From Luteimonas panaciterrae (GTDB lineage Bacteria; Pseudomonadota; Gammaproteobacteria; Xanthomonadales; Xanthomonadaceae), in contig NZ_JAJAVH010000004.1 in NCBI RefSeq assembly GCF_020511115.1, forward strand, positions 186,001-250,000: a stretch of 64,000 nt of DNA. The letters run 5' to 3'. Positions within the stretch are counted from its first letter, which is position 1. Every line of letters begins with the position of its first letter. Under the pieces are notes generated by a model. That model was not told the origin of the DNA and did not search any database. It saw nothing but the letters and a program-made list of their open reading frames with translations. The position numbers and the translations under genes were made by a program. Shown here piece by piece: positions 1 through 64,000 of this stretch.

Positions 1-406
1 GCCGCTGCTGTGGTACCTGCGCGACAGGCTGGGATACACGGGGACCAAATTCGGATGCGGCATGTCGCTGTGCGGCGCTTGCACCATCCACCTCGACGGT
101 GTCGCCATGCGCGGCTGCGTCACGCCGGTGGCGGCGGCCGAAGGCAAGCAGGTGACGACGATCGAAGGCCTGTCACCGGATGTCAGTCATCCGTTGCAGA
201 AAGCCTGGCAGGAACTCGACGTCGCGCAATGCGGCTACTGCCAGCCGGGCCAGATCATGCAAGCGGCTTCGCTGCTGAAGACCAATCCGAATCCCAGCGA
301 TGCCGACATCGACGGCGCCATGGCCGGCAACATCTGCCGCTGCGGCACGTACACACGCATCCGCGCCGCCATCAAGCTGGCCGCGGGGCAGGGAGGTGCG
401 GCATGA
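1..406 (+). CDS. iorA: 2Fe-2S subunit of an isoquinoline 1-oxidoreductase-type molybdenum hydroxylase (5' truncated)
   Basis: The reading frame enters at base 2 and the first residues are outside the window. It shows both [2Fe-2S] clusters of the xanthine-oxidase small-subunit family: the ferredoxin-type C-G-M-S-L-C-G-A-C near bases 56-85 and the C-terminal QCGYCQPGQ and ICRCGTY motifs (about bases 225-350). The subunit passes electrons from the molybdopterin subunit to an acceptor. Its stop overlaps the next start (ATGA at 403-406), so the two subunits are translationally coupled. The substrate cannot be read from the sequence; isoquinoline, aldehydes or other heterocycles are possible. The symbol follows the closest named family. 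Confidence 0.88.
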
Positions 407-2751
407 AGCGCATCGGGAGCAACGGCGACGAGATGGCGCCGCACAACGAGAAGATTCTCAACGAAAGCAGGCGCGCGTTCGTGCTGGGCTTTGGCGCCGG
501 CAGCTTGCTGCTCGCGGTCGGCGGAATTCCGCTGGCGCATGCCCAGGATGCGACACCGCCCAAGAAATACGGCGGAGAGGCGATGGAAAACGGATTGCGG
601 GACGATCCGAACCTCTTCATCGAGATCGCGCAGGACGGCACGGTCAACATCGTCTGCATCCGCTCGGAAATGGGCCAGGGCGTGCGCACCAGCGTGGTGA
701 TGGCGATCGCCGACGAACTCGGCGCGGACTGGTCGCGGGTGAAGGTGAAACAAGCGTCGGGCGACGAAGTGCGATACGGCAACCAGGACACCGACGGCTC
801 ACGCAGCCTGCGACAAGGCTTTGCCGCCTGGCGTCGCGCGGGCGCCGCCGCGCGCACGATGCTGGAAACCGCCGCCGCGACGGCCTGGGGCGTGGACGCC
901 AGCGAAGTGAAGGCCGGCGTGCACGAAGTCGTCCACGCAAAATCCGGGCGCAAGCTCGGATTCGGCGAACTCGCCGGCAAGGCGGCCGCGCTCCCGGTGC
1001 CGAAGTCCGACACGCTGCGTTTGAAATCGCCGTCGGAGTTCCGCTACATCGGCAAGGGCAAGACCCATCTGATCGACGGCGCCGATATCGTCAGCGGGCG
1101 CGCCAACTACGGCATCGACACGCGGCTGGACGGCATGCTCTACGCCGTGGTCGCGCGTCCGCGCACGTACGGAGACAAGGTCGCGTCATTCGATGCCGGC
1201 GACGCGGAAAAGGTCGCGGGCGTGGTCAAGATCCTGCCGCTGAATGCAACGCCGATCCCCTCCGGTTACCAGCCGCTGGGCGGCGTCGCGGTGGTCGCCG
1301 ACAACACGTGGAGCGCGATCCAGGCACGCCAGCAATTGAAGATCGAATGGACGCGCGGGCCGAATGCGGATTACGACTCGCTCGCCTATCGCGCCCGCAT
1401 CGAAGCCGCGTGCAAGCAACCGGGCAAGGCTGTGCGCACCGAAGGCGATGCCGACAAGGCGCTGGCGAGCGCGGCCAAGCGTTTCACCGCCGATTACTAC
1501 GTTCCGCATCTTGCGCATGCGCCGATGGAACCGCCGGCGGCGGTCGCGCGTGTCGATGGCGATCGTTGCGAAGTCTGGGCTTGTACGCAGGCTCCGCAGG
1601 CGACGCGTGAAGAGGTTGCCAAGGCACTCGGCATCGCATTGGAGAACGTCACCGTCAACGTGACCTTGCTCGGCGGCGGTTTCGGCCGCAAGTCCAAGCC
1701 GGATTTCATCGTCGAAGCGGCGCTGCTGTCGAAAGCGGTCGGCAAGCCGGTCAAGCTGACCTGGACGCGCGAGGACGACATCGTCAACGATTACTTCCAC
1801 GCCGTCTCCGCCGAGCATTTCGAAGCAGGCCTCGACGCATCCGGCAAGGTGACCAGTTGGCTGCACCGCACCGCGTCGCCGGCGATCGCTTCGACCTTCG
1901 GGCCAGATCCGCTGCACCTGTCGCCATCCTTCCTCAGCCACGGCATCCTCGATCTGCCGTTCGCGATTCCGAACATCCGCCTCGAAACGGCGGAGGCGAA
2001 GGCGCATACGCGCATCGGCTGGTTCCGTTCGGTCTACAACATTCCACATGCCTTCGGCATCCAGAGCTTCGTCGCCGAACTCGCGCATGCCGCGGGACGC
2101 GACCACAAGGATTTCCTGCTCGAATTGCTCGGTCCCGACCGCAAGTTCGAACCGAAGGCGCTGGTCGACGTGCGCAACTATGGTGAGGACCCCGCGTTGT
2201 ATCCGGTCGACACCGGCCGCTGGCGTCGCGTAATCGAAACCGTGGCGAAGGAGGCGGGGTGGGGCCGCAAGCTCCCCAAGGGACGCGGTCTCGGCATCGC
2301 CGCGCACTACAGCTTCGTCACCTACACGGCGGTGGTGTGCGAGGTCGAGATCGGCGACGACGGCACGCTGACGATTCCGCGCGTCGATATCGCGGTCGAC
2401 TGCGGGCCGCAGGTCAATCCCGAGCGCGTGCGTTCGCAGATGGAGGGCTCCGTGATCATGGGGCTGGGCCTGGCATTGCACGGCGAGATCAGCTTCAAGG
2501 ACGGCGCCGCGCAGCAGACCAACTTCCACGAGTTCGAAGTGCTGCGCATGAACGAGGCGCCGCGCGAGATCCGTGTGCACATGGTCGCGCCGAACGATTT
2601 CGAGAAACCGCTCGGCGGTGTCGGAGAACCCGGTTTGCCGCCGGTGGCGCCGGCGTTGACCGATGCGATCTTCGCCGCCACCGGCACGCGCATCCGTGCG
2701 TTGCCGGTGCGTGACCAGCTCACAGCGGCGGTGAAGGCGAACGCGGCCTAA
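403..2751 (+). CDS. iorB: Molybdopterin-binding subunit of isoquinoline 1-oxidoreductase-type hydroxylase
   Basis: The product has 782 residues. The ATG at 403 overlaps the stop of the small subunit and places a twin-arginine signal ([12 protein letters not shown], about residues 24-35) near the N terminus, so export by Tat is expected and the enzyme should act in the periplasm. Family features include the LLGGGFGRK molybdopterin loop around residue 420 and a C-terminal [14 protein letters not shown] segment holding the catalytic glutamate. An in-frame upstream extension to base 10 lies inside iorA and is ignored. The gene converges on and overlaps by 4 bases the oxidoreductase gene on the other strand. 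The substrate is unknown. Confidence 0.9.
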
Positions 2752-3590
2752 GCCTGGTCGGAGGATTCCTCCGCGATGTGCATCGCGAAGCCGTTCGAGC
2801 CCGGACGTTCCAGTCCGGGCTTGAGCGTGAGCGCCGGGATGTCGTACGCGCCGCCGTTCTGCATGCGATAGGCGATGGGCGGCTGCGTCCACAGGCCGTC
2901 CAGGCGTTCGGCGAGCCGCGCGCGGATGCGCGCGTGGCCAGCCGTATCGAGCTTGTTCGGACGATAGACGACGAACGGCGGCAACACCTCGAATCCCGGG
3001 TAATGCAGGATGCCGTGGTTGATCGGAAAGAGCAGATCCTCGATCGGTCCGTTGATGCCGCGCGGGCCGTAATGCGTGTCCCAGCCGCCGGCGGTCACCG
3101 AGAGCATCGCGCGCTTGCCGACGAAGACGCCTTCGCCGTAGCGATCGCCCCAGCGTTCGTCCGAATGCTCGCCGACACCATAGGCGAATCCATTGGCGAA
3201 CACGCGATCGACCCAGCCCTTGAGGATCGCCGGCATGGTGAACCACCATAACGGGAATTGCAGGATCAACGCGTCGGCCCATCGCAATTTTTCCTGCTCG
3301 GCGACAACGTCGGGCGTCTGCGTTCCGGTGTCGAACGCGTGGCGCGAGTCGACGACGATGTCCAAGCGGGCGTCGGGATCGCGATCCATGAAGTCGCCGG
3401 CGTCGAGCGCGGACTTCCAGCCCATCGCGTAAAGGTCCGACGTCTGCACTTCATGTCCGGTCTCGCGCAAATGCTGCTCCATGAACGTCTTGAGCGTGCC
3501 GTTGAGCGACGCCGGTTCCGGGTGTGCATGGACGATCAGGACGCGGCGTGGACGCTCTTGCGAAGCATCGGAACGATCAGCCGGCGACAT
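2748..3590 (-). CDS. NAD(P)H dehydrogenase (quinone), flavodoxin-like fold
   Basis: The 280-residue product begins after the usual short leader with VLIVHAHPEPASLNG, the FMN-binding P-loop region of the DT-diaphorase/KefF/MdaB family. It also has the LILQFPLWWFTMPAILKGWVDRV block typical of that family. The expected role is cytosolic two-electron reduction of quinones or other electrophiles with NAD(P)H. I chose the ATG at 3590; it overlaps the end of the upstream MDR gene by 14 bases, and the longer frame to 3659 runs inside that gene. The two genes form an operon divergent from a LysR regulator, consistent with an electrophile or quinone stress response. Confidence 0.85.
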   Translation of the reverse strand: MSPADRSDASQERPRRVLIVHAHPEPASLNGTLKTFMEQHLRETGHEVQTSDLYAMGWKSALDAGDFMDRDPDARLDIVVDSRHAFDTGTQTPDVVAEQEKLRWADALILQFPLWWFTMPAILKGWVDRVFANGFAYGVGEHSDERWGDRYGEGVFVGKRAMLSVTAGGWDTHYGPRGINGPIEDLLFPINHGILHYPGFEVLPPFVVYRPNKLDTAGHARIRARLAERLDGLWTQPPIAYRMQNGGAYDIPALTLKPGLERPGSNGFAMHIAEESSDQA

Positions 3591-4587
3591 CGATGACCAC
3601 CTTGCCGAACGGACCACGATCCAGCGCGTCGAGCGCGGCGGGCAAGGCGTCGAAGGCATGACGCGAATCGATCACGGGCTTCAGTTTTAGATGATCGACT
3701 GCACGGACCAGATCCTCCAATGCACGCCGGTGACCAACGCCGATGCCCTGCACGGTGACGAGCTTGAGCAGCAACGGAGCGACGGGGCCGGAAACTTCGA
3801 ATCCTTCCAGGACGCCGATCACCGAGATGCGTCCCGACCCGGCCACGGCTTCCAACGAACGGCCGAGATGCGATCCGCCAGCGATCTCGAGGATATGGTC
3901 GATGCCGCGCCCATCGGTGAGCCCGTGCACGGCTTCCACCCAGTCCTCGTCGCGCTTGATCCCGTGATGGGCACCGAGTTGCAGCGCGCGTTGCAGCTTG
4001 TCGTCGCTGCCCGACGTCACGAACACTTCGGCGCCGAGCGCATGGGCGATCTGCAATCCGAACAAGGCCACGCCGCCGGTGCCTTGCACCAGCACGGTCT
4101 GGCCAGGCTTGAGGCCGCCAAGTTCGACGAGGGCGTACCAGGCGGTCAGCGCGGCGATGGGCAGGGTGCTCGCTTCGCCATCGTCGAGGCTGGCCGGTGC
4201 GTGCACCAGCCAGTCTTCGGGCAGCGCGAGATATTCGGACAGCACGCCGGGGAGGACGCCGCCCAGGGTCGCGTGGTACGCGCGCTGCGTGGAAATCGAA
4301 GGCCCATCGATCCAGTGCGGAATGAAATTGGCGATGACGCGATCGCCCTCGGCGAAGCGCGAGGTGCCGGCGCCAGTGGAGACGACCCGGCCGACCATAT
4401 CGGAGGCCGGGATGAAGGGAAATTGCAGGGGCAGCCCGGCGCCGGATTCGATCACCATCTTGTCGCGGTAATTCAGCGATACGGCCGAGACTTTGACCAG
4501 GACCTCGCCTGGGCGAGGTTCGGGAACGGGAACGTTTTCGAGCCGCAGGTGCTCTCTGCCAATGGCGTCGAACGACCAGCGGCGCAT
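3577..4587 (-). CDS. Zinc-independent MDR family alcohol dehydrogenase / quinone oxidoreductase
   Basis: This 336-residue medium-chain dehydrogenase/reductase has the N-terminal GroES-like domain (LVKVSAVSLNYRDKMV) and a Rossmann domain with the glycine-rich VLVQGTGGVALFGLQIA nucleotide loop (about residues 165-181). The structural zinc cysteines of classical alcohol dehydrogenases are missing, which points to the NADPH:quinone reductase or enoyl-reductase-like branch. It is the first gene of a two-gene operon with the flavodoxin-fold quinone reductase. The divergent LysR gene at 4711 is the likely regulator. Confidence 0.85.
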   Translation of the reverse strand: MRRWSFDAIGREHLRLENVPVPEPRPGEVLVKVSAVSLNYRDKMVIESGAGLPLQFPFIPASDMVGRVVSTGAGTSRFAEGDRVIANFIPHWIDGPSISTQRAYHATLGGVLPGVLSEYLALPEDWLVHAPASLDDGEASTLPIAALTAWYALVELGGLKPGQTVLVQGTGGVALFGLQIAHALGAEVFVTSGSDDKLQRALQLGAHHGIKRDEDWVEAVHGLTDGRGIDHILEIAGGSHLGRSLEAVAGSGRISVIGVLEGFEVSGPVAPLLLKLVTVQGIGVGHRRALEDLVRAVDHLKLKPVIDSRHAFDALPAALDALDRGPFGKVVIDVAG

Positions 4588-4710
4588 CAGGGAAGTTATG
4601 GGGGGCTCAACTTGGGAGCGGTGATCCGCGAGAAGATCATCGTAAAGAGAAATAAAATCCCCAGTGATGAATTAGAATCCGATGATTGATTCCAAATAAG
4701 CGCCAATAAG
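4588..4710. promoter_or_regulatory. Divergent promoter region between MDR oxidoreductase and LysR regulator
   Basis: This 123-base spacer separates the divergently transcribed oxidoreductase operon and lysR gene. It is visibly AT-rich at 4640-4700, in contrast to the flanking genes. LysR proteins usually bind T-N11-A motifs in such spacers, but I cannot single out one operator by eye. Confidence 0.5.
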
Positions 4711-5616
4711 ATGAACGATCGGATCGCCGGCATCGATGTGTTCGTGGAAGCGGCGGAGGCAGGCAGCTTCTCGGCAGCGGCGGAGCGACTGGTGCTGACG
4801 CGTTCGGCCGTGGCCAAGACCGTCGCTCGGCTCGAGAAGCGGCTGGGCACACGCCTGTTCCACCGCACCACGCGGAAGCAACTGCTGACCGAACAGGGAC
4901 AGTTGTTCTATGCGAGCTGCCGGCGCGCGATCGAAGAGATCAAGGCTGGCCAGGCGCAACTGGAATCGGGTCGCAAGGAAGTGAGCGGGCGATTGCGGGT
5001 GAGCGTGCCGGTGCTGTTCGGGCGCATCTGCGTCGCGCCCGTGCTGCTGGAGATGGCGCGCGCGCATCCTGGTTTGCAGCTCGACATCTCTTTCAGTGAT
5101 CGGGTGGTGGATCTGGCCGCGGATGGATTCGATCTCGCCATCCGCAACGGACCGCTTGGCGACAGCGGCGATCTGATTGCGCGGCGATTGGTGCGGCAGC
5201 GGATGACGCTATGCGCTTCTCCCGACTACTTGGCGCGACATGGCGCGCCTTCCAGCCTCGATGATCTGGAGCGACACGAGGCTGTGGTCTACGCACGGCC
5301 GTCCAAACGCGTGCGTAGCTGGCTGTTTCCGCAATCCTCCGGCGAAGTGCGCGAGGTCGAACCGCGTTCGCGCCTGCGTTTCGATGACCTGGAGGCGATC
5401 GTCAATGCCGCGATGGCGGGACATGGCATCGCGTGGCTGCCGTGTTGGCTGATCCATGAGGGCGTGCGCAGCGGGCGGCTCGTGCGCGTGCTGGATCAGC
5501 AGCCCGGCATGCTGTTCGACTGTCACGCCGTGTGGCTGCGCGAAGTCGGGACGTCGCCACGCATCCGCGTCGCCGTGGATGCCTTGTTGGATTCATTGCC
5601 GGAAGTGATGCAGTGA
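4711..5616 (+). CDS. LysR family transcriptional regulator
   Basis: The product has 301 residues. An N-terminal winged helix-turn-helix (IDVFVEAAEAGSFSAAAERL, then TRSAVAKTVARLEKRLG) is followed by the periplasmic-binding-protein-like effector domain from about residue 90 (LRVSVPVLFGRICVAPVLLEMA). Sequence style matches the subgroup that controls neighbouring NAD(P)H oxidoreductases. It is divergent from the MDR/quinone reductase operon and is the probable activator of that operon. The effector is unknown. Confidence 0.92.
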   Translation: MNDRIAGIDVFVEAAEAGSFSAAAERLVLTRSAVAKTVARLEKRLGTRLFHRTTRKQLLTEQGQLFYASCRRAIEEIKAGQAQLESGRKEVSGRLRVSVPVLFGRICVAPVLLEMARAHPGLQLDISFSDRVVDLAADGFDLAIRNGPLGDSGDLIARRLVRQRMTLCASPDYLARHGAPSSLDDLERHEAVVYARPSKRVRSWLFPQSSGEVREVEPRSRLRFDDLEAIVNAAMAGHGIAWLPCWLIHEGVRSGRLVRVLDQQPGMLFDCHAVWLREVGTSPRIRVAVDALLDSLPEVMQ

Positions 5617-5654
5617 TCCGCATCTAGCAACGCGCGCCGCCTGATTTCCCCGAC

Positions 5655-7007
5655 TCAGCCGGCGAAAGTGTCGTAAAGCAGCTTGAGGTTGAGGCCAACG
5701 ATGAGCAGCGCGATCGCCCAGGCGATCCGCGACAGCCAGCGCGGCGTGACCAGCGCCCCCATCTTGGTCTTGTCGGACACGAAGCGCACCAGCGGAATCA
5801 CCGCGAACGGCAGCTGCATCGACAGCAGCACCTGACTGAACACCAGCAGCTTGGCCGTGCCTTGCTCGCCGTACAGCGCGGTGACGATCACCACCGGCAC
5901 GATGGCGATGCCACGCGTTACCAGCCGGCGCGCCCAGTCGGGCATGCGCAGGCGCAGGAAGCCTTCCATCACGATCTGCCCGGCCAGCGTCGCCGTGATC
6001 GTGGAGTTGGCGCCGGAAGCGAGCAGGGCGATCGCGAATAGCGTGGAGGCGATGCCGACGCCGAGCATCGGCGACAGCAGTTGGTAGGCCTGTTCGATTT
6101 CCTGCACGTCGGTGCGGCCGTTCGCGTGGAACACCGACGCCGCCATGATCAGGATCGAGGCGTTGACGAACAACGCCAGCATCAGCGCGATCGTGCTGTC
6201 GGTCACCGCCCAGCGCAGCGCAGAGCGGCGGCCTTCCTCGGTGCGCGGATAGGCGCGCGTCTGCACGATCGAGGAATGCAGATACAGATTGTGCGGCATC
6301 ACCGTCGCGCCGATGATGCCGATCGCGAGATACAACGCGGCCGGATCGGTCACCACCTTCGCCTGCGGCACGAAGCCGCCCAGCACATCGCGAATCGGCG
6401 GCTGCGCCAGCAGCATCTGGATGGCGAAGCAGGCGAAGATCACCAGCAACAGCGCGATCACGAAGGCTTCCAGCGTGCGGAAGCCGCGTTTCATCAGGTA
6501 CAGGATCAGGAACACGTCGATCGCCGTGATCACCGCGCCGGCGGTGAGCGGGATGCCGAACAACAGATTGAGCGCGATCGCGGTACCGATCACCTCGGCC
6601 AGATCGCAGGCGATGATCGCCGCCTCGCAGGCCAGCCAGAGCAGGAAATTCACCGGCTTCGAATAGTGGTCGCGGCAGGCCTGGGCGAGATCGCGTCCGG
6701 TGGCGATGCCCAGGCGCGCGGCCAGCGCCTGCAGCACGATCGCCATCAGGTTCGACAGCAGGATCACCGAGAGCAGGGTGTAGCCGAATTTCGAACCGCC
6801 GCTGAGGTCGGTGGCCCAGTTGCCTGGGTCCATGTAGCCCACCGACACCATGTAGCCGGGGCCGAGGAAGGCGAACAGGCGCCGCCACCAGAGGCTGGAA
6901 TGGGACACGGCGACGCTGGCGTTCATCGAGCCCAGACTGGGCGTGGCCGGCTCCTCGGTCTGTCGCCAGGCCGGGCTGGGGTTCGGATAGGGCAGGCGTT
7001 CGGCCAT
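5655..7007 (-). CDS. mntH: Nramp family divalent metal (Mn2+/Fe2+) transporter
   Basis: This 450-residue inner-membrane protein has about 11 hydrophobic helices. It carries the two family signatures that form the metal site: YMDPGNW in helix 1 and [10 protein letters not shown] in helix 6. It imports Mn2+ with protons. I chose the ATG at 7007: a longer frame starting at TTG 7061 would begin inside the promoter/operator described below. The divergent mntR gene and the MntR-type operator support manganese repression. Confidence 0.92.
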
Positions 7008-7051
7008 GCGCTGGGGGGAATTTAAGGGATCGGGGTCGCCGGATGGCTCGT

Positions 7052-7080
7052 AATATAGCAAGTGCTAATCTATAAAGCAA
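7052..7080 (-). promoter_or_regulatory. mntH promoter with overlapping MntR-type operator
   Basis: On the minus strand a -35 TTGCTT (7080-7075) and a -10 TATATT (7057-7052) are separated by exactly 17 bases. The inverted repeat TAGC-N4-GCTA (7056-7067) lies across the spacer and -10. It has the same half-sites and spacing as the MntR box of enteric mntH promoters. Binding of Mn-loaded MntR here would block RNA polymerase. Identification rests on sequence resemblance only. Confidence 0.7.
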
Positions 7081-7180
7081 AGGCGGTAAAAATGAATCGA
7101 GCAGTATTTTTCACGTTTTCGGGGGAAAATAACCGGCCGAGCCGTGAACGAGCCGCGGCACGCACAGAGGAAATTGACGG

Positions 7181-7654
7181 ATGGCCAATCGCGCCTCCAA
7201 ACACCCGCCCGCGGCCGACGGCCCGACGCTCGTCGATGCCGAGGTCCATGCCGAGACGTTCCGCCACGTGCGCGAGGCGCATCGTTCGGAACTGATCGAG
7301 GACTACGTCGAGCTGATCTCCGATCTGATCACCGACGGCGGCGAGGCGCGCCAGGTCGACATCGCCGCGCGACTGGGCGTGGCGCAGCCGACCGTGGCGA
7401 AGATGCTCAAACGGCTAGTGAAGAGCGGACTGGCGCAGCAGCGCCCGTATCGCGGCATCTTCCTCACCGAGGCCGGCGAGCGTCTGGCCGCCGAAAGCCG
7501 CGAACGTCATCGCACGGTGGAGCATTTCCTGCTCGCGCTCGGCGTCGACGCCGACACCGCGCGACGCGATGCCGAGGGCATCGAGCATCACGTCAGCGAG
7601 GCGACGCTCGCGGTGTTCGCGGATTTCGTGAAGCGATCGCAGGACAAGCGGTGA
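7181..7654 (+). CDS. mntR: Manganese-responsive transcriptional regulator MntR (DtxR family)
   Basis: The 157-residue DtxR-family protein has a winged helix ([29 protein letters not shown], about residues 53-81). A metal-binding dimerisation domain follows, with family ligands in the [15 protein letters not shown] and [10 protein letters not shown] stretches. It is divergent from mntH and about 105 bases from the operator, the standard arrangement for a Mn2+-dependent repressor of uptake. An AGAGGAAA sequence precedes the ATG. Its stop overlaps the GTG start of tadA (GTGA at 7651). Confidence 0.92.
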
Positions 7655-8166
7655 AGTCTCCCGTCGCAGAACCGGAAGAGGCGGCCTTGTCGGAGGACGT
7701 GCGCCGGATGCGCCACGCGCTGGCGCTGGCCGAACGCGCGGAGCGCGAGGACGACGAGATTCCTGTCGGCGCAGTGCTGATCGACGCGGCCGGCGAAATC
7801 GTCGGCGAAGGCTGGAATCGTAACATCGGCGACCACGATCCCACCGCGCACGCGGAGATCGTGGCGATGCGCGCCGCCGGCCGCCGGCTCGGCAATCATC
7901 GCCTGATCGGCTGCACGCTCTACGTCACGCTCGAGCCGTGTGCGATGTGTGCGATGGCGATGGTGCATGCGCGGTTGGCGCGTGTGGTCTATGCCGCGGC
8001 CGATCCGAAGACCGGCGCCGCGGGCAGTGTTTTCGATCTGTTGGCCGACCCGCGTCATAACCATCGCGTGCAGGTGCAAGGTGGTGTATTGGCAGAAGAG
8101 GCAGGCGTTCGCCTGACCAATTACTTTCGCCGCAAACGGGGCAAACAGCCGCTCGGCGATGGTTGA
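7651..8166 (+). CDS. tadA: tRNA-specific adenosine deaminase TadA
   Basis: The product has 171 residues from a GTG start that overlaps the mntR stop. It shows the cytidine-deaminase-fold zinc motifs: [10 protein letters not shown] (histidine ligand and catalytic glutamate) and [16 protein letters not shown] (two cysteine ligands). TadA converts A34 to inosine in tRNA-Arg(ACG), an essential step for reading CGN codons. The frame is open further upstream through mntR, but that extension is not family-like. Confidence 0.93.
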
Positions 8167-8188
8167 TTCGGCGGTCTGACGCGGCTTG

Positions 8189-9244
8189 TTACGACCGATC
8201 CGTGGCAATCTCGAAAGAGAGATGTTGCGGCGAGAGCGCCCGCAGGAAATCCACGGCATCGAAGGCTTCACCGGCGGATACGGTGCCGGTCAAGCGGCAG
8301 CGACCATCGAGGATGCGCTCGACCGCTTCCACGAGTAGTGGCGCCGTGATCGCGTAGATGTCACGTCCCCACGCCGCCGCATGCCGCGTTTCATCGCCCT
8401 TGCGAATCATCGCTTCCATGAGAAAGGCCTGGGAGGATTTTCCGCTCTCGTCCGCGGGCACCGGCGCTGGCGTGTCCGGATCGTGGATGTCGTCCCATGG
8501 CTTCGTATTGAGGAACGCATGCACCTCCGGCGCTTTCAGATGCCGTGAGATGTTGACGATCTCCGACAGCGGGAAGGCGATCATGTCCTGCGTTCCGAAT
8601 CGCGACGAGAATCGCCATGTGCGAGTAGGCCGAGGATCGGGAAGGACTTCGTGTCGGCCGCCGGAGATGACGAAACGGGGTGCGGGATTGCGTTCCCCGG
8701 TCAGTCGCGACCCGTGCGTCGGATGCCAGCTGTCGAGCGCGGTGGCGATGGTGATCTCGTCCGCCGTGTCCCAGTCCCGCATGGCGGCCGTGGCCAGCAG
8801 ATCGCTCAAGCCGCCGTAGAAGGCCATCGACGGCATGATCAGGATGCCGGCGCGTGTCGCCGCATCGTTGAACCGTTCGAATGCGGCAAGCGCGACGCTC
8901 TGTTCGGCTGCGACATCGAGATAATGGATGCCGTTGCGCAACGCCGCTTCTATGATGGGTGCCGCCGTGTCGATAAAAGGACCGGCGCAATTGATGATCA
9001 GGCTGGCGTCGGAACAGGCGCGGTCGAGCGAGGCGGGATCTTCCACCGAGGCGAGGCGCACTTCCGCTTCGGGATGCGCGCGCGCGACCGCTTCAAGCTT
9101 GTCGATGTCGCGGCCGCAGAGCACAGGAATCCAGCCGTGCCGGGACAGTTCCGCCACCACGAAGCGGCCGGTGTGGCCCGCGGCGCCGAAGACCGGGATT
9201 TTCTGCTTGCCGGCTTGAATTGTTGGCGGGATGTGTTGCGTCAT
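8189..9244 (-). CDS. Saccharopine dehydrogenase-like NAD(P)-binding oxidoreductase
   Basis: The 351-residue product opens with a Rossmann fold (IPVFGAAGHTGRFVVAELSRHG). It also has the LIINCAGPFIDTAAPIIEAAL and GIHYLDVAAEQ segments typical of the saccharopine dehydrogenase / trans-acting enoyl reductase family. I preferred ATG 9244, which has GGAG six bases upstream, over the GTG at 9274. No pathway neighbours are present: it stands alone, convergent with tadA. The specific reaction is unknown. Confidence 0.8.
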   Translation of the reverse strand: MTQHIPPTIQAGKQKIPVFGAAGHTGRFVVAELSRHGWIPVLCGRDIDKLEAVARAHPEAEVRLASVEDPASLDRACSDASLIINCAGPFIDTAAPIIEAALRNGIHYLDVAAEQSVALAAFERFNDAATRAGILIMPSMAFYGGLSDLLATAAMRDWDTADEITIATALDSWHPTHGSRLTGERNPAPRFVISGGRHEVLPDPRPTRTWRFSSRFGTQDMIAFPLSEIVNISRHLKAPEVHAFLNTKPWDDIHDPDTPAPVPADESGKSSQAFLMEAMIRKGDETRHAAAWGRDIYAITAPLLVEAVERILDGRCRLTGTVSAGEAFDAVDFLRALSPQHLSFEIATDRS

Positions 9245-9316
9245 GAGATCTCCACTCGTGTGCTGGTTGGACACGAGCAGTAGGCCAGGGCGCCACCGAT
9301 GCCGCTGTCGGAATCT

Positions 9317-9844
9317 TTAGCGATCGTCCGAAGCGTGCTGCTCCTTGCGCTCGGCCGCCTTATCCGCCGCCTGCTCGCGCTTGCGCATGCGCGCGATCGC
9401 GTGGCGGTGATCCATCTCCTCGTTGATAGTGGCCACCGCCAGCCGTGCCTCGCGCGCCAGGTAGAGGCTGGCGGCGAACATCGCCAGGACGCCGAGCGCA
9501 GCCAGCACCGTCGGCAGCAGGCCGATGCGATAACCGAGGAAGGCATCCGCGGCCAGGCTCAGGCTGGTGCCGACGAAGCAGCTGATCGCGCCATACAGGC
9601 ATTGACCGCCGCGCAGGATCAGCACGCTGCGTCGTCGCTGGATGGTGATGCGCCGCTCCAGCACGTCGCGGTATTCCTGATCGGAGGTGTCTTCCAGCTC
9701 CTTCAGCACCACGCGCAGGCGGTCGTTGATCCGGGCCAGGCGGTTGTTGGCGGAGGTCAGCAGGGACGCGGTCGCGGTCAGGAAGAACGCGGGCGCGAGC
9801 ATCGCGGTCAGGACATCGTAGTGGGCGAGGGCGGAACTCGGCAT
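9317..9844 (-). CDS. DUF2721 family membrane protein
   Basis: The 175-residue product has three hydrophobic segments (about residues 8-30, 80-100 and 108-128). The charged middle region ([21 protein letters not shown]) is characteristic of DUF2721 proteins, and the tail is basic and hydrophilic. No biochemical function is established for the family. It is divergent from orn with a 59-base spacer. Confidence 0.8.
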
Positions 9845-9903
9845 GGCGGCTGCACGGGGCGGGGCTGCGCTATGATGCCGCGCTCCGACAACCGCGACGA
9901 GTC

Positions 9904-10476
9904 ATGGCAGTGAATTTCGAAAGTGAGGGACGACTGATCTGGATCGACCTGGAAATGACCGGGCTCGACACCGACCGCGATTCCATCCTCGAAATCGCCA
10001 CCATCGTCACGGACTCCGAGTTGAAGGTGCTCGCCGAAGGCCCGGAGTTCGCCATCGCCCATCCGCTGTCCGCGCTCGAGGCGATGGACGAGTGGAACCG
10101 TCACCAACATGGCAAATCGGGCCTGTGGCGGCGGGTTCTGGAGGAGGGCGTGCCCATGGCCGAGGCGGAGGCGCGCACGCTGACGTTCCTGCAGCAGTGG
10201 GTGGGGCACGGACACTCGCCGATGTGCGGCAATTCGATCTGCCAGGACCGCCGCTTCCTGCATCGGCAGATGCCATCGCTGGAGAAACACTTCCACTACC
10301 GCAACCTCGATGTCAGCACGATCAAGGAACTGGCACGCCGCTGGGCCCCGGAAGTGCTGGCCGGCTTGCACAAGGACTCAGCGCACACCGCGCTCAGCGA
10401 CGTCCGCGATTCGATCAAGGAACTGCGCCACTATCGCGCCTTCATGGGGCGTTTCGCCACGTCCTCGATGGCTTGA
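9904..10476 (+). CDS. orn: Oligoribonuclease
   Basis: This 190-residue DEDDh 3'-5' exonuclease degrades 2-5-nucleotide RNAs and pGpG, the last step of mRNA decay and of c-di-GMP turnover. The ExoI motif [22 protein letters not shown] is at residues 11-32. ExoII and ExoIII follow ([28 protein letters not shown], with the catalytic histidine and aspartate). Length and termini match the family. The 3' end overlaps the convergent mscS gene by 46 bases. Confidence 0.96.
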
Positions 10477-11372
10477 GTGGAGCCTCGTCCGGCCGCGCCG
10501 GGCAGCAGCACGCTGGGTGTCGACATCGGGCCGGCTTTCGCACCGCCGATGGCGTGGTGGTACATGTGCACGTCGCGCTGCGGGTAGGGGATGCGGATGC
10601 CGGCATCGTCGAAGGCTTTCTTGACCCGCTCGATCAGATCGCACTTGGTGTTGAAGAAATCCGCGTTCGATACGTGACAGCGGATGCCCAGGTTGACGCT
10701 GTTGTCGTCTAGCGCGTAGACGAGCACGTCGGCGGCGGGCTCGGCGAGAATGCGCGGTTCCGTCTGCATCACTTGCATGGCGGTATCGCGCGCCAGGTCG
10801 ATGTCGTCGTCGTATCCGATGCCGACCACCAGTTCGATGCGGCGTTTGACATCCGGCGTGAGATTGACGATCGAATCATTGGTGACCTGGCTGTTCGGCA
10901 GCACGATGGTCTGGTTGTCCGCGCCGCGCAGTCGCGTCTGGAAGATGCTGATGGCCTCTACCTGGCCGGAAGCACCGGCGATCTCGACGATGTCGCCGAC
11001 GCGGAACGGTTTCAGCGTCACCAGCATCACGCCGGAGGCGATATTCGAGAGCGAGTCCTTCAGTGCGAGCCCGATCGCAAGGCCGGCGGCGCCGAGCACC
11101 GCGATCATCGAGGTCATTGGAACGCCGACGATCTGCAGCACGGTCAACGTCAGCACGATCAGCAGCAGGATATACACGACCTTGCGCAGGAATTGCACCG
11201 CCGTGAATTCGATGCTCGTGCGCAGCAGCATCCTTTCCGTCAGCTTGGTCAGCCATTTGGCGATGCGGAAGCCGATCAGCAGAAGCAGCGCGGCTCCCGC
11301 GAGGCGGATGCCGATGGCAATGGCGATGCTGGACCAGTGATTGCCGCCTAGATTATCGAACCAGGTGTTCAT
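10431..11372 (-). CDS. mscS: MscS family small-conductance mechanosensitive channel
   Basis: The 313-residue inner-membrane channel has three N-terminal helices, including the pore-lining [24 protein letters not shown] helix. The MscS beta domain ([21 protein letters not shown]) and the cytoplasmic alpha/beta domain ending in [12 protein letters not shown] follow. It should release solutes on hypo-osmotic shock. The last ~30 residues after HHAIGG are an extra low-complexity tail whose codons overlap the end of orn. Confidence 0.92.
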
Positions 11373-11397
11373 GCTCCTGTCAGGTGTCGATGAAATG

Positions 11398-11423
11398 AAA
11401 CGCCCCGCATAGGCGGGGCGTTT
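11398..11423 (-). terminator. Intrinsic terminator downstream of ppsA
   Basis: A perfect hairpin (CGCCCCGC, loop ATA-type, GGCGGGGCG) is flanked by AAA on the left and TTT on the right, so it can act in both orientations. It lies between the 3' end of ppsA (11456) and the start of mscS (11372), both on the minus strand, and so separates them. Confidence 0.85.
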
Positions 11424-11455
11424 GCAAGACTAGACGATGTCACGTTATCGCAAGG

Positions 11456-13867
<2,412 letters not shown>

Positions 13868-13971
13868 AACCAGGCACTCCGGTGTTCATGCAGTGGGGGA
13901 AGCGGGCAAGACCCGCCGAAGTTGTTATTTTACCTGTCGCGTTGCCCCACGCATCCATGGAGCCTTAACAC

Positions 13972-14790
13972 GTGACGACACGCCCGGTCTTTTATGTCTC
14001 CGACGGTACCGGCATCACCGCCGAAACGATCGGCCACAGTCTGTTGACGCAGTTCACTGAAACCGTTTTCGTCACCGACCGCATTCCCTTCGTCGACAGC
14101 CCGGAACGTGCCCGCGAGGTCGCCGAGCGCATCCGTGCCTCGGGGGAGACGTTCGCGACCAGGCCCATCGTCGTGAGCTCGTGTGTAGACCCGATGATGA
14201 CCAATCTCATCGGTGAAAGCGGTGCGCTGATGCTGGACGTGTTCGCGCCCTTCATCGAGCCGCTGGAGAACGAACTGGGGCAGGGGCGCCAGTCGCGGGT
14301 CGGCCAGGCGCACGGCATTGCCGATTTCGAGGTGTACCACCGCCGCATCAACGCGATGAACTACGCGCTCACCCATGACGATGGTATCGCCATCAATTAC
14401 GACGAGGCCGATCTGATCCTGGTCGCCGTCTCGCGCGCCGGCAAGACGCCGACCTGCGTGTACTTGGCGCTGCATTACGGTGTGCGCGCGGCGAACTATC
14501 CACTGACCGAAGAGGATCTCGAGCATGACCGTCTGCCGCCGCGCCTGCGCGCGTATCGCAACAAGCTGTTCGGGCTGACCATCGATCCGGCGCGGTTGCA
14601 ACAAATCCGCCAGGAGCGGCGCCCCAATTCCCGTTATGCCGAACTGGAGACGTGCAAGCGCGAGGTGTCGGCGGCGGAGATCCTGTTCCGCGCGGAACGC
14701 ATCCCGGTGCTGAGCACCACGCACACGTCCATTGAGGAAATCGCCAGCAAGGTGTTGACCACCCTGGGCATCCATCGCGAGATGTTCTAG
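13972..14790 (+). CDS. ppsR: PEP synthase regulatory protein (bifunctional kinase/pyrophosphorylase)
   Basis: The 272-residue DUF299-family enzyme starts at GTG 13972 with GGAG eleven bases upstream. It begins [19 protein letters not shown] and has the P-loop-like [16 protein letters not shown] segment at about residues 150-165. Members inactivate PEP synthase by ADP-dependent threonine phosphorylation and reactivate it by phosphorolysis. The divergent partner ppsA at 104 bases makes the assignment secure. Confidence 0.95.
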
Positions 14791-14979
14791 GCCGGAGATT
14801 CCAGGATTCCAGCGGTTTCGTGCTGATCAAATCTGCTGATCAAGCCCGCCGATTAAACCGGGCCGGCGCCGGCCGCAAATCGCGGCGGGTGGGAATCGCG
14901 GAAGAGCTTCTACATTAGGCGTCCGCGTCAAGTTCGTCAATGCTGCCGCAAACGCGTTCGTGCGTGTAGCATCCGGCCC

Positions 14980-15495
14980 ATGTCGCAAGTAATTTCCCGC
15001 GCCGAACGCATCCCGAGACTCAGCCGTTTCGGCTGGCTGATGGGGTTGTACGCGGAAAACTTCAACCGGCTGACGCGGCTGTTCGAGCCAGCCGATCTCA
15101 CGCCGGGCGCCTACGTTTCCGTCATCGGCGACGGGCTCGACCTGCGCCTGGATGTGATCGAGCAGCATCCCTACACGACCGAACTGCGCATGACTTATGC
15201 GATGCAGGATCCGCTGACCGGCGAACCGGACCCGTCGGCATTCCTGCGCCTGTATCGCGACGCCCGCCAGGTGGAGGCGACGCATTGCTATGTCGGACGC
15301 CGCTGGCAGGATGTGATCGGGATGTTCCCGCCGCCGGCCGAGGTGCTCGGGCATCGCATGCGCATGAACACCTTCCTCGGCAAGTGGCTGCAATATCTGG
15401 CCGAACGCGGCCACGGCGTGGCGACCTTGCGCCTCGCCGGAGCGGAATCTTCACTTCTTGAAGCAGGTTTTGAAGCACGTCGCACTTCTTTTTAA
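14980..15495 (+). CDS. DUF1249 family protein (YqiB-like)
   Basis: The 171-residue product begins after about 15 residues with RFGWLMGLYAENFNRLTRLF, the signature start of DUF1249. It continues with the ELRMTYAM and DPSAFLRLYRDARQVEA blocks. Function is unknown; in many gammaproteobacteria the family sits beside the cAMP phosphodiesterase gene cpdA, but no cpdA is here. No terminator separates it from the next small gene. Confidence 0.78.
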   Translation: MSQVISRAERIPRLSRFGWLMGLYAENFNRLTRLFEPADLTPGAYVSVIGDGLDLRLDVIEQHPYTTELRMTYAMQDPLTGEPDPSAFLRLYRDARQVEATHCYVGRRWQDVIGMFPPPAEVLGHRMRMNTFLGKWLQYLAERGHGVATLRLAGAESSLLEAGFEARRTSF

Positions 15496-15592
15496 TGATC
15501 CGTTCACTGCTTTTACGCTCAGCAAACGAGCCCCGCGGACGGGAGTGCTAGCATCCTCGGCGACGCGCATGAATGCGCATGAGGAGATCTCC

Positions 15593-15772
15593 ATGACCAA
15601 ACTCGACAAACCCTTGCGACGCGAAGTGCAGATCGGCGACAAGGCCTACACCCTCACCATCGACCCCGATGGCCTCAAGCTGGTCGAGAAGGGGCATCGC
15701 AAAGGCGTCGAAGTGAGCTGGAGTTCGATCGCGAGCAGCGAGCATTCGGCCTCGCAGACCCCGACGGCATAA
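15593..15772 (+). CDS. Small conserved hypothetical protein (59 aa)
   Basis: A strong GAGGAG ribosome-binding site lies 8 bases before ATG 15593. The product is mixed hydrophilic (TKLDKPLRREVQIGDKAYTLTI, then a serine-rich tail) with no signal or membrane segment. The gene is followed immediately by an intrinsic terminator. The longer in-frame frame from 15458 overlaps the DUF1249 gene and has no family features. Function unknown. Confidence 0.6.
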   Translation: MTKLDKPLRREVQIGDKAYTLTIDPDGLKLVEKGHRKGVEVSWSSIASSEHSASQTPTA

Positions 15773-15790
15773 ATCGTCTTCTTTGGACGG

Positions 15791-15830
15791 AAAAACGAAA
15801 AGGCCCGCTATTGGCGGGCCTTTTCGTTTA
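15791..15830. terminator. Bidirectional intrinsic terminator
   Basis: AAAACGAAAAGGCCCGC, a 4-base loop and GCGGGCCTTTTCGTTT form a long hairpin flanked by A and T tracts. It closes the 59-residue protein gene on the + strand and the tRNA-Ala/tRNA-Glu unit read on the - strand. Confidence 0.9.
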
Positions 15831-15842
15831 CAGCAGTAAAGT

Positions 15843-15918
15843 TGGCGTCCCCACGGGGATTCGAACCCCGGTGTCCACCGTGAAAGGGTGGTGTCCTAGG
15901 CCTCTAGACGATGGGGAC
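15843..15918 (-). tRNA. tRNA-Glu(TTC)
   Basis: On the minus strand the gene starts GTCCCCAT and ends GGGGAC followed by G and an encoded CCA (15843-15845). The anticodon loop is CTTTCAC with anticodon TTC. The T-arm GGTTCGAATCC and the D-arm are canonical. Total length is 76 including CCA. It is downstream of tRNA-Ala in the same orientation. Confidence 0.97.
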
Positions 15919-15965
15919 GCAGTGAAACCTGAAACGCATTCCGATCGGGCCTAACGACTGGAATT

Positions 15966-16041
15966 TGGTGGAGCCAGGCGGGATCGAACCGCCGACCTCC
16001 TGCATGCCATGCAGGCGCTCTCCCAGCTGAGCTATGGCCCC
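15966..16041 (-). tRNA. tRNA-Ala(GGC)
   Basis: On the minus strand the gene starts GGGGCCATAGCTCAGCTGG and has anticodon stem CCTGC/GCAGG with loop ATGGCAT, so the anticodon is GGC. The T-arm is GGTTCGATCCC and it ends with an encoded CCA (15966-15968). It forms a pair with tRNA-Glu 47 bases away, probably one transcript ending at the terminator at 15791-15830. Confidence 0.97.
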
Positions 16042-16200
16042 ACGGCTGGAAAGCGCGAAATTCTAACGAGCGCTTGTGCGGTGCGCAAGGGTTTTGATGT
16101 CGGAATGATGACCGCGAGCTGCACGCCTGGAGATGGCTGGTCGAGAGCACCATCTGATCCCGATCCTCCAATTCCGACCAACACCCTGAAATCGTGGGAC

Positions 16201-16989
16201 ATGACGACAGAAACCACCATTGAAATGCCCCGCGCCTGGGAATCGAGGCTAGCCGGGTATCACTGGAAAGGCCAGACGATCGGCTGCTCGACGGCGGCCG
16301 TCTTCCGGCTGTCGGCGCGCGGGCGCCCGGCGCTTTTCGCCAAGACGGACCCCACCGACCCGCATGGCGAGTTGCCCGACGAAGCGGCGCGGCTGCGATG
16401 GCTGTCGGCGAACGGCATCGCATGTCCCGTGGTGCTCGCGGAAACACGGGAAGCCGGGCGCGATTGGCTGCTGTTGAGCGCGATCCCGGGGCGCGATCTG
16501 GCCTCGTCTCCACATCTCGATCCAGACCGGATCGTGGAGATTGCCGCGGACGCGTTGCGAGCGTTGCATCAATTGGATGTCGCCGCCTGTCCATTCGATC
16601 GCAGACTCGAACGGAGCATCGCGCTGGCGCATGCACGCGTGCGTGCCGGTCTCGTCGACGAGGACGATTTCGACGATGAACGCCTCGGCCGCAGTGCGGT
16701 CGATCTGTTCGAGGAACTCCAGGAACACCGGCCACATGACGAGGATCTCGTGGTGACCCACGGCGATGCCTGCCTTCCGAACCTGATCGCGGATGACGGC
16801 CGGTTCGCGGGATTCGTCGATTGCGCGCGTGCCGGCGTCGCCGATCGTCATCAGGATCTGGCGCTGGCCGCCTGGAGCATCCGGCACAACCTTGGAGAAG
16901 CGTGGGTCGCGCCTTTCCTGTCGCGTTATGGCGGTGCCGTCGATCCCGGCTGCCTCGTGTTCTATCGATTGCTGGACGAGTTCTTCTAA
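16201..16989 (+). CDS. aph(3')-II: Aminoglycoside 3'-phosphotransferase, APH(3')-II type
   Basis: The 262-residue product closely tracks the kanamycin/neomycin kinase family APH(3')-II along its whole length. It has QTIGCSTAAVFRLSARGRP (ATP-binding start), a lysine at residue 48, THGDACLPN (residues 186-194, catalytic Asp189) and FVDCARAGVADRHQDLALA (Mg2+-binding aspartate 207). It also has the identical closing FYRLLDEFF. ATG 16201 gives the family length (264). The gene is GC-rich like its neighbours with no insertion sequence nearby, so it looks like a resident chromosomal gene, as in Stenotrophomonas and Pseudomonas. Resistance in vivo is an inference. Confidence 0.92.
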   Translation: MTTETTIEMPRAWESRLAGYHWKGQTIGCSTAAVFRLSARGRPALFAKTDPTDPHGELPDEAARLRWLSANGIACPVVLAETREAGRDWLLLSAIPGRDLASSPHLDPDRIVEIAADALRALHQLDVAACPFDRRLERSIALAHARVRAGLVDEDDFDDERLGRSAVDLFEELQEHRPHDEDLVVTHGDACLPNLIADDGRFAGFVDCARAGVADRHQDLALAAWSIRHNLGEAWVAPFLSRYGGAVDPGCLVFYRLLDEFF

Positions 16990-17129
16990 GCTCTTCCCGT
17001 ATTCCTCCAAACGCGATCGAAGCTGCGCGCGGCCAAGCATCGCGACAAGAGGGATATGTGTCTTTCGATTGGTTGACACCGCCCTCGACGCAGCCGCACA
17101 TTCCCCCGATGTATTGAAGCGGCAGGACT

Positions 17130-17687
17130 GTGGTGGTGTCGGAGTCGCCGGTGGGAAGGGCAGAGGGCAGGGTGCCGCCGGTCGACGATGGCAGCTTCGA
17201 GGCTTTCGTGCGCGACAATCAGGCTGAGTTGCTGCGTTTCTTCCAGGGACGCGTGACGCAGGCGCAGGATGCGGCCGATCTCGCCCAGGAAAGCTGGACG
17301 CGATTGATGCGCTACTGGGGCAAACAGCCGCCGGACGCCATGCGCCATCTGTTGTTCAGCATCGCGCGCAATCTGCTCAACAATCATTGGCGTTGGAGCC
17401 GCTTGCGCCAGATCGAGCAGCCTACCGATTTCGCCGAGTTCGATGTGGTTTCCGAACATCCCGATCTGGAGCGGCAGTTGCAGGGGCGCCATTCGCTGCA
17501 ACGGTTGGAGGAAGCCATCGTCGCCTTGCCGCCGAAATGCCGCACGGTCTTCCTGTTGAGCCGGGTGGAGGGTCTCAGCAACGGTGAGATTGCCCGGCGT
17601 TGCGGGATTTCCGTGAAGATGGTCGAGAAGCATCTGGCCCGCGCCATTGTGAAATGCCGGGCGCAGGTAGGAGATTGGGGCGCTTGA
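17130..17687 (+). CDS. ECF RNA polymerase sigma factor, FecI-like
   Basis: The 185-residue product starts at a run of three GTG codons, so the exact start is uncertain. Region 2 (RFFQGRVTQAQDAADLAQESWTRLMRYW) and region 4 (LPPKCRTVFLLSRVEGLSNGEIARRCGISVKMVEKHLARA) are complete. The SVKMVEKHL-type recognition helix is characteristic of FecI-group sigma factors. It is followed 14 bases later by a FecR gene and then a TonB receptor with a signalling domain, so it should be the effector of a cell-surface signalling cascade. Its target promoter was not identified. Confidence 0.93.
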   Translation: MVVSESPVGRAEGRVPPVDDGSFEAFVRDNQAELLRFFQGRVTQAQDAADLAQESWTRLMRYWGKQPPDAMRHLLFSIARNLLNNHWRWSRLRQIEQPTDFAEFDVVSEHPDLERQLQGRHSLQRLEEAIVALPPKCRTVFLLSRVEGLSNGEIARRCGISVKMVEKHLARAIVKCRAQVGDWGA

Positions 17688-17701
17688 GGGTTAATGAGGC
17701 T

Positions 17702-18685
17702 ATGACCCCGATCGATGAGTCCATTTTGGAAGAGGCGGCGGACTGGTTCGCCAGGCGTCGTGACGGCGTTCGAATGCCGGCCGACGAAGCGGCTTTCCAG
17801 GCGTGGTGCCGGCGCAGCGACGCACATGCACGGGCCTATGCCGATATCGAACTGTCGTGGGAGGCCTGGGGCGTAGCGAAGGAATCGCCCCGGCTGCGGG
17901 CCATGGCGGCCGAGGCATTGGCCGAGACCGCGCCGTGGCGCCGCTCTCCGGGCTTGTCGTGGAAGCCCATGCTGCTGGCGGCCAGCGTCGCCGCCGTGGC
18001 CGCCATCGGCGTCGTGCAGATATTGCCGCTGTCCAGGCCGGAGGCACCGGTTGCGATCACCTATCGCACCCAGATCGGTGAGCAGCGGACCGAACGGCTC
18101 GCCGACGGCACCCGGGTCACGCTGAACACCGATACGGAATTGCAGGTGCGCTACGGCGAGGCGCGCCGTGAGATCACGCTCGAACACGGCGAAGCCATGT
18201 TCGACGTGGCCCACGATCCCGCGCATCCGTTCGTGGTGACCGCCGCTGGCGGCACCGTCACCGCGCTCGGCACGCGTTTCCAGGTGCGTGATGAAGCCGG
18301 CGCCGCGGCCGTCACTCTGTTGGAAGGGCGCGTGGAAGTGGCGGCGCTACGCGAGCGCAAGGTGCTCGCGCCGGGAGACGAAGCCCGTTACGGCGGCAAG
18401 AGCGGTGAAATCCGCGTGCGCCGGATCGACCCGGCCACGGCAACGAGCTGGACTCACGGACGCCTGGACTTCAGCGGTCTGCCGCTGGCCGAGGCGGTGG
18501 CCGAGGCCAACCGATATTCGACAGTGAAGTTGCGGCTGGGTGATCCACGCCTGGCCGATCTGCCGGTCGGCGGCAGTTTCCGCGTCGGGGACAACGCGTC
18601 CATCGCTTCGGCGCTGGCGGCGGTCTTCCCGGTCCAGGTAGCAAGCGCGAATGCGCAGGAGATCGTGTTGATGCCGCGGGAGTGA
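17702..18685 (+). CDS. FecR family anti-sigma factor
   Basis: The 327-residue product has the N-terminal cytoplasmic DUF4880 segment (ILEEAADWFARRRDGVRMPADEAAFQAWCRRS). One transmembrane helix follows (about residues 88-109). The periplasmic FecR domain (RTERLADGTRVTLNTDTELQVRY through GEAMFDVAHDPAHPFVVTA) comes next, then a C-terminal STN-like region. It should receive the signal from the TonB receptor in the periplasm and pass it to the adjacent sigma factor. ATG 17702 was chosen because the longer frame overlaps the sigma gene. Confidence 0.93.
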   Translation: MTPIDESILEEAADWFARRRDGVRMPADEAAFQAWCRRSDAHARAYADIELSWEAWGVAKESPRLRAMAAEALAETAPWRRSPGLSWKPMLLAASVAAVAAIGVVQILPLSRPEAPVAITYRTQIGEQRTERLADGTRVTLNTDTELQVRYGEARREITLEHGEAMFDVAHDPAHPFVVTAAGGTVTALGTRFQVRDEAGAAAVTLLEGRVEVAALRERKVLAPGDEARYGGKSGEIRVRRIDPATATSWTHGRLDFSGLPLAEAVAEANRYSTVKLRLGDPRLADLPVGGSFRVGDNASIASALAAVFPVQVASANAQEIVLMPRE

Positions 18686-18821
18686 TGGCGGTCGGGATCG
18701 CAGGGGAACAGCCGATACCCGGTCCCGATTTTCGCGGCCCGGGGTAGGGTTCGGGCGGACCTGATTGTTATCACCCTGTGTAGGCGGTATCGATCGCGGT
18801 ACTGCTCGAAATGGGGAGGTC

Positions 18822-21800
18822 ATGAGCAGGGCGGGCAGAGGAAGTTGCCTCTACGGCGCGTTATGCGTCGCACTCGGTGTGGCTTTGGGCGTTCCGGCGC
18901 CCACGGCACGGGCGCAATCGTCCGTGCATTCCACGGCGCCGCGGCTGTTCGAGATTCCCGCTGGCCCGTTGTCCGGCGCGCTCAGTGCCTGGGGCGCGCA
19001 GAGCGGCATGCAGCTCGTGTTTCCTCCGGAACTGATCGCCGGAAAGGCCGCCAGGAAAGTGTCGGGCAAATACACGGCGGGTGAGGCGCTGAACCGTCTG
19101 CTGGGCGGGACCGGTGTCATCTGGGAGACGCTCAACGACTCCACGATCGTCCTGAAGAAGGCGCCACCGCCAAGGCCGCCGAAAACGACGTCCGCGGCAT
19201 CCGGTGCGGCGACCACGGAGGAACCGAGAACGCTCGATCGCCTCATCGTCACCGGCTCCAACATCCCGACCGTCGACGCCGAAACCGCCTCGCCGGTGCA
19301 GGTCATCACGCGGATGGAGATCGAGCGAAGCGGCAAGGCCACCGTCGCCGATTATCTGCAGACGCTGACGGCAGACGGGCAGGGCTCCATCCCCAAGACC
19401 TTCGGCAACGGCTTCGCCAGCGGCGGCACAGCGATCTCGTTGCGCGGGCTCGGTGCCAGCGCCACGCTCATCCTGGTCAACGGACGCCGCATGGCTTCGT
19501 TCGGTCTGGCCGACGACGGCCAGCGGTTGTTCACCGATCTCAGTACGATTCCGCTCGAGATCATCGAACGCATCGAAGTGCTGAAGGACGGTGCTTCCGC
19601 GATCTACGGATCGGATGCGATCGCGGGTGTGGTCAACATCATCCTGCGCAAGGAATTCACCGGCGCCGTGGTGAAGGGGAGCTACGGCATCTCGGGGGAG
19701 GGCGACGGCGAACTGCGCAAGGGTTCGATCGCCGCCGGTACAGGCAATCTGGCGGGCGATGGATACAACGCCTTCATCAGCATCGAAGGCACGCAGGAGG
19801 ACGCCATCCATGTCGGCGACCGTCGTGATCGCAAATGGATCGGCACCGGCGACTGGCGTCGCTGGGGATATCCACTCGATGCCAATGCGTTTCTGAGCGG
19901 CACGATCGTTGGCAGGAACGCGCAGGCCTCGCCGGTCGGCGCGATCGAACCGGTCTCCGGCTCGGGGCGATGGGAATCGCTGCCGGGCTGCGAAGTGTTG
20001 TCCGACGTGACCCCGCAGGACCCGGGTGGCGGCTGTTTGTGGGACAGCGCCCAATTTCGCGATATCTCGCCGAAGACGCGCAGCATCAATGTCTACGCCC
20101 GTGGGACCTTCGCGCTCTCAGATCGAGCGGAGCTGTACGCGGAGTTCGGATACGCGAGGAACAAGACGCGCTCTTCCTTCGCTCCCTCGAGCGTTTCCGG
20201 CTCCTGGGGCGGCGTCAATGCCAATTCTGGCCCTGGGGCGACCCGGCTGGGTGCCGATCATCCCGACAATCCCTACGACGTGCCGGTTCGTCTCCGCTAT
20301 TCGGCATTCGACGTCGGCCCGAGAGTCAACGAATCCGACAATCAGGCCGCCCGCATCCTGATCGGGATGAAGGGCGTCGCGGAGGCATGGGATTACGATC
20401 TGGCCTACCAGCATTCGCAGAGTGATCTGCAAGTCGTCAGAACCGGGTATCTGCACTATGGCCGCGTGCGACAGGTGCTCACCGATCCCGACAGCCCGGT
20501 CGGCTACTGGCGGATCGGCGTTAATTCCGGTCTGAATTCGCAAGCGCTCTACGACTACATCTCGCCAAAGATCAGCGCGCATTCGACGACCAAGCAGGAC
20601 ATGGCCGACGCCAAGGCGTCACGCTCGCTGCTCGACTTGAAAGGCGGCCCGCTGGGTCTCGCGTTCGGCATCGAATTGCGCAGGCAATCGATCGCATTGA
20701 CGCCGGCGAGTTTCACCGAGAGCAGGCAGATCATCGGCCTCGGATATTCCGCCTACTCGGGCGTGGAGGAAGTCGCGGCCGTCTATGGCGAACTGCAGGC
20801 GCCACTGACGGACTCCCTGAAATTGTCAGGCGCGGTGCGCCTGGACAAATACAAAGGCTACAAAGCCATCGCGAGCCCGAAGCTCGGGATCAAGTGGCAG
20901 CCCTTGTCCTGGATGGCATTGCGGGCGAGTTACACGGAAGGTGTGCGGGCGCCCAGTCCGATCGAAGCGGGCAATGGCGGCCTGGCGAGCTTCACTGCCG
21001 CGCGTGATCCGGTTCGATGCCCGGATGGCACGCCAGCGCCAGGTGCCGGTCCTGATGATTGCGAACTCAAACCGATCGACATTTTCATTGCGCCCAATCG
21101 CGATCTGAAGCCGGAAAGAGCGAAGCATTACTCGATCGGAGCGGTGTTCGATCCAACCCCGACGACATCACTGACGCTGGATTTTTTTCAAATCCGCCGC
21201 AGGAACGAAATCCTGGTTCAGGATTTCCTCGCCGAGCTCGTGAAGAACGGCGACAACATCCATCGTGACGACGACGATCTGCCCGGTCGACCACACACTG
21301 GAACACTCCAGGGCATCGATCTGGCCTATGCGAATGCCGATTCCACCTTCGTGCAGGGATTCGATTTCAGCGCCCGTCAGCGTTTCGAACTGGGAAGCTC
21401 GGCAAACCTCATGCTCGATCTTCAGTGGACGCGCATGAATTCGTTTGAACGCAATACGGGTGGCGTCAAGACGGAATACGCGGGCACGCACGGGGATTGC
21501 AATGTCACCAATTGCATCGGCATTCCCAAGGACAGGATCAACCTCGGCGCCACCTGGGACAACGGCGATTGGAGCGTCAGCGGTGTGGTGAATTATCGCG
21601 GCAAGCTCGACAACACCTATGGGAGGACGGAGCTGTTTTCCCCTGACGGCGTCACGATGCTCAGACGGCCTTCGGAATGCGGAAGCAAGTTTTCGGATGG
21701 GTCGGATGCGCCGCGTGGTTGCGAGCTTGAGTCGTTCTACACCATCAACCTGTCTGGAAGCTGGCGTCCCAGCGAAGTGCTCGAGTTGTTCGGATCGGTG

Positions 21801-21929
21801 CAGAACGTGACCGACAGGGTCGCGCCGCTGGATCCGCTGACTTACGGCGCCGTCGGCTACAACCCCCTCGATTACGGCGGCGCGGTTGGCCGCTATTACA
21901 CGGTGGGCGTCAAATATGCCTTCCGATAA
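18822..21929 (+). CDS. TonB-dependent outer-membrane receptor with STN signalling domain
   Basis: The 1035-residue product starts at ATG 18822 behind a GGGGAGGT Shine-Dalgarno. A signal peptide (1-31) is followed by an STN domain (about 41-112, FEIPAGPLSGALSAWGAQSGMQ), a proline-rich linker and a TonB-box-like LDRLIVTGS (138-146). The plug comes next (LRGLGASATLILVNGRRMAS, IEVLKDGASAIYGSDAIAGVVNIIL), then a barrel to the end. The last residue is arginine rather than the usual phenylalanine (YAFR). The STN domain and the FecI/FecR pair upstream show it is a signalling transducer. Its ligand is not recognisable. Confidence 0.93.
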   Translation: MSRAGRGSCLYGALCVALGVALGVPAPTARAQSSVHSTAPRLFEIPAGPLSGALSAWGAQSGMQLVFPPELIAGKAARKVSGKYTAGEALNRLLGGTGVIWETLNDSTIVLKKAPPPRPPKTTSAASGAATTEEPRTLDRLIVTGSNIPTVDAETASPVQVITRMEIERSGKATVADYLQTLTADGQGSIPKTFGNGFASGGTAISLRGLGASATLILVNGRRMASFGLADDGQRLFTDLSTIPLEIIERIEVLKDGASAIYGSDAIAGVVNIILRKEFTGAVVKGSYGISGEGDGELRKGSIAAGTGNLAGDGYNAFISIEGTQEDAIHVGDRRDRKWIGTGDWRRWGYPLDANAFLSGTIVGRNAQASPVGAIEPVSGSGRWESLPGCEVLSDVTPQDPGGGCLWDSAQFRDISPKTRSINVYARGTFALSDRAELYAEFGYARNKTRSSFAPSSVSGSWGGVNANSGPGATRLGADHPDNPYDVPVRLRYSAFDVGPRVNESDNQAARILIGMKGVAEAWDYDLAYQHSQSDLQVVRTGYLHYGRVRQVLTDPDSPVGYWRIGVNSGLNSQALYDYISPKISAHSTTKQDMADAKASRSLLDLKGGPLGLAFGIELRRQSIALTPASFTESRQIIGLGYSAYSGVEEVAAVYGELQAPLTDSLKLSGAVRLDKYKGYKAIASPKLGIKWQPLSWMALRASYTEGVRAPSPIEAGNGGLASFTAARDPVRCPDGTPAPGAGPDDCELKPIDIFIAPNRDLKPERAKHYSIGAVFDPTPTTSLTLDFFQIRRRNEILVQDFLAELVKNGDNIHRDDDDLPGRPHTGTLQGIDLAYANADSTFVQGFDFSARQRFELGSSANLMLDLQWTRMNSFERNTGGVKTEYAGTHGDCNVTNCIGIPKDRINLGATWDNGDWSVSGVVNYRGKLDNTYGRTELFSPDGVTMLRRPSECGSKFSDGSDAPRGCELESFYTINLSGSWRPSEVLELFGSVQNVTDRVAPLDPLTYGAVGYNPLDYGGAVGRYYTVGVKYAFR

Positions 21930-21984
21930 CACTTTCGGTCCGACAAGGCCGAATTCAATTTTTGGGAAACGGAGAGGAGAAGAA

Positions 21985-22452
21985 ATGAAAGCTTTATTCG
22001 CCGCGGGATTGATCCTGATCGCCATTTCGGGTTCATCCATCGCGGGAGATATCACGCTTCAGCAACCAGGCGAGATCATCGCCCAGCAGAAGGCGATTCG
22101 TGTGGACGTCGAAGCGGAAAAAGGACGATTCGAGACCATGCCCAAGGTCAAGCGCAAGAAGATCCTGGCCGACCAGGACAAGCTGTTCGGGCTTCTCGAC
22201 GGGAAAACGGATGCTGCGGAATTGAGCGAGCCGGAGCGGACCGAAGTGAAGGCGCTGCTCGCATCGATTTCAGGTGCGATCGAGAACAAGGAAGACGAGC
22301 GCATGATCTGCACACGCGAGCAGAAAACTGGCAGCAACTTCACCACGAAGGTCTGTCGTTCGGTCGCACAGATTCGCGCCGAGAAGGAATCGGCGGACAG
22401 GAACATGAAAGACATGACACGGCAGACTTGTAGCGAAAGAGGCTGCTTCTGA
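21985..22452 (+). CDS. Small secreted protein downstream of TonB receptor
   Basis: The 155-residue product has a clear signal peptide (MKALFAAGLILIAISGSSIAG) and a perfect purine-rich ribosome site (GGAGAGGAGA) before ATG 21985. The mature part is lysine/glutamate-rich and helical. It ends with MICTREQKTGSNFTTKVCRSV and TCSERGCF, giving four cysteines likely paired in the periplasm. The C-x-x-x-x-x-TGS-x5-VC pattern resembles short secreted proteins of Xanthomonadales and sphingomonads of unknown role. It lies 55 bases after the receptor gene and is probably co-transcribed. Confidence 0.75.
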   Translation: MKALFAAGLILIAISGSSIAGDITLQQPGEIIAQQKAIRVDVEAEKGRFETMPKVKRKKILADQDKLFGLLDGKTDAAELSEPERTEVKALLASISGAIENKEDERMICTREQKTGSNFTTKVCRSVAQIRAEKESADRNMKDMTRQTCSERGCF

Positions 22453-22845
22453 GTCAATGGCTGACGGGCGGCCTGTTATCCGGTCGTCCGTTCTCCGGCA
22501 TTTTTCGATTCATGCAAGGGTTTGCCTTGTCCGCAAAGGAATGCGGTGCCGCCGCCGGTTGCGGCTCGACTCGAATACTGCGGATCGCATGTTCGCTGCC
22601 TCGCCCGAGGTGAGTGGATCGCGCCAGCACAGTCCGCCAGCATGGTTGTAGGCGGTCACGTCGTCGCTGTGACGTCGCATGTCGATCACACATAGTTGTA
22701 GCCGGAGAGACTCCATGTCGCGCGTACCTCGGCGACATGCACGCCATTCATGAGGGTAGGGTGGAATGCGCTTTCCGGAAACGGCAGCAGCGAGCGCGCT
22801 GAAGTGACCAGGGCGATGTCAAGGACAGCCTTTGTTGACTTGCCG
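22453..22845. other. Gene-poor stretch with possible gene remnant and one KOPS
   Basis: No convincing intact gene is seen in these 393 bases. On the minus strand short frames at 22510-22747 are broken by stops yet read protein-like pieces (for example HVAEVRATWSLSGYNYV), which could be a decayed gene. A GGGTAGGG octamer lies at 22754-22761. No terminator was recognised after the TonB receptor operon. Confidence 0.4.
22754..22761 (+). promoter_or_regulatory. KOPS octamer (last on the left of dif)
   Basis: GGGTAGGG matches the FtsK-orienting consensus GGGNAGGG and points rightwards to the dif-like site at 24157. It is the nearest left-hand member of the set listed in the findings. Confidence 0.5.
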
Positions 22846-23085
22846 TCAGCCGTTCTCGATATATCCCAAAGCGTCTAAAAGCACGGACAGGCCTGATAAA
22901 AAAAATAACAACCCGAACAAGAAGAAGAGACAGCCAATAACAATTGCTCTCCAGCCGATTGCTGTCAGCACTGGAGGATCAAGTTCACCTACGTATTTTC
23001 TGCGGATGATGATTCGTACCGCCCAGACCATAACAATCAGCCCAATACCGGAAGTGCATACAATTAATGTGATAAGTTCGAGCAT
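22846..23085 (-). CDS. Small two-helix membrane protein, hypothetical
   Basis: The 79-residue frame has two strongly hydrophobic helices (residues 4-24 and about 47-71) separated by a short basic loop RIIIRRKYVGELD. Base composition is clearly AT-richer than the flanking genome, and a poly-A/T tract follows its 3' end region (about 22898-22920). It belongs to the accessory patch around dif. No homologue recognised; function unknown. Confidence 0.5.
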   Translation of the reverse strand: MLELITLIVCTSGIGLIVMVWAVRIIIRRKYVGELDPPVLTAIGWRAIVIGCLFFLFGLLFFLSGLSVLLDALGYIENG

Positions 23086-23131
23086 ATCTAGAACTCTGGA
23101 AGATTGATGTCGGATTTATACAAGTCAGCTT

Positions 23132-23962
23132 CTAGGATCTCGAAAATTGATCTTTCCACGAGCCATCGTCCCACTGATCTACGATTTTTATATCGGGAAG
23201 GCCTTTCCATTCCCAAGATTCTTTAGGAAACTTCAAATTATATAAGTTTTTCCCCTCATTCATTAGAATTTGTCTTGCGGCCGCAATGTATTCGGAAAGA
23301 TTAGGGGTGTCGTGAATAGCTACGTTGATGGCGGCGGCTGTGGTTTGAATAGAATCTGACAGCCACAGCATGACTAATTTTTCTTTGTATGAGAAGGGAG
23401 GGTAGTGTCCTTTTCTTGTTATCTGGATCATTTGTCCGTGCGTAAAGGCGTGCAGGTAACCTGGAAAACTGTCATGTAGTAGTTTTGCCTCAGGGAAAAC
23501 TTCGACGATGGCCTCAAGAAGGCCGCCTATCAGTGGAAGCCGATCTTTTCTGCTTGGTTGTTTGCGCGGGTTGATGAGGTGCTTTATTTTGCTGGGTGGC
23601 GCGCAATACGCGAGCCAATATGCAGTTGCAGAGGCTTCAAGTAATGGACGAAGCAATGCAGCTGCGGAGCCAGTATTGTTCGCTTCTATCAATCGAGCGA
23701 TGGCTAGATGATGTTCGCTCGCAAGGCTGGCTGCGCATTGGGCCAGATACAATCGTGCCAACTTGGGCAATTCGGTTGTCGTACGGCTATGTAGAATCCA
23801 ACCGTGTTGCCGTGAGAGCAGGCAGCGTTGACTGAGGACTTCCAGTTCCGGTGTCGTGTACAACCTGTCCCCCTGACTGGCCCGCACAGAGCGACAGCAT
23901 AGACCAGCCCGTCCTCGGTCTGCGTTGCTCACTGCAGTGGCGCGGCTGGCGACACTGCCCAC
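23132..23962 (-). CDS. Hypothetical protein, DUF6988/DUF5677-like
   Basis: The frame encodes up to 276 residues, but the first ~60 (GC-rich, low-complexity) may not be translated. The convincing part starts near KLARLYLAQCAASLASEHHLAIARLIEANNTGSAAALLRPLLEASATAYWLAYC. It later has YLHAFTHGQMIQITRKG. These blocks, a helix with a conserved arginine/glutamate followed by an H-x-x-T-H motif, resemble the DUF6988/DUF5677 group of unknown function. The coding part is AT-richer than the genome and standing alone, which suggests recent acquisition. Confidence 0.6.
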   Translation of the reverse strand: MGSVASRATAVSNADRGRAGLCCRSVRASQGDRLYTTPELEVLSQRCLLSRQHGWILHSRTTTELPKLARLYLAQCAASLASEHHLAIARLIEANNTGSAAALLRPLLEASATAYWLAYCAPPSKIKHLINPRKQPSRKDRLPLIGGLLEAIVEVFPEAKLLHDSFPGYLHAFTHGQMIQITRKGHYPPFSYKEKLVMLWLSDSIQTTAAAINVAIHDTPNLSEYIAAARQILMNEGKNLYNLKFPKESWEWKGLPDIKIVDQWDDGSWKDQFSRS

Positions 23963-24156
23963 AGACCGGCGACCTCATCGACCCGACCAGCTACACGAGC
24001 ACCGAAACCACGCCGTCGATGCCAAGAAACATTTCAGAGCAGCTTTGAATTGCCGCGCTATGGATCAGGCCATTGCGATCGCATCGCGGTGGGGAACGCC
24101 CAGGCTTTTAGCCGGTTGGTTAAAGCTGCGAAGAGACGGAGGCCACATCTGATCTT
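23963..24156. other. Intergenic segment left of the dif-like site
   Basis: No supported gene. A short + frame from 23851 to 24048 has protein-like wording (LQWRGWRHCPQTGDLIDPT) and could be a relic of a small phage-type gene, but it has no start signal or family match I can defend. Confidence 0.35.
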
Positions 24157-24184
24157 ATTTCGCATAATGTACATTATGTTCAAT
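24157..24184 (+). other. dif: dif-like XerCD recombination site
   Basis: A 28-base site is composed of a left arm ATTTCGCATAA (24157-24167, XerC side), centre TGTACA (24168-24173) and right arm TTATGTTCAAT (24174-24184, XerD side). The gammaproteobacterial dif consensus has arms of the form NNTNCGCATAA and TTATGTTAAAT around TGTATA. The site therefore differs only at one central base and at one base of the XerD arm. FtsK-orienting octamers converge on it from both sides. It is either the chromosomal dif or a dif/att junction left by a dif-integrating element. Confidence 0.85.
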
Positions 24185-24297
24185 GCGATGCACCGCTTGG
24201 CTCGCCGCCTGCGCCACCAGTTGCTGGCGTGGCTGGTGCGCTTGCAGCTTTCAGACGATGGCGCTTACATGATCCCCCAACCTACAGGGGGTTAATC

Positions 24298-24417
24298 ATG
24301 GACGACAGCGAGGCCAACCCCTCGGCGTGGTACGGATGGCGGCTGCAAGGCCGCCATCTCGTTTCCCCGGACGGCCAACGCATCCGCCCAGAGTTCGGCC
24401 ATGCATCAAAGTCATGA
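24298..24417 (+). CDS. Short DUF3653-like phage-type protein, possibly truncated
   Basis: ATG 24298 follows an AGGGGG ribosome site. It encodes 39 residues: MDDSEANPSAWYGWRLQGRH then LVSPDGQRIRPEFGHASKS. The W-x-GWR and SPDG pair resembles the small DUF3653 proteins that I associate with phages of Xanthomonadales. Known members are about twice as long. Just before the TGA the +1 frame stays open to a TGA at about 24463, so a frameshifted remnant is possible. It begins 114 bases from the dif-like site. Confidence 0.45.
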   Translation: MDDSEANPSAWYGWRLQGRHLVSPDGQRIRPEFGHASKS

Positions 24418-24528
24418 TCGTCCACCTCGCCGATTACCGTCACAACGACGTCGCGGTGAGCTGACCACCTATCCCCTGAGGAAATCTAAGGGCATCACGC
24501 TTATGATCTAAGACACAAGGGGGAAATT
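24418..24528. other. Intergenic, nothing recognised
   Basis: A short stretch between the DUF3653-like frame and the next gene. AAGGGGGAAATT at about 24518-24529 serves as ribosome site for the gene starting at 24529. Confidence 0.4.
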
Positions 24529-25116
24529 ATGGATAGCGGAGTAGCTGGCCTCTTAGGCGCACTGATTGGCGGCATCATTTCATGGTTCGCTACATGGAGC
24601 ATAGAAGTACGTCGAGATCGTAGACAGGCAAGAAACCTTGCTCTAGCAGCTGCTAGTGAAATAGACGCTGCGCTGGAAATGGTCAGTGCACGTAACTGGA
24701 GGCAAGAATTTGTGACGGCCCTTGCCTTGGCGGAAAAAGGGATCGTCGACCTCGGGACGATCCATGTTCGAGATGATTATCTTCCAATGTGCCGCGCGGC
24801 AATGGCTCATGCAGGCGTAATTAGCCGCGAACTCTCAGTGGATTTAGCAAGGTTCATTACACTTGCAGATGCGCTTACATCTGATCTTAAACGCATGGCT
24901 GAACATTCGCCAGGAACGTATGGAGCATTATTTGCTGAAGACGATGCCGAAGGCGCTGCAAGGGTCTATGAAAGCTTAATAAAAATTATAGATTCTGCAT
25001 TTGTTGTTGGTACTAGAATGGTAACGCTAGTAGACAAAATGTATCCGAAAGAGATAAGCGGTTACGTGGCTCGCTTTAAGGGTGCTTGGAATATCATTGC
25101 TGCCGGATCGCTATAA
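24529..25116 (+). CDS. Hypothetical membrane-anchored protein
   Basis: The 195-residue product is preceded by AAGGGGGAAAT. It has one N-terminal membrane segment (VAGLLGALIGGIISWFATWSI, residues 4-24) followed by a basic stop-transfer EVRRDRRQARN. The cytosolic part is helical and soluble, with no recognised motif. N-terminal anchors of this form are common in orphan phage or island proteins. Composition is AT-richer than the genome. Function unknown. Confidence 0.6.
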   Translation: MDSGVAGLLGALIGGIISWFATWSIEVRRDRRQARNLALAAASEIDAALEMVSARNWRQEFVTALALAEKGIVDLGTIHVRDDYLPMCRAAMAHAGVISRELSVDLARFITLADALTSDLKRMAEHSPGTYGALFAEDDAEGAARVYESLIKIIDSAFVVGTRMVTLVDKMYPKEISGYVARFKGAWNIIAAGSL

Positions 25117-25142
25117 CGCATGCCTACTGCATATCAGAACAA

Positions 25143-25715
25143 CTAACCTACTCTCGCTTCTCTGACCGGTTTGACCTTTGACGAAAGCAATGACGCAATA
25201 CGATCGTTGAAAAGACAAAACACATCCAAAGTGTGCTCGCCGTGTCCACCGCCGCTGATCATATCTTCTGGCTTCTTAGGCACTGGATAACGCCCCAACC
25301 AAACTATGTATTTGGATAGGAACTCGCAAAGATCGGCTTCACTCTTACTCAATGAAACACCTGCGATTGCAGCAAGATCATTGAGGTTATGAGTTTGATA
25401 CTTGGTATCGCTAGGATCTCGCGTGGCCTCGGAAAAATAGATGGCCTTCAATCCCACTTCGATAGTGTAACCGGCTAAAAGAAACGTAGAGCCCCAGCCG
25501 CTTACAAGAAAGCTGTCTAAGAAGTTCGCATTCGTCAGTTTGGCTGAATCAAAACTTTGAATCTCCACGTACATGCGATCAACAAGAATTCGAGAGCCCA
25601 TAGAAAGCTGTTTATAAGTCGCGTGCCAACGATGCGGACTAACACTGTCTTCTGCGTGCGTATCAATACCGCCCGACGTAAAAAAGCCAACCATAGATTT
25701 CTTGCAATCATTCAT
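25143..25715 (-). CDS. Hypothetical protein with HEPN-like helix motif
   Basis: I chose ATG 25715, which has AGGAAGGGA upstream; the frame is open to 25808. The 190-residue product contains LLAGYTIEVGLKAIYFS (about residues 79-95) followed by THNLNDLAAIAG (108-119). That arrangement is seen in HEPN-domain proteins, where a G-x-S/T-I-E-x-x-L-K-A helix precedes a histidine-containing second helix. HEPN proteins are often RNases or partners in toxin and defence systems, but the canonical R-x4-6-H catalytic motif is not obvious here. The gene is convergent with and 26 bases from the anchored protein gene. AT-rich; function unknown. Confidence 0.55.
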   Translation of the reverse strand: MNDCKKSMVGFFTSGGIDTHAEDSVSPHRWHATYKQLSMGSRILVDRMYVEIQSFDSAKLTNANFLDSFLVSGWGSTFLLAGYTIEVGLKAIYFSEATRDPSDTKYQTHNLNDLAAIAGVSLSKSEADLCEFLSKYIVWLGRYPVPKKPEDMISGGGHGEHTLDVFCLFNDRIASLLSSKVKPVREARVG

Positions 25716-25859
25716 GATCGCGTCCCTTCCTGAATCATGAATATATCTCAGAAACTGATCGGCTCGTAAGGCGGGTCTTGCCCGATGGAGCGGCGTGCAT
25801 ATGACCATGAATTGCCGCAGCGTGCTTGATCGCTGGCCTGATTGGGTTGGCTGGCCCGG

Positions 25860-26270
25860 TTAAAAGCCTCTACAGGCCGCAAACACGGCATCGTTGAGGC
25901 GTCGCCGTAGATCGATGCTTGAGGTGTTTTCCATGCGCGCCCGATCGCGCTTTGCCTGTTCGCATTCGGCGGATACGCGTGGCGTTCGGTGTTGCGGTGG
26001 ACTGTGGTAGACCCGGTCCGTTCCGGCAGCCTTGGCAAGCCGTCGATTCTCGGCCATGCGCCGCTTGGCGTCGTCGCGGGCGCGCTTGTGGTCCTCGCTG
26101 GAGCGCTCCTCATCAGTCGTCACGTTCTTGACCGATGCTGTCCGGGTGCCCGAGGGGCACGGCATGTTCTGCAGTGTCACCTGCCCGCCTCTGTCTACGC
26201 AGCGGTAAACATCCGCTGCCGGCACTGACCCGGCAGTCAGACACAACAAAAAGCCCACGATCCATTTCAT
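25860..26270 (-). CDS. Secreted DUF4124 domain protein
   Basis: The 136-residue product has a signal peptide (MKWIVGFLLCLTAGSVPAA) directly followed by the DUF4124 core DVYRCVDRGGQVTLQNMPCPSGT with its two cysteines. A charged coiled region rich in Arg/Glu and a C-terminal cysteine pair (ECEQ, AACRGF) follow. Such periplasmic proteins are numerous in Xanthomonadales; function unknown. Its GC-rich codon use marks the right edge of the accessory patch. Confidence 0.8.
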   Translation of the reverse strand: MKWIVGFLLCLTAGSVPAADVYRCVDRGGQVTLQNMPCPSGTRTASVKNVTTDEERSSEDHKRARDDAKRRMAENRRLAKAAGTDRVYHSPPQHRTPRVSAECEQAKRDRARMENTSSIDLRRRLNDAVFAACRGF

Positions 26271-26312
26271 GGCATACCCCCTGTATGTCGGAGAATAGCC
26301 AAAGCATCGTCA

Positions 26313-27533
26313 GTGAGATTTCACGGTCAGATTGACGACGTCCAATCACGGAGCGCGTTGCCGGTGGCGGAAATTTTCTGGGTATTCCTGAAGCTGGGCC
26401 TGACTTCGTTCGGCGGTCCCATCGCGCATCTCGGCTATTTCCGGGAGGAATTCGTGCGTCGGCGGCAGTGGCTGGACGATGCGGGTTTCGCGCAGTTGCT
26501 GGCCGTCTGTCAGTTCCTGCCGGGGCCGGCCAGCAGCCAGTTGGGGTTCGCCATCGGGCTGTTTCGAGGCGGATGGCCGGGAGCGTTGATGGCGTTCGTC
26601 GGGTTCACCCTGCCCTCGGCGTTGCTGATGTTCGGTATTGCGCTGCTGGCGCCGCATGTCGATGGCGGCATCGGCAGCGCGGTCGTGCACGGGTTGAAAC
26701 TGGTGGCGGTTGCCGTGGTCGCGCAAGGCATTCTCGGCATGGCGCGACAGCTGACGCCGGATGTGCCTCGTGTCCTGATCGCCGCGGTCGCGGCTGCGTT
26801 GATCTTGTTGACGGGCAATGTCTGGATGCAACTGGTCGCCATCGCGCTGGGCGGTGCGGCGGGACTGTGGATGTGCAGGCGTGTGACGCCGCCGCCAGCG
26901 GCGACTTTCCCGGTGCGCTATGGCACTGGCGTCGCGATGTCGTTCTTCGTGCTGTTTCTGGTCGGTCTTCTTGCGAGTCTGGCCTTGCCCACGGAGCAAA
27001 CGGTTTCCACGGGTGGATTGGCCGCGGCGTTTTATCGAACCGGTGCTTTGGTGTTCGGTGGCGGCCACGTCGTGTTGCCGCTCCTGCAGCACACGGTGGT
27101 CGAACCTGGCTGGGTGACGTCGGATGCGTTCCTGGCCGGCTACGGTGCGGCGCAGGCGATGCCGGGGCCGATGTTTTCGCTGGCGGCGTTCCTGGGAGCG
27201 AGTGCATCGTTGGATACATCGCCAGGACTTGGTGCGAGCATCGCCTTGATCGCGGTCTTCCTGCCGGGTTTCCTGTTGTTGCTGGCGGTGCTGCCCGTAT
27301 GGACGCGTCTGGCGGCGCGGGCGTGGGCGATTCGCGTCATGGCGGGAATCAACGCGGCCGTCGTCGGTCTTCTGGTGGCCGCGTTCTACGATCCTGTCTG
27401 GACTGAGGGGATTCGCGGTTTCGCCGATGTTGTGATCGCCGCTGTCGCCTTCGTGATGCTGATGGCGTTTCGTCTCTCGGCGCTGTGGACAGTGCTCTGG
27501 TGCGTCGTTGCTTCGGCCGCGCTGACTTTGTAG
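26313..27533 (+). CDS. chrA: Chromate efflux transporter ChrA (CHR family)
   Basis: The 406-residue inner-membrane protein is built of two homologous halves. Each half starts with the family motif: FLKLGLTSFGGPIAHLGYF with QFLPGPASSQLG in the first, and GALVFGGGHVVLPLL with QAMPGPMFSLAAF in the second. CHR proteins extrude chromate or related oxyanions. The start is GTG 26313; no regulator (chrB) is adjacent, so the physiological substrate is uncertain. The first KOPS to the right of dif (26608) lies inside it. Confidence 0.9.
   Translation: MRFHGQIDDVQSRSALPVAEIFWVFLKLGLTSFGGPIAHLGYFREEFVRRRQWLDDAGFAQLLAVCQFLPGPASSQLGFAIGLFRGGWPGALMAFVGFTLPSALLMFGIALLAPHVDGGIGSAVVHGLKLVAVAVVAQGILGMARQLTPDVPRVLIAAVAAALILLTGNVWMQLVAIALGGAAGLWMCRRVTPPPAATFPVRYGTGVAMSFFVLFLVGLLASLALPTEQTVSTGGLAAAFYRTGALVFGGGHVVLPLLQHTVVEPGWVTSDAFLAGYGAAQAMPGPMFSLAAFLGASASLDTSPGLGASIALIAVFLPGFLLLLAVLPVWTRLAARAWAIRVMAGINAAVVGLLVAAFYDPVWTEGIRGFADVVIAAVAFVMLMAFRLSALWTVLWCVVASAALTL
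26608..26615 (-). promoter_or_regulatory. KOPS octamer on the minus strand (first on the right of dif)
   Basis: CCCTGCCC on the + strand is GGGCAGGG on the minus strand, so it points leftwards to the dif-like site. It marks the change of KOPS polarity described in the findings. Confidence 0.5.
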
Positions 27534-27551
27534 CGGATCGGCGAGGCGGAA

Positions 27552-28928
27552 TCAGCTCTTCAGTTTCAAGACGCGATTCACGCCCAGCGCGGCCAAGGTG
27601 CAGATCGCGCCGGACAGCAGATAAGCGCCGACGAAGGCGAGGCCGAAATGCGCGCACAGGCCCAGCGCGACCAGCGGCGCGAAGGCGGCGCCGATCAGCC
27701 AGGCGAGATCGGATGTGAGCGCGGCGCCGGTATAGCGGTAGCGGGCGCCGAAATTGGCCGTCACCGAACCCGCCGCCTGGCCGTAGGACAGGCCGAGCAG
27801 GACGAAGCCGATCAGGATGAACACGTCCTGCCCCAAAGTGCCGGAGCCCAGCAGCGTCGGTGCGAAGCCGCTGAACATGGCGATCGCCGCGGCCAGCGCG
27901 CCGAGGGTGCGCGGACGGCCGAAACGGTCGGCGATCACACCGGAAACGACCATGGCACCGGCCGCGAGCAGCGCGCCGATGATCTGCACGCCGAGGAACT
28001 CGCTGACCGACTGGTTCGAGTACAGCAGAATCCACGACAGCGGGAAGATCGTGACGATGTGGAACAGCGCATAGCTCGCCAATGCCGCGAACGCGCCGAT
28101 CACGACATGGCGGCCCTTGGCGGCGAACAGTTCGAGCACGGGCGTGGGCTCGAGATCATGCTGACCGAGCTCGCGCTCGTATTCGTGCGTGACCACCAGG
28201 CGCAGGCGCGCGAACAACGCCACGACATTGATCGCGAAGGCGGCGAAGAACGGATAGCGCCAACCCCAGTCGAGAAAATCTTCCTTCGACAAACTGGAAT
28301 TGAGGAAGGCAAACAATCCGGCGGCGATGATGAAACCCGCCGGCGCGCCGAGCTGGCCGAGCATCGCGTACCAGCCGCGGCGATGCTTGGGGGCGTTCAG
28401 CGCCAGCAACGACGGCAGGCCATCCCAGGAGCCGCCCAGAGCGATGCCCTGCCCCACGCGGAACAGCGACAGCAATACGATGGAAAGCGCGCCGATCGTG
28501 TTGTATCCGGGCAGGAACGCGATGCCGGCGGTGCAGGTGCCGAGCAGGAACAACGCGGCGGTGAGCTTGGTGCTGCGTTCCCAGCGGCTCTGGATCCACA
28601 TGAACAGCACGGTGCCGAACGGCCGCGCGATGAAGGCGAGCGCGAAGATGGCGAACGACCACAGCGTGCCCTCGAGCTTGCCGAGGAACGGAAAGAACAC
28701 CGACGGAAACACCAGCGCCGAGGCGATGCCGTAGACGAAGAAGTCGAAATATTCCGAGGCACGCCCGATCACCACGCCGACCGCGATCTCGCCCGGCGCG
28801 ACTTCCGAATGCGTGTCCGCATTGGGGGGCGGCGTGCTCATGTGGCCAGGGGTTGCATGATTCTCGGCGTGCATGGATTGGAGCTGGTCAGTTTTGGAGC
28901 TGGTCAGTTGCGGAGCGGCAGGCGTCAT
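27552..28928 (-). CDS. MFS transporter, metabolite:H+ symporter-like
   Basis: The frame encodes up to 458 residues with 12 predicted membrane helices. It has the MHS-type features GRASEYFDFFVYGIASALVFPSVFFP (helix 1) and FIARPFGTVLFMWIQSRWERS (loop 2-3), plus the LFRVGQGIALGGSWDGLPSLLALNAP stretch. Several in-frame ATGs exist; 28841 would give a 429-residue protein with a typical short N terminus and may be the true start. It is divergent from cyoA. Substrate unknown. Confidence 0.85.
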   Translation of the reverse strand: MTPAAPQLTSSKTDQLQSMHAENHATPGHMSTPPPNADTHSEVAPGEIAVGVVIGRASEYFDFFVYGIASALVFPSVFFPFLGKLEGTLWSFAIFALAFIARPFGTVLFMWIQSRWERSTKLTAALFLLGTCTAGIAFLPGYNTIGALSIVLLSLFRVGQGIALGGSWDGLPSLLALNAPKHRRGWYAMLGQLGAPAGFIIAAGLFAFLNSSLSKEDFLDWGWRYPFFAAFAINVVALFARLRLVVTHEYERELGQHDLEPTPVLELFAAKGRHVVIGAFAALASYALFHIVTIFPLSWILLYSNQSVSEFLGVQIIGALLAAGAMVVSGVIADRFGRPRTLGALAAAIAMFSGFAPTLLGSGTLGQDVFILIGFVLLGLSYGQAAGSVTANFGARYRYTGAALTSDLAWLIGAAFAPLVALGLCAHFGLAFVGAYLLSGAICTLAALGVNRVLKLKS

Positions 28929-29107
28929 CGCCCTGTAGCACGGATGCCTGAGACATCCGCATGCCGGGATGTCGCTAGCTTCTCACCATCGCGCCAGTCG
29001 GGCCATAGGACAAAACGTCCAATCGTCGGCACTGCGAGTCACGACTAAAGTGCGTCATGCCGCGGCGGACGCGGTCCTGAATTCCAAGTGTCGTGTTCCT
29101 CCCCCCG

Positions 29108-30160
29108 ATGACCACTCTGAAGTCCCTGTGCCGCCGATTGTTGGCCGCTGCCGCCCTGCTGCCCCTGGCCGGCTGCAATACGATCCTGCTGAACGCGCCC
29201 GGCGATGTGGCCGCGCAGCAAGGCAATCTGATCGTCGTTTCGACGCTGTTGATGCTGCTGATCATCGTGCCGGTGATCGCGCTGACGCTGCTGTTCGCCT
29301 GGCGCTACCGCGCTTCCAACAAGGAAGCGACCTACAAGCCCGACTGGGACCACTCGACCCAGCTGGAACTGCTGATCTGGGCTGCCCCGCTGCTGATCAT
29401 CATCGCGCTTGGCGCGCTGACCTGGATCAGCACGCATACGCTCGATCCTTATCGTCCGCTCGATCGCATCTCCGCCGCGAAACCGGTGCCGGCCGGCACC
29501 AAGCCGCTAGTGGTGGAAGTGGTGGCGCTCGACTGGAAATGGCTGTTCCTCTATCCGGAGCAGAACATCGCCACGGTGAACGAACTGGCCGCGCCGGTGG
29601 ATCGCCCGATCCAGTTCAAGATCACCGCGTCCACGGTGATGAACTCGTTCTACATCCCTGCCCTCGCCGGCCAGATCTATGCGATGCCGGGCATGGAGAC
29701 TTCCCTGCACGCGGTGATGAATTCGCCCGGTGAGTACGAAGGCTTCTCGGCCAATTACAGCGGCGCCGGTTTTTCCGGCATGCGCTTCAAGTTCCATGGC
29801 CTGAGCGAGGGCGATTTCGAGCGCTGGGTGCAGAACGCGAGGAACAGCGGCAGCCCGCTCGATCGTCCCGACTACCTGCAGCTCGAGAAGCCCAGCGAAC
29901 GCGAGCCCGTGCGCCACTACGCCAGCGTCGCGCCGGGTTTGTACCGCGCGATCCTCAATCGCTGCGTGGACACCGACCGCATGTGCATGGACGAGATGAT
30001 GGCCATCGACGCCGCTGGCGGGCTCGGCCTGGGCAGTGTCGAAGCGCTGCTTCCGCGCCGCAAGGGCGATCTGCGCGGCGGCCCCATCGTGGCCTCGGCG
30101 ATGTGTACCGCCGATAGCGCCGGCAAGCCGTGGAACACGGCGATCAGCCTCGCCCCATGA
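29108..30160 (+). CDS. cyoA: Cytochrome bo3 ubiquinol oxidase subunit II
   Basis: The 350-residue lipoprotein has signal peptide and lipobox LLPLAGC, two transmembrane helices and a periplasmic cupredoxin domain. The CuA ligands of cytochrome c oxidases are absent, as expected for a quinol oxidase: around [21 protein letters not shown] there is no C-x3-C. ATG 29108 is preferred over GTG 29093. It is the first gene of cyoABCD-surf1. An extra C-terminal region (residues ~260-350, with two cysteines [12 protein letters not shown]) is longer than in enteric CyoA. Confidence 0.95.
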
Positions 30161-30218
30161 CGCAAAAAAGACAGGCTTGGCGCGAGCGCCGCCTGCCGCA
30201 AGGATTCTTGGAGTCGAT

Positions 30219-32237
30219 ATGACCGAACAACCCCACCCCTCGGGAAGTCTCGCCCGGCTGATCTTCGGCCGGCTCAGCTGGGACGCGATCCCGCTGCACG
30301 AGCCGATCCTGATCGCCACCTTCGCCATGGTGGCGATCGGCGGCCTCGCCATTCTCGCGGCGATCACCAAGTACCGGCTTTGGGGCTATCTGTGGCGCGA
30401 GTGGTTCACCAGCATCGATCACAAGAAGATCGGCGTGATGTACATCGTGCTCGGTCTGGTGATGCTGCTGCGCGGCTTCGCCGACGCGATCATGATGCGC
30501 TTGCAACAGGCGATGGCCTTCGGCGACAACATGGGCTATCTGCCGCCGGAGCACTACGACCAGATCTTCACCGCGCACGGCGTGATCATGATCTTCTTCG
30601 TGGCCATGCCGCTGGTCACCGGCTTCATGAACTACATCGTGCCGCTGCAGATCGGCGCGCGCGACGTGGCCTTCCCGTTCCTCAACAACTTCAGCTTCTG
30701 GATGACGGCCTGCGGCGCGGGGCTGCTGATGATGTCGCTGTTCGTGGGTGAATTCGCCAAGACCGGCTGGCTGGCGTATCCGCCGCTGTCGGGCATCGCC
30801 TACAGCCCCGACGTTGGCGTGGACTATTACATCTGGTCACTGCAGATAGCCGGTGTCGGGACATTGTTATCAGGCGTCAACCTGATCGCGACCATCATCA
30901 AGATGCGCGCGCCCGGCATGACGATGATGAAGATGCCGGTCTTCACCTGGACCTCGCTATGCACCAACGTGCTGATCGTGGCGGCGTTCCCGGTACTGAC
31001 GGCTGTGCTCGCGCTGCTGTCGCTGGATCGCTACGTCGGCACCAATTTCTTCACCAACGATCTTGGCGGCAACGCCATGATGTACGTCAACCTGATCTGG
31101 ATCTGGGGCCATCCGGAGGTCTACATCCTGATCCTGCCGGTGTTCGGCATCTTCTCCGAGGTGGTCTCGACCTTCAGCGGCAAACGCCTGTTCGGCTACG
31201 CCTCGATGGTCTACGCGACCGTGGTGATCACGATCCTGTCGTACCTGGTGTGGCTGCACCACTTCTTCACGATGGGTTCGGGCGCGAGTGTGAACTCGTT
31301 CTTCGGCATCACCACGATGATCATCTCGATCCCGACGGGCGCGAAGATCTTCAACTGGCTGTTCACCATGTATCGCGGCCGCATCCGTTTCGAGGTGCCG
31401 ATGCTGTGGACGGTCGGCTTCATGGTCACCTTCGTGATCGGCGGCATGACCGGCGTGCTGTTGGCCGTGCCCCCGGCCGACTTCGTTCTGCACAACAGCC
31501 TGTTCCTGATCGCGCACTTCCATAACGTGATCATCGGCGGCGTGCTGTTCGGCCTGTTCGCCGGCATCAACTTCTGGTGGCCGAAGGCGTTCGGGTTCAA
31601 GCTCGACCCGTTCTGGGGCAAGTGCTCGTTCTGGTTCTGGTTGACCGGTTTCTGGTTCGCCTTCGCGCCGCTGTACGTGCTCGGCCTGATGGGCGTGACG
31701 CGCCGCATGAGCCATTTCACCGATCCTTCGTTGCAGATCTGGTTCCAGATCGCCGCGTTCGGCGCGTTCCTGATCGCGATCGGCATCGCCTGCATGCTGA
31801 TCCAGTTCTATGTCAGCATCCGCCGCCGTCATCAGCTGCGCGACGAGACCGGTGATCCCTGGCAGGGCCGCACGCTGGAGTGGTCGACTTCGTCGCCGCC
31901 GCCGGCCTACAACTTCGCCTTCACGCCGGTGGTGCACGACAACGATGCCTGGCATGACATGAAGCAGCGCGGCTATGAGCGTCCGACTTCCGGCTTCCTG
32001 CCGATCCACATGCCCAAGAACACCGCCGCGGGCTTCGTCATCGCGATCCTGAGCACGTTGTGCGCGTTCGCGCTGGTCTGGCAGATGTGGCTGGTCGCGG
32101 GCGTCGCCTTCGCGGCGATGCTGATCGCCGCGATCGTGCATACCTTCAACTACAAGCGCGATTTCAACATCCCGGTCGACGAAGTCGTCGTGACCGAGGA
32201 CAAGCGCACGCAACAACTGGCCACCGCTCATGTCTGA
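30219..32237 (+). CDS. cyoB: Cytochrome bo3 ubiquinol oxidase subunit I
   Basis: The 672-residue haem-copper oxidase catalytic subunit has about 15 helices. [14 protein letters not shown] carries the low-spin haem histidine, and [20 protein letters not shown] carries the CuB histidine and cross-linked tyrosine. LHHFFTMGS and [12 protein letters not shown] supply the further CuB and haem ligands. It reduces O2 with electrons from ubiquinol and pumps protons. ATG 30219 has GGAG upstream; the upstream open frame overlaps cyoA. The stop overlaps the cyoC start by 8 bases. Confidence 0.97.
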
Positions 32238-32865
32238 CGCTCACGCCATCGCCCTCCACCACCCCGACGGGCGTCCGGTCTTCTTCGACGCCAAGAGCAA
32301 GCACCATCCGGAGAACGGCACCCTGCTCGGGTTCTGGCTCTATCTGATGAGCGACTGTCTGGTGTTCGCCTGCCTCTTCGCCGTTTATGGCGTGCTCGGG
32401 CGCAGTTATGCGGCCGGTCCGTCGGGTGCGGATCTGTTCGATCTGTCGTTGGTGGCGGTCAACACGTCGATGCTGCTGTTCTCCTCGATCACTTATGGCT
32501 TCGCCATGGTGGCGATGCAACGCGGCAAGACCGGCGCGGTGCTGGCTTGGCTGGCGGTGACCGGCCTGTTCGGTCTCGCCTTCCTTGGCATCGAGTTGTA
32601 CGAGTTCGCGCATCTGATCCATGAAGGTGCCGGTCCCCAGCGCAGTGCCTTCCTGTCCTCGTTCTTCGCTCTGGTCGGCACGCACGGCCTGCACGTCACC
32701 TTCGGTGTGATCTGGCTGGTGGTGCTGATGCTGCAGGTCGGCAAGCTCGGCCTGACCGCGGCCAATCGCCGCCGTCTGCTGTGCCTGTCGATGTTCTGGC
32801 ATTTCCTCGACGTCGTGTGGATCGGCGTCTTCACCTTCGTCTATCTGATGGGAGTACTGCCGTGA
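32230..32865 (+). CDS. cyoC: Cytochrome bo3 ubiquinol oxidase subunit III
   Basis: The 211-residue membrane protein has five helices, beginning [20 protein letters not shown]. It includes the subunit III signature [17 protein letters not shown], and ends with [20 protein letters not shown]. Coupled by overlap to cyoB and to cyoD (GTGA junction at 32862). It stabilises the oxidase. Confidence 0.96.
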
Positions 32866-33257
32866 GCCAGACACCCGCGCACTACGACAATCATTCCGAT
32901 CACGGCGCCGATCATCACGATGACGGCATCCACTTCAGCGTCAAGGGCTACGCGATCGGCTTCCTGCTCTCGGTCGTCCTGACCGCGATCCCGTTCTGGC
33001 TGGTGATGGGCAAGGTGATCCCGAGTTCTGGGATGACCGCGTTCGTGATCCTCGCCTTCGCCGTCGTGCAAATCCTCGTGCACATGGTCTACTTCCTGCA
33101 CATGAACACGAAGTCGGAGGGCGGCTGGAACATGCTCGCGCTGATCTTCACCCTCGTGCTGGTGGTGATCCTGCTTGCCGGCTCCTTGTGGGTCATGCAT
33201 CACATGAATACCAACATGATGCCGATGTCGCCGCACGACATGCGCAACATGCCGTGA
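32862..33257 (+). CDS. cyoD: Cytochrome bo3 ubiquinol oxidase subunit IV
   Basis: The 131-residue protein has three membrane helices and starts at a GTG overlapping the cyoC stop. The hydrophilic His/Asp-rich N terminus is followed by [23 protein letters not shown] and the conserved [17 protein letters not shown]. Both ends overlap neighbours, so cyoA-D and surf1 are one transcript. Confidence 0.93.
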
Positions 33258-34036
33258 GCGCGCTCGATCACGAGCCTGCCCCCGCGAATGCGAAGCCGCG
33301 TGGCAAGACAGCGCTGATCGCGCTGGCCGTCGTCTTCATCGTCGCCTTCGTGGGATTGATCGCGCTGGGTGGCTGGCAAGTCCAGCGCCGCGCCTGGAAA
33401 CTCGATCTGATCGAACGCGTCGAATCGCGCATCCATGCGCCGCCTTCCACCGCACCGGGACCGGATGAGTGGTCGCGGGTCAGCGTCGCCCGTGACGAAT
33501 ACAAGCATGTGCGGCTGGACGGCCGTTTCCTGGCGGATCGCGATACGCGGGTGCAGGCCGTGACCGATCTTGGCGCGGGCTTCTGGCTGCTGTCGCCGTT
33601 CCGCACCGCGGACGGTAGTGTCGTACTGGTCAATCGCGGCTTCGTGCCGGCGGACTGGAAGGCGCCAGTAGGTTCAAATCCAGCCTCCGCTACCAGTATC
33701 ACCGGTTTATTGCGCATGACCGAACCCGGCGGCGGCTTCCTGCGCAAGAACGCGCCGGCCGAGGACCGCTGGTATTCGCGTGACGTGCAGGCGATCGCCG
33801 CCGCGCGTGGCCTGGGACGCGTCGCGCCCTACTTCGTCGATGCGGACCGCCAGGGCCCCGTGGACGCGGCCGAGCCGCGCTGGCCGGTCGGTGGCTTGAC
33901 GGTGGTGCGCTTTCCCAACAACCATCTCGTCTACGCGCTGACGTGGTTCGGCCTCGCGCTGATGGTCGCCGCGGCCGCCTGGCGCGTGGCGCTGGAGGAA
34001 CGCCGGCGGCGCGTCGCCGCCTACTCTTCCGGCTGA
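33254..34036 (+). CDS. surf1: SURF1 family oxidase assembly protein
   Basis: The 260-residue protein has two membrane helices (about residues 18-38 and 230-250) enclosing the SURF1 domain. Motifs are GGWQVQRRAWKLDLIERV, VLVNRGFVP and FPNNHLVYALTWFGLALM. The GTG start overlaps the cyoD stop. SURF1 proteins help insert haem into terminal oxidases. The position after cyoD, where many genomes carry cyoE, suggests it serves this quinol oxidase. Confidence 0.9.
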   Translation: MSALDHEPAPANAKPRGKTALIALAVVFIVAFVGLIALGGWQVQRRAWKLDLIERVESRIHAPPSTAPGPDEWSRVSVARDEYKHVRLDGRFLADRDTRVQAVTDLGAGFWLLSPFRTADGSVVLVNRGFVPADWKAPVGSNPASATSITGLLRMTEPGGGFLRKNAPAEDRWYSRDVQAIAAARGLGRVAPYFVDADRQGPVDAAEPRWPVGGLTVVRFPNNHLVYALTWFGLALMVAAAAWRVALEERRRRVAAYSSG

Positions 34037-34047
34037 GAAAACTGTCG

Positions 34048-35391
34048 ATGCAGGATTTGTCGATCTCCCGTCCGCTCCAGAAGGCCGCGCCGTCGGTGAT
34101 CGCGCCTCGTGGCAGCGTGAAATCCCTGCATCCGTTGATCCAGCTGCGCTGGATCGCGGTGGTCGGGCAGATCGCCACCATCCTCTTCGTCTATTACGGC
34201 CTCGACATCCAACTGCCGCTGGTGCCGATGGCGGTGGTGCTGGCGTGCCTGATCGTCTTCAACCTGTTCAGCACGCTGCGCTGGCGCCATCGCGAGGAAG
34301 TCGGCAACAACGCCTTGTTCCTTGCGCTGCTAGTCGATGTGGTCACGCTGACCGCGCAGCTTTATCTGAGTGGTGGCGCTGCCAATCCGTTCGTGTTCCT
34401 CTACCTGCTGCAGGTCGCGCTGGCGGCGGTGCTGTTGCGTTCGTGGTCGAGCTGGGCGGTGGCCGCGGCGGCCAGTCTCGGTTTCATCGGGTTGATCATG
34501 TTTCCCGGGCCGGTGACGATTCCGGCGCATCCGGATCGCGGCCTCGCCGATCCCTACGTGCAAGGCTTGTTGTTGTGCTTCGTGCTCAACGGCACGCTGC
34601 TGGTGGTGTTCATCACCCGCATCGGCCGCATCCTGCGCGCGCGCGACGCGCATCTGGCCGATCTGCGCCAGCGCGCCGCCGAGGAGGAGCACATCGTGCG
34701 CATGGGATTGCTGGCCTCCGGCGCGGCGCATGAACTCGGCACGCCGCTGGCGACGCTGTCTGTGATCCTCGGCGACTGGAAACGCATGCCGCCCTTTACC
34801 CAGCAGCCGGAGCTGCAGCAGGAACTCGACGAGATGCAGGCGCAGCTCAATCGCTGCAAGACCATCGTCACCGGCATCCTTCTCTCGGCGGGCGAAGCCC
34901 GCGGCGAAGCGCCCGCGCAGACCACCGTTGGTGCCTTCCTCGACGACCTCGTTGCCGAGTGGCGCGAGACACGTCCGGTGCGCGCTTTCGACTACGCCAA
35001 CCGCTTCGGCGAGGATCTGACCATCGTCTCGGATTCGGGTCTCAAGCAGATGATCTGCAATGTGCTCGACAATGCCCTGGAAGCTTCGCCGGGCTATGTC
35101 GCGCTGGAAGCCTCGCGTGACGGCGACGATCTGGTGCTGGCGGTCAGCGATTCCGGCCCCGGTTTCGCGCCGGCGATGCTGTCGCACTTCGGCAAGCCCT
35201 ATCAGTCGAGCAAGGGACGTCCCGGCGGCGGTCTCGGGCTGTTCCTTGCGCTGAATGTCGCGCGGACGCTCGGCGGCAGCATCACGGCGCACAATCGCGG
35301 CGATACTGGTGAAAGCGGTGGCGGCGCGGTCGTCATCATGACGTTGCCCCTCTCCTCCCTCACTCTTGCCGATGCACGCGATGAACGCTGA
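34048..35391 (+). CDS. regB: RegB/PrrB-type redox-sensing histidine kinase
   Basis: The 447-residue membrane kinase has six N-terminal helices. The quinone-binding loop GGAANPF (residues 109-115) matches the RegB G-G-x-x-N-P-F motif. The dimerisation box ASGAAHELGTPLATLSV holds phospho-acceptor His228. A single cysteine (Cys270, in QLNRCKTIV) sits 42 residues after it, close to the redox-active cysteine of RegB. The catalytic domain has NVLDNALEASPG, DSGPGF and GGGLGLFLA boxes. It is 11 bases after surf1 and overlaps the regulator gene, so the kinase is probably part of the oxidase transcript. Confidence 0.92.
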   Translation: MQDLSISRPLQKAAPSVIAPRGSVKSLHPLIQLRWIAVVGQIATILFVYYGLDIQLPLVPMAVVLACLIVFNLFSTLRWRHREEVGNNALFLALLVDVVTLTAQLYLSGGAANPFVFLYLLQVALAAVLLRSWSSWAVAAAASLGFIGLIMFPGPVTIPAHPDRGLADPYVQGLLLCFVLNGTLLVVFITRIGRILRARDAHLADLRQRAAEEEHIVRMGLLASGAAHELGTPLATLSVILGDWKRMPPFTQQPELQQELDEMQAQLNRCKTIVTGILLSAGEARGEAPAQTTVGAFLDDLVAEWRETRPVRAFDYANRFGEDLTIVSDSGLKQMICNVLDNALEASPGYVALEASRDGDDLVLAVSDSGPGFAPAMLSHFGKPYQSSKGRPGGGLGLFLALNVARTLGGSITAHNRGDTGESGGGAVVIMTLPLSSLTLADARDER

Positions 35392-35935
35392 GCCGCACCC
35401 AGTCGAGCCGCGCCAGTTGCTGATCGTCGAGGATGACGTTGCGTTCGCGCGCACGCTGAGTCGCTCGTTCGAACGGCGCGGCTACGCCGTGCGCACCGCG
35501 ACAGGCCTGGACGAGATCGAACCGTTGCTGCGCGAGTATTCGCCGGGATATGCCGTGGTCGATCTGAAGCTGGCCGGTGGCAGTTCCGGACTGGCTTGCG
35601 TGCAGGCGCTGCATGCCCACGATCCGGCTATGCTGATCGTAGTGCTGACCGGCTACGCCAGCATCGCCACCGCGGTGGAGGCGATCAAGCTCGGTGCTTG
35701 CCACTATCTCGCCAAGCCGTCGAACACCGACGACATCGAAGCCGCGTTCGAGCGCGCCGAAGGCGATGCGACGGTGAAGGTGACCGAACGCCAGACCTCG
35801 ATCAAGACACTGGAATGGGAGCACATCCACGAAGTGCTCGCGGCGACCGATTTCAATATCTCCGAGGCCGCGCGCCGTCTCGGTATGCACCGCCGCACGC
35901 TGGCGCGCAAGCTCGGCAAGCATCGGGTGAAATGA
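35372..35935 (+). CDS. regA: RegA/PrrA-type response regulator
   Basis: The 187-residue protein has a receiver domain (LLIVEDDVAFARTLSRSFERRGY; phospho-acceptor in VVDLKLAGG; VVLTGYASIATAVEAIKLGA). A short linker and a Fis-type helix-turn-helix follow (ISEAARRLGMHRRTLARKLGKH). The order and short length are those of RegA/ActR/PrrA, global regulators of respiration. ATG 35372 or 35381 may be the start; both overlap the end of regB by 11-20 bases. Targets here are unknown, but the cyo operon is an obvious candidate. Confidence 0.93.
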   Translation: MHAMNAEPHPVEPRQLLIVEDDVAFARTLSRSFERRGYAVRTATGLDEIEPLLREYSPGYAVVDLKLAGGSSGLACVQALHAHDPAMLIVVLTGYASIATAVEAIKLGACHYLAKPSNTDDIEAAFERAEGDATVKVTERQTSIKTLEWEHIHEVLAATDFNISEAARRLGMHRRTLARKLGKHRVK

Positions 35936-36004
35936 CCCCGAAGAGATGAACGCGATCTTTGGCGAATCTTGTGATGCCGAAGTGAAAATTTGCTCGGATG
36001 ATCC

Positions 36005-36020
36005 CTAGGGCACGCCCTAG
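36005..36020. promoter_or_regulatory. Perfect palindrome upstream of the repeat protein gene
   Basis: CTAGGGCACGCCCTAG has two 7-base arms around AC, a symmetry typical of an operator for a dimeric helix-turn-helix regulator. The 2-base loop and lack of a clean U-tract argue against a terminator for regA. It lies 79 bases before ATG 36099. The binding protein is unknown. Confidence 0.55.
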
Positions 36021-36098
36021 TATTTTTGGCTTCGGTCACTCTTATACCCTGTCGTCGGTCACTGCTGTGCCCTGCCCCTGCTCATTCTTGGAGTGGTT

Positions 36099-37061
36099 AT
36101 GAGCATCGTCGACGGCAACATCCCCAGGCTTGATTCCATCGCGAATCCCGCACGCCTCCCGCTTTCGGGGCCAGCCGACATCACCGCGCCCAAGGCATTG
36201 GCGGATGCCATTAGCCAGTTGCGTGCGACCGTCGAGCAGATGGGGCCCACGCTCGATCAGACGACGAAAGCGCTCCAGCCGTTCACGCTGCTGAAGAACG
36301 GCGACACCGGCCCAGCCAATCGACTGGCCACACTGACCGATCGCGGCGATCAGTCGTTGGGCGACCTTCGCGTCGCGACGGATCAGGCCGTCGACCGCTT
36401 CGAGCTTCCGCAGACCGATGACGTCGTTCGCGATGGCCTCGCGGCGATCAGCCAGGTATCCGAAGCCGTCGGACAGGTCGCGGATGTGGTCGGCGACATC
36501 GCCAGTCTCGTCCAGCAGGTCGCGGCGCAGGTCAGCCGCATCCCCGGCCCTGTCGGGCAAGTGGCCAGCGCCGTCTCGCGGGTGGCCGGTGCCGTCGACA
36601 GCATGTCGGGTGCTGTGAACAAGCTGTCGGGAACGGTCGATCATCTCGCCGAGACGGCCGGCCGCGGCGATCCCACGGAGACGTTCGGTGAAGTCGCCCG
36701 GGCCGCCAGCGACGTGGCCGAAGTGGTGTCGCAGATTTCCTATGCCGTCGGCGATATCGCCGGCGCCGTCCAGAGCCTCTCGGGCATGGTCAGCTGGATT
36801 CCCGGGCCGGTCGGCCAGGTGGCCGGTGCCGTCGGCAACATCGCCGGCGCGGTCGACAATATTTCCGGCGCCGTCGGCGGCGTTTCCAATGCGTTGGGGT
36901 ATATCAACGACGCCGGGATCGACGGCGGTGCGCCCGGTGCGATGACCGCGGCCTTCAATTCGATCGACGATGTGGTCAGGGCCGCGCTGCAGGTCGCCAA
37001 GGCCGTGGGTCAGATCGCCATCGCCGTGGGCCAGATTTCGGCCGCATCCGCGGGCGTGTAA
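36099..37061 (+). CDS. Internally duplicated Ala/Val/Gly-rich helical protein, unknown function
   Basis: The 320-residue product starts at ATG 36099 with TTGGAG upstream. It has no signal peptide, no cysteine and one tryptophan. Residues ~112-180 and ~200-267 are two copies of one unit. Each contains IPGPVGQVA(S/G)AV and a following (V/I)AGAVD-x-(M/I)SGAV. Hydrophobic residues recur every 3-4 positions with small residues between, which predicts long amphipathic helices. That pattern is seen in lipid-surface or granule-coating proteins and in pore-forming helical proteins. I do not recognise the family. It stands alone between regA and a convergent transporter. Confidence 0.75.
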   Translation: MSIVDGNIPRLDSIANPARLPLSGPADITAPKALADAISQLRATVEQMGPTLDQTTKALQPFTLLKNGDTGPANRLATLTDRGDQSLGDLRVATDQAVDRFELPQTDDVVRDGLAAISQVSEAVGQVADVVGDIASLVQQVAAQVSRIPGPVGQVASAVSRVAGAVDSMSGAVNKLSGTVDHLAETAGRGDPTETFGEVARAASDVAEVVSQISYAVGDIAGAVQSLSGMVSWIPGPVGQVAGAVGNIAGAVDNISGAVGGVSNALGYINDAGIDGGAPGAMTAAFNSIDDVVRAALQVAKAVGQIAIAVGQISAASAGV

Positions 37062-37100
37062 CCACCATAACGCCGCTGCCGGGCCTCGACTGCACGCGAC

Positions 37101-38369
37101 TCAGCCACCCGCGATGCGGCGATGGGCACGCGCCAGCGCGCCGCCATTGAACGCCCACAACAACGCGATCACGGCGCCTAGCACCGCGGCGATCGCCGGC
37201 TGCTGCGCCAAGGCATCGACACCGGCCTTCAGCCAGCTGCTGAGCGCATCCGCGCCGCGATAGACCACGCTGTCGACGAAATTCTTCGCCTTGTACTTGG
37301 CTTCCGGTTCCACCACGGTCCACAGCATTTCGCGCCCAGGTCGGATGAAGGCGTACTCGCCCGCGCGTCGCACCACCATCACGATCGCCAGCACGGCGAA
37401 GGTCGGCGCGAACGCCAGCCAGAGGAAGCCGAACACGGTCACCACCGGCACCGCCACCAGCAGCACGCCGATGCCGAGGCGCTGCGCCAGCCGTCCGGTC
37501 AGGAACAGCTGCGACAGGATCGACAGCGCCTGCACGATGATGTCGATCGTGCCGAATACCTTCGTCTGCGCATGCTTGTCGGGGAAGTTGAGTTCCACCA
37601 GCCGCGCCTGCTCGAAATACAGGAAGGTGCTGACGCTCGCCAACAACAGCACGAATACGGAGATGCCGATCATGTAGGGGGATTTCAGCACCTCGGTGGC
37701 ACCGGCCAGCGGACTGCCGCCCAGCGGGCGTTGCCGCTGCAGAATTTCTTCCGCCGACAGCGGCCGTGCATCGCGCCAGCGCTGCACGGCACGCGCGGCA
37801 CCAGCGGCCGCGATCAGGAACAACGCCGACAGCAGCAGCAAACCGGCATGGCCGATGACATCCACCAGCGCCACGCCGAGTGTCGGGCCGACCAGTCCGC
37901 CCAGACTCGCGCCGCCCGCCATGATGCCGAACAGGCGCTTGGCCTGCGCGATCGCGAACAGATCGACGAGCACGCTCCACGCCACCGAGATCGCGATCAG
38001 GTTGAACACCGAGATCCAGATGTAGAACGTGCGCGCCAGCCAGACGTTGTCGGGCGAGAGCATGAAGCCGAACGCGAACCCGGTCAGATTGACGGCGAAG
38101 AACCCGAACACCCAGTACAGGATGCGCCGCCGCTGCACGCGCGACGCGATCCAGCCGAACAACGGCATCGCCGCCAGCGTCGCGATGAAGGTGCCGGTGA
38201 ACAACCATTGCAGGTTGTCCACGCCGCCGGTGATGCCCATCGTCTCGCGCACCGGCCGCAGCATGAAATAACCGGCGAACAGCAGGAAGAACAGCGTGAA
38301 TCCGGCGAAGACCGCGCCAGATTCCTCCTCCCGCAGATCGAACAGGCGCGTGAACCAGCGTCGCAGCAT
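37101..38369 (-). CDS. MFS-type protein resembling NTP/NDP exchange transporters
   Basis: The 422-residue protein has 12 predicted helices. It begins with an acidic-basic leader and then FFLLFAGYFMLRPVRETMGITGG, a start characteristic of the bacterial relatives of the ATP/ADP translocase (Tlc) group. AGGASLGGLVGPTLGV and FGTIDIIVQALSILSQLFLTGRL are further group blocks. Free-living bacteria carry such proteins without known nucleotide exchange, so the substrate is open. It lies directly downstream of an aldo/keto reductase gene (gap 15 bases) on the same strand. Confidence 0.75.
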   Translation of the reverse strand: MLRRWFTRLFDLREEESGAVFAGFTLFFLLFAGYFMLRPVRETMGITGGVDNLQWLFTGTFIATLAAMPLFGWIASRVQRRRILYWVFGFFAVNLTGFAFGFMLSPDNVWLARTFYIWISVFNLIAISVAWSVLVDLFAIAQAKRLFGIMAGGASLGGLVGPTLGVALVDVIGHAGLLLLSALFLIAAAGAARAVQRWRDARPLSAEEILQRQRPLGGSPLAGATEVLKSPYMIGISVFVLLLASVSTFLYFEQARLVELNFPDKHAQTKVFGTIDIIVQALSILSQLFLTGRLAQRLGIGVLLVAVPVVTVFGFLWLAFAPTFAVLAIVMVVRRAGEYAFIRPGREMLWTVVEPEAKYKAKNFVDSVVYRGADALSSWLKAGVDALAQQPAIAAVLGAVIALLWAFNGGALARAHRRIAGG

Positions 38370-38384
38370 GTGCCCTGCCCTGTC

Positions 38385-39356
38385 TCAGCTCAGTGCCGCG
38401 ACAAGGGTGGCGCGCTGCTTGTCGTCGAGCAGTGCGCCGACGCCGCCTTTCAGATTGTCGGTCTGGTTGTCGGGTTTGGACGTGGCGGGAATCACCACTG
38501 TCACCGCTGGCGGGCTGATTGCATACTTCAGGAACAGCTGCGCCCATGAATCGGCGCCGACCTCCTTGGCCCAGTCCGGCACCGGTTTGCCCTTCACCTG
38601 AGCGAAGAGTTTTCCATCCGCGAAAGCGCGATTGATCATGACCGCGATGCCGAGATCCTGCGCCAGCGGGAAGATGCGCTTTTCGGCGCCACGCGCGATC
38701 GGTGAATAGTTGATCTGCACGAAGTCCGGCTTGAGCTTCTGCATCAGGTCGGCGAGTTCGTCCTGGGCGCTTTCGACGTAATGAGTCAGGCCGACGTACT
38801 TGGTCTTGCCCTGCTGTTTCAGCTCGCGCGCCAGCGCCAGTTGTGTTTCCGTGTCGCCCAGGTTGTGGACTTGCAGCAGTTCGACCTTGTCCGTCTTCAG
38901 ATCGTTCAACGATTGGTTGAATTGCTTCAGACCTTCGTTATGGCCGGTGACGCCGGACAGCTTGGTCGCCAGGAACAATTTGTCGCGCACGCCGGCTTCT
39001 GCGATGAGCGCGCCGAGCACGGGTTCGGCGGTGCCGTAGGTCGGCGCGGTGTCGATGACGGTCGCGCCCGCGGCGACGAAACGCTTCAGCACCTCGCGCA
39101 GCGGATCGCGGCTGGCGGCATCGTCACCGACTTCGAAGGAACCGGACGTGCCCATGCCGATGACGGGGATCTGCTCGCCGCTGGAAGGAATCGCACGCTT
39201 GAGCAAGGTACCCGAGAAAGGCTTCGGCGCCGGTTTTGCGGCTGTGCCGGTAATACTCGCGGATGTGGTGTCCTGGCTGCAGGCGGCCAGCGGCATCAGA
39301 GCGACGGCGGCGATCGACAAGGCACTGCTCGAAATGAAATCTCGACGCGAAGACAT
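38385..39356 (-). CDS. Tat-exported aldo/keto reductase, possible lipoprotein
   Basis: The 323-residue product begins at ATG 39356 with GGAGG upstream. It opens with a twin-arginine signal (SSRRDFISSSALSIAAVALM) ending PLAAC, which also fits a lipobox. The aldo/keto reductase domain follows (VIGMGTSGSFEVGDD, DTAPTYGTAEPVLGALI, VELLQVHNLGD) and lacks most of the usual NADPH-binding C-terminal lysine/arginine motif. A periplasmic member of a normally cytosolic NADPH-dependent family is notable. Probably co-transcribed with the downstream MFS gene. Confidence 0.85.
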   Translation of the reverse strand: MSSRRDFISSSALSIAAVALMPLAACSQDTTSASITGTAAKPAPKPFSGTLLKRAIPSSGEQIPVIGMGTSGSFEVGDDAASRDPLREVLKRFVAAGATVIDTAPTYGTAEPVLGALIAEAGVRDKLFLATKLSGVTGHNEGLKQFNQSLNDLKTDKVELLQVHNLGDTETQLALARELKQQGKTKYVGLTHYVESAQDELADLMQKLKPDFVQINYSPIARGAEKRIFPLAQDLGIAVMINRAFADGKLFAQVKGKPVPDWAKEVGADSWAQLFLKYAISPPAVTVVIPATSKPDNQTDNLKGGVGALLDDKQRATLVAALS

Positions 39357-39522
39357 GCACAACCTCCGATGATGGACGGCATCTGCCGAGGTTGAGCCAG
39401 ACTGCGCTATGGTCATGTCATGAGGCAGTGCCATTCGACATGCCGCGATGTTGTGTTCGCGTTAGGTCGGCGTGACCCGTGTCACGCGATGCTGTTCGAG
39501 TCGAAAGCGACTCGAGCCGCGA

Positions 39523-39927
39523 TCAGCCGATCGGATGCATCACCGCCGCCGCGCGTGAACCCGCCCAGACGAGCACGAGACCCAGCACGATGGATGCGGC
39601 GAGATACACCAGCATCAGTTCGCTGCGCTGCGAGCGTGCGAAGAGCAGGCATTCGAGCATCAGCGCCGAGAAGGTGGTGAGCCCGCCGAGCACGCCGACG
39701 ATGAGGAACGCACGCAGGTAAAGCGCCGATGGTCCCCGCCCTTCGAGCAGCACGGCGATGTAACCGACCGCGAACGAACCGATGAGGTTGACCGCGAAGG
39801 TGCCCCAGGGGAAGCCGTTGCCCAGTTGCCGCAACAGCCAGCCGCCGATCCAGAACCGTCCCGCCGCGCCGAGCGCGCCGCCGGCCATCACCAGTCCCAA
39901 TTGCCCCCACCAGATGGCCGGATTCAT
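39523..39927 (-). CDS. crcB: Fluoride efflux channel CrcB/Fluc
   Basis: The 134-residue protein has four membrane helices and the family signatures GGALGAAGRFWIG, GTFAVNLIGSFAVGY (conserved asparagine) and GVLGGLTTFSALMLE. CrcB dimers export fluoride. No fluoride riboswitch could be recognised upstream. The order crcB - rarA - lolA - ftsK is broken here by the inserted regulator and beta-propeller genes. Confidence 0.92.
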   Translation of the reverse strand: MNPAIWWGQLGLVMAGGALGAAGRFWIGGWLLRQLGNGFPWGTFAVNLIGSFAVGYIAVLLEGRGPSALYLRAFLIVGVLGGLTTFSALMLECLLFARSQRSELMLVYLAASIVLGLVLVWAGSRAAAVMHPIG

Positions 39928-40259
39928 TGTTCGACCTCAAAAATCGAATAAAAACACATGACTAGCCCTCATTCTTGAAGTTGTTTGAAGGGCGTGCGCC
40001 TACCGCCCTCGTGCAAGGTCCGGTAGGCATCATCAGCTGGATGTCGGCGCCAGCGGTTCAGGGAGGATGCCATCTCCCGTGATCGGATTTGAGCCGTCAG
40101 ATTATGCCGCGATCGGTCTTCGTGCGCGTCGGGCTCGATCGCCGGCATGTGGTGACTCGTCATTCCGGTCGCCGATGCGACATCATTGCGGGTATCCCTC
40201 CGGCAAGCCCGCGACCCTGTGCGCGGGCTTCCGACAACGGAAGACCTTCCCCCGCTTCC
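39928..40259. other. Intergenic between crcB and the winged-helix regulator
   Basis: No supported gene in 332 bases. A perfect 9-base hairpin (AAGCCCGCG / CGCGGGCTT, 40205-40231) sits 30 bases before ATG 40260 without a T-tract, so it may influence translation or mRNA stability of the regulator. A 34-codon Arg-rich minus-strand frame (39969-40073) is noted as rejected. Confidence 0.4.
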
Positions 40260-42659
40260 ATGACGATTCTCCGCTATCGCTTCGGCGATCATTCGCTCGA
40301 CCTCGGCAAACGCGAGCTGTACCGCGCGGACCAACCGGTTCCGCTGCCGGCGCGCGTCTTCGAATGCCTGAGTTTCCTGATCGAACACCGCGACCGTGCC
40401 GTCAGTCGCGACGAACTGGTGCAGGCCGTGTTCGGTCGCGCCGATGTGTCCGACGCGCAGCTCGCGCAGATCGTGGTGCGCGCGCGGCGCGCGGTCGGCG
40501 ACGACGGCCATGAGCAGCGCTCGATCCGCACCGTGCCCCGGTATGGCTTCCGCTGGATGGAAGAGACCGTGGTCGAGGTGACTGGAGCTGGAGACATTCC
40601 ATCGGCGCCTGATGAGGTTGTGGAAGTCGTTGCTCCTGATCCGGTACCGCGGCCATCGGATGTGACGGAAGAAGAAATCGCGTTCATGCCCTCCTCCGAG
40701 CCTGCCGCGCATCGTCCCCGGCGTTGGGGATGGGCGGTCGCCGCGACGGTGGTCGTGCTGGCGCTGGCGGTATGGGGTGCTCAACGCTTGTGGCTGTCGC
40801 ACCCTGCGCAGCCAGCCGCCGATATCGCGGCTCAAATGTCTTCCAGTCGAATCCTGATGGTGCTGCCCAGCGACGTCGACGACCGCGACACCGCCAGCTG
40901 GGCGCGCCTGGGCTTGATGGACTTCATCGGCGACCGCCTGCATCGCGCCGGATTGCGCGTCATGCCCAGCGAAGCGGTGCTCGGTGTACTGCGCGAGCAA
41001 GGCGCCGACGATCCGCAACTGCTGCGACGCGCTTCGCGCGCGGACTGGATCGTCAGCAGCCGCGCCGAACGCGCAGCCTCGGACTGGCATGTGACGTTGG
41101 TGGCCATCGACGCCGCCGGCGTGGAGCAGCGCGGCGAAGCGCGTCAGGCAGACCTGCTCGGTGCCGCGCGGCTTGCCACCGATCGCTTGCTGGCCGTGCT
41201 CGGCGGCCGGCTAACGGAACGCGACGACAGGCAGCCGGACCTGGCCGAACGCCTGCAACGCGCGCGCGCGGCGATGCTCGCCAACGAGATCGAAACCGCG
41301 CGCCGCATCCTGATCGAAGCGCCGGAACTGCAGCGCGCCCAGCCTCAGCTCCGCTATCAACTGGCGCGGGTGGATTTTCGCGCCGGCGAATACAAGCGTG
41401 GTCTGGACACCCTCGACGGCCTGCTGGCCACCGACGAGGTGCGGCGCGATCCGGTCTTCAAGACGCGGGTGTTGAACGCGCGCGGCGCCATGCTGATCCG
41501 TCTGGAACGCTACGACGAGGCCGAGCGCAATTACGACGAAGCCGTGGCGTTGGTCAGCGACGGCAAGCATCCGTCGGAACTGGGCGTGGCGCTGAGCGGC
41601 CGCGCGGTGGTGCATTCCACGCAAGGGCGCTTCGATCGCGCGCTCGCCGACTATGGCGGCGCCCGCATGCAGATGACCAATGCCGGCGACACGCTGGCGG
41701 TGGCGCGGGTGGATGCCAATCTCGGCATCCTCGAGGTCGACCGCGAACGCCCCGCGCAGGCCCTGCCCTATCTGCGCAAGGCGGTCGAGGATTTCAAATC
41801 GATGGGCGCGGTCAGCGAACTGGCGACGCTGCGCAGGATGCTGATCACCGCGCACCTGCAACTGCTGCGTCCGGATGCGGCGCTGGTGGAAAGCGAACGC
41901 GCCTGGACGATGCTGGACCGCATCCGCGATCCGATCCAGCGCGCCGATCTGATCCTGATCCGCGCCGAGACGCTGATCGCCGCGGGCCAGTTGCGCGAGG
42001 CCGCGCGACTGCTGGCGATGCCCGAAGCCGGTCATGTCTCGGCCGCCGACTACGGCCGCCTGGATTACCTGCGCGTCGAACTGGCCATGCAGGCGGGACA
42101 GTTCCGGCAGGCCGTGTCGCTGGCCGACGCGCGGCTGCGCGACTGGCCCCGGCAGCGCAACGACCGGCTGCACGAATGGATGCAATTGCACCGGGAACAG
42201 GCGGCGCTGGAAGCGGATCTGCAAACGACCTCCGGGATCGTGCCCGGCATCGCGCAGGGTTCGGACCAATCGCTGCCAGCCCATCTGCTCGCCGCGCTGG
42301 AACAGCAGTCGCGCGGAGACAAGGCCGCTGGCGACGGCTATCAGGCCGCGCTGGCCCTGGCCGATCGTCGCGGGGTTCCGGACGAGATCGCGGCGGTCGT
42401 GAAGCCTTACGCCCTCTGGCTGCTGCGGCAAGGCCGGCAGGACGAGGCCGCCACGCTGATCGGCCGCGTCGCGCCGTGGGCCGAACATGACTTCGACCTG
42501 GCCGTGCTGCAGCTGCGCCTGCAGCGCGCGATGGGCAATCGCGCGCAATGGCAGGTCGCGTTCGACCGCGCCATGCGCCTGGCCGGCGAGCGCCGCATCG
42601 CCGCGGAGCTGGACCCGCGCTCGCCACGGCCGCCGGACGAACGTGACGGAGCGCAATAA
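40260..42659 (+). CDS. Membrane-bound winged-helix regulator with periplasmic TPR domain (CadC/ToxR-like)
   Basis: The 799-residue one-component regulator has an OmpR-type winged helix at residues 1-100 (YRFGDHSLDLGKRELYR, SVPR-like SIRTVPRYGFRW). A proline-rich linker and one transmembrane helix (about 156-176) follow. The large extracytoplasmic part begins with a TolB-like fold (SSRILMVLPSDVDD) and continues with TPR-like helical repeats from about residue 390. Such proteins sense periplasmic signals and bind DNA from the membrane. Its likely target is the secreted protein gene starting 144 bases downstream. Confidence 0.88.
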   Translation: MTILRYRFGDHSLDLGKRELYRADQPVPLPARVFECLSFLIEHRDRAVSRDELVQAVFGRADVSDAQLAQIVVRARRAVGDDGHEQRSIRTVPRYGFRWMEETVVEVTGAGDIPSAPDEVVEVVAPDPVPRPSDVTEEEIAFMPSSEPAAHRPRRWGWAVAATVVVLALAVWGAQRLWLSHPAQPAADIAAQMSSSRILMVLPSDVDDRDTASWARLGLMDFIGDRLHRAGLRVMPSEAVLGVLREQGADDPQLLRRASRADWIVSSRAERAASDWHVTLVAIDAAGVEQRGEARQADLLGAARLATDRLLAVLGGRLTERDDRQPDLAERLQRARAAMLANEIETARRILIEAPELQRAQPQLRYQLARVDFRAGEYKRGLDTLDGLLATDEVRRDPVFKTRVLNARGAMLIRLERYDEAERNYDEAVALVSDGKHPSELGVALSGRAVVHSTQGRFDRALADYGGARMQMTNAGDTLAVARVDANLGILEVDRERPAQALPYLRKAVEDFKSMGAVSELATLRRMLITAHLQLLRPDAALVESERAWTMLDRIRDPIQRADLILIRAETLIAAGQLREAARLLAMPEAGHVSAADYGRLDYLRVELAMQAGQFRQAVSLADARLRDWPRQRNDRLHEWMQLHREQAALEADLQTTSGIVPGIAQGSDQSLPAHLLAALEQQSRGDKAAGDGYQAALALADRRGVPDEIAAVVKPYALWLLRQGRQDEAATLIGRVAPWAEHDFDLAVLQLRLQRAMGNRAQWQVAFDRAMRLAGERRIAAELDPRSPRPPDERDGAQ

Positions 42660-42803
42660 AACGGCCGCTGACATGGCGTTATCAAACGATCGTCAAACGC
42701 TTGGAATGATTCCGGCGCCGCGCCGACGCAACGTTTCCGGATTCGAGAACATACCGTTCGAGAGCACGCCGTTCGAGAGAACACACCCGGGAGAGCGAGA
42801 AAC

Positions 42804-44789
42804 ATGATCAAGAAGCTATTGGCCGCCGCCCTGTTGTCCACCTTGTCCGCCGGAGCGACCGCCGCCGCACCGGCCTCCACCAGCAGCCGTCCGTTGGAGC
42901 TCTCTCTGATCCGCGGCGGCGCGGTGGAGGCCGAACCTATCGTCGATGGAAGCTACGTGTACTTCCCCACCGGCCGCGTCCTGGCGACCTGGGACTACCG
43001 CCGTGCCAATCGTCCCCTGCGCACCGGCACCACGGCGCCGGCCGAGGGCGTGATCAATTCCCTGGTGCGCCAGGGCAACTATCTCTATGCCACCTGGCGC
43101 GGCTACGACGGCACCAGCGGCGTCGCCGTGTATTCGCTCGCCAAGCCGGGCAACCCCGTCCTGATCGACGGCAACCTGGATTACCTGCAAGGCGAAGACA
43201 AGTACGCACTCGGCCTGGTCGTCGCCAACGGGCATCTGTACCTGTTCGACAATAATTACGGCCTCTTCGTCGGCGATCTGTCCAATCCGCGCAAGCCGGC
43301 CTTCGCGCAGACCGAGATCGGGGTGCCGCTGCAGTACAACAAACTCACCGCCTACGGCAATGTCATCTACGCCACCGGTCGCAGCTGGCTGGGGAGCACG
43401 GTGCTCGACCTCTACGACGTGAGCAATCCGACCGCGCCGTACAAGATGGCCGATCATCAGGTGGATGGGCTGGACAGTTTCAGCCTGACGCCCGAGAAAG
43501 GCTTCGCGATCGGCGTCGGCAACCAGCTCAGCCTGTTCGATCTCAGCAATCCGCAGCAGATGGTGCGGCGCGGTTATCTCGACATCCGGCCGGCCACGCA
43601 CGGGTTCCGCGTGGGCTCGCACTACTACAGCTTCGGCTACAGCGACGGCCTGGATGTGTGGAACATCGGCAACGTCGACGCGCCGCGTGCCGCGGGGCAT
43701 CTCGACATCTCCACGCTGGGTGGACGATACGCGGTCAAGCTCGGCAACACCGCCTTGCTGCAGACCGATACCGACCTGGTGCAATCGCTCGATGTGAGCG
43801 TGCCGGAAAAGCCGCGCCGCACCGCCACGTCCTGGCTGCCGGGCGGCGTGGCCGCGCGCGATGTCGTGTTCTGGCGCGGCTTCCCCCTGCTGTTGCAGCC
43901 GAACTACGGCATGACGGTGAGCGATCCGTTGACGCTGACGCCCTTCATTCGCCTGGAGGCCAAGCTGCCGGCGTACCTGCAGGCGCGCAGCTTCGAGCAG
44001 ATCGCCCTGGCTGGCAACCGTGCCTATCTCGTAGCCTGGGGGTATGGCCTGATCACGTTCGATCTGTCCGACCCGAAGATTCCGCGCGAGTCTGGCCGCC
44101 TGGACTTCCCCTTCGCGTCCGTCCTCGATGTGAAAGGCAACTACGCCTATCTGGCCAAGTGGACCAATGGCGGCATGCTCGGCGTTGCCGACATCAGCAA
44201 CCCGGAAGAGCCGCAGCTGGTATGGGTGGACGGCCTGTCCTCGCAGCCTTATCGGATGAAGGTCGACGGGCGCTATCTCTATCTCGCGGAAGGCCAGGAG
44301 TTCGGCGTGGAGGACGCAGGCGGCCTGCGCGTTTACGATCTGAAGAATCCGGCGCAACCGGTCCTGTTGACCCGTTTCGACAAGGGCTGCGGCTCGGCTT
44401 TCGACTTGAGCGTCGACGGCGCCGCATCGCGGCTCTATCTGGCCTGCGAAAGCGGCATGCAGATCATTAACATCGCCAAGCCGGCATCGCCAGCGTTGAT
44501 CGGCAGCTACAGTTCAGGCGCCTCGGCCGATTACAACAAGGTTGTCCATCATGGCAATCGCGCCTGGTTCGCCGACGTCAACGGGTTGCATGAGCTGGAT
44601 GTCTCCAATCCCGCCAATCCGACGCTGCGCAAGACCACGACGATCGGACACCAGGCACCGCAGCGCATGCGCGTCGATGATTTCGGGCGTCTGTGGGTGC
44701 TGGGCGGAAACAGCGGCGTGCAAGTGTTCGGCGGGTTCAAGCTGCCGCTGCCGAGGCAGGATGGGCCGATCATCAGGAGCACGCCGTAA
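42804..44789 (+). CDS. Secreted LVIVD-type beta-propeller protein
   Basis: The 661-residue product has a signal peptide (MIKKLLAAALLSTLSAGATAAA). It contains at least eight repeats of the form Y-x-Y-(V/L)-A-x8-G-(V/L)-x-(V/I)-(Y/F)-D-(L/V)-S-N-P-x-x-P, for example LDLYDVSNPTAP and GVADISNPEEPQ. This is the LVIVD/choice-of-anchor propeller pattern of surface or periplasmic proteins. GGGAGAGCGAGAAAC before ATG supplies the ribosome site. No enzymatic motif is seen. It follows the membrane-bound regulator in the same direction. Confidence 0.85.
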   Translation: MIKKLLAAALLSTLSAGATAAAPASTSSRPLELSLIRGGAVEAEPIVDGSYVYFPTGRVLATWDYRRANRPLRTGTTAPAEGVINSLVRQGNYLYATWRGYDGTSGVAVYSLAKPGNPVLIDGNLDYLQGEDKYALGLVVANGHLYLFDNNYGLFVGDLSNPRKPAFAQTEIGVPLQYNKLTAYGNVIYATGRSWLGSTVLDLYDVSNPTAPYKMADHQVDGLDSFSLTPEKGFAIGVGNQLSLFDLSNPQQMVRRGYLDIRPATHGFRVGSHYYSFGYSDGLDVWNIGNVDAPRAAGHLDISTLGGRYAVKLGNTALLQTDTDLVQSLDVSVPEKPRRTATSWLPGGVAARDVVFWRGFPLLLQPNYGMTVSDPLTLTPFIRLEAKLPAYLQARSFEQIALAGNRAYLVAWGYGLITFDLSDPKIPRESGRLDFPFASVLDVKGNYAYLAKWTNGGMLGVADISNPEEPQLVWVDGLSSQPYRMKVDGRYLYLAEGQEFGVEDAGGLRVYDLKNPAQPVLLTRFDKGCGSAFDLSVDGAASRLYLACESGMQIINIAKPASPALIGSYSSGASADYNKVVHHGNRAWFADVNGLHELDVSNPANPTLRKTTTIGHQAPQRMRVDDFGRLWVLGGNSGVQVFGGFKLPLPRQDGPIIRSTP

Positions 44790-44830
44790 GTTAGCGCTCC
44801 GTCGGAATAAGGAACTGTTCTTTCGAGAAA

Positions 44831-44863
44831 ACAACGCGCCCCGGTTTGAACCGGGGCGCGTTT
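44831..44863. terminator. Bidirectional intrinsic terminator
   Basis: ACGCGCCCCGG, loop TTTGAA and CCGGGGCGCGT are flanked by AA and TTT. It ends the propeller gene (+) and can end rarA (-). Confidence 0.88.
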
Positions 44864-44868
44864 GTATT

Positions 44869-44919
44869 CGTCATTCCCACCTCAGCGCGCTGACGGCGCA
44901 TTTCGGTGCGGGAATGACG
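44869..44919. repeat. REP-like palindromic repeat (CGTCATTCCC type)
   Basis: CGTCATTCCC (44869-44878) and its exact inverse GGGAATGACG (44910-44919) flank a 31-base centre with a further partial symmetry. It is related to the element at 47401-47428. Such intergenic palindromes are dispersed in Xanthomonadales genomes. Confidence 0.65.
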
Positions 44920-44941
44920 GGCCAAAGATTTTCTGGAGTGG

Positions 44942-46303
44942 TTACGATTTCTTCGCCGGTTGTCTTGCTTGCGCACGCGCCTGCCGCAGTGCATCCAGCT
45001 TCTCTTTCAGCTTGATCTCCATGCCGCGCGCCATCGGCTCGTAGTACACGCGCTCACCCATCGCATCGGGAAAACCGGTCTGGTCGAGCGCGATACCGCC
45101 CTCGGCGTCATGGTCGTACTGATAGCCCTTCGAATAGCCGAGCGACTTCATCAGCTTGGTCGGCGCATTGCGCAGGTGCATGGGCACTTCCTGCGTGCCG
45201 TATTCGGAGACGTCGTGCTTGGCCGTGTTGAAGGCGACGTAAGCGGCATTGGATTTCGCCGTGCTGGCGAGATAGATCACCAATTGCGCCAACGCCAGAT
45301 CGCCTTCGGGACTGCCCAGCCGGTCATAGGTCTCCCAGGCTTCGATCGCCATCGCCAGGGCACGCGGATCGGCCAGCCCCACATCCTCCACCGCCATGCG
45401 CGTCATCCGCCGCGCCAGATAGCTGGGATCGCAGCCGCCGTCGAGCATGCGTGTGAACCAGTACAGCGCGGCGTCCGGATTGGAGCTGCGCACCGATTTG
45501 TGCAGCGCGGAGATCTGGTCGTAGAACTGTTCGCCGCCCTTGTCGAAGCGGCGCGTGCGATCGGCGAGCACCTGTTCGAGGATCGTATCGGTGATCGTGC
45601 CGCTCTCGCCCGCAAGCTCGGCGGCGATTTCAAGCAGCGTCAGGCCGCGACGGACATCGCCGTCGGCGGCGGTGGCGATCAGCTTCAGCTGGTCTTCGCC
45701 GATGGCGAGGTTGCGATCGCCGAGGCCGCGCTCCTTGTCCTCGAGCGCATGGCGCAGTGCCACCGCGATGTCTTCGGCCGCCACCGCTTCCATGACGTGG
45801 ACGCGGCAGCGCGACAGCAGCGCCGAGTTCAGTTCGAACGATGGATTCTCGGTGGTCGCGCCGACGAACAGGATGGTGCCGCGCTCGATATGCGGCAGGA
45901 AGGCATCCTGCTGCGTCTTGTTGAAGCGGTGCACCTCGTCGACGAACAGCACGGTGCGCCGGCCCTCGGCGAAACGATGCGCGGCCTCGGCCAGCACCTG
46001 CCGCACGTCCGGCAATCCGGATAGCACCGCGGAGATGGCGTGGAAATGGGCGTCGGCGTATTTCGCCAACAGCAGTGCCAGCGTAGTCTTGCCGCAGCCG
46101 GGCGGCCCCCACAGCACCATCGAGTGTACGTGCCCGGACTCGATCGATTTGCGCAAGGCGGTGCCGGGCGCGAGCAGGCGGCGCTGCCCCACCATGTCGT
46201 CGAGCGTGCGCGGGCGCATGCGTTCGGCGAGCGGGCGCAGGGCGTCGCGATCGACCGTCAGCAGATCGTTTTCATCGGATTGCGAGGGCGTGCGCCTGGC
46301 CAC
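44942..46303 (-). CDS. rarA: Replication-associated recombination protein A (AAA+ ATPase)
   Basis: The 453-residue product begins PLAERMRPRTLDDMVGQRRLL. It contains Walker A GPPGCGKTTLA, Walker B LFVDEVHRFNKTQQDAFLPHIE and sensor 1 GATTENPSFELNSALLSRC, followed by the C-terminal tetramerisation domain. RarA/MgsA acts at stalled replication forks with SSB. Its divergent neighbour is the cation efflux gene. Confidence 0.95.
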   Translation of the reverse strand: MARRTPSQSDENDLLTVDRDALRPLAERMRPRTLDDMVGQRRLLAPGTALRKSIESGHVHSMVLWGPPGCGKTTLALLLAKYADAHFHAISAVLSGLPDVRQVLAEAAHRFAEGRRTVLFVDEVHRFNKTQQDAFLPHIERGTILFVGATTENPSFELNSALLSRCRVHVMEAVAAEDIAVALRHALEDKERGLGDRNLAIGEDQLKLIATAADGDVRRGLTLLEIAAELAGESGTITDTILEQVLADRTRRFDKGGEQFYDQISALHKSVRSSNPDAALYWFTRMLDGGCDPSYLARRMTRMAVEDVGLADPRALAMAIEAWETYDRLGSPEGDLALAQLVIYLASTAKSNAAYVAFNTAKHDVSEYGTQEVPMHLRNAPTKLMKSLGYSKGYQYDHDAEGGIALDQTGFPDAMGERVYYEPMARGMEIKLKEKLDALRQARAQARQPAKKS

Positions 46304-46382
46304 GGGACTATTCTATCCGTTGTGTCCTTCGGGGCCGATGAGCCCCGCTACACTCGAGCCCTCCCCCGCCGCGGAGCCTCCC

Positions 46383-47378
46383 ATGAGCCATCTAGACGCC
46401 CTGCACGAATTCACGCATCGCCACGATTACCTGGGCGATCGCCACGAGCGCAACGCACGCCGCACCTGGTACGTGGTGGCGCTGACCGCCGGCATGATGG
46501 TGTTCGAGATCCTGGCCGGCTGGTGGACCGGATCGATGGCCTTGCTGGCCGACGGTTTTCACATGGCCACGCATGCGGGTGCGCTCGCGATCGCCGGCTT
46601 CGCCTACTGGTACGCGCGGGCGCATCGCGACGATCGCCGGTTTTCGTTCGGGACCGGCAAGATCGGTGATCTGGCGGGATTCTCCAGCGCGCTGATCCTG
46701 GCGGTGATCGCGCTCGGCATCGGCATCGAATCGGTGCTGCGCCTGATGAACCCTGTGACGATCGCCTTCGATCAGGCCATCGTGGTGGCGATCCTGGGGC
46801 TGGTGGTCAATCTGGTCAGCGCGTGGTTGCTGTCCGGCGATCATCATCACCATCACGGGCATGCGCATGGGCACGAGCATGACCACCATGATCACCACCA
46901 CGGCCATGATCACGACGATCATCATCATCACGAGCATGCCGGTCATGCGCATTCGCATGCCGACCACAACCTGCGCTCGGCCTATTTCCATGTGCTGGCC
47001 GATGCGCTGACCTCGGTGCTGGCCGTGGTGGCGCTGTTGCTGGGGCGCACGCTGGGCTGGGTGTGGATGGATGCGCTGATGGGCGTGATCGGCGCGCTGG
47101 TGATCCTGCGCTGGTCCTACGGGCTGCTGCGCGATACGTCAGCGGTTCTGCTCGATGCCTCGGCACCTGCCGGGATGGAGGATGCAATCCGGAAGCGTCT
47201 GGAATTCGACGATCACCGCATCGCCGATTTGCACCTGTGGCGTGTCGGTCCCGGGAGTTTCGCCGCGATCGTATCGCTGGTCACGCACCATCCGCAGCCG
47301 CTGGCGGATTACCGTGCGCGGCTGGAGGGAGTCGAGTCGTTGGCGCATGTCAGCATCGAGGTGCAGACATGCGGATGA
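46383..47378 (+). CDS. dmeF: Cation diffusion facilitator, DmeF-like Co2+/Ni2+ efflux protein
   Basis: The 331-residue membrane protein has six helices. It carries metal-site motifs LLADGFHMATHAG (helix 2) and HVLADALTSVLAVV (helix 5) and a long histidine-rich cytoplasmic loop between helices 4 and 5 (residues about 155-200). The C-terminal cytosolic domain (HRIADLHLWRVGPG) marks the DmeF-type subgroup. ATG 46383 was chosen over a much longer antisense-of-rarA frame. Metal specificity is inferred. Confidence 0.9.
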   Translation: MSHLDALHEFTHRHDYLGDRHERNARRTWYVVALTAGMMVFEILAGWWTGSMALLADGFHMATHAGALAIAGFAYWYARAHRDDRRFSFGTGKIGDLAGFSSALILAVIALGIGIESVLRLMNPVTIAFDQAIVVAILGLVVNLVSAWLLSGDHHHHHGHAHGHEHDHHDHHHGHDHDDHHHHEHAGHAHSHADHNLRSAYFHVLADALTSVLAVVALLLGRTLGWVWMDALMGVIGALVILRWSYGLLRDTSAVLLDASAPAGMEDAIRKRLEFDDHRIADLHLWRVGPGSFAAIVSLVTHHPQPLADYRARLEGVESLAHVSIEVQTCG

Positions 47379-47400
47379 GGGACGCAAATATTTACGCAGT

Positions 47401-47428
47401 CGTCATCCCAGCTTTCGCTGGGATGACG
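47401..47428. repeat. REP-like palindrome (CGTCATCCCAGC type), possible bidirectional terminator
   Basis: CGTCATCCCAGC, loop TTTC and GCTGGGATGACG form a perfect 12-base stem between the convergent dmeF and lolA genes. It belongs to the same repeat family as 44869-44919 and could terminate both transcripts. Confidence 0.7.
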
Positions 47429-47440
47429 GCATTTTGATGC

Positions 47441-48067
47441 CTAGTTCTCGCCGACGACGTCCACACCCTTGCCCGGCGTGTAGGTGAAAGTGCCCTTCGC
47501 GAAGGCCGGATTCTTCTTCCAGCCGCTGAACGCGATCTCGGTGCGCTGTCCCAGCGAATCCGTCACCTCCAGCTTCGCCAGCCCACCCTCGCCGAAGCCC
47601 AGGCGCGCGATCTGGAAGCTCGCTTCCTGATCACGCTTCGGCGTCAGCGTCAGCCATTGCAGGCCGCCGTCGGTGCCCGCGAGTTCGGAGACGTCGAAGT
47701 CGCGCTCCAGCTTGCCCGGCTCGATCAGGGCGGCCAAGGGACTGTTCTGCTCTTCCGCGCCCTGCGGACGCACGGTCACCTGCGACAGATCCGGGTCGTA
47801 GACCCAGACCTTCTTGCCGTCGGCCACGATCAGCTGTTCGTAGGGTTTGGCGTATTCCCAGCGGAACAGGCGCGGCGCCGACAAGGCGACGCGGCCGCTG
47901 GAGGATTCCTTGCGCTTGCCGTTGGCGTCGAAGACCTGTTGCGAGAACTGGCCGTCCAGGCCTTTCAGGTCCTTGGTGAAGGTGGCCAGGCTGTCGCGCG
48001 CGCCGGCGCTTGCGCTGGCGGCGAAAAGCAGGGAAACGAGCGCGAGAACGGTGCGGAAGGCGGGCAT
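47441..48067 (-). CDS. lolA: Outer-membrane lipoprotein carrier protein LolA
   Basis: The 208-residue periplasmic chaperone moves lipoproteins from LolCDE to LolB. A signal peptide (TVLALVSLLFAASASAGA) is followed by FTKDLKGLDGQFSQQVFD, SSGRVALSAPRLFRWEYAKPYEQLIVADGKKVWVYDPDLSQVTVR, and FSGWKKNPAF. Location next to rarA and ftsK is typical, though here a small NTF2-like gene separates it from ftsK. Confidence 0.94.
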   Translation of the reverse strand: MPAFRTVLALVSLLFAASASAGARDSLATFTKDLKGLDGQFSQQVFDANGKRKESSSGRVALSAPRLFRWEYAKPYEQLIVADGKKVWVYDPDLSQVTVRPQGAEEQNSPLAALIEPGKLERDFDVSELAGTDGGLQWLTLTPKRDQEASFQIARLGFGEGGLAKLEVTDSLGQRTEIAFSGWKKNPAFAKGTFTYTPGKGVDVVGEN

Positions 48068-48214
48068 GGAAGGCGGTCGGCTTGATGTCGGGGAAAGTGT
48101 GCGAAGGGGAAGCTGAACTCGGGCTTGTCCGGGATCGCGGCGAGCCGCCGGAGAACCGGCGGTGCCAGGCGGTGGCCCAATGATCGCAGCGTGGCCACCG
48201 TGACCGGATGATCC

Positions 48215-48730
48215 TCAGTAGGTCATCGACCAGATCACGGAATTGATCTTCCAGCCATCGTCGGTGCGCACCAGTTGCCAGGCTTCCTTACCCCAGTTCG
48301 TCTTCTTCGCGCCGTCGTGGTAGCTGTAGTCGAACCAGACAGAGGCGATGCTGCCGTCGGTCTCGATGCGGACGTTCTCGAACTTCTCTTCCTGCGGTTC
48401 CTTCTCGGCCACGATCGAATCGATGAATTCGATCGGCCCCTTGCCAACGCTGGGATACACGCGCTTGGCCTCGGGTTTTTTCTTGCGCGTCCGGGCAAGC
48501 GTTTCCTCGCTGACCACGGAAGTCCAGGGAATGTCCTCGGAAAACAGCAGAGCCGTGAACTTGGCCTTGTCCTTCTCGATGATCGAGGTGCGGAAGGCTT
48601 CGATCACGGCCTCGACCTGCTGTTTCTGAGTGGTTCCTCCCTGGGCGGCCCCGTTCTGGGCGAAGGCGGAACCGATGGGTGCGAGGAAGCAACCGATCGC
48701 GCAGACGATCGGCAGAAGATGTTGTTTCAT
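48215..48730 (-). CDS. Secreted NTF2/SnoaL-like protein
   Basis: The 171-residue product has a signal peptide (LLPIVCAIGCFLAPIGSAFAQ). One cone-shaped NTF2-like domain follows (QVEAVIEAFRTSIIEKDKAKFTALLFSEDIPW, IASVWFDYSYHDG, WQLVRTDDGWKINSVIWSMTY), as in DUF4440/nuclear transport factor 2 family proteins of unknown function. It lies 41 bases downstream of ftsK on the same strand. The longer open frame to 49630 is a shadow over ftsK. Confidence 0.85.
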   Translation of the reverse strand: MKQHLLPIVCAIGCFLAPIGSAFAQNGAAQGGTTQKQQVEAVIEAFRTSIIEKDKAKFTALLFSEDIPWTSVVSEETLARTRKKKPEAKRVYPSVGKGPIEFIDSIVAEKEPQEEKFENVRIETDGSIASVWFDYSYHDGAKKTNWGKEAWQLVRTDDGWKINSVIWSMTY

Positions 48731-48771
48731 GAGACTCGGTCCTTGAATGAAGATGCAGCGGGTGGCGCGAA

Positions 48772-51162
48772 CTACTTCGGCGGCGGTGGTGCCAGTACCG
48801 TGCGGTCGCCGTTGTGCTCGGGCGGAGAGACTACACCGGCCGCTTCCATGGCTTCGACCAGACGCGCGGCACGGTTGTAACCGATCTTCAGACGTCGCTG
48901 CACGCCGGAGATCGAGGCGCGCCGCGTTTCGGTGACGATCTTCACCGCTTCGTCGTACAACGGATCGCTCTCGTCCCCTGCTCCGCCGCCGGCTTCCGGC
49001 AGGCCGGTGGCGCCGACCACGGTGCCGTCGCCCATGGTCTGCACTTCGTCGAGCACGCCTTCGATGTAGTCGGGGCCGCTGCTGCTCTGTCTCAGATGAT
49101 CGACGACGCGATGCACTTCCTCGTCGCTGACGAAGGCGCCGTGCACGCGCTCGGGCAGCGCGGTGCCCGGCGGCAGATAGAGCATGTCGCCGTGGCCGAG
49201 CAGTGTCTCGGCGCCGGATTGGTCGAGGATCGTGCGCGAGTCGATCTTGCTCGACACCTGGAAGGCGACGCGCGTGGGAATGTTCGCCTTGATCAGGCCG
49301 GTGATCACGTCCACCGACGGGCGCTGCGTGGCCAGGACGAGATGGATGCCGGCCGCACGTGCCTTCTGTGCGAGGCGTGCGATCAGCTCTTCCACCTTCT
49401 TGCCGACGATCATCATCATGTCGGCGAATTCGTCGATGATGACGACGATGAACGGCAGTGTTTCCAGCGGACGCGGCGCCTCGCCCAGTTCCGGGTTCGG
49501 TTTGAACAGCGGGTCCATCATCGGCTGGCCGCTGTCCTGCGCGTCCTTCACCTTCTTGTTGAAGCCGGCCAGGTTGCGCACGCCGACCGTCGACATGAGT
49601 TTGTAGCGGCGCTCCATCTCCGCCACGCACCAGCGCAGGCCGTTGGCGGCCTCCTTCATGTCGGTGACCACCGGCGCCAGCAGATGCGGGATGCCCTGGT
49701 AGACGCTGAGTTCCAGCATCTTCGGGTCGATCATCAGCATGCGCACGTCCTGCGGACCGGCCTTGTACAGCAGGCTCAGCACCATGGCGTTCACGGCCAC
49801 GGACTTGCCGGAGCCGGTGGTGCCGGCCACCAGCAAGTGCGGCATGCGCGCGAGATCGGCCACGGTCGGGCGGCCGGCGATGTCCTTGCCGAGCGCGAGA
49901 GTGAGCGGGCTGCCGGACTTGTCGTATTCCTTCGAGCGCAGCAACTCGCTGAGATAGATCATCTCGCGATGCGAGTTCGGTGTTTCCAGGCCGATCACCG
50001 ATTTGCCGGGAATCACGTCGACCACGCGCACCGATTTCACCGACAGGCCGCGCGCGATGTCCTTGTCGAGCGAGCTGATCTGGCTGACCTTCACGCCCGG
50101 CGCCGGCTCGATCTCGAAGCGCGTGATCACCGGGCCCGGATAGGCGCCGACCACCTGCGCGTCGATGCGGAAATCCTTGAGCTTGAATTCGATCTGCCGC
50201 GACAGCGTTTCCAGCGTGTCCTCGTCGTAGCCCTTGGGCTGCGGCTTGGGATCGTCGAGCAGCGCCAGCGGCGGGATGCCGGAGCCGTCACCGACGTTGA
50301 ACAGCGGGATCTGCTGCTCGCGCTTGGCGCGGTCGCTCTTCTCCACCTGCGCCGGCGCCGGCGGTTCGATCTTGACCGGGGCGCGCTTGGCGCGCAGTTC
50401 GGTCTCGATCTTGCGGGTTTCCTCGCGTTCCTCGCGATGGGCGCGCGCTTCCTGCCATTCCGCCGCCTGCTGAGTGCTGCGGCGGAACAGCGCCGGCAGC
50501 TTGAGCACGAACTGGCCGATGCGGTCCATCACCGCGAACCAGGACAGGCCGGTGGCCAGCGTCACCGACACCAGCAGCAGTGCCAGTAGAAAGAGATTGC
50601 CGCCGATCGGGCCGAAGCCGCGATACAGCGAATTGCCGACCAATCGGCCAAGGATGCCGCCGGCACCCGCCGAGAAATGCTCGACGTTGCCAAAGCGCAG
50701 ATACAGCAGGCCGGTGGCGGACACCAGAAAGCCGACGATGCCCATCAAACGCAGCGCCGGGCCGAGATCGGGATTGCCGTCCCCGTCCTTATCCATGCCG
50801 AACAGGGCGATCCAGGCGATCGCGCCGAGCATGATCGGCAGCAGGAAGGCGACGTAGCCGGTCAGGTACAGCAGCACGTCGGCCAGCCAGGCGCCGACGC
50901 GGCCGCCGAGGTTGTGCAACGGCGTGGTGACACTGCCGGTGCTGGAGGACCAGCCCGGATCGTTCGGCGAATACGTGAACAGGCTGGCCAGCAGGTATAG
51001 CAGCAGCGGCGCGATCAGGATCAGCGCGATGTCGCGCCACAGACGCTGGCGTTGCGGATTGCCACCATCAGGCATGCCGCGACCATTGGATGCGGCCGCG
51101 GCGCCCTGAGACGCGGAAGCGCGTGGACGTTTGCTGCGTTCCGGGAGCGGACGGGATGCCAC
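48772..51162 (-). CDS. ftsK: DNA translocase FtsK
   Basis: The 796-residue product has four N-terminal membrane helices and a short linker (the E/R/K-rich stretch near residues 235-290). The RecA-like motor has Walker [20 protein letters not shown] and Walker [17 protein letters not shown]. The C-terminal gamma winged helix ([38 protein letters not shown]) reads KOPS and activates XerD. FtsK pumps sister chromosomes to dif at division. Its gene is only ~25 kb from the dif-like site and its own expected octamers are arranged accordingly. Confidence 0.97.
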
Positions 51163-51400
51163 CGTGCGGTTATACCTTAGGAAATCTCTGCAATGCGATG
51201 ATTCTACGCGATTATTTCGGTTTGTGACCGCTTTCTCTTCTTCCCCTCGGAGATCGGAGCCGCTTCAAGCGGCCGAGCGTCGCGAGCCACCGGGCGAGGT
51301 CGGGAGAACTGCCTGCCTGGGAGCCTCCCATGACAGATCGTTTCCCGCCCTCATCCGCCCCGGTGGGCGCCTTCCCCGAAGAGAAGCAAGAGAGAAGACT

Positions 51401-52468
51401 TTACAGCTTCATGCCCTGCAAGGCCGGGTGCACCAGCTTGCCGCCTTCGACGTTGATGCCGCGCGTCAGCGCCGCATTGTCGCGCCAGCTGCCGGAGGCG
51501 AGCTTGTTCACCCACGGCAGGATCGCCGCGCAGATCGCTTGCGAGGAGGTCTGCGGCACGGCACCCGGCATGTTGGTGACCGCGAAGTGGGTGACGCCCT
51601 CCTCCACGTAGGTCGGCTCCTTCCAGGTGGTCGGACGCGAGGTCTCGAAGCAGCCGCCCTGATCGATGGAGATATCGACGACCACGCTGCCGTCCTCCAT
51701 GCCCTTGAGCATCTCGCGGCTGACCACGTGCGGCGCCACCGCGCCGGTCACCAGCACGGCGCCGATCACGAGGTCGGCCGAGGCCACTTCGCGGGCCACG
51801 ACTTCGTCGTAGGGATACAGCGCGGTGACGTTGTTGCCCAAGCGCATCATCTCGTCCATGCGGTCCTGGCGCTTCTCGAACACGACCACGTTGGAGCCGC
51901 CGGACGCGGCCAGCGCCGCGGAGTTGCCGCCGGCCTGTCCCGCGCCGAACACCACCACCTTGCCGCGCTCGGTCGACGGCAGGCCGCCGAGCAGCTTGCC
52001 CTTGCCGCCCATGGGCTGGTGCAGCAGGTGCGTGCCGACCTGCACGCCGATCTTGCCGGCGATCACCGACATCGGCGCCAGCAACGGCAGGTCGCCGTTG
52101 TCGAGCTCGACGGTCTCGAAGGCGATGCCGGTCAGGCCGATATCGAGCAGGCGCTTGGTCAGCGCCGGCAGCGGTGCCAGATGCAGATAGCAGAACAGCA
52201 GATGATCCTTGCGCAGGAGCGCGAGGTCGCCCTCGATCGGCTCCTTCACCTTGACGATCAGCTCGCCCTTTTCGTACAGCGCCGCCGCGTCCGGCGCGAT
52301 CTTCACGCCCAGGCGCGTGTACTGCTCGTCCTTGAACCCGGATTTGATGCCGGCATCCTTCTCCAGCCAGACCTCGTGTCCACGCTTGACGAGATCGCCC
52401 GCCGCCGCCGGCACCAATGCCACGCGGCCTTCGAGAGTCTTGGTTTCCTTGGGTACGCCGATACGCAT
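51401..52468 (-). CDS. ald: Alanine dehydrogenase
   Basis: The 355-residue NAD-dependent enzyme interconverts alanine and pyruvate plus ammonia. It begins MRIGVPKETKTLEGRVALVPAA (family lysine/arginine). It has LLFCYLHLAPLPALTK, the nucleotide loop VVFGAGQAGGNSAALA and the substrate region VVDISIDQGGCFETSRPTTW. It is slightly shorter than the usual 360-371 residues at the C terminus. Divergent from trxB. Confidence 0.94.
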   Translation of the reverse strand: MRIGVPKETKTLEGRVALVPAAAGDLVKRGHEVWLEKDAGIKSGFKDEQYTRLGVKIAPDAAALYEKGELIVKVKEPIEGDLALLRKDHLLFCYLHLAPLPALTKRLLDIGLTGIAFETVELDNGDLPLLAPMSVIAGKIGVQVGTHLLHQPMGGKGKLLGGLPSTERGKVVVFGAGQAGGNSAALAASGGSNVVVFEKRQDRMDEMMRLGNNVTALYPYDEVVAREVASADLVIGAVLVTGAVAPHVVSREMLKGMEDGSVVVDISIDQGGCFETSRPTTWKEPTYVEEGVTHFAVTNMPGAVPQTSSQAICAAILPWVNKLASGSWRDNAALTRGINVEGGKLVHPALQGMKL

Positions 52469-52530
52469 GTGCTGTGCTCTCTAGCTGTTTGGTTTGAAAG
52501 GCAATCGCCGCATCAGGTCAAGACGGCAAA

Positions 52531-52559
52531 AACCCGCACGGGAGGGCGCGGGTTCGGGC
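52531..52559 (-). terminator. Terminator-like hairpin in the ald 5' leader region
   Basis: On the minus strand AACCCGC, a ~10-base loop and GCGGGTT followed by TTTG form an intrinsic-terminator shape 63 bases upstream of ald. No gene ends here on that strand. It may be an attenuator in the ald leader, the end of a small RNA, or an insulator. Confidence 0.45.
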
Positions 52560-52617
52560 GTGGCTTGCGTTGTGGCGAACTAATCGTTTCAGCGTTGTGG
52601 GTGATCGCCGCCTTGAG

Positions 52618-52646
52618 TTGGCGCTTCCGCGCCGCCAAGCTATACG
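52618..52646 (+). promoter_or_regulatory. Probable sigma-70 promoter of trxB
   Basis: TTGGCG (52618-52623) and TATACG (52641-52646) are 17 bases apart and 35 bases before ATG 52682. Spacing and position are right for a housekeeping promoter with a short leader. Confidence 0.5.
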
Positions 52647-52660
52647 ACCCGAGACACTGA

Positions 52661-53635
<975 letters not shown>

Positions 53636-53665
53636 GCGGCGTCACGGAATCATGAGCCGTCGCGG

Positions 53666-54802
53666 ATGACGAACGTCCGCATCATCCAATCACTTGCCGA
53701 GATCCCGGGGCGGGATTGGGATGCCCTGCACGACGGCACCAATCCGTTCGTCGCGCATGCATTCCTGGAAGGTCTCGAACGCCATGGCTGTCTGCGCGCC
53801 GACTGGGGTTGGACGCCACATCATCTGACGTTATGGCGAGACGGCGAGCTGATCGCCGTCGCGCCGGGATACCTCAAGGACAATTCCCACGGCGAGTTCG
53901 TTTTCGACCACGCCTGGGCGCACGCCTACGCGCGTCACGGCCGCGAGTACTTCCCGAAATGGTTGTGCGCGGTGCCCTACTCGCCCGTCACCGGGCCACG
54001 CCTGCTGGCGCGCGACGATGCTGGTCGACGGCAATTGCTCGCGGCGATGCGCGGCCTCGTCGAACGCAAGGGTCTGTCGTCGGCGCACGTCAATTTCCAT
54101 CGCGAGAGCGAGGACACCGCGTTCGACGGAATGTCCGACGATGCATGGCTGTCGCGTACAGACGTGCAATACCACTGGCGCAATGAAGCGGGCTGGCGAG
54201 ACTTCGACGAATTCCTCGCCGCGATGGATCACAAGCATCGCAAGAACATCCGCCAGGAGCGCGCCAAGGTCATGCGCGCCGGCGTCACGTTCCGGGTGCT
54301 GCACGGCGACGAAGCGAGCGAAGCGGACCTCGAAGCGATCCATGATTTCTATCTGCAGACTTTCGCCGAGTACGGCAACTCGCCGGCGCTGACGCTCGAT
54401 TTCATCCGCCATCTCGCGACATCGATGCTGCGCAATCTGGTGCTGATGCTGGCCGACCAGGACGGCGAAACGATCGCCGGCGCGCTGTGCCTGCGCGGCG
54501 GCGACACGCTTTACGGCCGCTACTGGGGCGCCACCCGCCAGATCCCGGGCCTGCATTTCGAGACCTGCTACTACCAGGGCATCGAATACTGCCTGCGCGA
54601 AGGCCTGCGCGTGTTCGAACCCGGCGCGCAGGGTGAGCACAAGATCGCGCGTGGCTTCCTGCCGACCTTCGTGCGCAGCCGTCACTGGATCGCCGATCCG
54701 GCGTTCTCCGCCGCCCTCGAGCAGTGGTGTCGTGACGAAACGGTTGCACTGCGGCGTTATGCGAGGATGCTCGAGACGCATACACCGTTCCGCCGCGAAT
54801 AA
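53666..54802 (+). CDS. GNAT/FemAB-fold N-acyltransferase (DUF482 family)
   Basis: The 378-residue product has DUF482 family blocks: VAHAFLEGLERHGC, FVFDHAWAHAYARHGREYFPKWLCAVPYSPVTGPRLLA, SSAHVNFHRESED, DHKHRKNIRQERAKVMRAGVTFRVL and FEPGAQGEHKIARGFLPTFVRSRHWI. It is related to peptidoglycan-type FemAB transferases. It lies between trxB and aat, the two genes it commonly accompanies in this order. No substrate is established. Confidence 0.85.
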   Translation: MTNVRIIQSLAEIPGRDWDALHDGTNPFVAHAFLEGLERHGCLRADWGWTPHHLTLWRDGELIAVAPGYLKDNSHGEFVFDHAWAHAYARHGREYFPKWLCAVPYSPVTGPRLLARDDAGRRQLLAAMRGLVERKGLSSAHVNFHRESEDTAFDGMSDDAWLSRTDVQYHWRNEAGWRDFDEFLAAMDHKHRKNIRQERAKVMRAGVTFRVLHGDEASEADLEAIHDFYLQTFAEYGNSPALTLDFIRHLATSMLRNLVLMLADQDGETIAGALCLRGGDTLYGRYWGATRQIPGLHFETCYYQGIEYCLREGLRVFEPGAQGEHKIARGFLPTFVRSRHWIADPAFSAALEQWCRDETVALRRYARMLETHTPFRRE

Positions 54803-54830
54803 GCATGAATGACGCGGAGTCCGTTCGCGC

Positions 54831-55574
54831 ATGAGCTATCACCTTCCCAAACTCGGTGATGATCCGCAGGCGCCGTTTCCGGACGCCGAAACCGCATTGC
54901 GCCGCCCGGATGGCCTGCTCGCCTTCGGCGGCGACCTCTCGCCGCCGCGGTTGCTCAACGCCTATGCGAACGGCATCTTCCCGTGGTTCTCGGCCGGGCA
55001 GCCGATCCTGTGGTGGTCACCCGATCCGCGCACACTGTTCCGGACCGATAGCGTGCGGCTGTCGTCGCGCTTCCGGCGCGATCTGCGCCATGCATCTCGG
55101 ATGTCATCATGGGTGATCCGGGCCGATACCGCGTTCGAGGCGGTGATCCGCGCCTGCGCCTCCATGCCCAGGCGCGGGCAGGACGGCACCTGGATCACCG
55201 ACGAGATGCTGGCGGCCTACGCCGAACTGCACCGTCTCGGCCATGCGCACAGCATCGAAGTCTTCGATGGCGTGAGGCTGGTCGGAGGCCTCTACGGCGT
55301 GGCGGTCGGCCGGATGTTCTTCGGCGAGAGCATGTACTCGGGCGAAAGCGGCGGCTCCAAGCTGGCCCTGGCGGGCCTGGCGCGGCGCTTGGCGGCCTGG
55401 GGATGGCCGCTGATCGACGCCCAGGTCGGTAGTTCCCATCTTTTCAGCCTGGGAGCGGAATCCTGGCCGCGCAGCGATTTCCTCGCGCGCGTCCACGAGT
55501 TGGTGTCGATTCCAGCGTCTCCCGGAGGCTGGACGGCGCGTTTCGGCGCCCTGCCCGTTTCCGATCTGGCTTGA
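54831..55574 (+). CDS. aat: Leucyl/phenylalanyl-tRNA-protein transferase
   Basis: The 247-residue enzyme attaches Leu or Phe to proteins with N-terminal Arg or Lys, making them ClpS/ClpAP substrates. Motifs are [61 protein letters not shown] and [19 protein letters not shown]. clpA and clpS of the same N-degron pathway lie about 4-8 kb further on. Confidence 0.95.
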
Positions 55575-55693
55575 TGCTGACTCTCGAGTGCGGTCGCCCG
55601 AATAACGAAATTTTGCTCATAGAGCCGTCCCGTGGCAGAATGTCGCGCTCTTTCGGCGCTCCGCGCCGGGCATCACACGATTGCACAGGATGT

Positions 55694-55912
55694 ATGGCGA
55701 AAGACGACGTCATCGAATTTGAAGGCACGGTTTCCGAAACGCTCCCGAACACCATGTTCCGGGTGAAGCTGGAAAACGGCCACGAGATCATCGCCCATAT
55801 TTCCGGGCGCATGCGCAAGAACTACATCCGTATCCTGACCGGCGACAAGGTCAAGGTGGAAATGACGCCCTACGATCTGACCAAGGGGCGGATCACTTAT
55901 CGCATGAAATGA
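55694..55912 (+). CDS. infA: Translation initiation factor IF-1
   Basis: The 72-residue OB-fold protein ([19 protein letters not shown], then [26 protein letters not shown]) has exactly the family length. ATG 55694 follows CACAGGATGT; the longer frame from 55571 is not family-like. It is followed by a strong terminator. Confidence 0.97.
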
Positions 55913-55943
55913 TTCACCTGAATTGATAGCGCGACACATGCAC

Positions 55944-55973
55944 GGAAAAAGGCGGCCTCGGGCCGCCTTTTTT
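55944..55973 (+). terminator. Intrinsic terminator of infA
   Basis: GGCGGCC, loop TCG and GGCCGCC preceded by AAAAA and followed by TTTTTTCTTT form a classic terminator 33 bases after the infA stop. Confidence 0.92.
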
Positions 55974-56120
55974 CTTTGGTCGCCAAGAATCCGGTGGTGA
56001 ATCTAGGCCGGAAGTCATCGGTGGCGAAGGTCATGACGACTTCCTGCAGATTTTGCGCACGCGGCGAATCGCTACTTTGCTCGCGAGCTCAATCCGAGCT
56101 CGACCACCGAGATTGCCCTC

Positions 56121-56468
56121 ATGTCATTGCTCAACAAGATGATCCTGGCCGGTTCGTTGTTCGCGTGCGCGGGTACCGCGTTCGCGGCGTCCGGCGATGG
56201 TTGCGTGGATATCAGCGATGCGCGCACCGTGTCGGCGTTCGGCACGCAGTACGCGCTCGTCAAGGATAACGATGCGTATTACAAACTCGGCTTCCGCGGC
56301 AACGGCTGCGATGCCTTGACCCTGGCCACCCAGGTGGAAGTTTCGGCGGACAACGGCCGTCTTTGCCCGAAGACCAGTCACGTCACGACCAAGCGCGGCA
56401 GCTGCGACGTGATGAAGATCGAACAGATCGAGCAGCAGTCCTACGAGCGCCTGCGTCGCCGGCGATAA
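56121..56468 (+). CDS. Small secreted protein, DUF6491-like
   Basis: The 115-residue product has a signal peptide (MILAGSLFACAGTAFAA). The mature domain has GDGCVDISDARTVSAFGTQYALVKDNDAYYKLGFRGNGCDAL and a third and fourth cysteine near RLCPKTSH and GSCDVM. The pattern of a modified-residue-sensing strand pair with spaced cysteines resembles DUF6491 periplasmic proteins. Function unknown. The gene stands alone between terminators. Confidence 0.75.
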   Translation: MSLLNKMILAGSLFACAGTAFAASGDGCVDISDARTVSAFGTQYALVKDNDAYYKLGFRGNGCDALTLATQVEVSADNGRLCPKTSHVTTKRGSCDVMKIEQIEQQSYERLRRRR

Positions 56469-56709
56469 GACCGGGCAACGAAGGCAATCGCGCCGGGACG
56501 ATCGTTCGCCCAGGCATCCCTGCGCTTGTCGGATGCCCTGCTTGGTTGCCGCCGCATGGCGCGGCCACTGCGTCCGCGGCTTACGGCGACGAATCCGTGA
56601 TGCGTACCGAGAGACCGGCCTGAAGGGCCCGGGATCGCTGGGCTGCGGCGACGGACCGGGCCGGACGATCGAAGGTGATTGGCGGGCTGCATCCACGATC
56701 AGACACGAA

Positions 56710-56739
56710 GACGCCGACGGGTCCCGTCGGCGTTTTTTT
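56710..56739. terminator. Intrinsic terminator
   Basis: ACGCCGACGG, loop GTC and CCGTCGGCGT followed by TTTTTT form a strong terminator 240 bases after the DUF6491-like gene. A long 3' UTR or a small RNA could end here. Confidence 0.85.
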
Positions 56740-56857
56740 GTGCCTGCCCGGGTCGGAGCAGCCCGGCTTGATGATCGCTCCCCTCCCGGACATCCCGAGC
56801 GGCCAGAAGCCGGCGAAGCTGAATAGGCTTCATAATGTGAAGTTTGACAATATTGAA

Positions 56858-56873
56858 TGTGATATAAATCACA
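56858..56873. promoter_or_regulatory. CRP/Clp-type operator
   Basis: TGTGATATAAATCACA has two perfect TGTGA/TCACA half-sites with a 6-base centre, the consensus of CRP and its Xanthomonadales homologue Clp. It overlaps an AT-rich promoter region, 67 bases before ATG 56941. Confidence 0.75.
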
Positions 56874-56940
56874 AATATGATGCGCACCGCACTGAGGTGC
56901 ACCCGCAGTTCCGACCATCACATTTACAGGGGAATCAAGC

Positions 56941-57435
56941 ATGTCTTTCCGTCTCGCTGCCTTGAGTCTGGCGCTGGCCGTCGCCGCTGTTGCCGTTCCG
57001 ACCCACGCCCAAGCAGCTGAATCCGATTGCCGCTTCACCCAGGGTTATTGGCAGAACCGTGCCCAGAACGCCGGTGATTTCACTACCGACATCTGGCTGT
57101 CCCTGCGCGATCAGGCCTTCTACAGCTCCGGTCTGACCTATGGCCAGGTCCTGCTGGTGTCGCCGCGCGGCAACGCCTACTGGATCCTCGCCCATCAGCT
57201 GGTGGCCGCCCAGGCCAACTACGCCAATGGCGCCGATCCCACTGGCGATACCGCCGCCGCGCTGACCCGCGCCGACGAAATCCTGTCCGCCTACACCCCG
57301 CAGCAGATCGCCGCGCTGCCGAAGACCGATCCGCTGCGTCAGGAACTCATCCAGCTCGCCAATACCCTGGACGACTGGAACAATGGCCTGATCGGGACCG
57401 GCCTGTGCTCCGGTGGCGGCAGCTTCGCTCCGTAA
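56941..57435 (+). CDS. Secreted protein with C-x-F-T-x-GYW motif, unknown function
   Basis: The 164-residue product has a signal peptide (LAALSLALAVAAVAVPTHAQA). The mature protein begins SDCRFTQGYWQNRAQN, a motif found in diverse exported or cell-surface proteins. A helical region (AYWILAHQLVAAQANYANGADPTGD) follows, with a final cysteine in GLCSGGG that could pair with the first. It is preceded by a CRP/Clp site and closed by a strong terminator. Function unknown. Confidence 0.8.
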   Translation: MSFRLAALSLALAVAAVAVPTHAQAAESDCRFTQGYWQNRAQNAGDFTTDIWLSLRDQAFYSSGLTYGQVLLVSPRGNAYWILAHQLVAAQANYANGADPTGDTAAALTRADEILSAYTPQQIAALPKTDPLRQELIQLANTLDDWNNGLIGTGLCSGGGSFAP

Positions 57436-57467
57436 AACGGATCGTTCGCGATCCTCTGCGACAAACG

Positions 57468-57498
57468 AAACCGGCGGCCATGAGGCCGCCGGTTTTTT
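57468..57498 (+). terminator. Intrinsic terminator
   Basis: CCGGCGGCC, loop ATGA and GGCCGCCGG followed by TTTTTT lies 33 bases after the stop of the secreted protein gene. On the other strand the AAA flank makes it usable for the convergent DUF11 gene as well. Confidence 0.92.
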
Positions 57499-57526
57499 CA
57501 TGGGCGCGTGCCTGGCTCGGTCGTCG

Positions 57527-59497
57527 CTATTTCACCGAGCACGACAAGGTGAATCTCAACGAGCTGTTGGCGGGCAACGCCGCCAATGCGACACCGGATT
57601 GCAGCGAGGACACGCTGACCGTGGGACAGGTGGCGCCGCCGCTCACCACGGCGCATTGCACGTCGACGCAGTCGAGGCTGCTGGTCAGCGGGTCGCTCAG
57701 GACGCTGCCGCTGGCATCGCCCGGCCCGCTGTTGCTGACGACGATGCTGTAGGACTGGAGGCTGCCCTTCCCGACCGTATCGCCGGGCTGATCGCTCGCG
57801 CCCGCCGAGGGCGTGTTGGTCTTGGTGATGCTGAGATTGCTGGTGGTGACGGTATTGGTGAAGGTACAGGTGACCGTTTCCCCCGCCGATACATTGATGC
57901 TGGCGACGCGGGTGGCGGCGTTGCCGCTGCTGTTGCCGCCGTTGGGATCGTTGCAGACCAGGCCCGTGAGCGACCAGCCGGCGGCCGTCGCCTCGGTGAC
58001 GGTGTAGCTGCCCGGCGCGACGCCGACGAAGGTGCGGGTGTTGGACAGCGTGGCATCGCTATCATCGTCCAGACTGAACGCACTGAGGCCGGTGCCGGAA
58101 GTGGTGAAGCTGAAATCCTGCGCGTCGTTGGGGACGGCGTCCTTGACGATGACGATCGTTCCGCCGGGCGTATTGGTCAGGGTGCAGGTGATGTTGTCGG
58201 TCAGGCTCTGCGGCGTGATGGTGAAACTCTGCCCCGCCCCTGAAGGCAGGACCGTCGTCGAACCGGTATTGGCATTGGTGCAGGCGATACTGGTGGCATA
58301 GCTGCTCAGGTTCGTTGTGCCGGCGGCGGCTTCGGTCAGCGTGTAGGTCGCGCCGGCCGCGACCGTGGTCGCTCCGGTGGTGCCGGTGCCCGGCGTGACC
58401 GTGGCGCCGGTACCGGCAGTGGTGCTGTTGGCGGCGCTGTTGATGACCGTGCCGCCGGCATTCTTGATCTGCGTCGTGAATTGATCGGTGGCCTGCAGAC
58501 GTCCGCTGGCGGCGAGCGCCTTGTTGACGGTGATGGTCGGTGCATCCAGGGAGACACTGACGATCACGGCATCGCCGTTGTTGGCGACCGCCACCGGCTG
58601 CCATCGCGACGAGCTGGTGTTGCTGCGCATGTAGACCTTGATGCTCACCGTGCTCAGACCGGAACCATTGATCCGCACCGATCCGCACGCGGCCTGGTTG
58701 AGCGTGCAGGAGACGCTGGGCGCGCTGACCGTGGAATAGATCCAGTTGGCGCCATAGCTGAGACCGTTGACGGTGCCGGCACCCACCGCGAACGGCGTGT
58801 TGCCGGACAGCCGGGTCAAGCTGACGCCGCTGGTGACGACTTCGAATTCCTGCGAGAAGTTGATGGTCTCGCTGGTCGACGTATCGCGCGCAAAACCGCC
58901 CAGGCCCGAGAAGTGCAGCACGGGGTTGGTGACGGGCTGGCTGAAGCTCAGCGTGAGGGTGGCCATGTAGAAGCGCGTGCCCGTCGGGAGATTGGCGTTG
59001 GCGAAGGCGCGGGTCGACGTAAACAACTGCGCGCCCGCGTTGGTGCCGACCGTGATGCCGGTACCCGCGGCGGCGCCTCCGGTGGAGGTGAAGTTGGCGT
59101 TGGCCGGGGAACCGACGGCGGACATCGGCGAATAAAGACCGGTACTCGTCAGCAAAGGAGCGAAGTTGTTCGCGTCCGCGCCGAAATTGACGGCCACGCC
59201 GGTCGGCGATTCGGTCACCGTATTGAGCGTGTACTGCTGATCGCCGAGCGAGTAAGTGACCGTGAGCGCGGGATTGGTGGCGATGAAGCTGTTCCCGGTC
59301 GGATTGTCGGTGTTGTTGCGGATCGTGACGGCCTGCGGCGCCGTCGATGGGCCGGACCCGGCGGGACCGCTGTTGGTCGGCGTCGTGGCATTGCTGATCA
59401 ACTCGAGCGATTGCGCCGCCCATGCGGGCGTGGCGGCCAGGCACAGCCAAAGCAAGCCACCGGCCGCCGGCCGGCAGGAATTCCTGATTCTGCTCAC
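57527..59497 (-). CDS. Large secreted DUF11/prealbumin-like repeat protein
   Basis: The 656-residue product has a signal peptide (GGLLWLCLAATPAWAAQ) and a unique N-terminal ~290 residues. Prealbumin-like domains follow (ITVNKALAASGRLQATDQFTTQIKNAGG; GGTIVIVKDAVPNDAQDFSFTTSG with GVAPGSYTVTEA). A C-terminal DUF11 domain (SNLSITKTNTPSAGASDQPGDTVGKGSLQSYSIVVSNSGPGDASGSVLSDPL) ends at FTLSCSVK. DUF11 tails in related proteins usually run somewhat longer, so the 3' end may be trimmed. Probably a surface or extracellular structural protein. Confidence 0.82.
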   Translation of the reverse strand: MSRIRNSCRPAAGGLLWLCLAATPAWAAQSLELISNATTPTNSGPAGSGPSTAPQAVTIRNNTDNPTGNSFIATNPALTVTYSLGDQQYTLNTVTESPTGVAVNFGADANNFAPLLTSTGLYSPMSAVGSPANANFTSTGGAAAGTGITVGTNAGAQLFTSTRAFANANLPTGTRFYMATLTLSFSQPVTNPVLHFSGLGGFARDTSTSETINFSQEFEVVTSGVSLTRLSGNTPFAVGAGTVNGLSYGANWIYSTVSAPSVSCTLNQAACGSVRINGSGLSTVSIKVYMRSNTSSSRWQPVAVANNGDAVIVSVSLDAPTITVNKALAASGRLQATDQFTTQIKNAGGTVINSAANSTTAGTGATVTPGTGTTGATTVAAGATYTLTEAAAGTTNLSSYATSIACTNANTGSTTVLPSGAGQSFTITPQSLTDNITCTLTNTPGGTIVIVKDAVPNDAQDFSFTTSGTGLSAFSLDDDSDATLSNTRTFVGVAPGSYTVTEATAAGWSLTGLVCNDPNGGNSSGNAATRVASINVSAGETVTCTFTNTVTTSNLSITKTNTPSAGASDQPGDTVGKGSLQSYSIVVSNSGPGDASGSVLSDPLTSSLDCVDVQCAVVSGGATCPTVSVSSLQSGVALAALPANSSLRFTLSCSVK

Positions 59498-59567
59498 ATC
59501 CCCTCCCTGCTCCTCCGGCGCCCCTAAGCGGTGCCCCTCGCGCCCGGCCGGATAACGGGTACGTGAG

Positions 59568-59583
59568 AGTGATTCAAGTCACA
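59568..59583. promoter_or_regulatory. CRP/Clp-like operator upstream of the DUF11 gene
   Basis: AGTGATTCAAGTCACA carries GTGA/TCAC half-sites with a 6-base centre, 71 bases upstream of the start codon of the minus-strand DUF11 gene. A further TGAT-N7-ATCA symmetry lies at 59590-59604. Confidence 0.6.
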
Positions 59584-59742
59584 AAAATATGATGCCATAG
59601 ATCACATTGACGTGAGGGCGGCGTCATGGGGCTCCGGCGCGTGCCGGGCCAAGAGGCGATTGTCGGAGCCAGGGAGATAGGCCTTTGGGCCGGGAACTGG
59701 CATGCCCGCCCTTACGGCGGGTTCACGAGGGCGAACACGGAT

Positions 59743-59762
59743 GCCGGGACTCCCGTCCCGGC
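59743..59762. terminator. Hairpin downstream of clpA
   Basis: GCCGGGAC, loop TCCC and GTCCCGGC form a perfect 8-base stem 22 bases after the clpA stop, preceded by a second one (CCCGCC / GGCGGG, 59704-59720). Neither has a T-tract, so termination is uncertain. Confidence 0.4.
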
Positions 59763-59783
59763 GATCCTGCGCTGCCCGGATGC

Positions 59784-62060
<2,277 letters not shown>

Positions 62061-62249
62061 GGGGCGGGAGCCTCCTGAACGTCTGTTACCCAGATGGGGC
62101 CACCGACCGGATTTTCCATGCCCGCCCCGTGCTGTCGTTTTAGGCCTTTTCCCCTGTGCTCCGCAAGATGTACAGGTGGCGGGACGCAGAATCCCACGGC
62201 AACGATTCAGAGAGCGTGCACAAGCTCTCCTTTCTGGCTCACGTCCGGC

Positions 62250-62573
62250 TTACGCTTTCTCCATCGTGCATAGCAGCGGATGCTGGTTGAGACGGGAATA
62301 TTCGTTGACTTGCGCCACCTTGGACTCCGCCACTTCGCGCGTGTAAACACCGCAAACGCCGCGGCCGCGAGTGTGCACGTGCAACATCACCTGGGTGGCC
62401 TTGTCGAGATTCATGGCGAAAAAGCGCACTAGAACGTCGACGACGAAGTCCATCGGCGTGTAGTCATCGTTCAGCAACAAGACGGAATACAGCGGCGGGC
62501 GTGCCACTTCCGGCTTGCTGGTTTCCACGGCGACGCCGTGATCATGCTCGTGTTCGCGTGGGGTGTTGGCCAT
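62250..62573 (-). CDS. clpS: ATP-dependent Clp protease adaptor ClpS
   Basis: The 107-residue N-recognin has a flexible N terminus ([17 protein letters not shown]). The core has [27 protein letters not shown] with the N-degron pocket (LNDDYTPM), and the [14 protein letters not shown] block contacting ClpA. ATG 62573 gives the family length; the longer frame is a shadow. Confidence 0.96.
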
Positions 62574-62766
62574 CCGCGAATTATACGAGGGGCGCCGTCG
62601 CGTTGAAAAATGCACGCTCTCCGCATTTCGCGTCGCCAATCCAGGATCGGTCGGCATCAGGTTGGCATCGACACGCCGCCGTGAATCAATCACTTGTACG
62701 ATCGATCCGCCGAATGGCGGCCCAATGGTTGGGCACGGTGCGGACATGGCATGTGACAATAGTCCT

Positions 62767-64000
<1,234 letters not shown>

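Follow-up and report, generated by a model that had tools for sequence, protein, structure and literature searches.

A 28-bp sequence in the Luteimonas panaciterrae genome resembles a dif site, and the question is whether it is the chromosomal dif of this bacterium, marking the terminus of replication, or a recombined att/dif junction, as the preliminary description of this DNA had considered possible. The dif site is the place where joined circular copies of the chromosome are separated before division. We analyzed the site within a stretch of 64,000 nucleotides (here referred to as the window), which corresponds to positions 186001 to 250000 of a contig of 608,048 bases (C45). On the evidence presented below, the 28-mer almost certainly serves this Luteimonas as its functional chromosomal dif (probability of about 0.97). 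It is a genuine and unremarkable site, an ordinary single-copy member of a well-known kind, and its interest lies only in its setting. The replication terminus and the dimer-resolution site of this genome are thus fixed, and the seeming anomalies of the site are normal for the genus.

Sequence and uniqueness of the site

The 28-mer, ATTTCGCATAATGTACATTATGTTCAAT, is located at positions 24157 to 24184 on the forward strand (C45:210157), as earlier described, and consists of an 11-bp XerC arm (ATTTCGCATAA), a 6-bp centre (TGTACA), and an 11-bp XerD arm (TTATGTTCAAT). Of its 28 positions, all but 2 agree with the Xanthomonas-type dif, ATTTCGCATAATGTATATTATGTTAAAT, which bears out its initial designation as a dif-type site with an 11 + 6 + 11 organization. 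Under a weight matrix built from the sites of 54 relatives, it scored 52.9 bits, inside the training range of 43.8 to 59.4, and hence fits the pattern of the clade.

The site had been described as the only one of its kind in the 64 kb, and this holds: it is the sole match in the window when up to three mismatches are allowed, and 100 dinucleotide shuffles of the window contained no match at the same threshold. The genome-wide search that had been proposed gave the same result, with a single site at up to three mismatches in the whole 4.09-Mb assembly (109 contigs, 99.99% complete). No degenerate copy was detected on the 608-kb contig, where the next-best nonoverlapping sequence scored −0.6 with the weight matrix. 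The relatives likewise have one dif site per genome. In the named collection, the exact 28-mer is present in one genome only, that of Luteimonas aquatica RIB1-20 (NZ_JALBFU010000001.1). The resemblance of the 28-mer to dif is far beyond chance.

The dif of Xanthomonas campestris ATCC 33913 has been given by Carnoy and Roten in 2009 (PMC2731167), and the terminus of X. campestris strain 17 is the subject of a study by Yen et al. from 2002, as cited in PMC3025954. The X. campestris dif and the site in the window have in common the length of 28 bp, the 11 + 6 + 11 organization, the TTCGCATAAT core, the presence of a single copy, and a position opposite the origin. Unlike the X. campestris dif, the site in the window has the centre TGTACA instead of TGTATA and carries TTCAAT at the XerD end.

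Two of these departures, the TGTACA centre and the C within the XerD arm, had been taken as features of the kind seen in att sites of dif-integrating phages, a view that the comparison with dif sites of relatives does not sustain. Among 54 sites of the family, collected with patterns that admitted both centres, TGTATA accounts for 25 and TGTACA for 18; in the genus itself, represented by 21 sites after the window and its nearest relative were left out, the order is reversed, with 12 sites having TGTACA and 5 having TGTATA. At position 25, where the window has C, the same base is found in 5 of the 54 family sites, and positions 24 to 28 are all variable. TGTACA is therefore the most frequent centre within the genus, ordinary dif sites vary freely in the outer XerD arm, and both departures are ordinary; we rejected the TGTACA centre as a phage signature on these grounds. 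The inner six bases of each arm were demanded by the collecting pattern, and hence their invariance among the collected sites is not evidence.

Position of the terminus and components of dimer resolution

KOPS and GC skew were computed for the whole 608-kb contig rather than for the genome. KOPS, which orient FtsK, provided the strongest of the tests. Those of the form GGGNAGGG are strongly polarized around the site, with 44 forward and 2 reverse copies to the left of dif and 1 forward and 64 reverse copies to the right. For GGGCAGGG alone, the corresponding counts are 26 to 0 and 0 to 53, so that with dif as the divider this octamer is polarized 79:0, the most of all octamers on the contig. 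The best switch point, obeyed by 108 of 111 KOPS, lies at C45:208754-212608 (positions 22754 to 26608 of the window), an interval of 3.9 kb that holds dif. Its left edge is the nearest KOPS on that side (GGGNAGGG; positions 22754 to 22761, forward strand; C45:208754), which points right to dif, and its right edge is the nearest KOPS on the other side (CCCTNCCC as read on the forward strand; positions 26608 to 26615, reverse strand; C45:212608), which points left to dif. The main general value of the analysis is in this approach: KOPS and dif were both identified from octamer polarity, scored for all octamers on a single contig, with no need of a closed genome.

GC skew on the contig is positive to the left of dif, approximately zero from 210 to 310 kb, and negative beyond. 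The GC skew check that had been suggested was thus positive with respect to a turnover in the dif region, but the maximum of the cumulative skew itself, at 249488, is 39 kb from dif; given the broad plateau on which it lies, we see no serious objection in this offset. As the assembly is in 109 contigs, the distance between oriC and dif was taken from relatives. In five complete genomes (G190, G183, G157, G105, and G013), the homologous site is located at 0.47 to 0.52 of the chromosome from dnaA (fractions calculated by hand). Uniqueness, the KOPS switch, the skew turnover, and the position opposite dnaA in relatives all support the earlier proposal that the window contains the chromosome terminus.

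The genome encodes XerD (368 bits), XerC (374 bits), and an FtsK gamma domain (100 bits), all scoring above their cut-offs. The ftsK gene (796 amino acids [aa]; positions 48772 to 51162, reverse strand) is in the window, and its gamma domain (positions 48790 to 48972) is 24.6 kb from dif. From what is established for such systems, recombination would fuse sister chromosomes into a dimer, and FtsK at the septum, the motor that activates XerCD, would be guided to dif by the KOPS on both arms and would then activate XerD there. XerC and XerD, presumably bound at dif, would recombine the two dif copies and restore monomers.

Across bacteria, ftsK is usually located between xerC and xerD, and xerC is near dif, according to Kono et al. 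(PMC3025954). In 27 other genomes of the family with both features on one contig, ftsK is 3.8 to 144 kb from dif, and in all 28 scorable genomes, this one included, it faces dif, from either side; G123, G168, and G001, with ftsK and dif on separate contigs, were left out of the scoring. Given the common ancestry of these genomes, and given that inversions symmetric around the terminus leave such distances unchanged, the closeness of ftsK and dif may reflect inheritance and not selection.

Turnover of the DNA around dif

The site is embedded in strain-specific, low-GC DNA (22.45 to 26.3 kb), with a G+C fraction of 0.51 to 0.53 across 22 to 26 kb versus 0.65 around it. The closest relative (G070), which appears to be L. 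aquatica RIB1-20, shares the outer neighborhood at 73 to 86% identity, and yet different DNA, about 12.4 kb long, takes the place of the stretch from 22453 to 27550 there. Thus, the two dif sites agree in their identical 28 bases, in being single copies, and in the conserved blocks that lie farther away to the left and right, whereas the immediate surroundings are unrelated and about 7 kb longer in L. aquatica. As only the 28-mer and a few bases are common to both genomes inside the replaced stretch, dif is the constant element in a region of changing DNA. More distant Luteimonas have still less dif-flanking DNA in common with the window. Carnoy and Roten reported that sequences outside the 28-mer vary greatly among proteobacteria (PMC2731167); the comparison given here documents the speed with which such DNA is replaced in Luteimonas.

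The strain-specific stretch at positions 22453 to 27550 may carry defense cargo at dif, as a DUF6988 accessory gene (positions 23132 to 23962, reverse strand) resembles the candidate defense family PDC-S52, and a second gene is weakly similar to PDC-S67; other genes in the stretch are unassigned. At 116 bp from dif lies a truncated stub of a DUF3653 phage protein (39 aa; positions 24300 to 24416, forward strand) that covers profile positions 7 to 29 of 66. The stub is a probable inovirus remnant and may be a relic of an insertion at dif. The flanks had no matches to phage and plasmid DNA, and the stub had none to phages by tblastn. Further, the 23-base dif core TTTCGCATAATGTACATTATGTT was not found in viral contigs; at least 120 stretches of viral contigs do match a shorter dif core containing TGTAYA, but such a core is common to the dif and att sites of many hosts. 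No complete element was found at dif in the window, and no functional one is left there.

In another Luteimonas genome (G173), filamentous prophage genes (DUF3653, Zot, DUF2523, and TspB-like; L089, positions 10026 to 13906) adjoin dif, and a second dif-like site was not found in the 20 kb examined. The DUF3653 gene of this prophage, which is fuller than the stub in the window, weakly matches Stenotrophomonas phage PSH1 (E value, 0.01). Past insertions at dif are plausible in view of the strain-specific low-GC DNA, the nearby stub, and this prophage. We also considered, as a doubtful proposal, that the dif neighborhood of the Lysobacteraceae is a hotspot of turnover in which nothing but the 28 bp is lasting, Xer-dependent phages and defense-type cargo being transient, and that the placement of ftsK, kept about 4 to 144 kb away and always facing dif, could reflect selection on location.

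History of the site and its surroundings

Xanthomonas inoviruses insert at dif through the host XerCD (PMC4076744, PMC5666396). The attP sites of XacF1 and Cf1c use the same host sites, and the XacF1 attP has a 15-bp dif core in common with them (PMC4076744, PMC5666396). The site in the window differs from these cases in having no partner att site and in having complete, conserved inner XerC and XerD arms. Kono et al. found dif inside phage open reading frames in Vibrio and Xanthomonas and still judged these to be functional dif sites (PMC3025954).

Could the 28-mer be a hybrid of attL and attR, formed when a XerCD-dependent phage or island integrated, so that the true dif would be located elsewhere or have been partly replaced? 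The DUF3653 stub, the low-GC strain-specific DNA on both sides, and the Zot-bearing prophage directly at dif in G173 would fit such a junction. However, the genome contains no second site that could flank an element together with this one, so that there is no att pair, and in place of phage or island genes between paired sites there is only the truncated stub beside a single site. Further, both departures from the consensus are also seen in family members with ordinary dif sites, KOPS converge exactly at the site, and the same 28-mer stands within unrelated flanks in L. aquatica. The hybrid is therefore largely refuted, above all by uniqueness, and we regard it as very improbable; what survives of the junction first suggested is that the phage remnants nearby point to past insertions. 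A chance palindromic, AT-rich sequence is refuted outright, given the shuffles without a match and the conservation of the 28-mer among relatives whose surrounding DNA is entirely different.

A history of insertion is compatible with a functional dif, as it concerns the past of the site and not its present role. Under this reading, earlier insertions have decayed into what are now the flanks, and the 28-mer may include bases donated by an element. The replacement of the flanks on both sides even relative to the closest relative, the stub, and the inovirus adjoining dif in G173 argue for it, but no complete element, pair of attachment sites, or match to phage or plasmid DNA accompanies them, and the origin of single dif bases is not traceable; we consider the chances evenly balanced. 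The inverted orientation of the site was rejected as evidence of recombination, because complete relatives differ in how dif is oriented with respect to dnaA.

Two observations concern the wider surroundings. Comparison with five other Luteimonas genomes shows a tRNA-Glu/tRNA-Ala pair (positions 15836 to 16065) to be inverted with respect to its conserved neighbors. In addition, the orientation of dif relative to the same conserved block is opposite in this genome and in G070. Together, they point to rearrangement close to the terminus. The window also contains a fluoride riboswitch (positions 40017 to 40086, reverse strand; Rfam RF01734, 52.7 bits).
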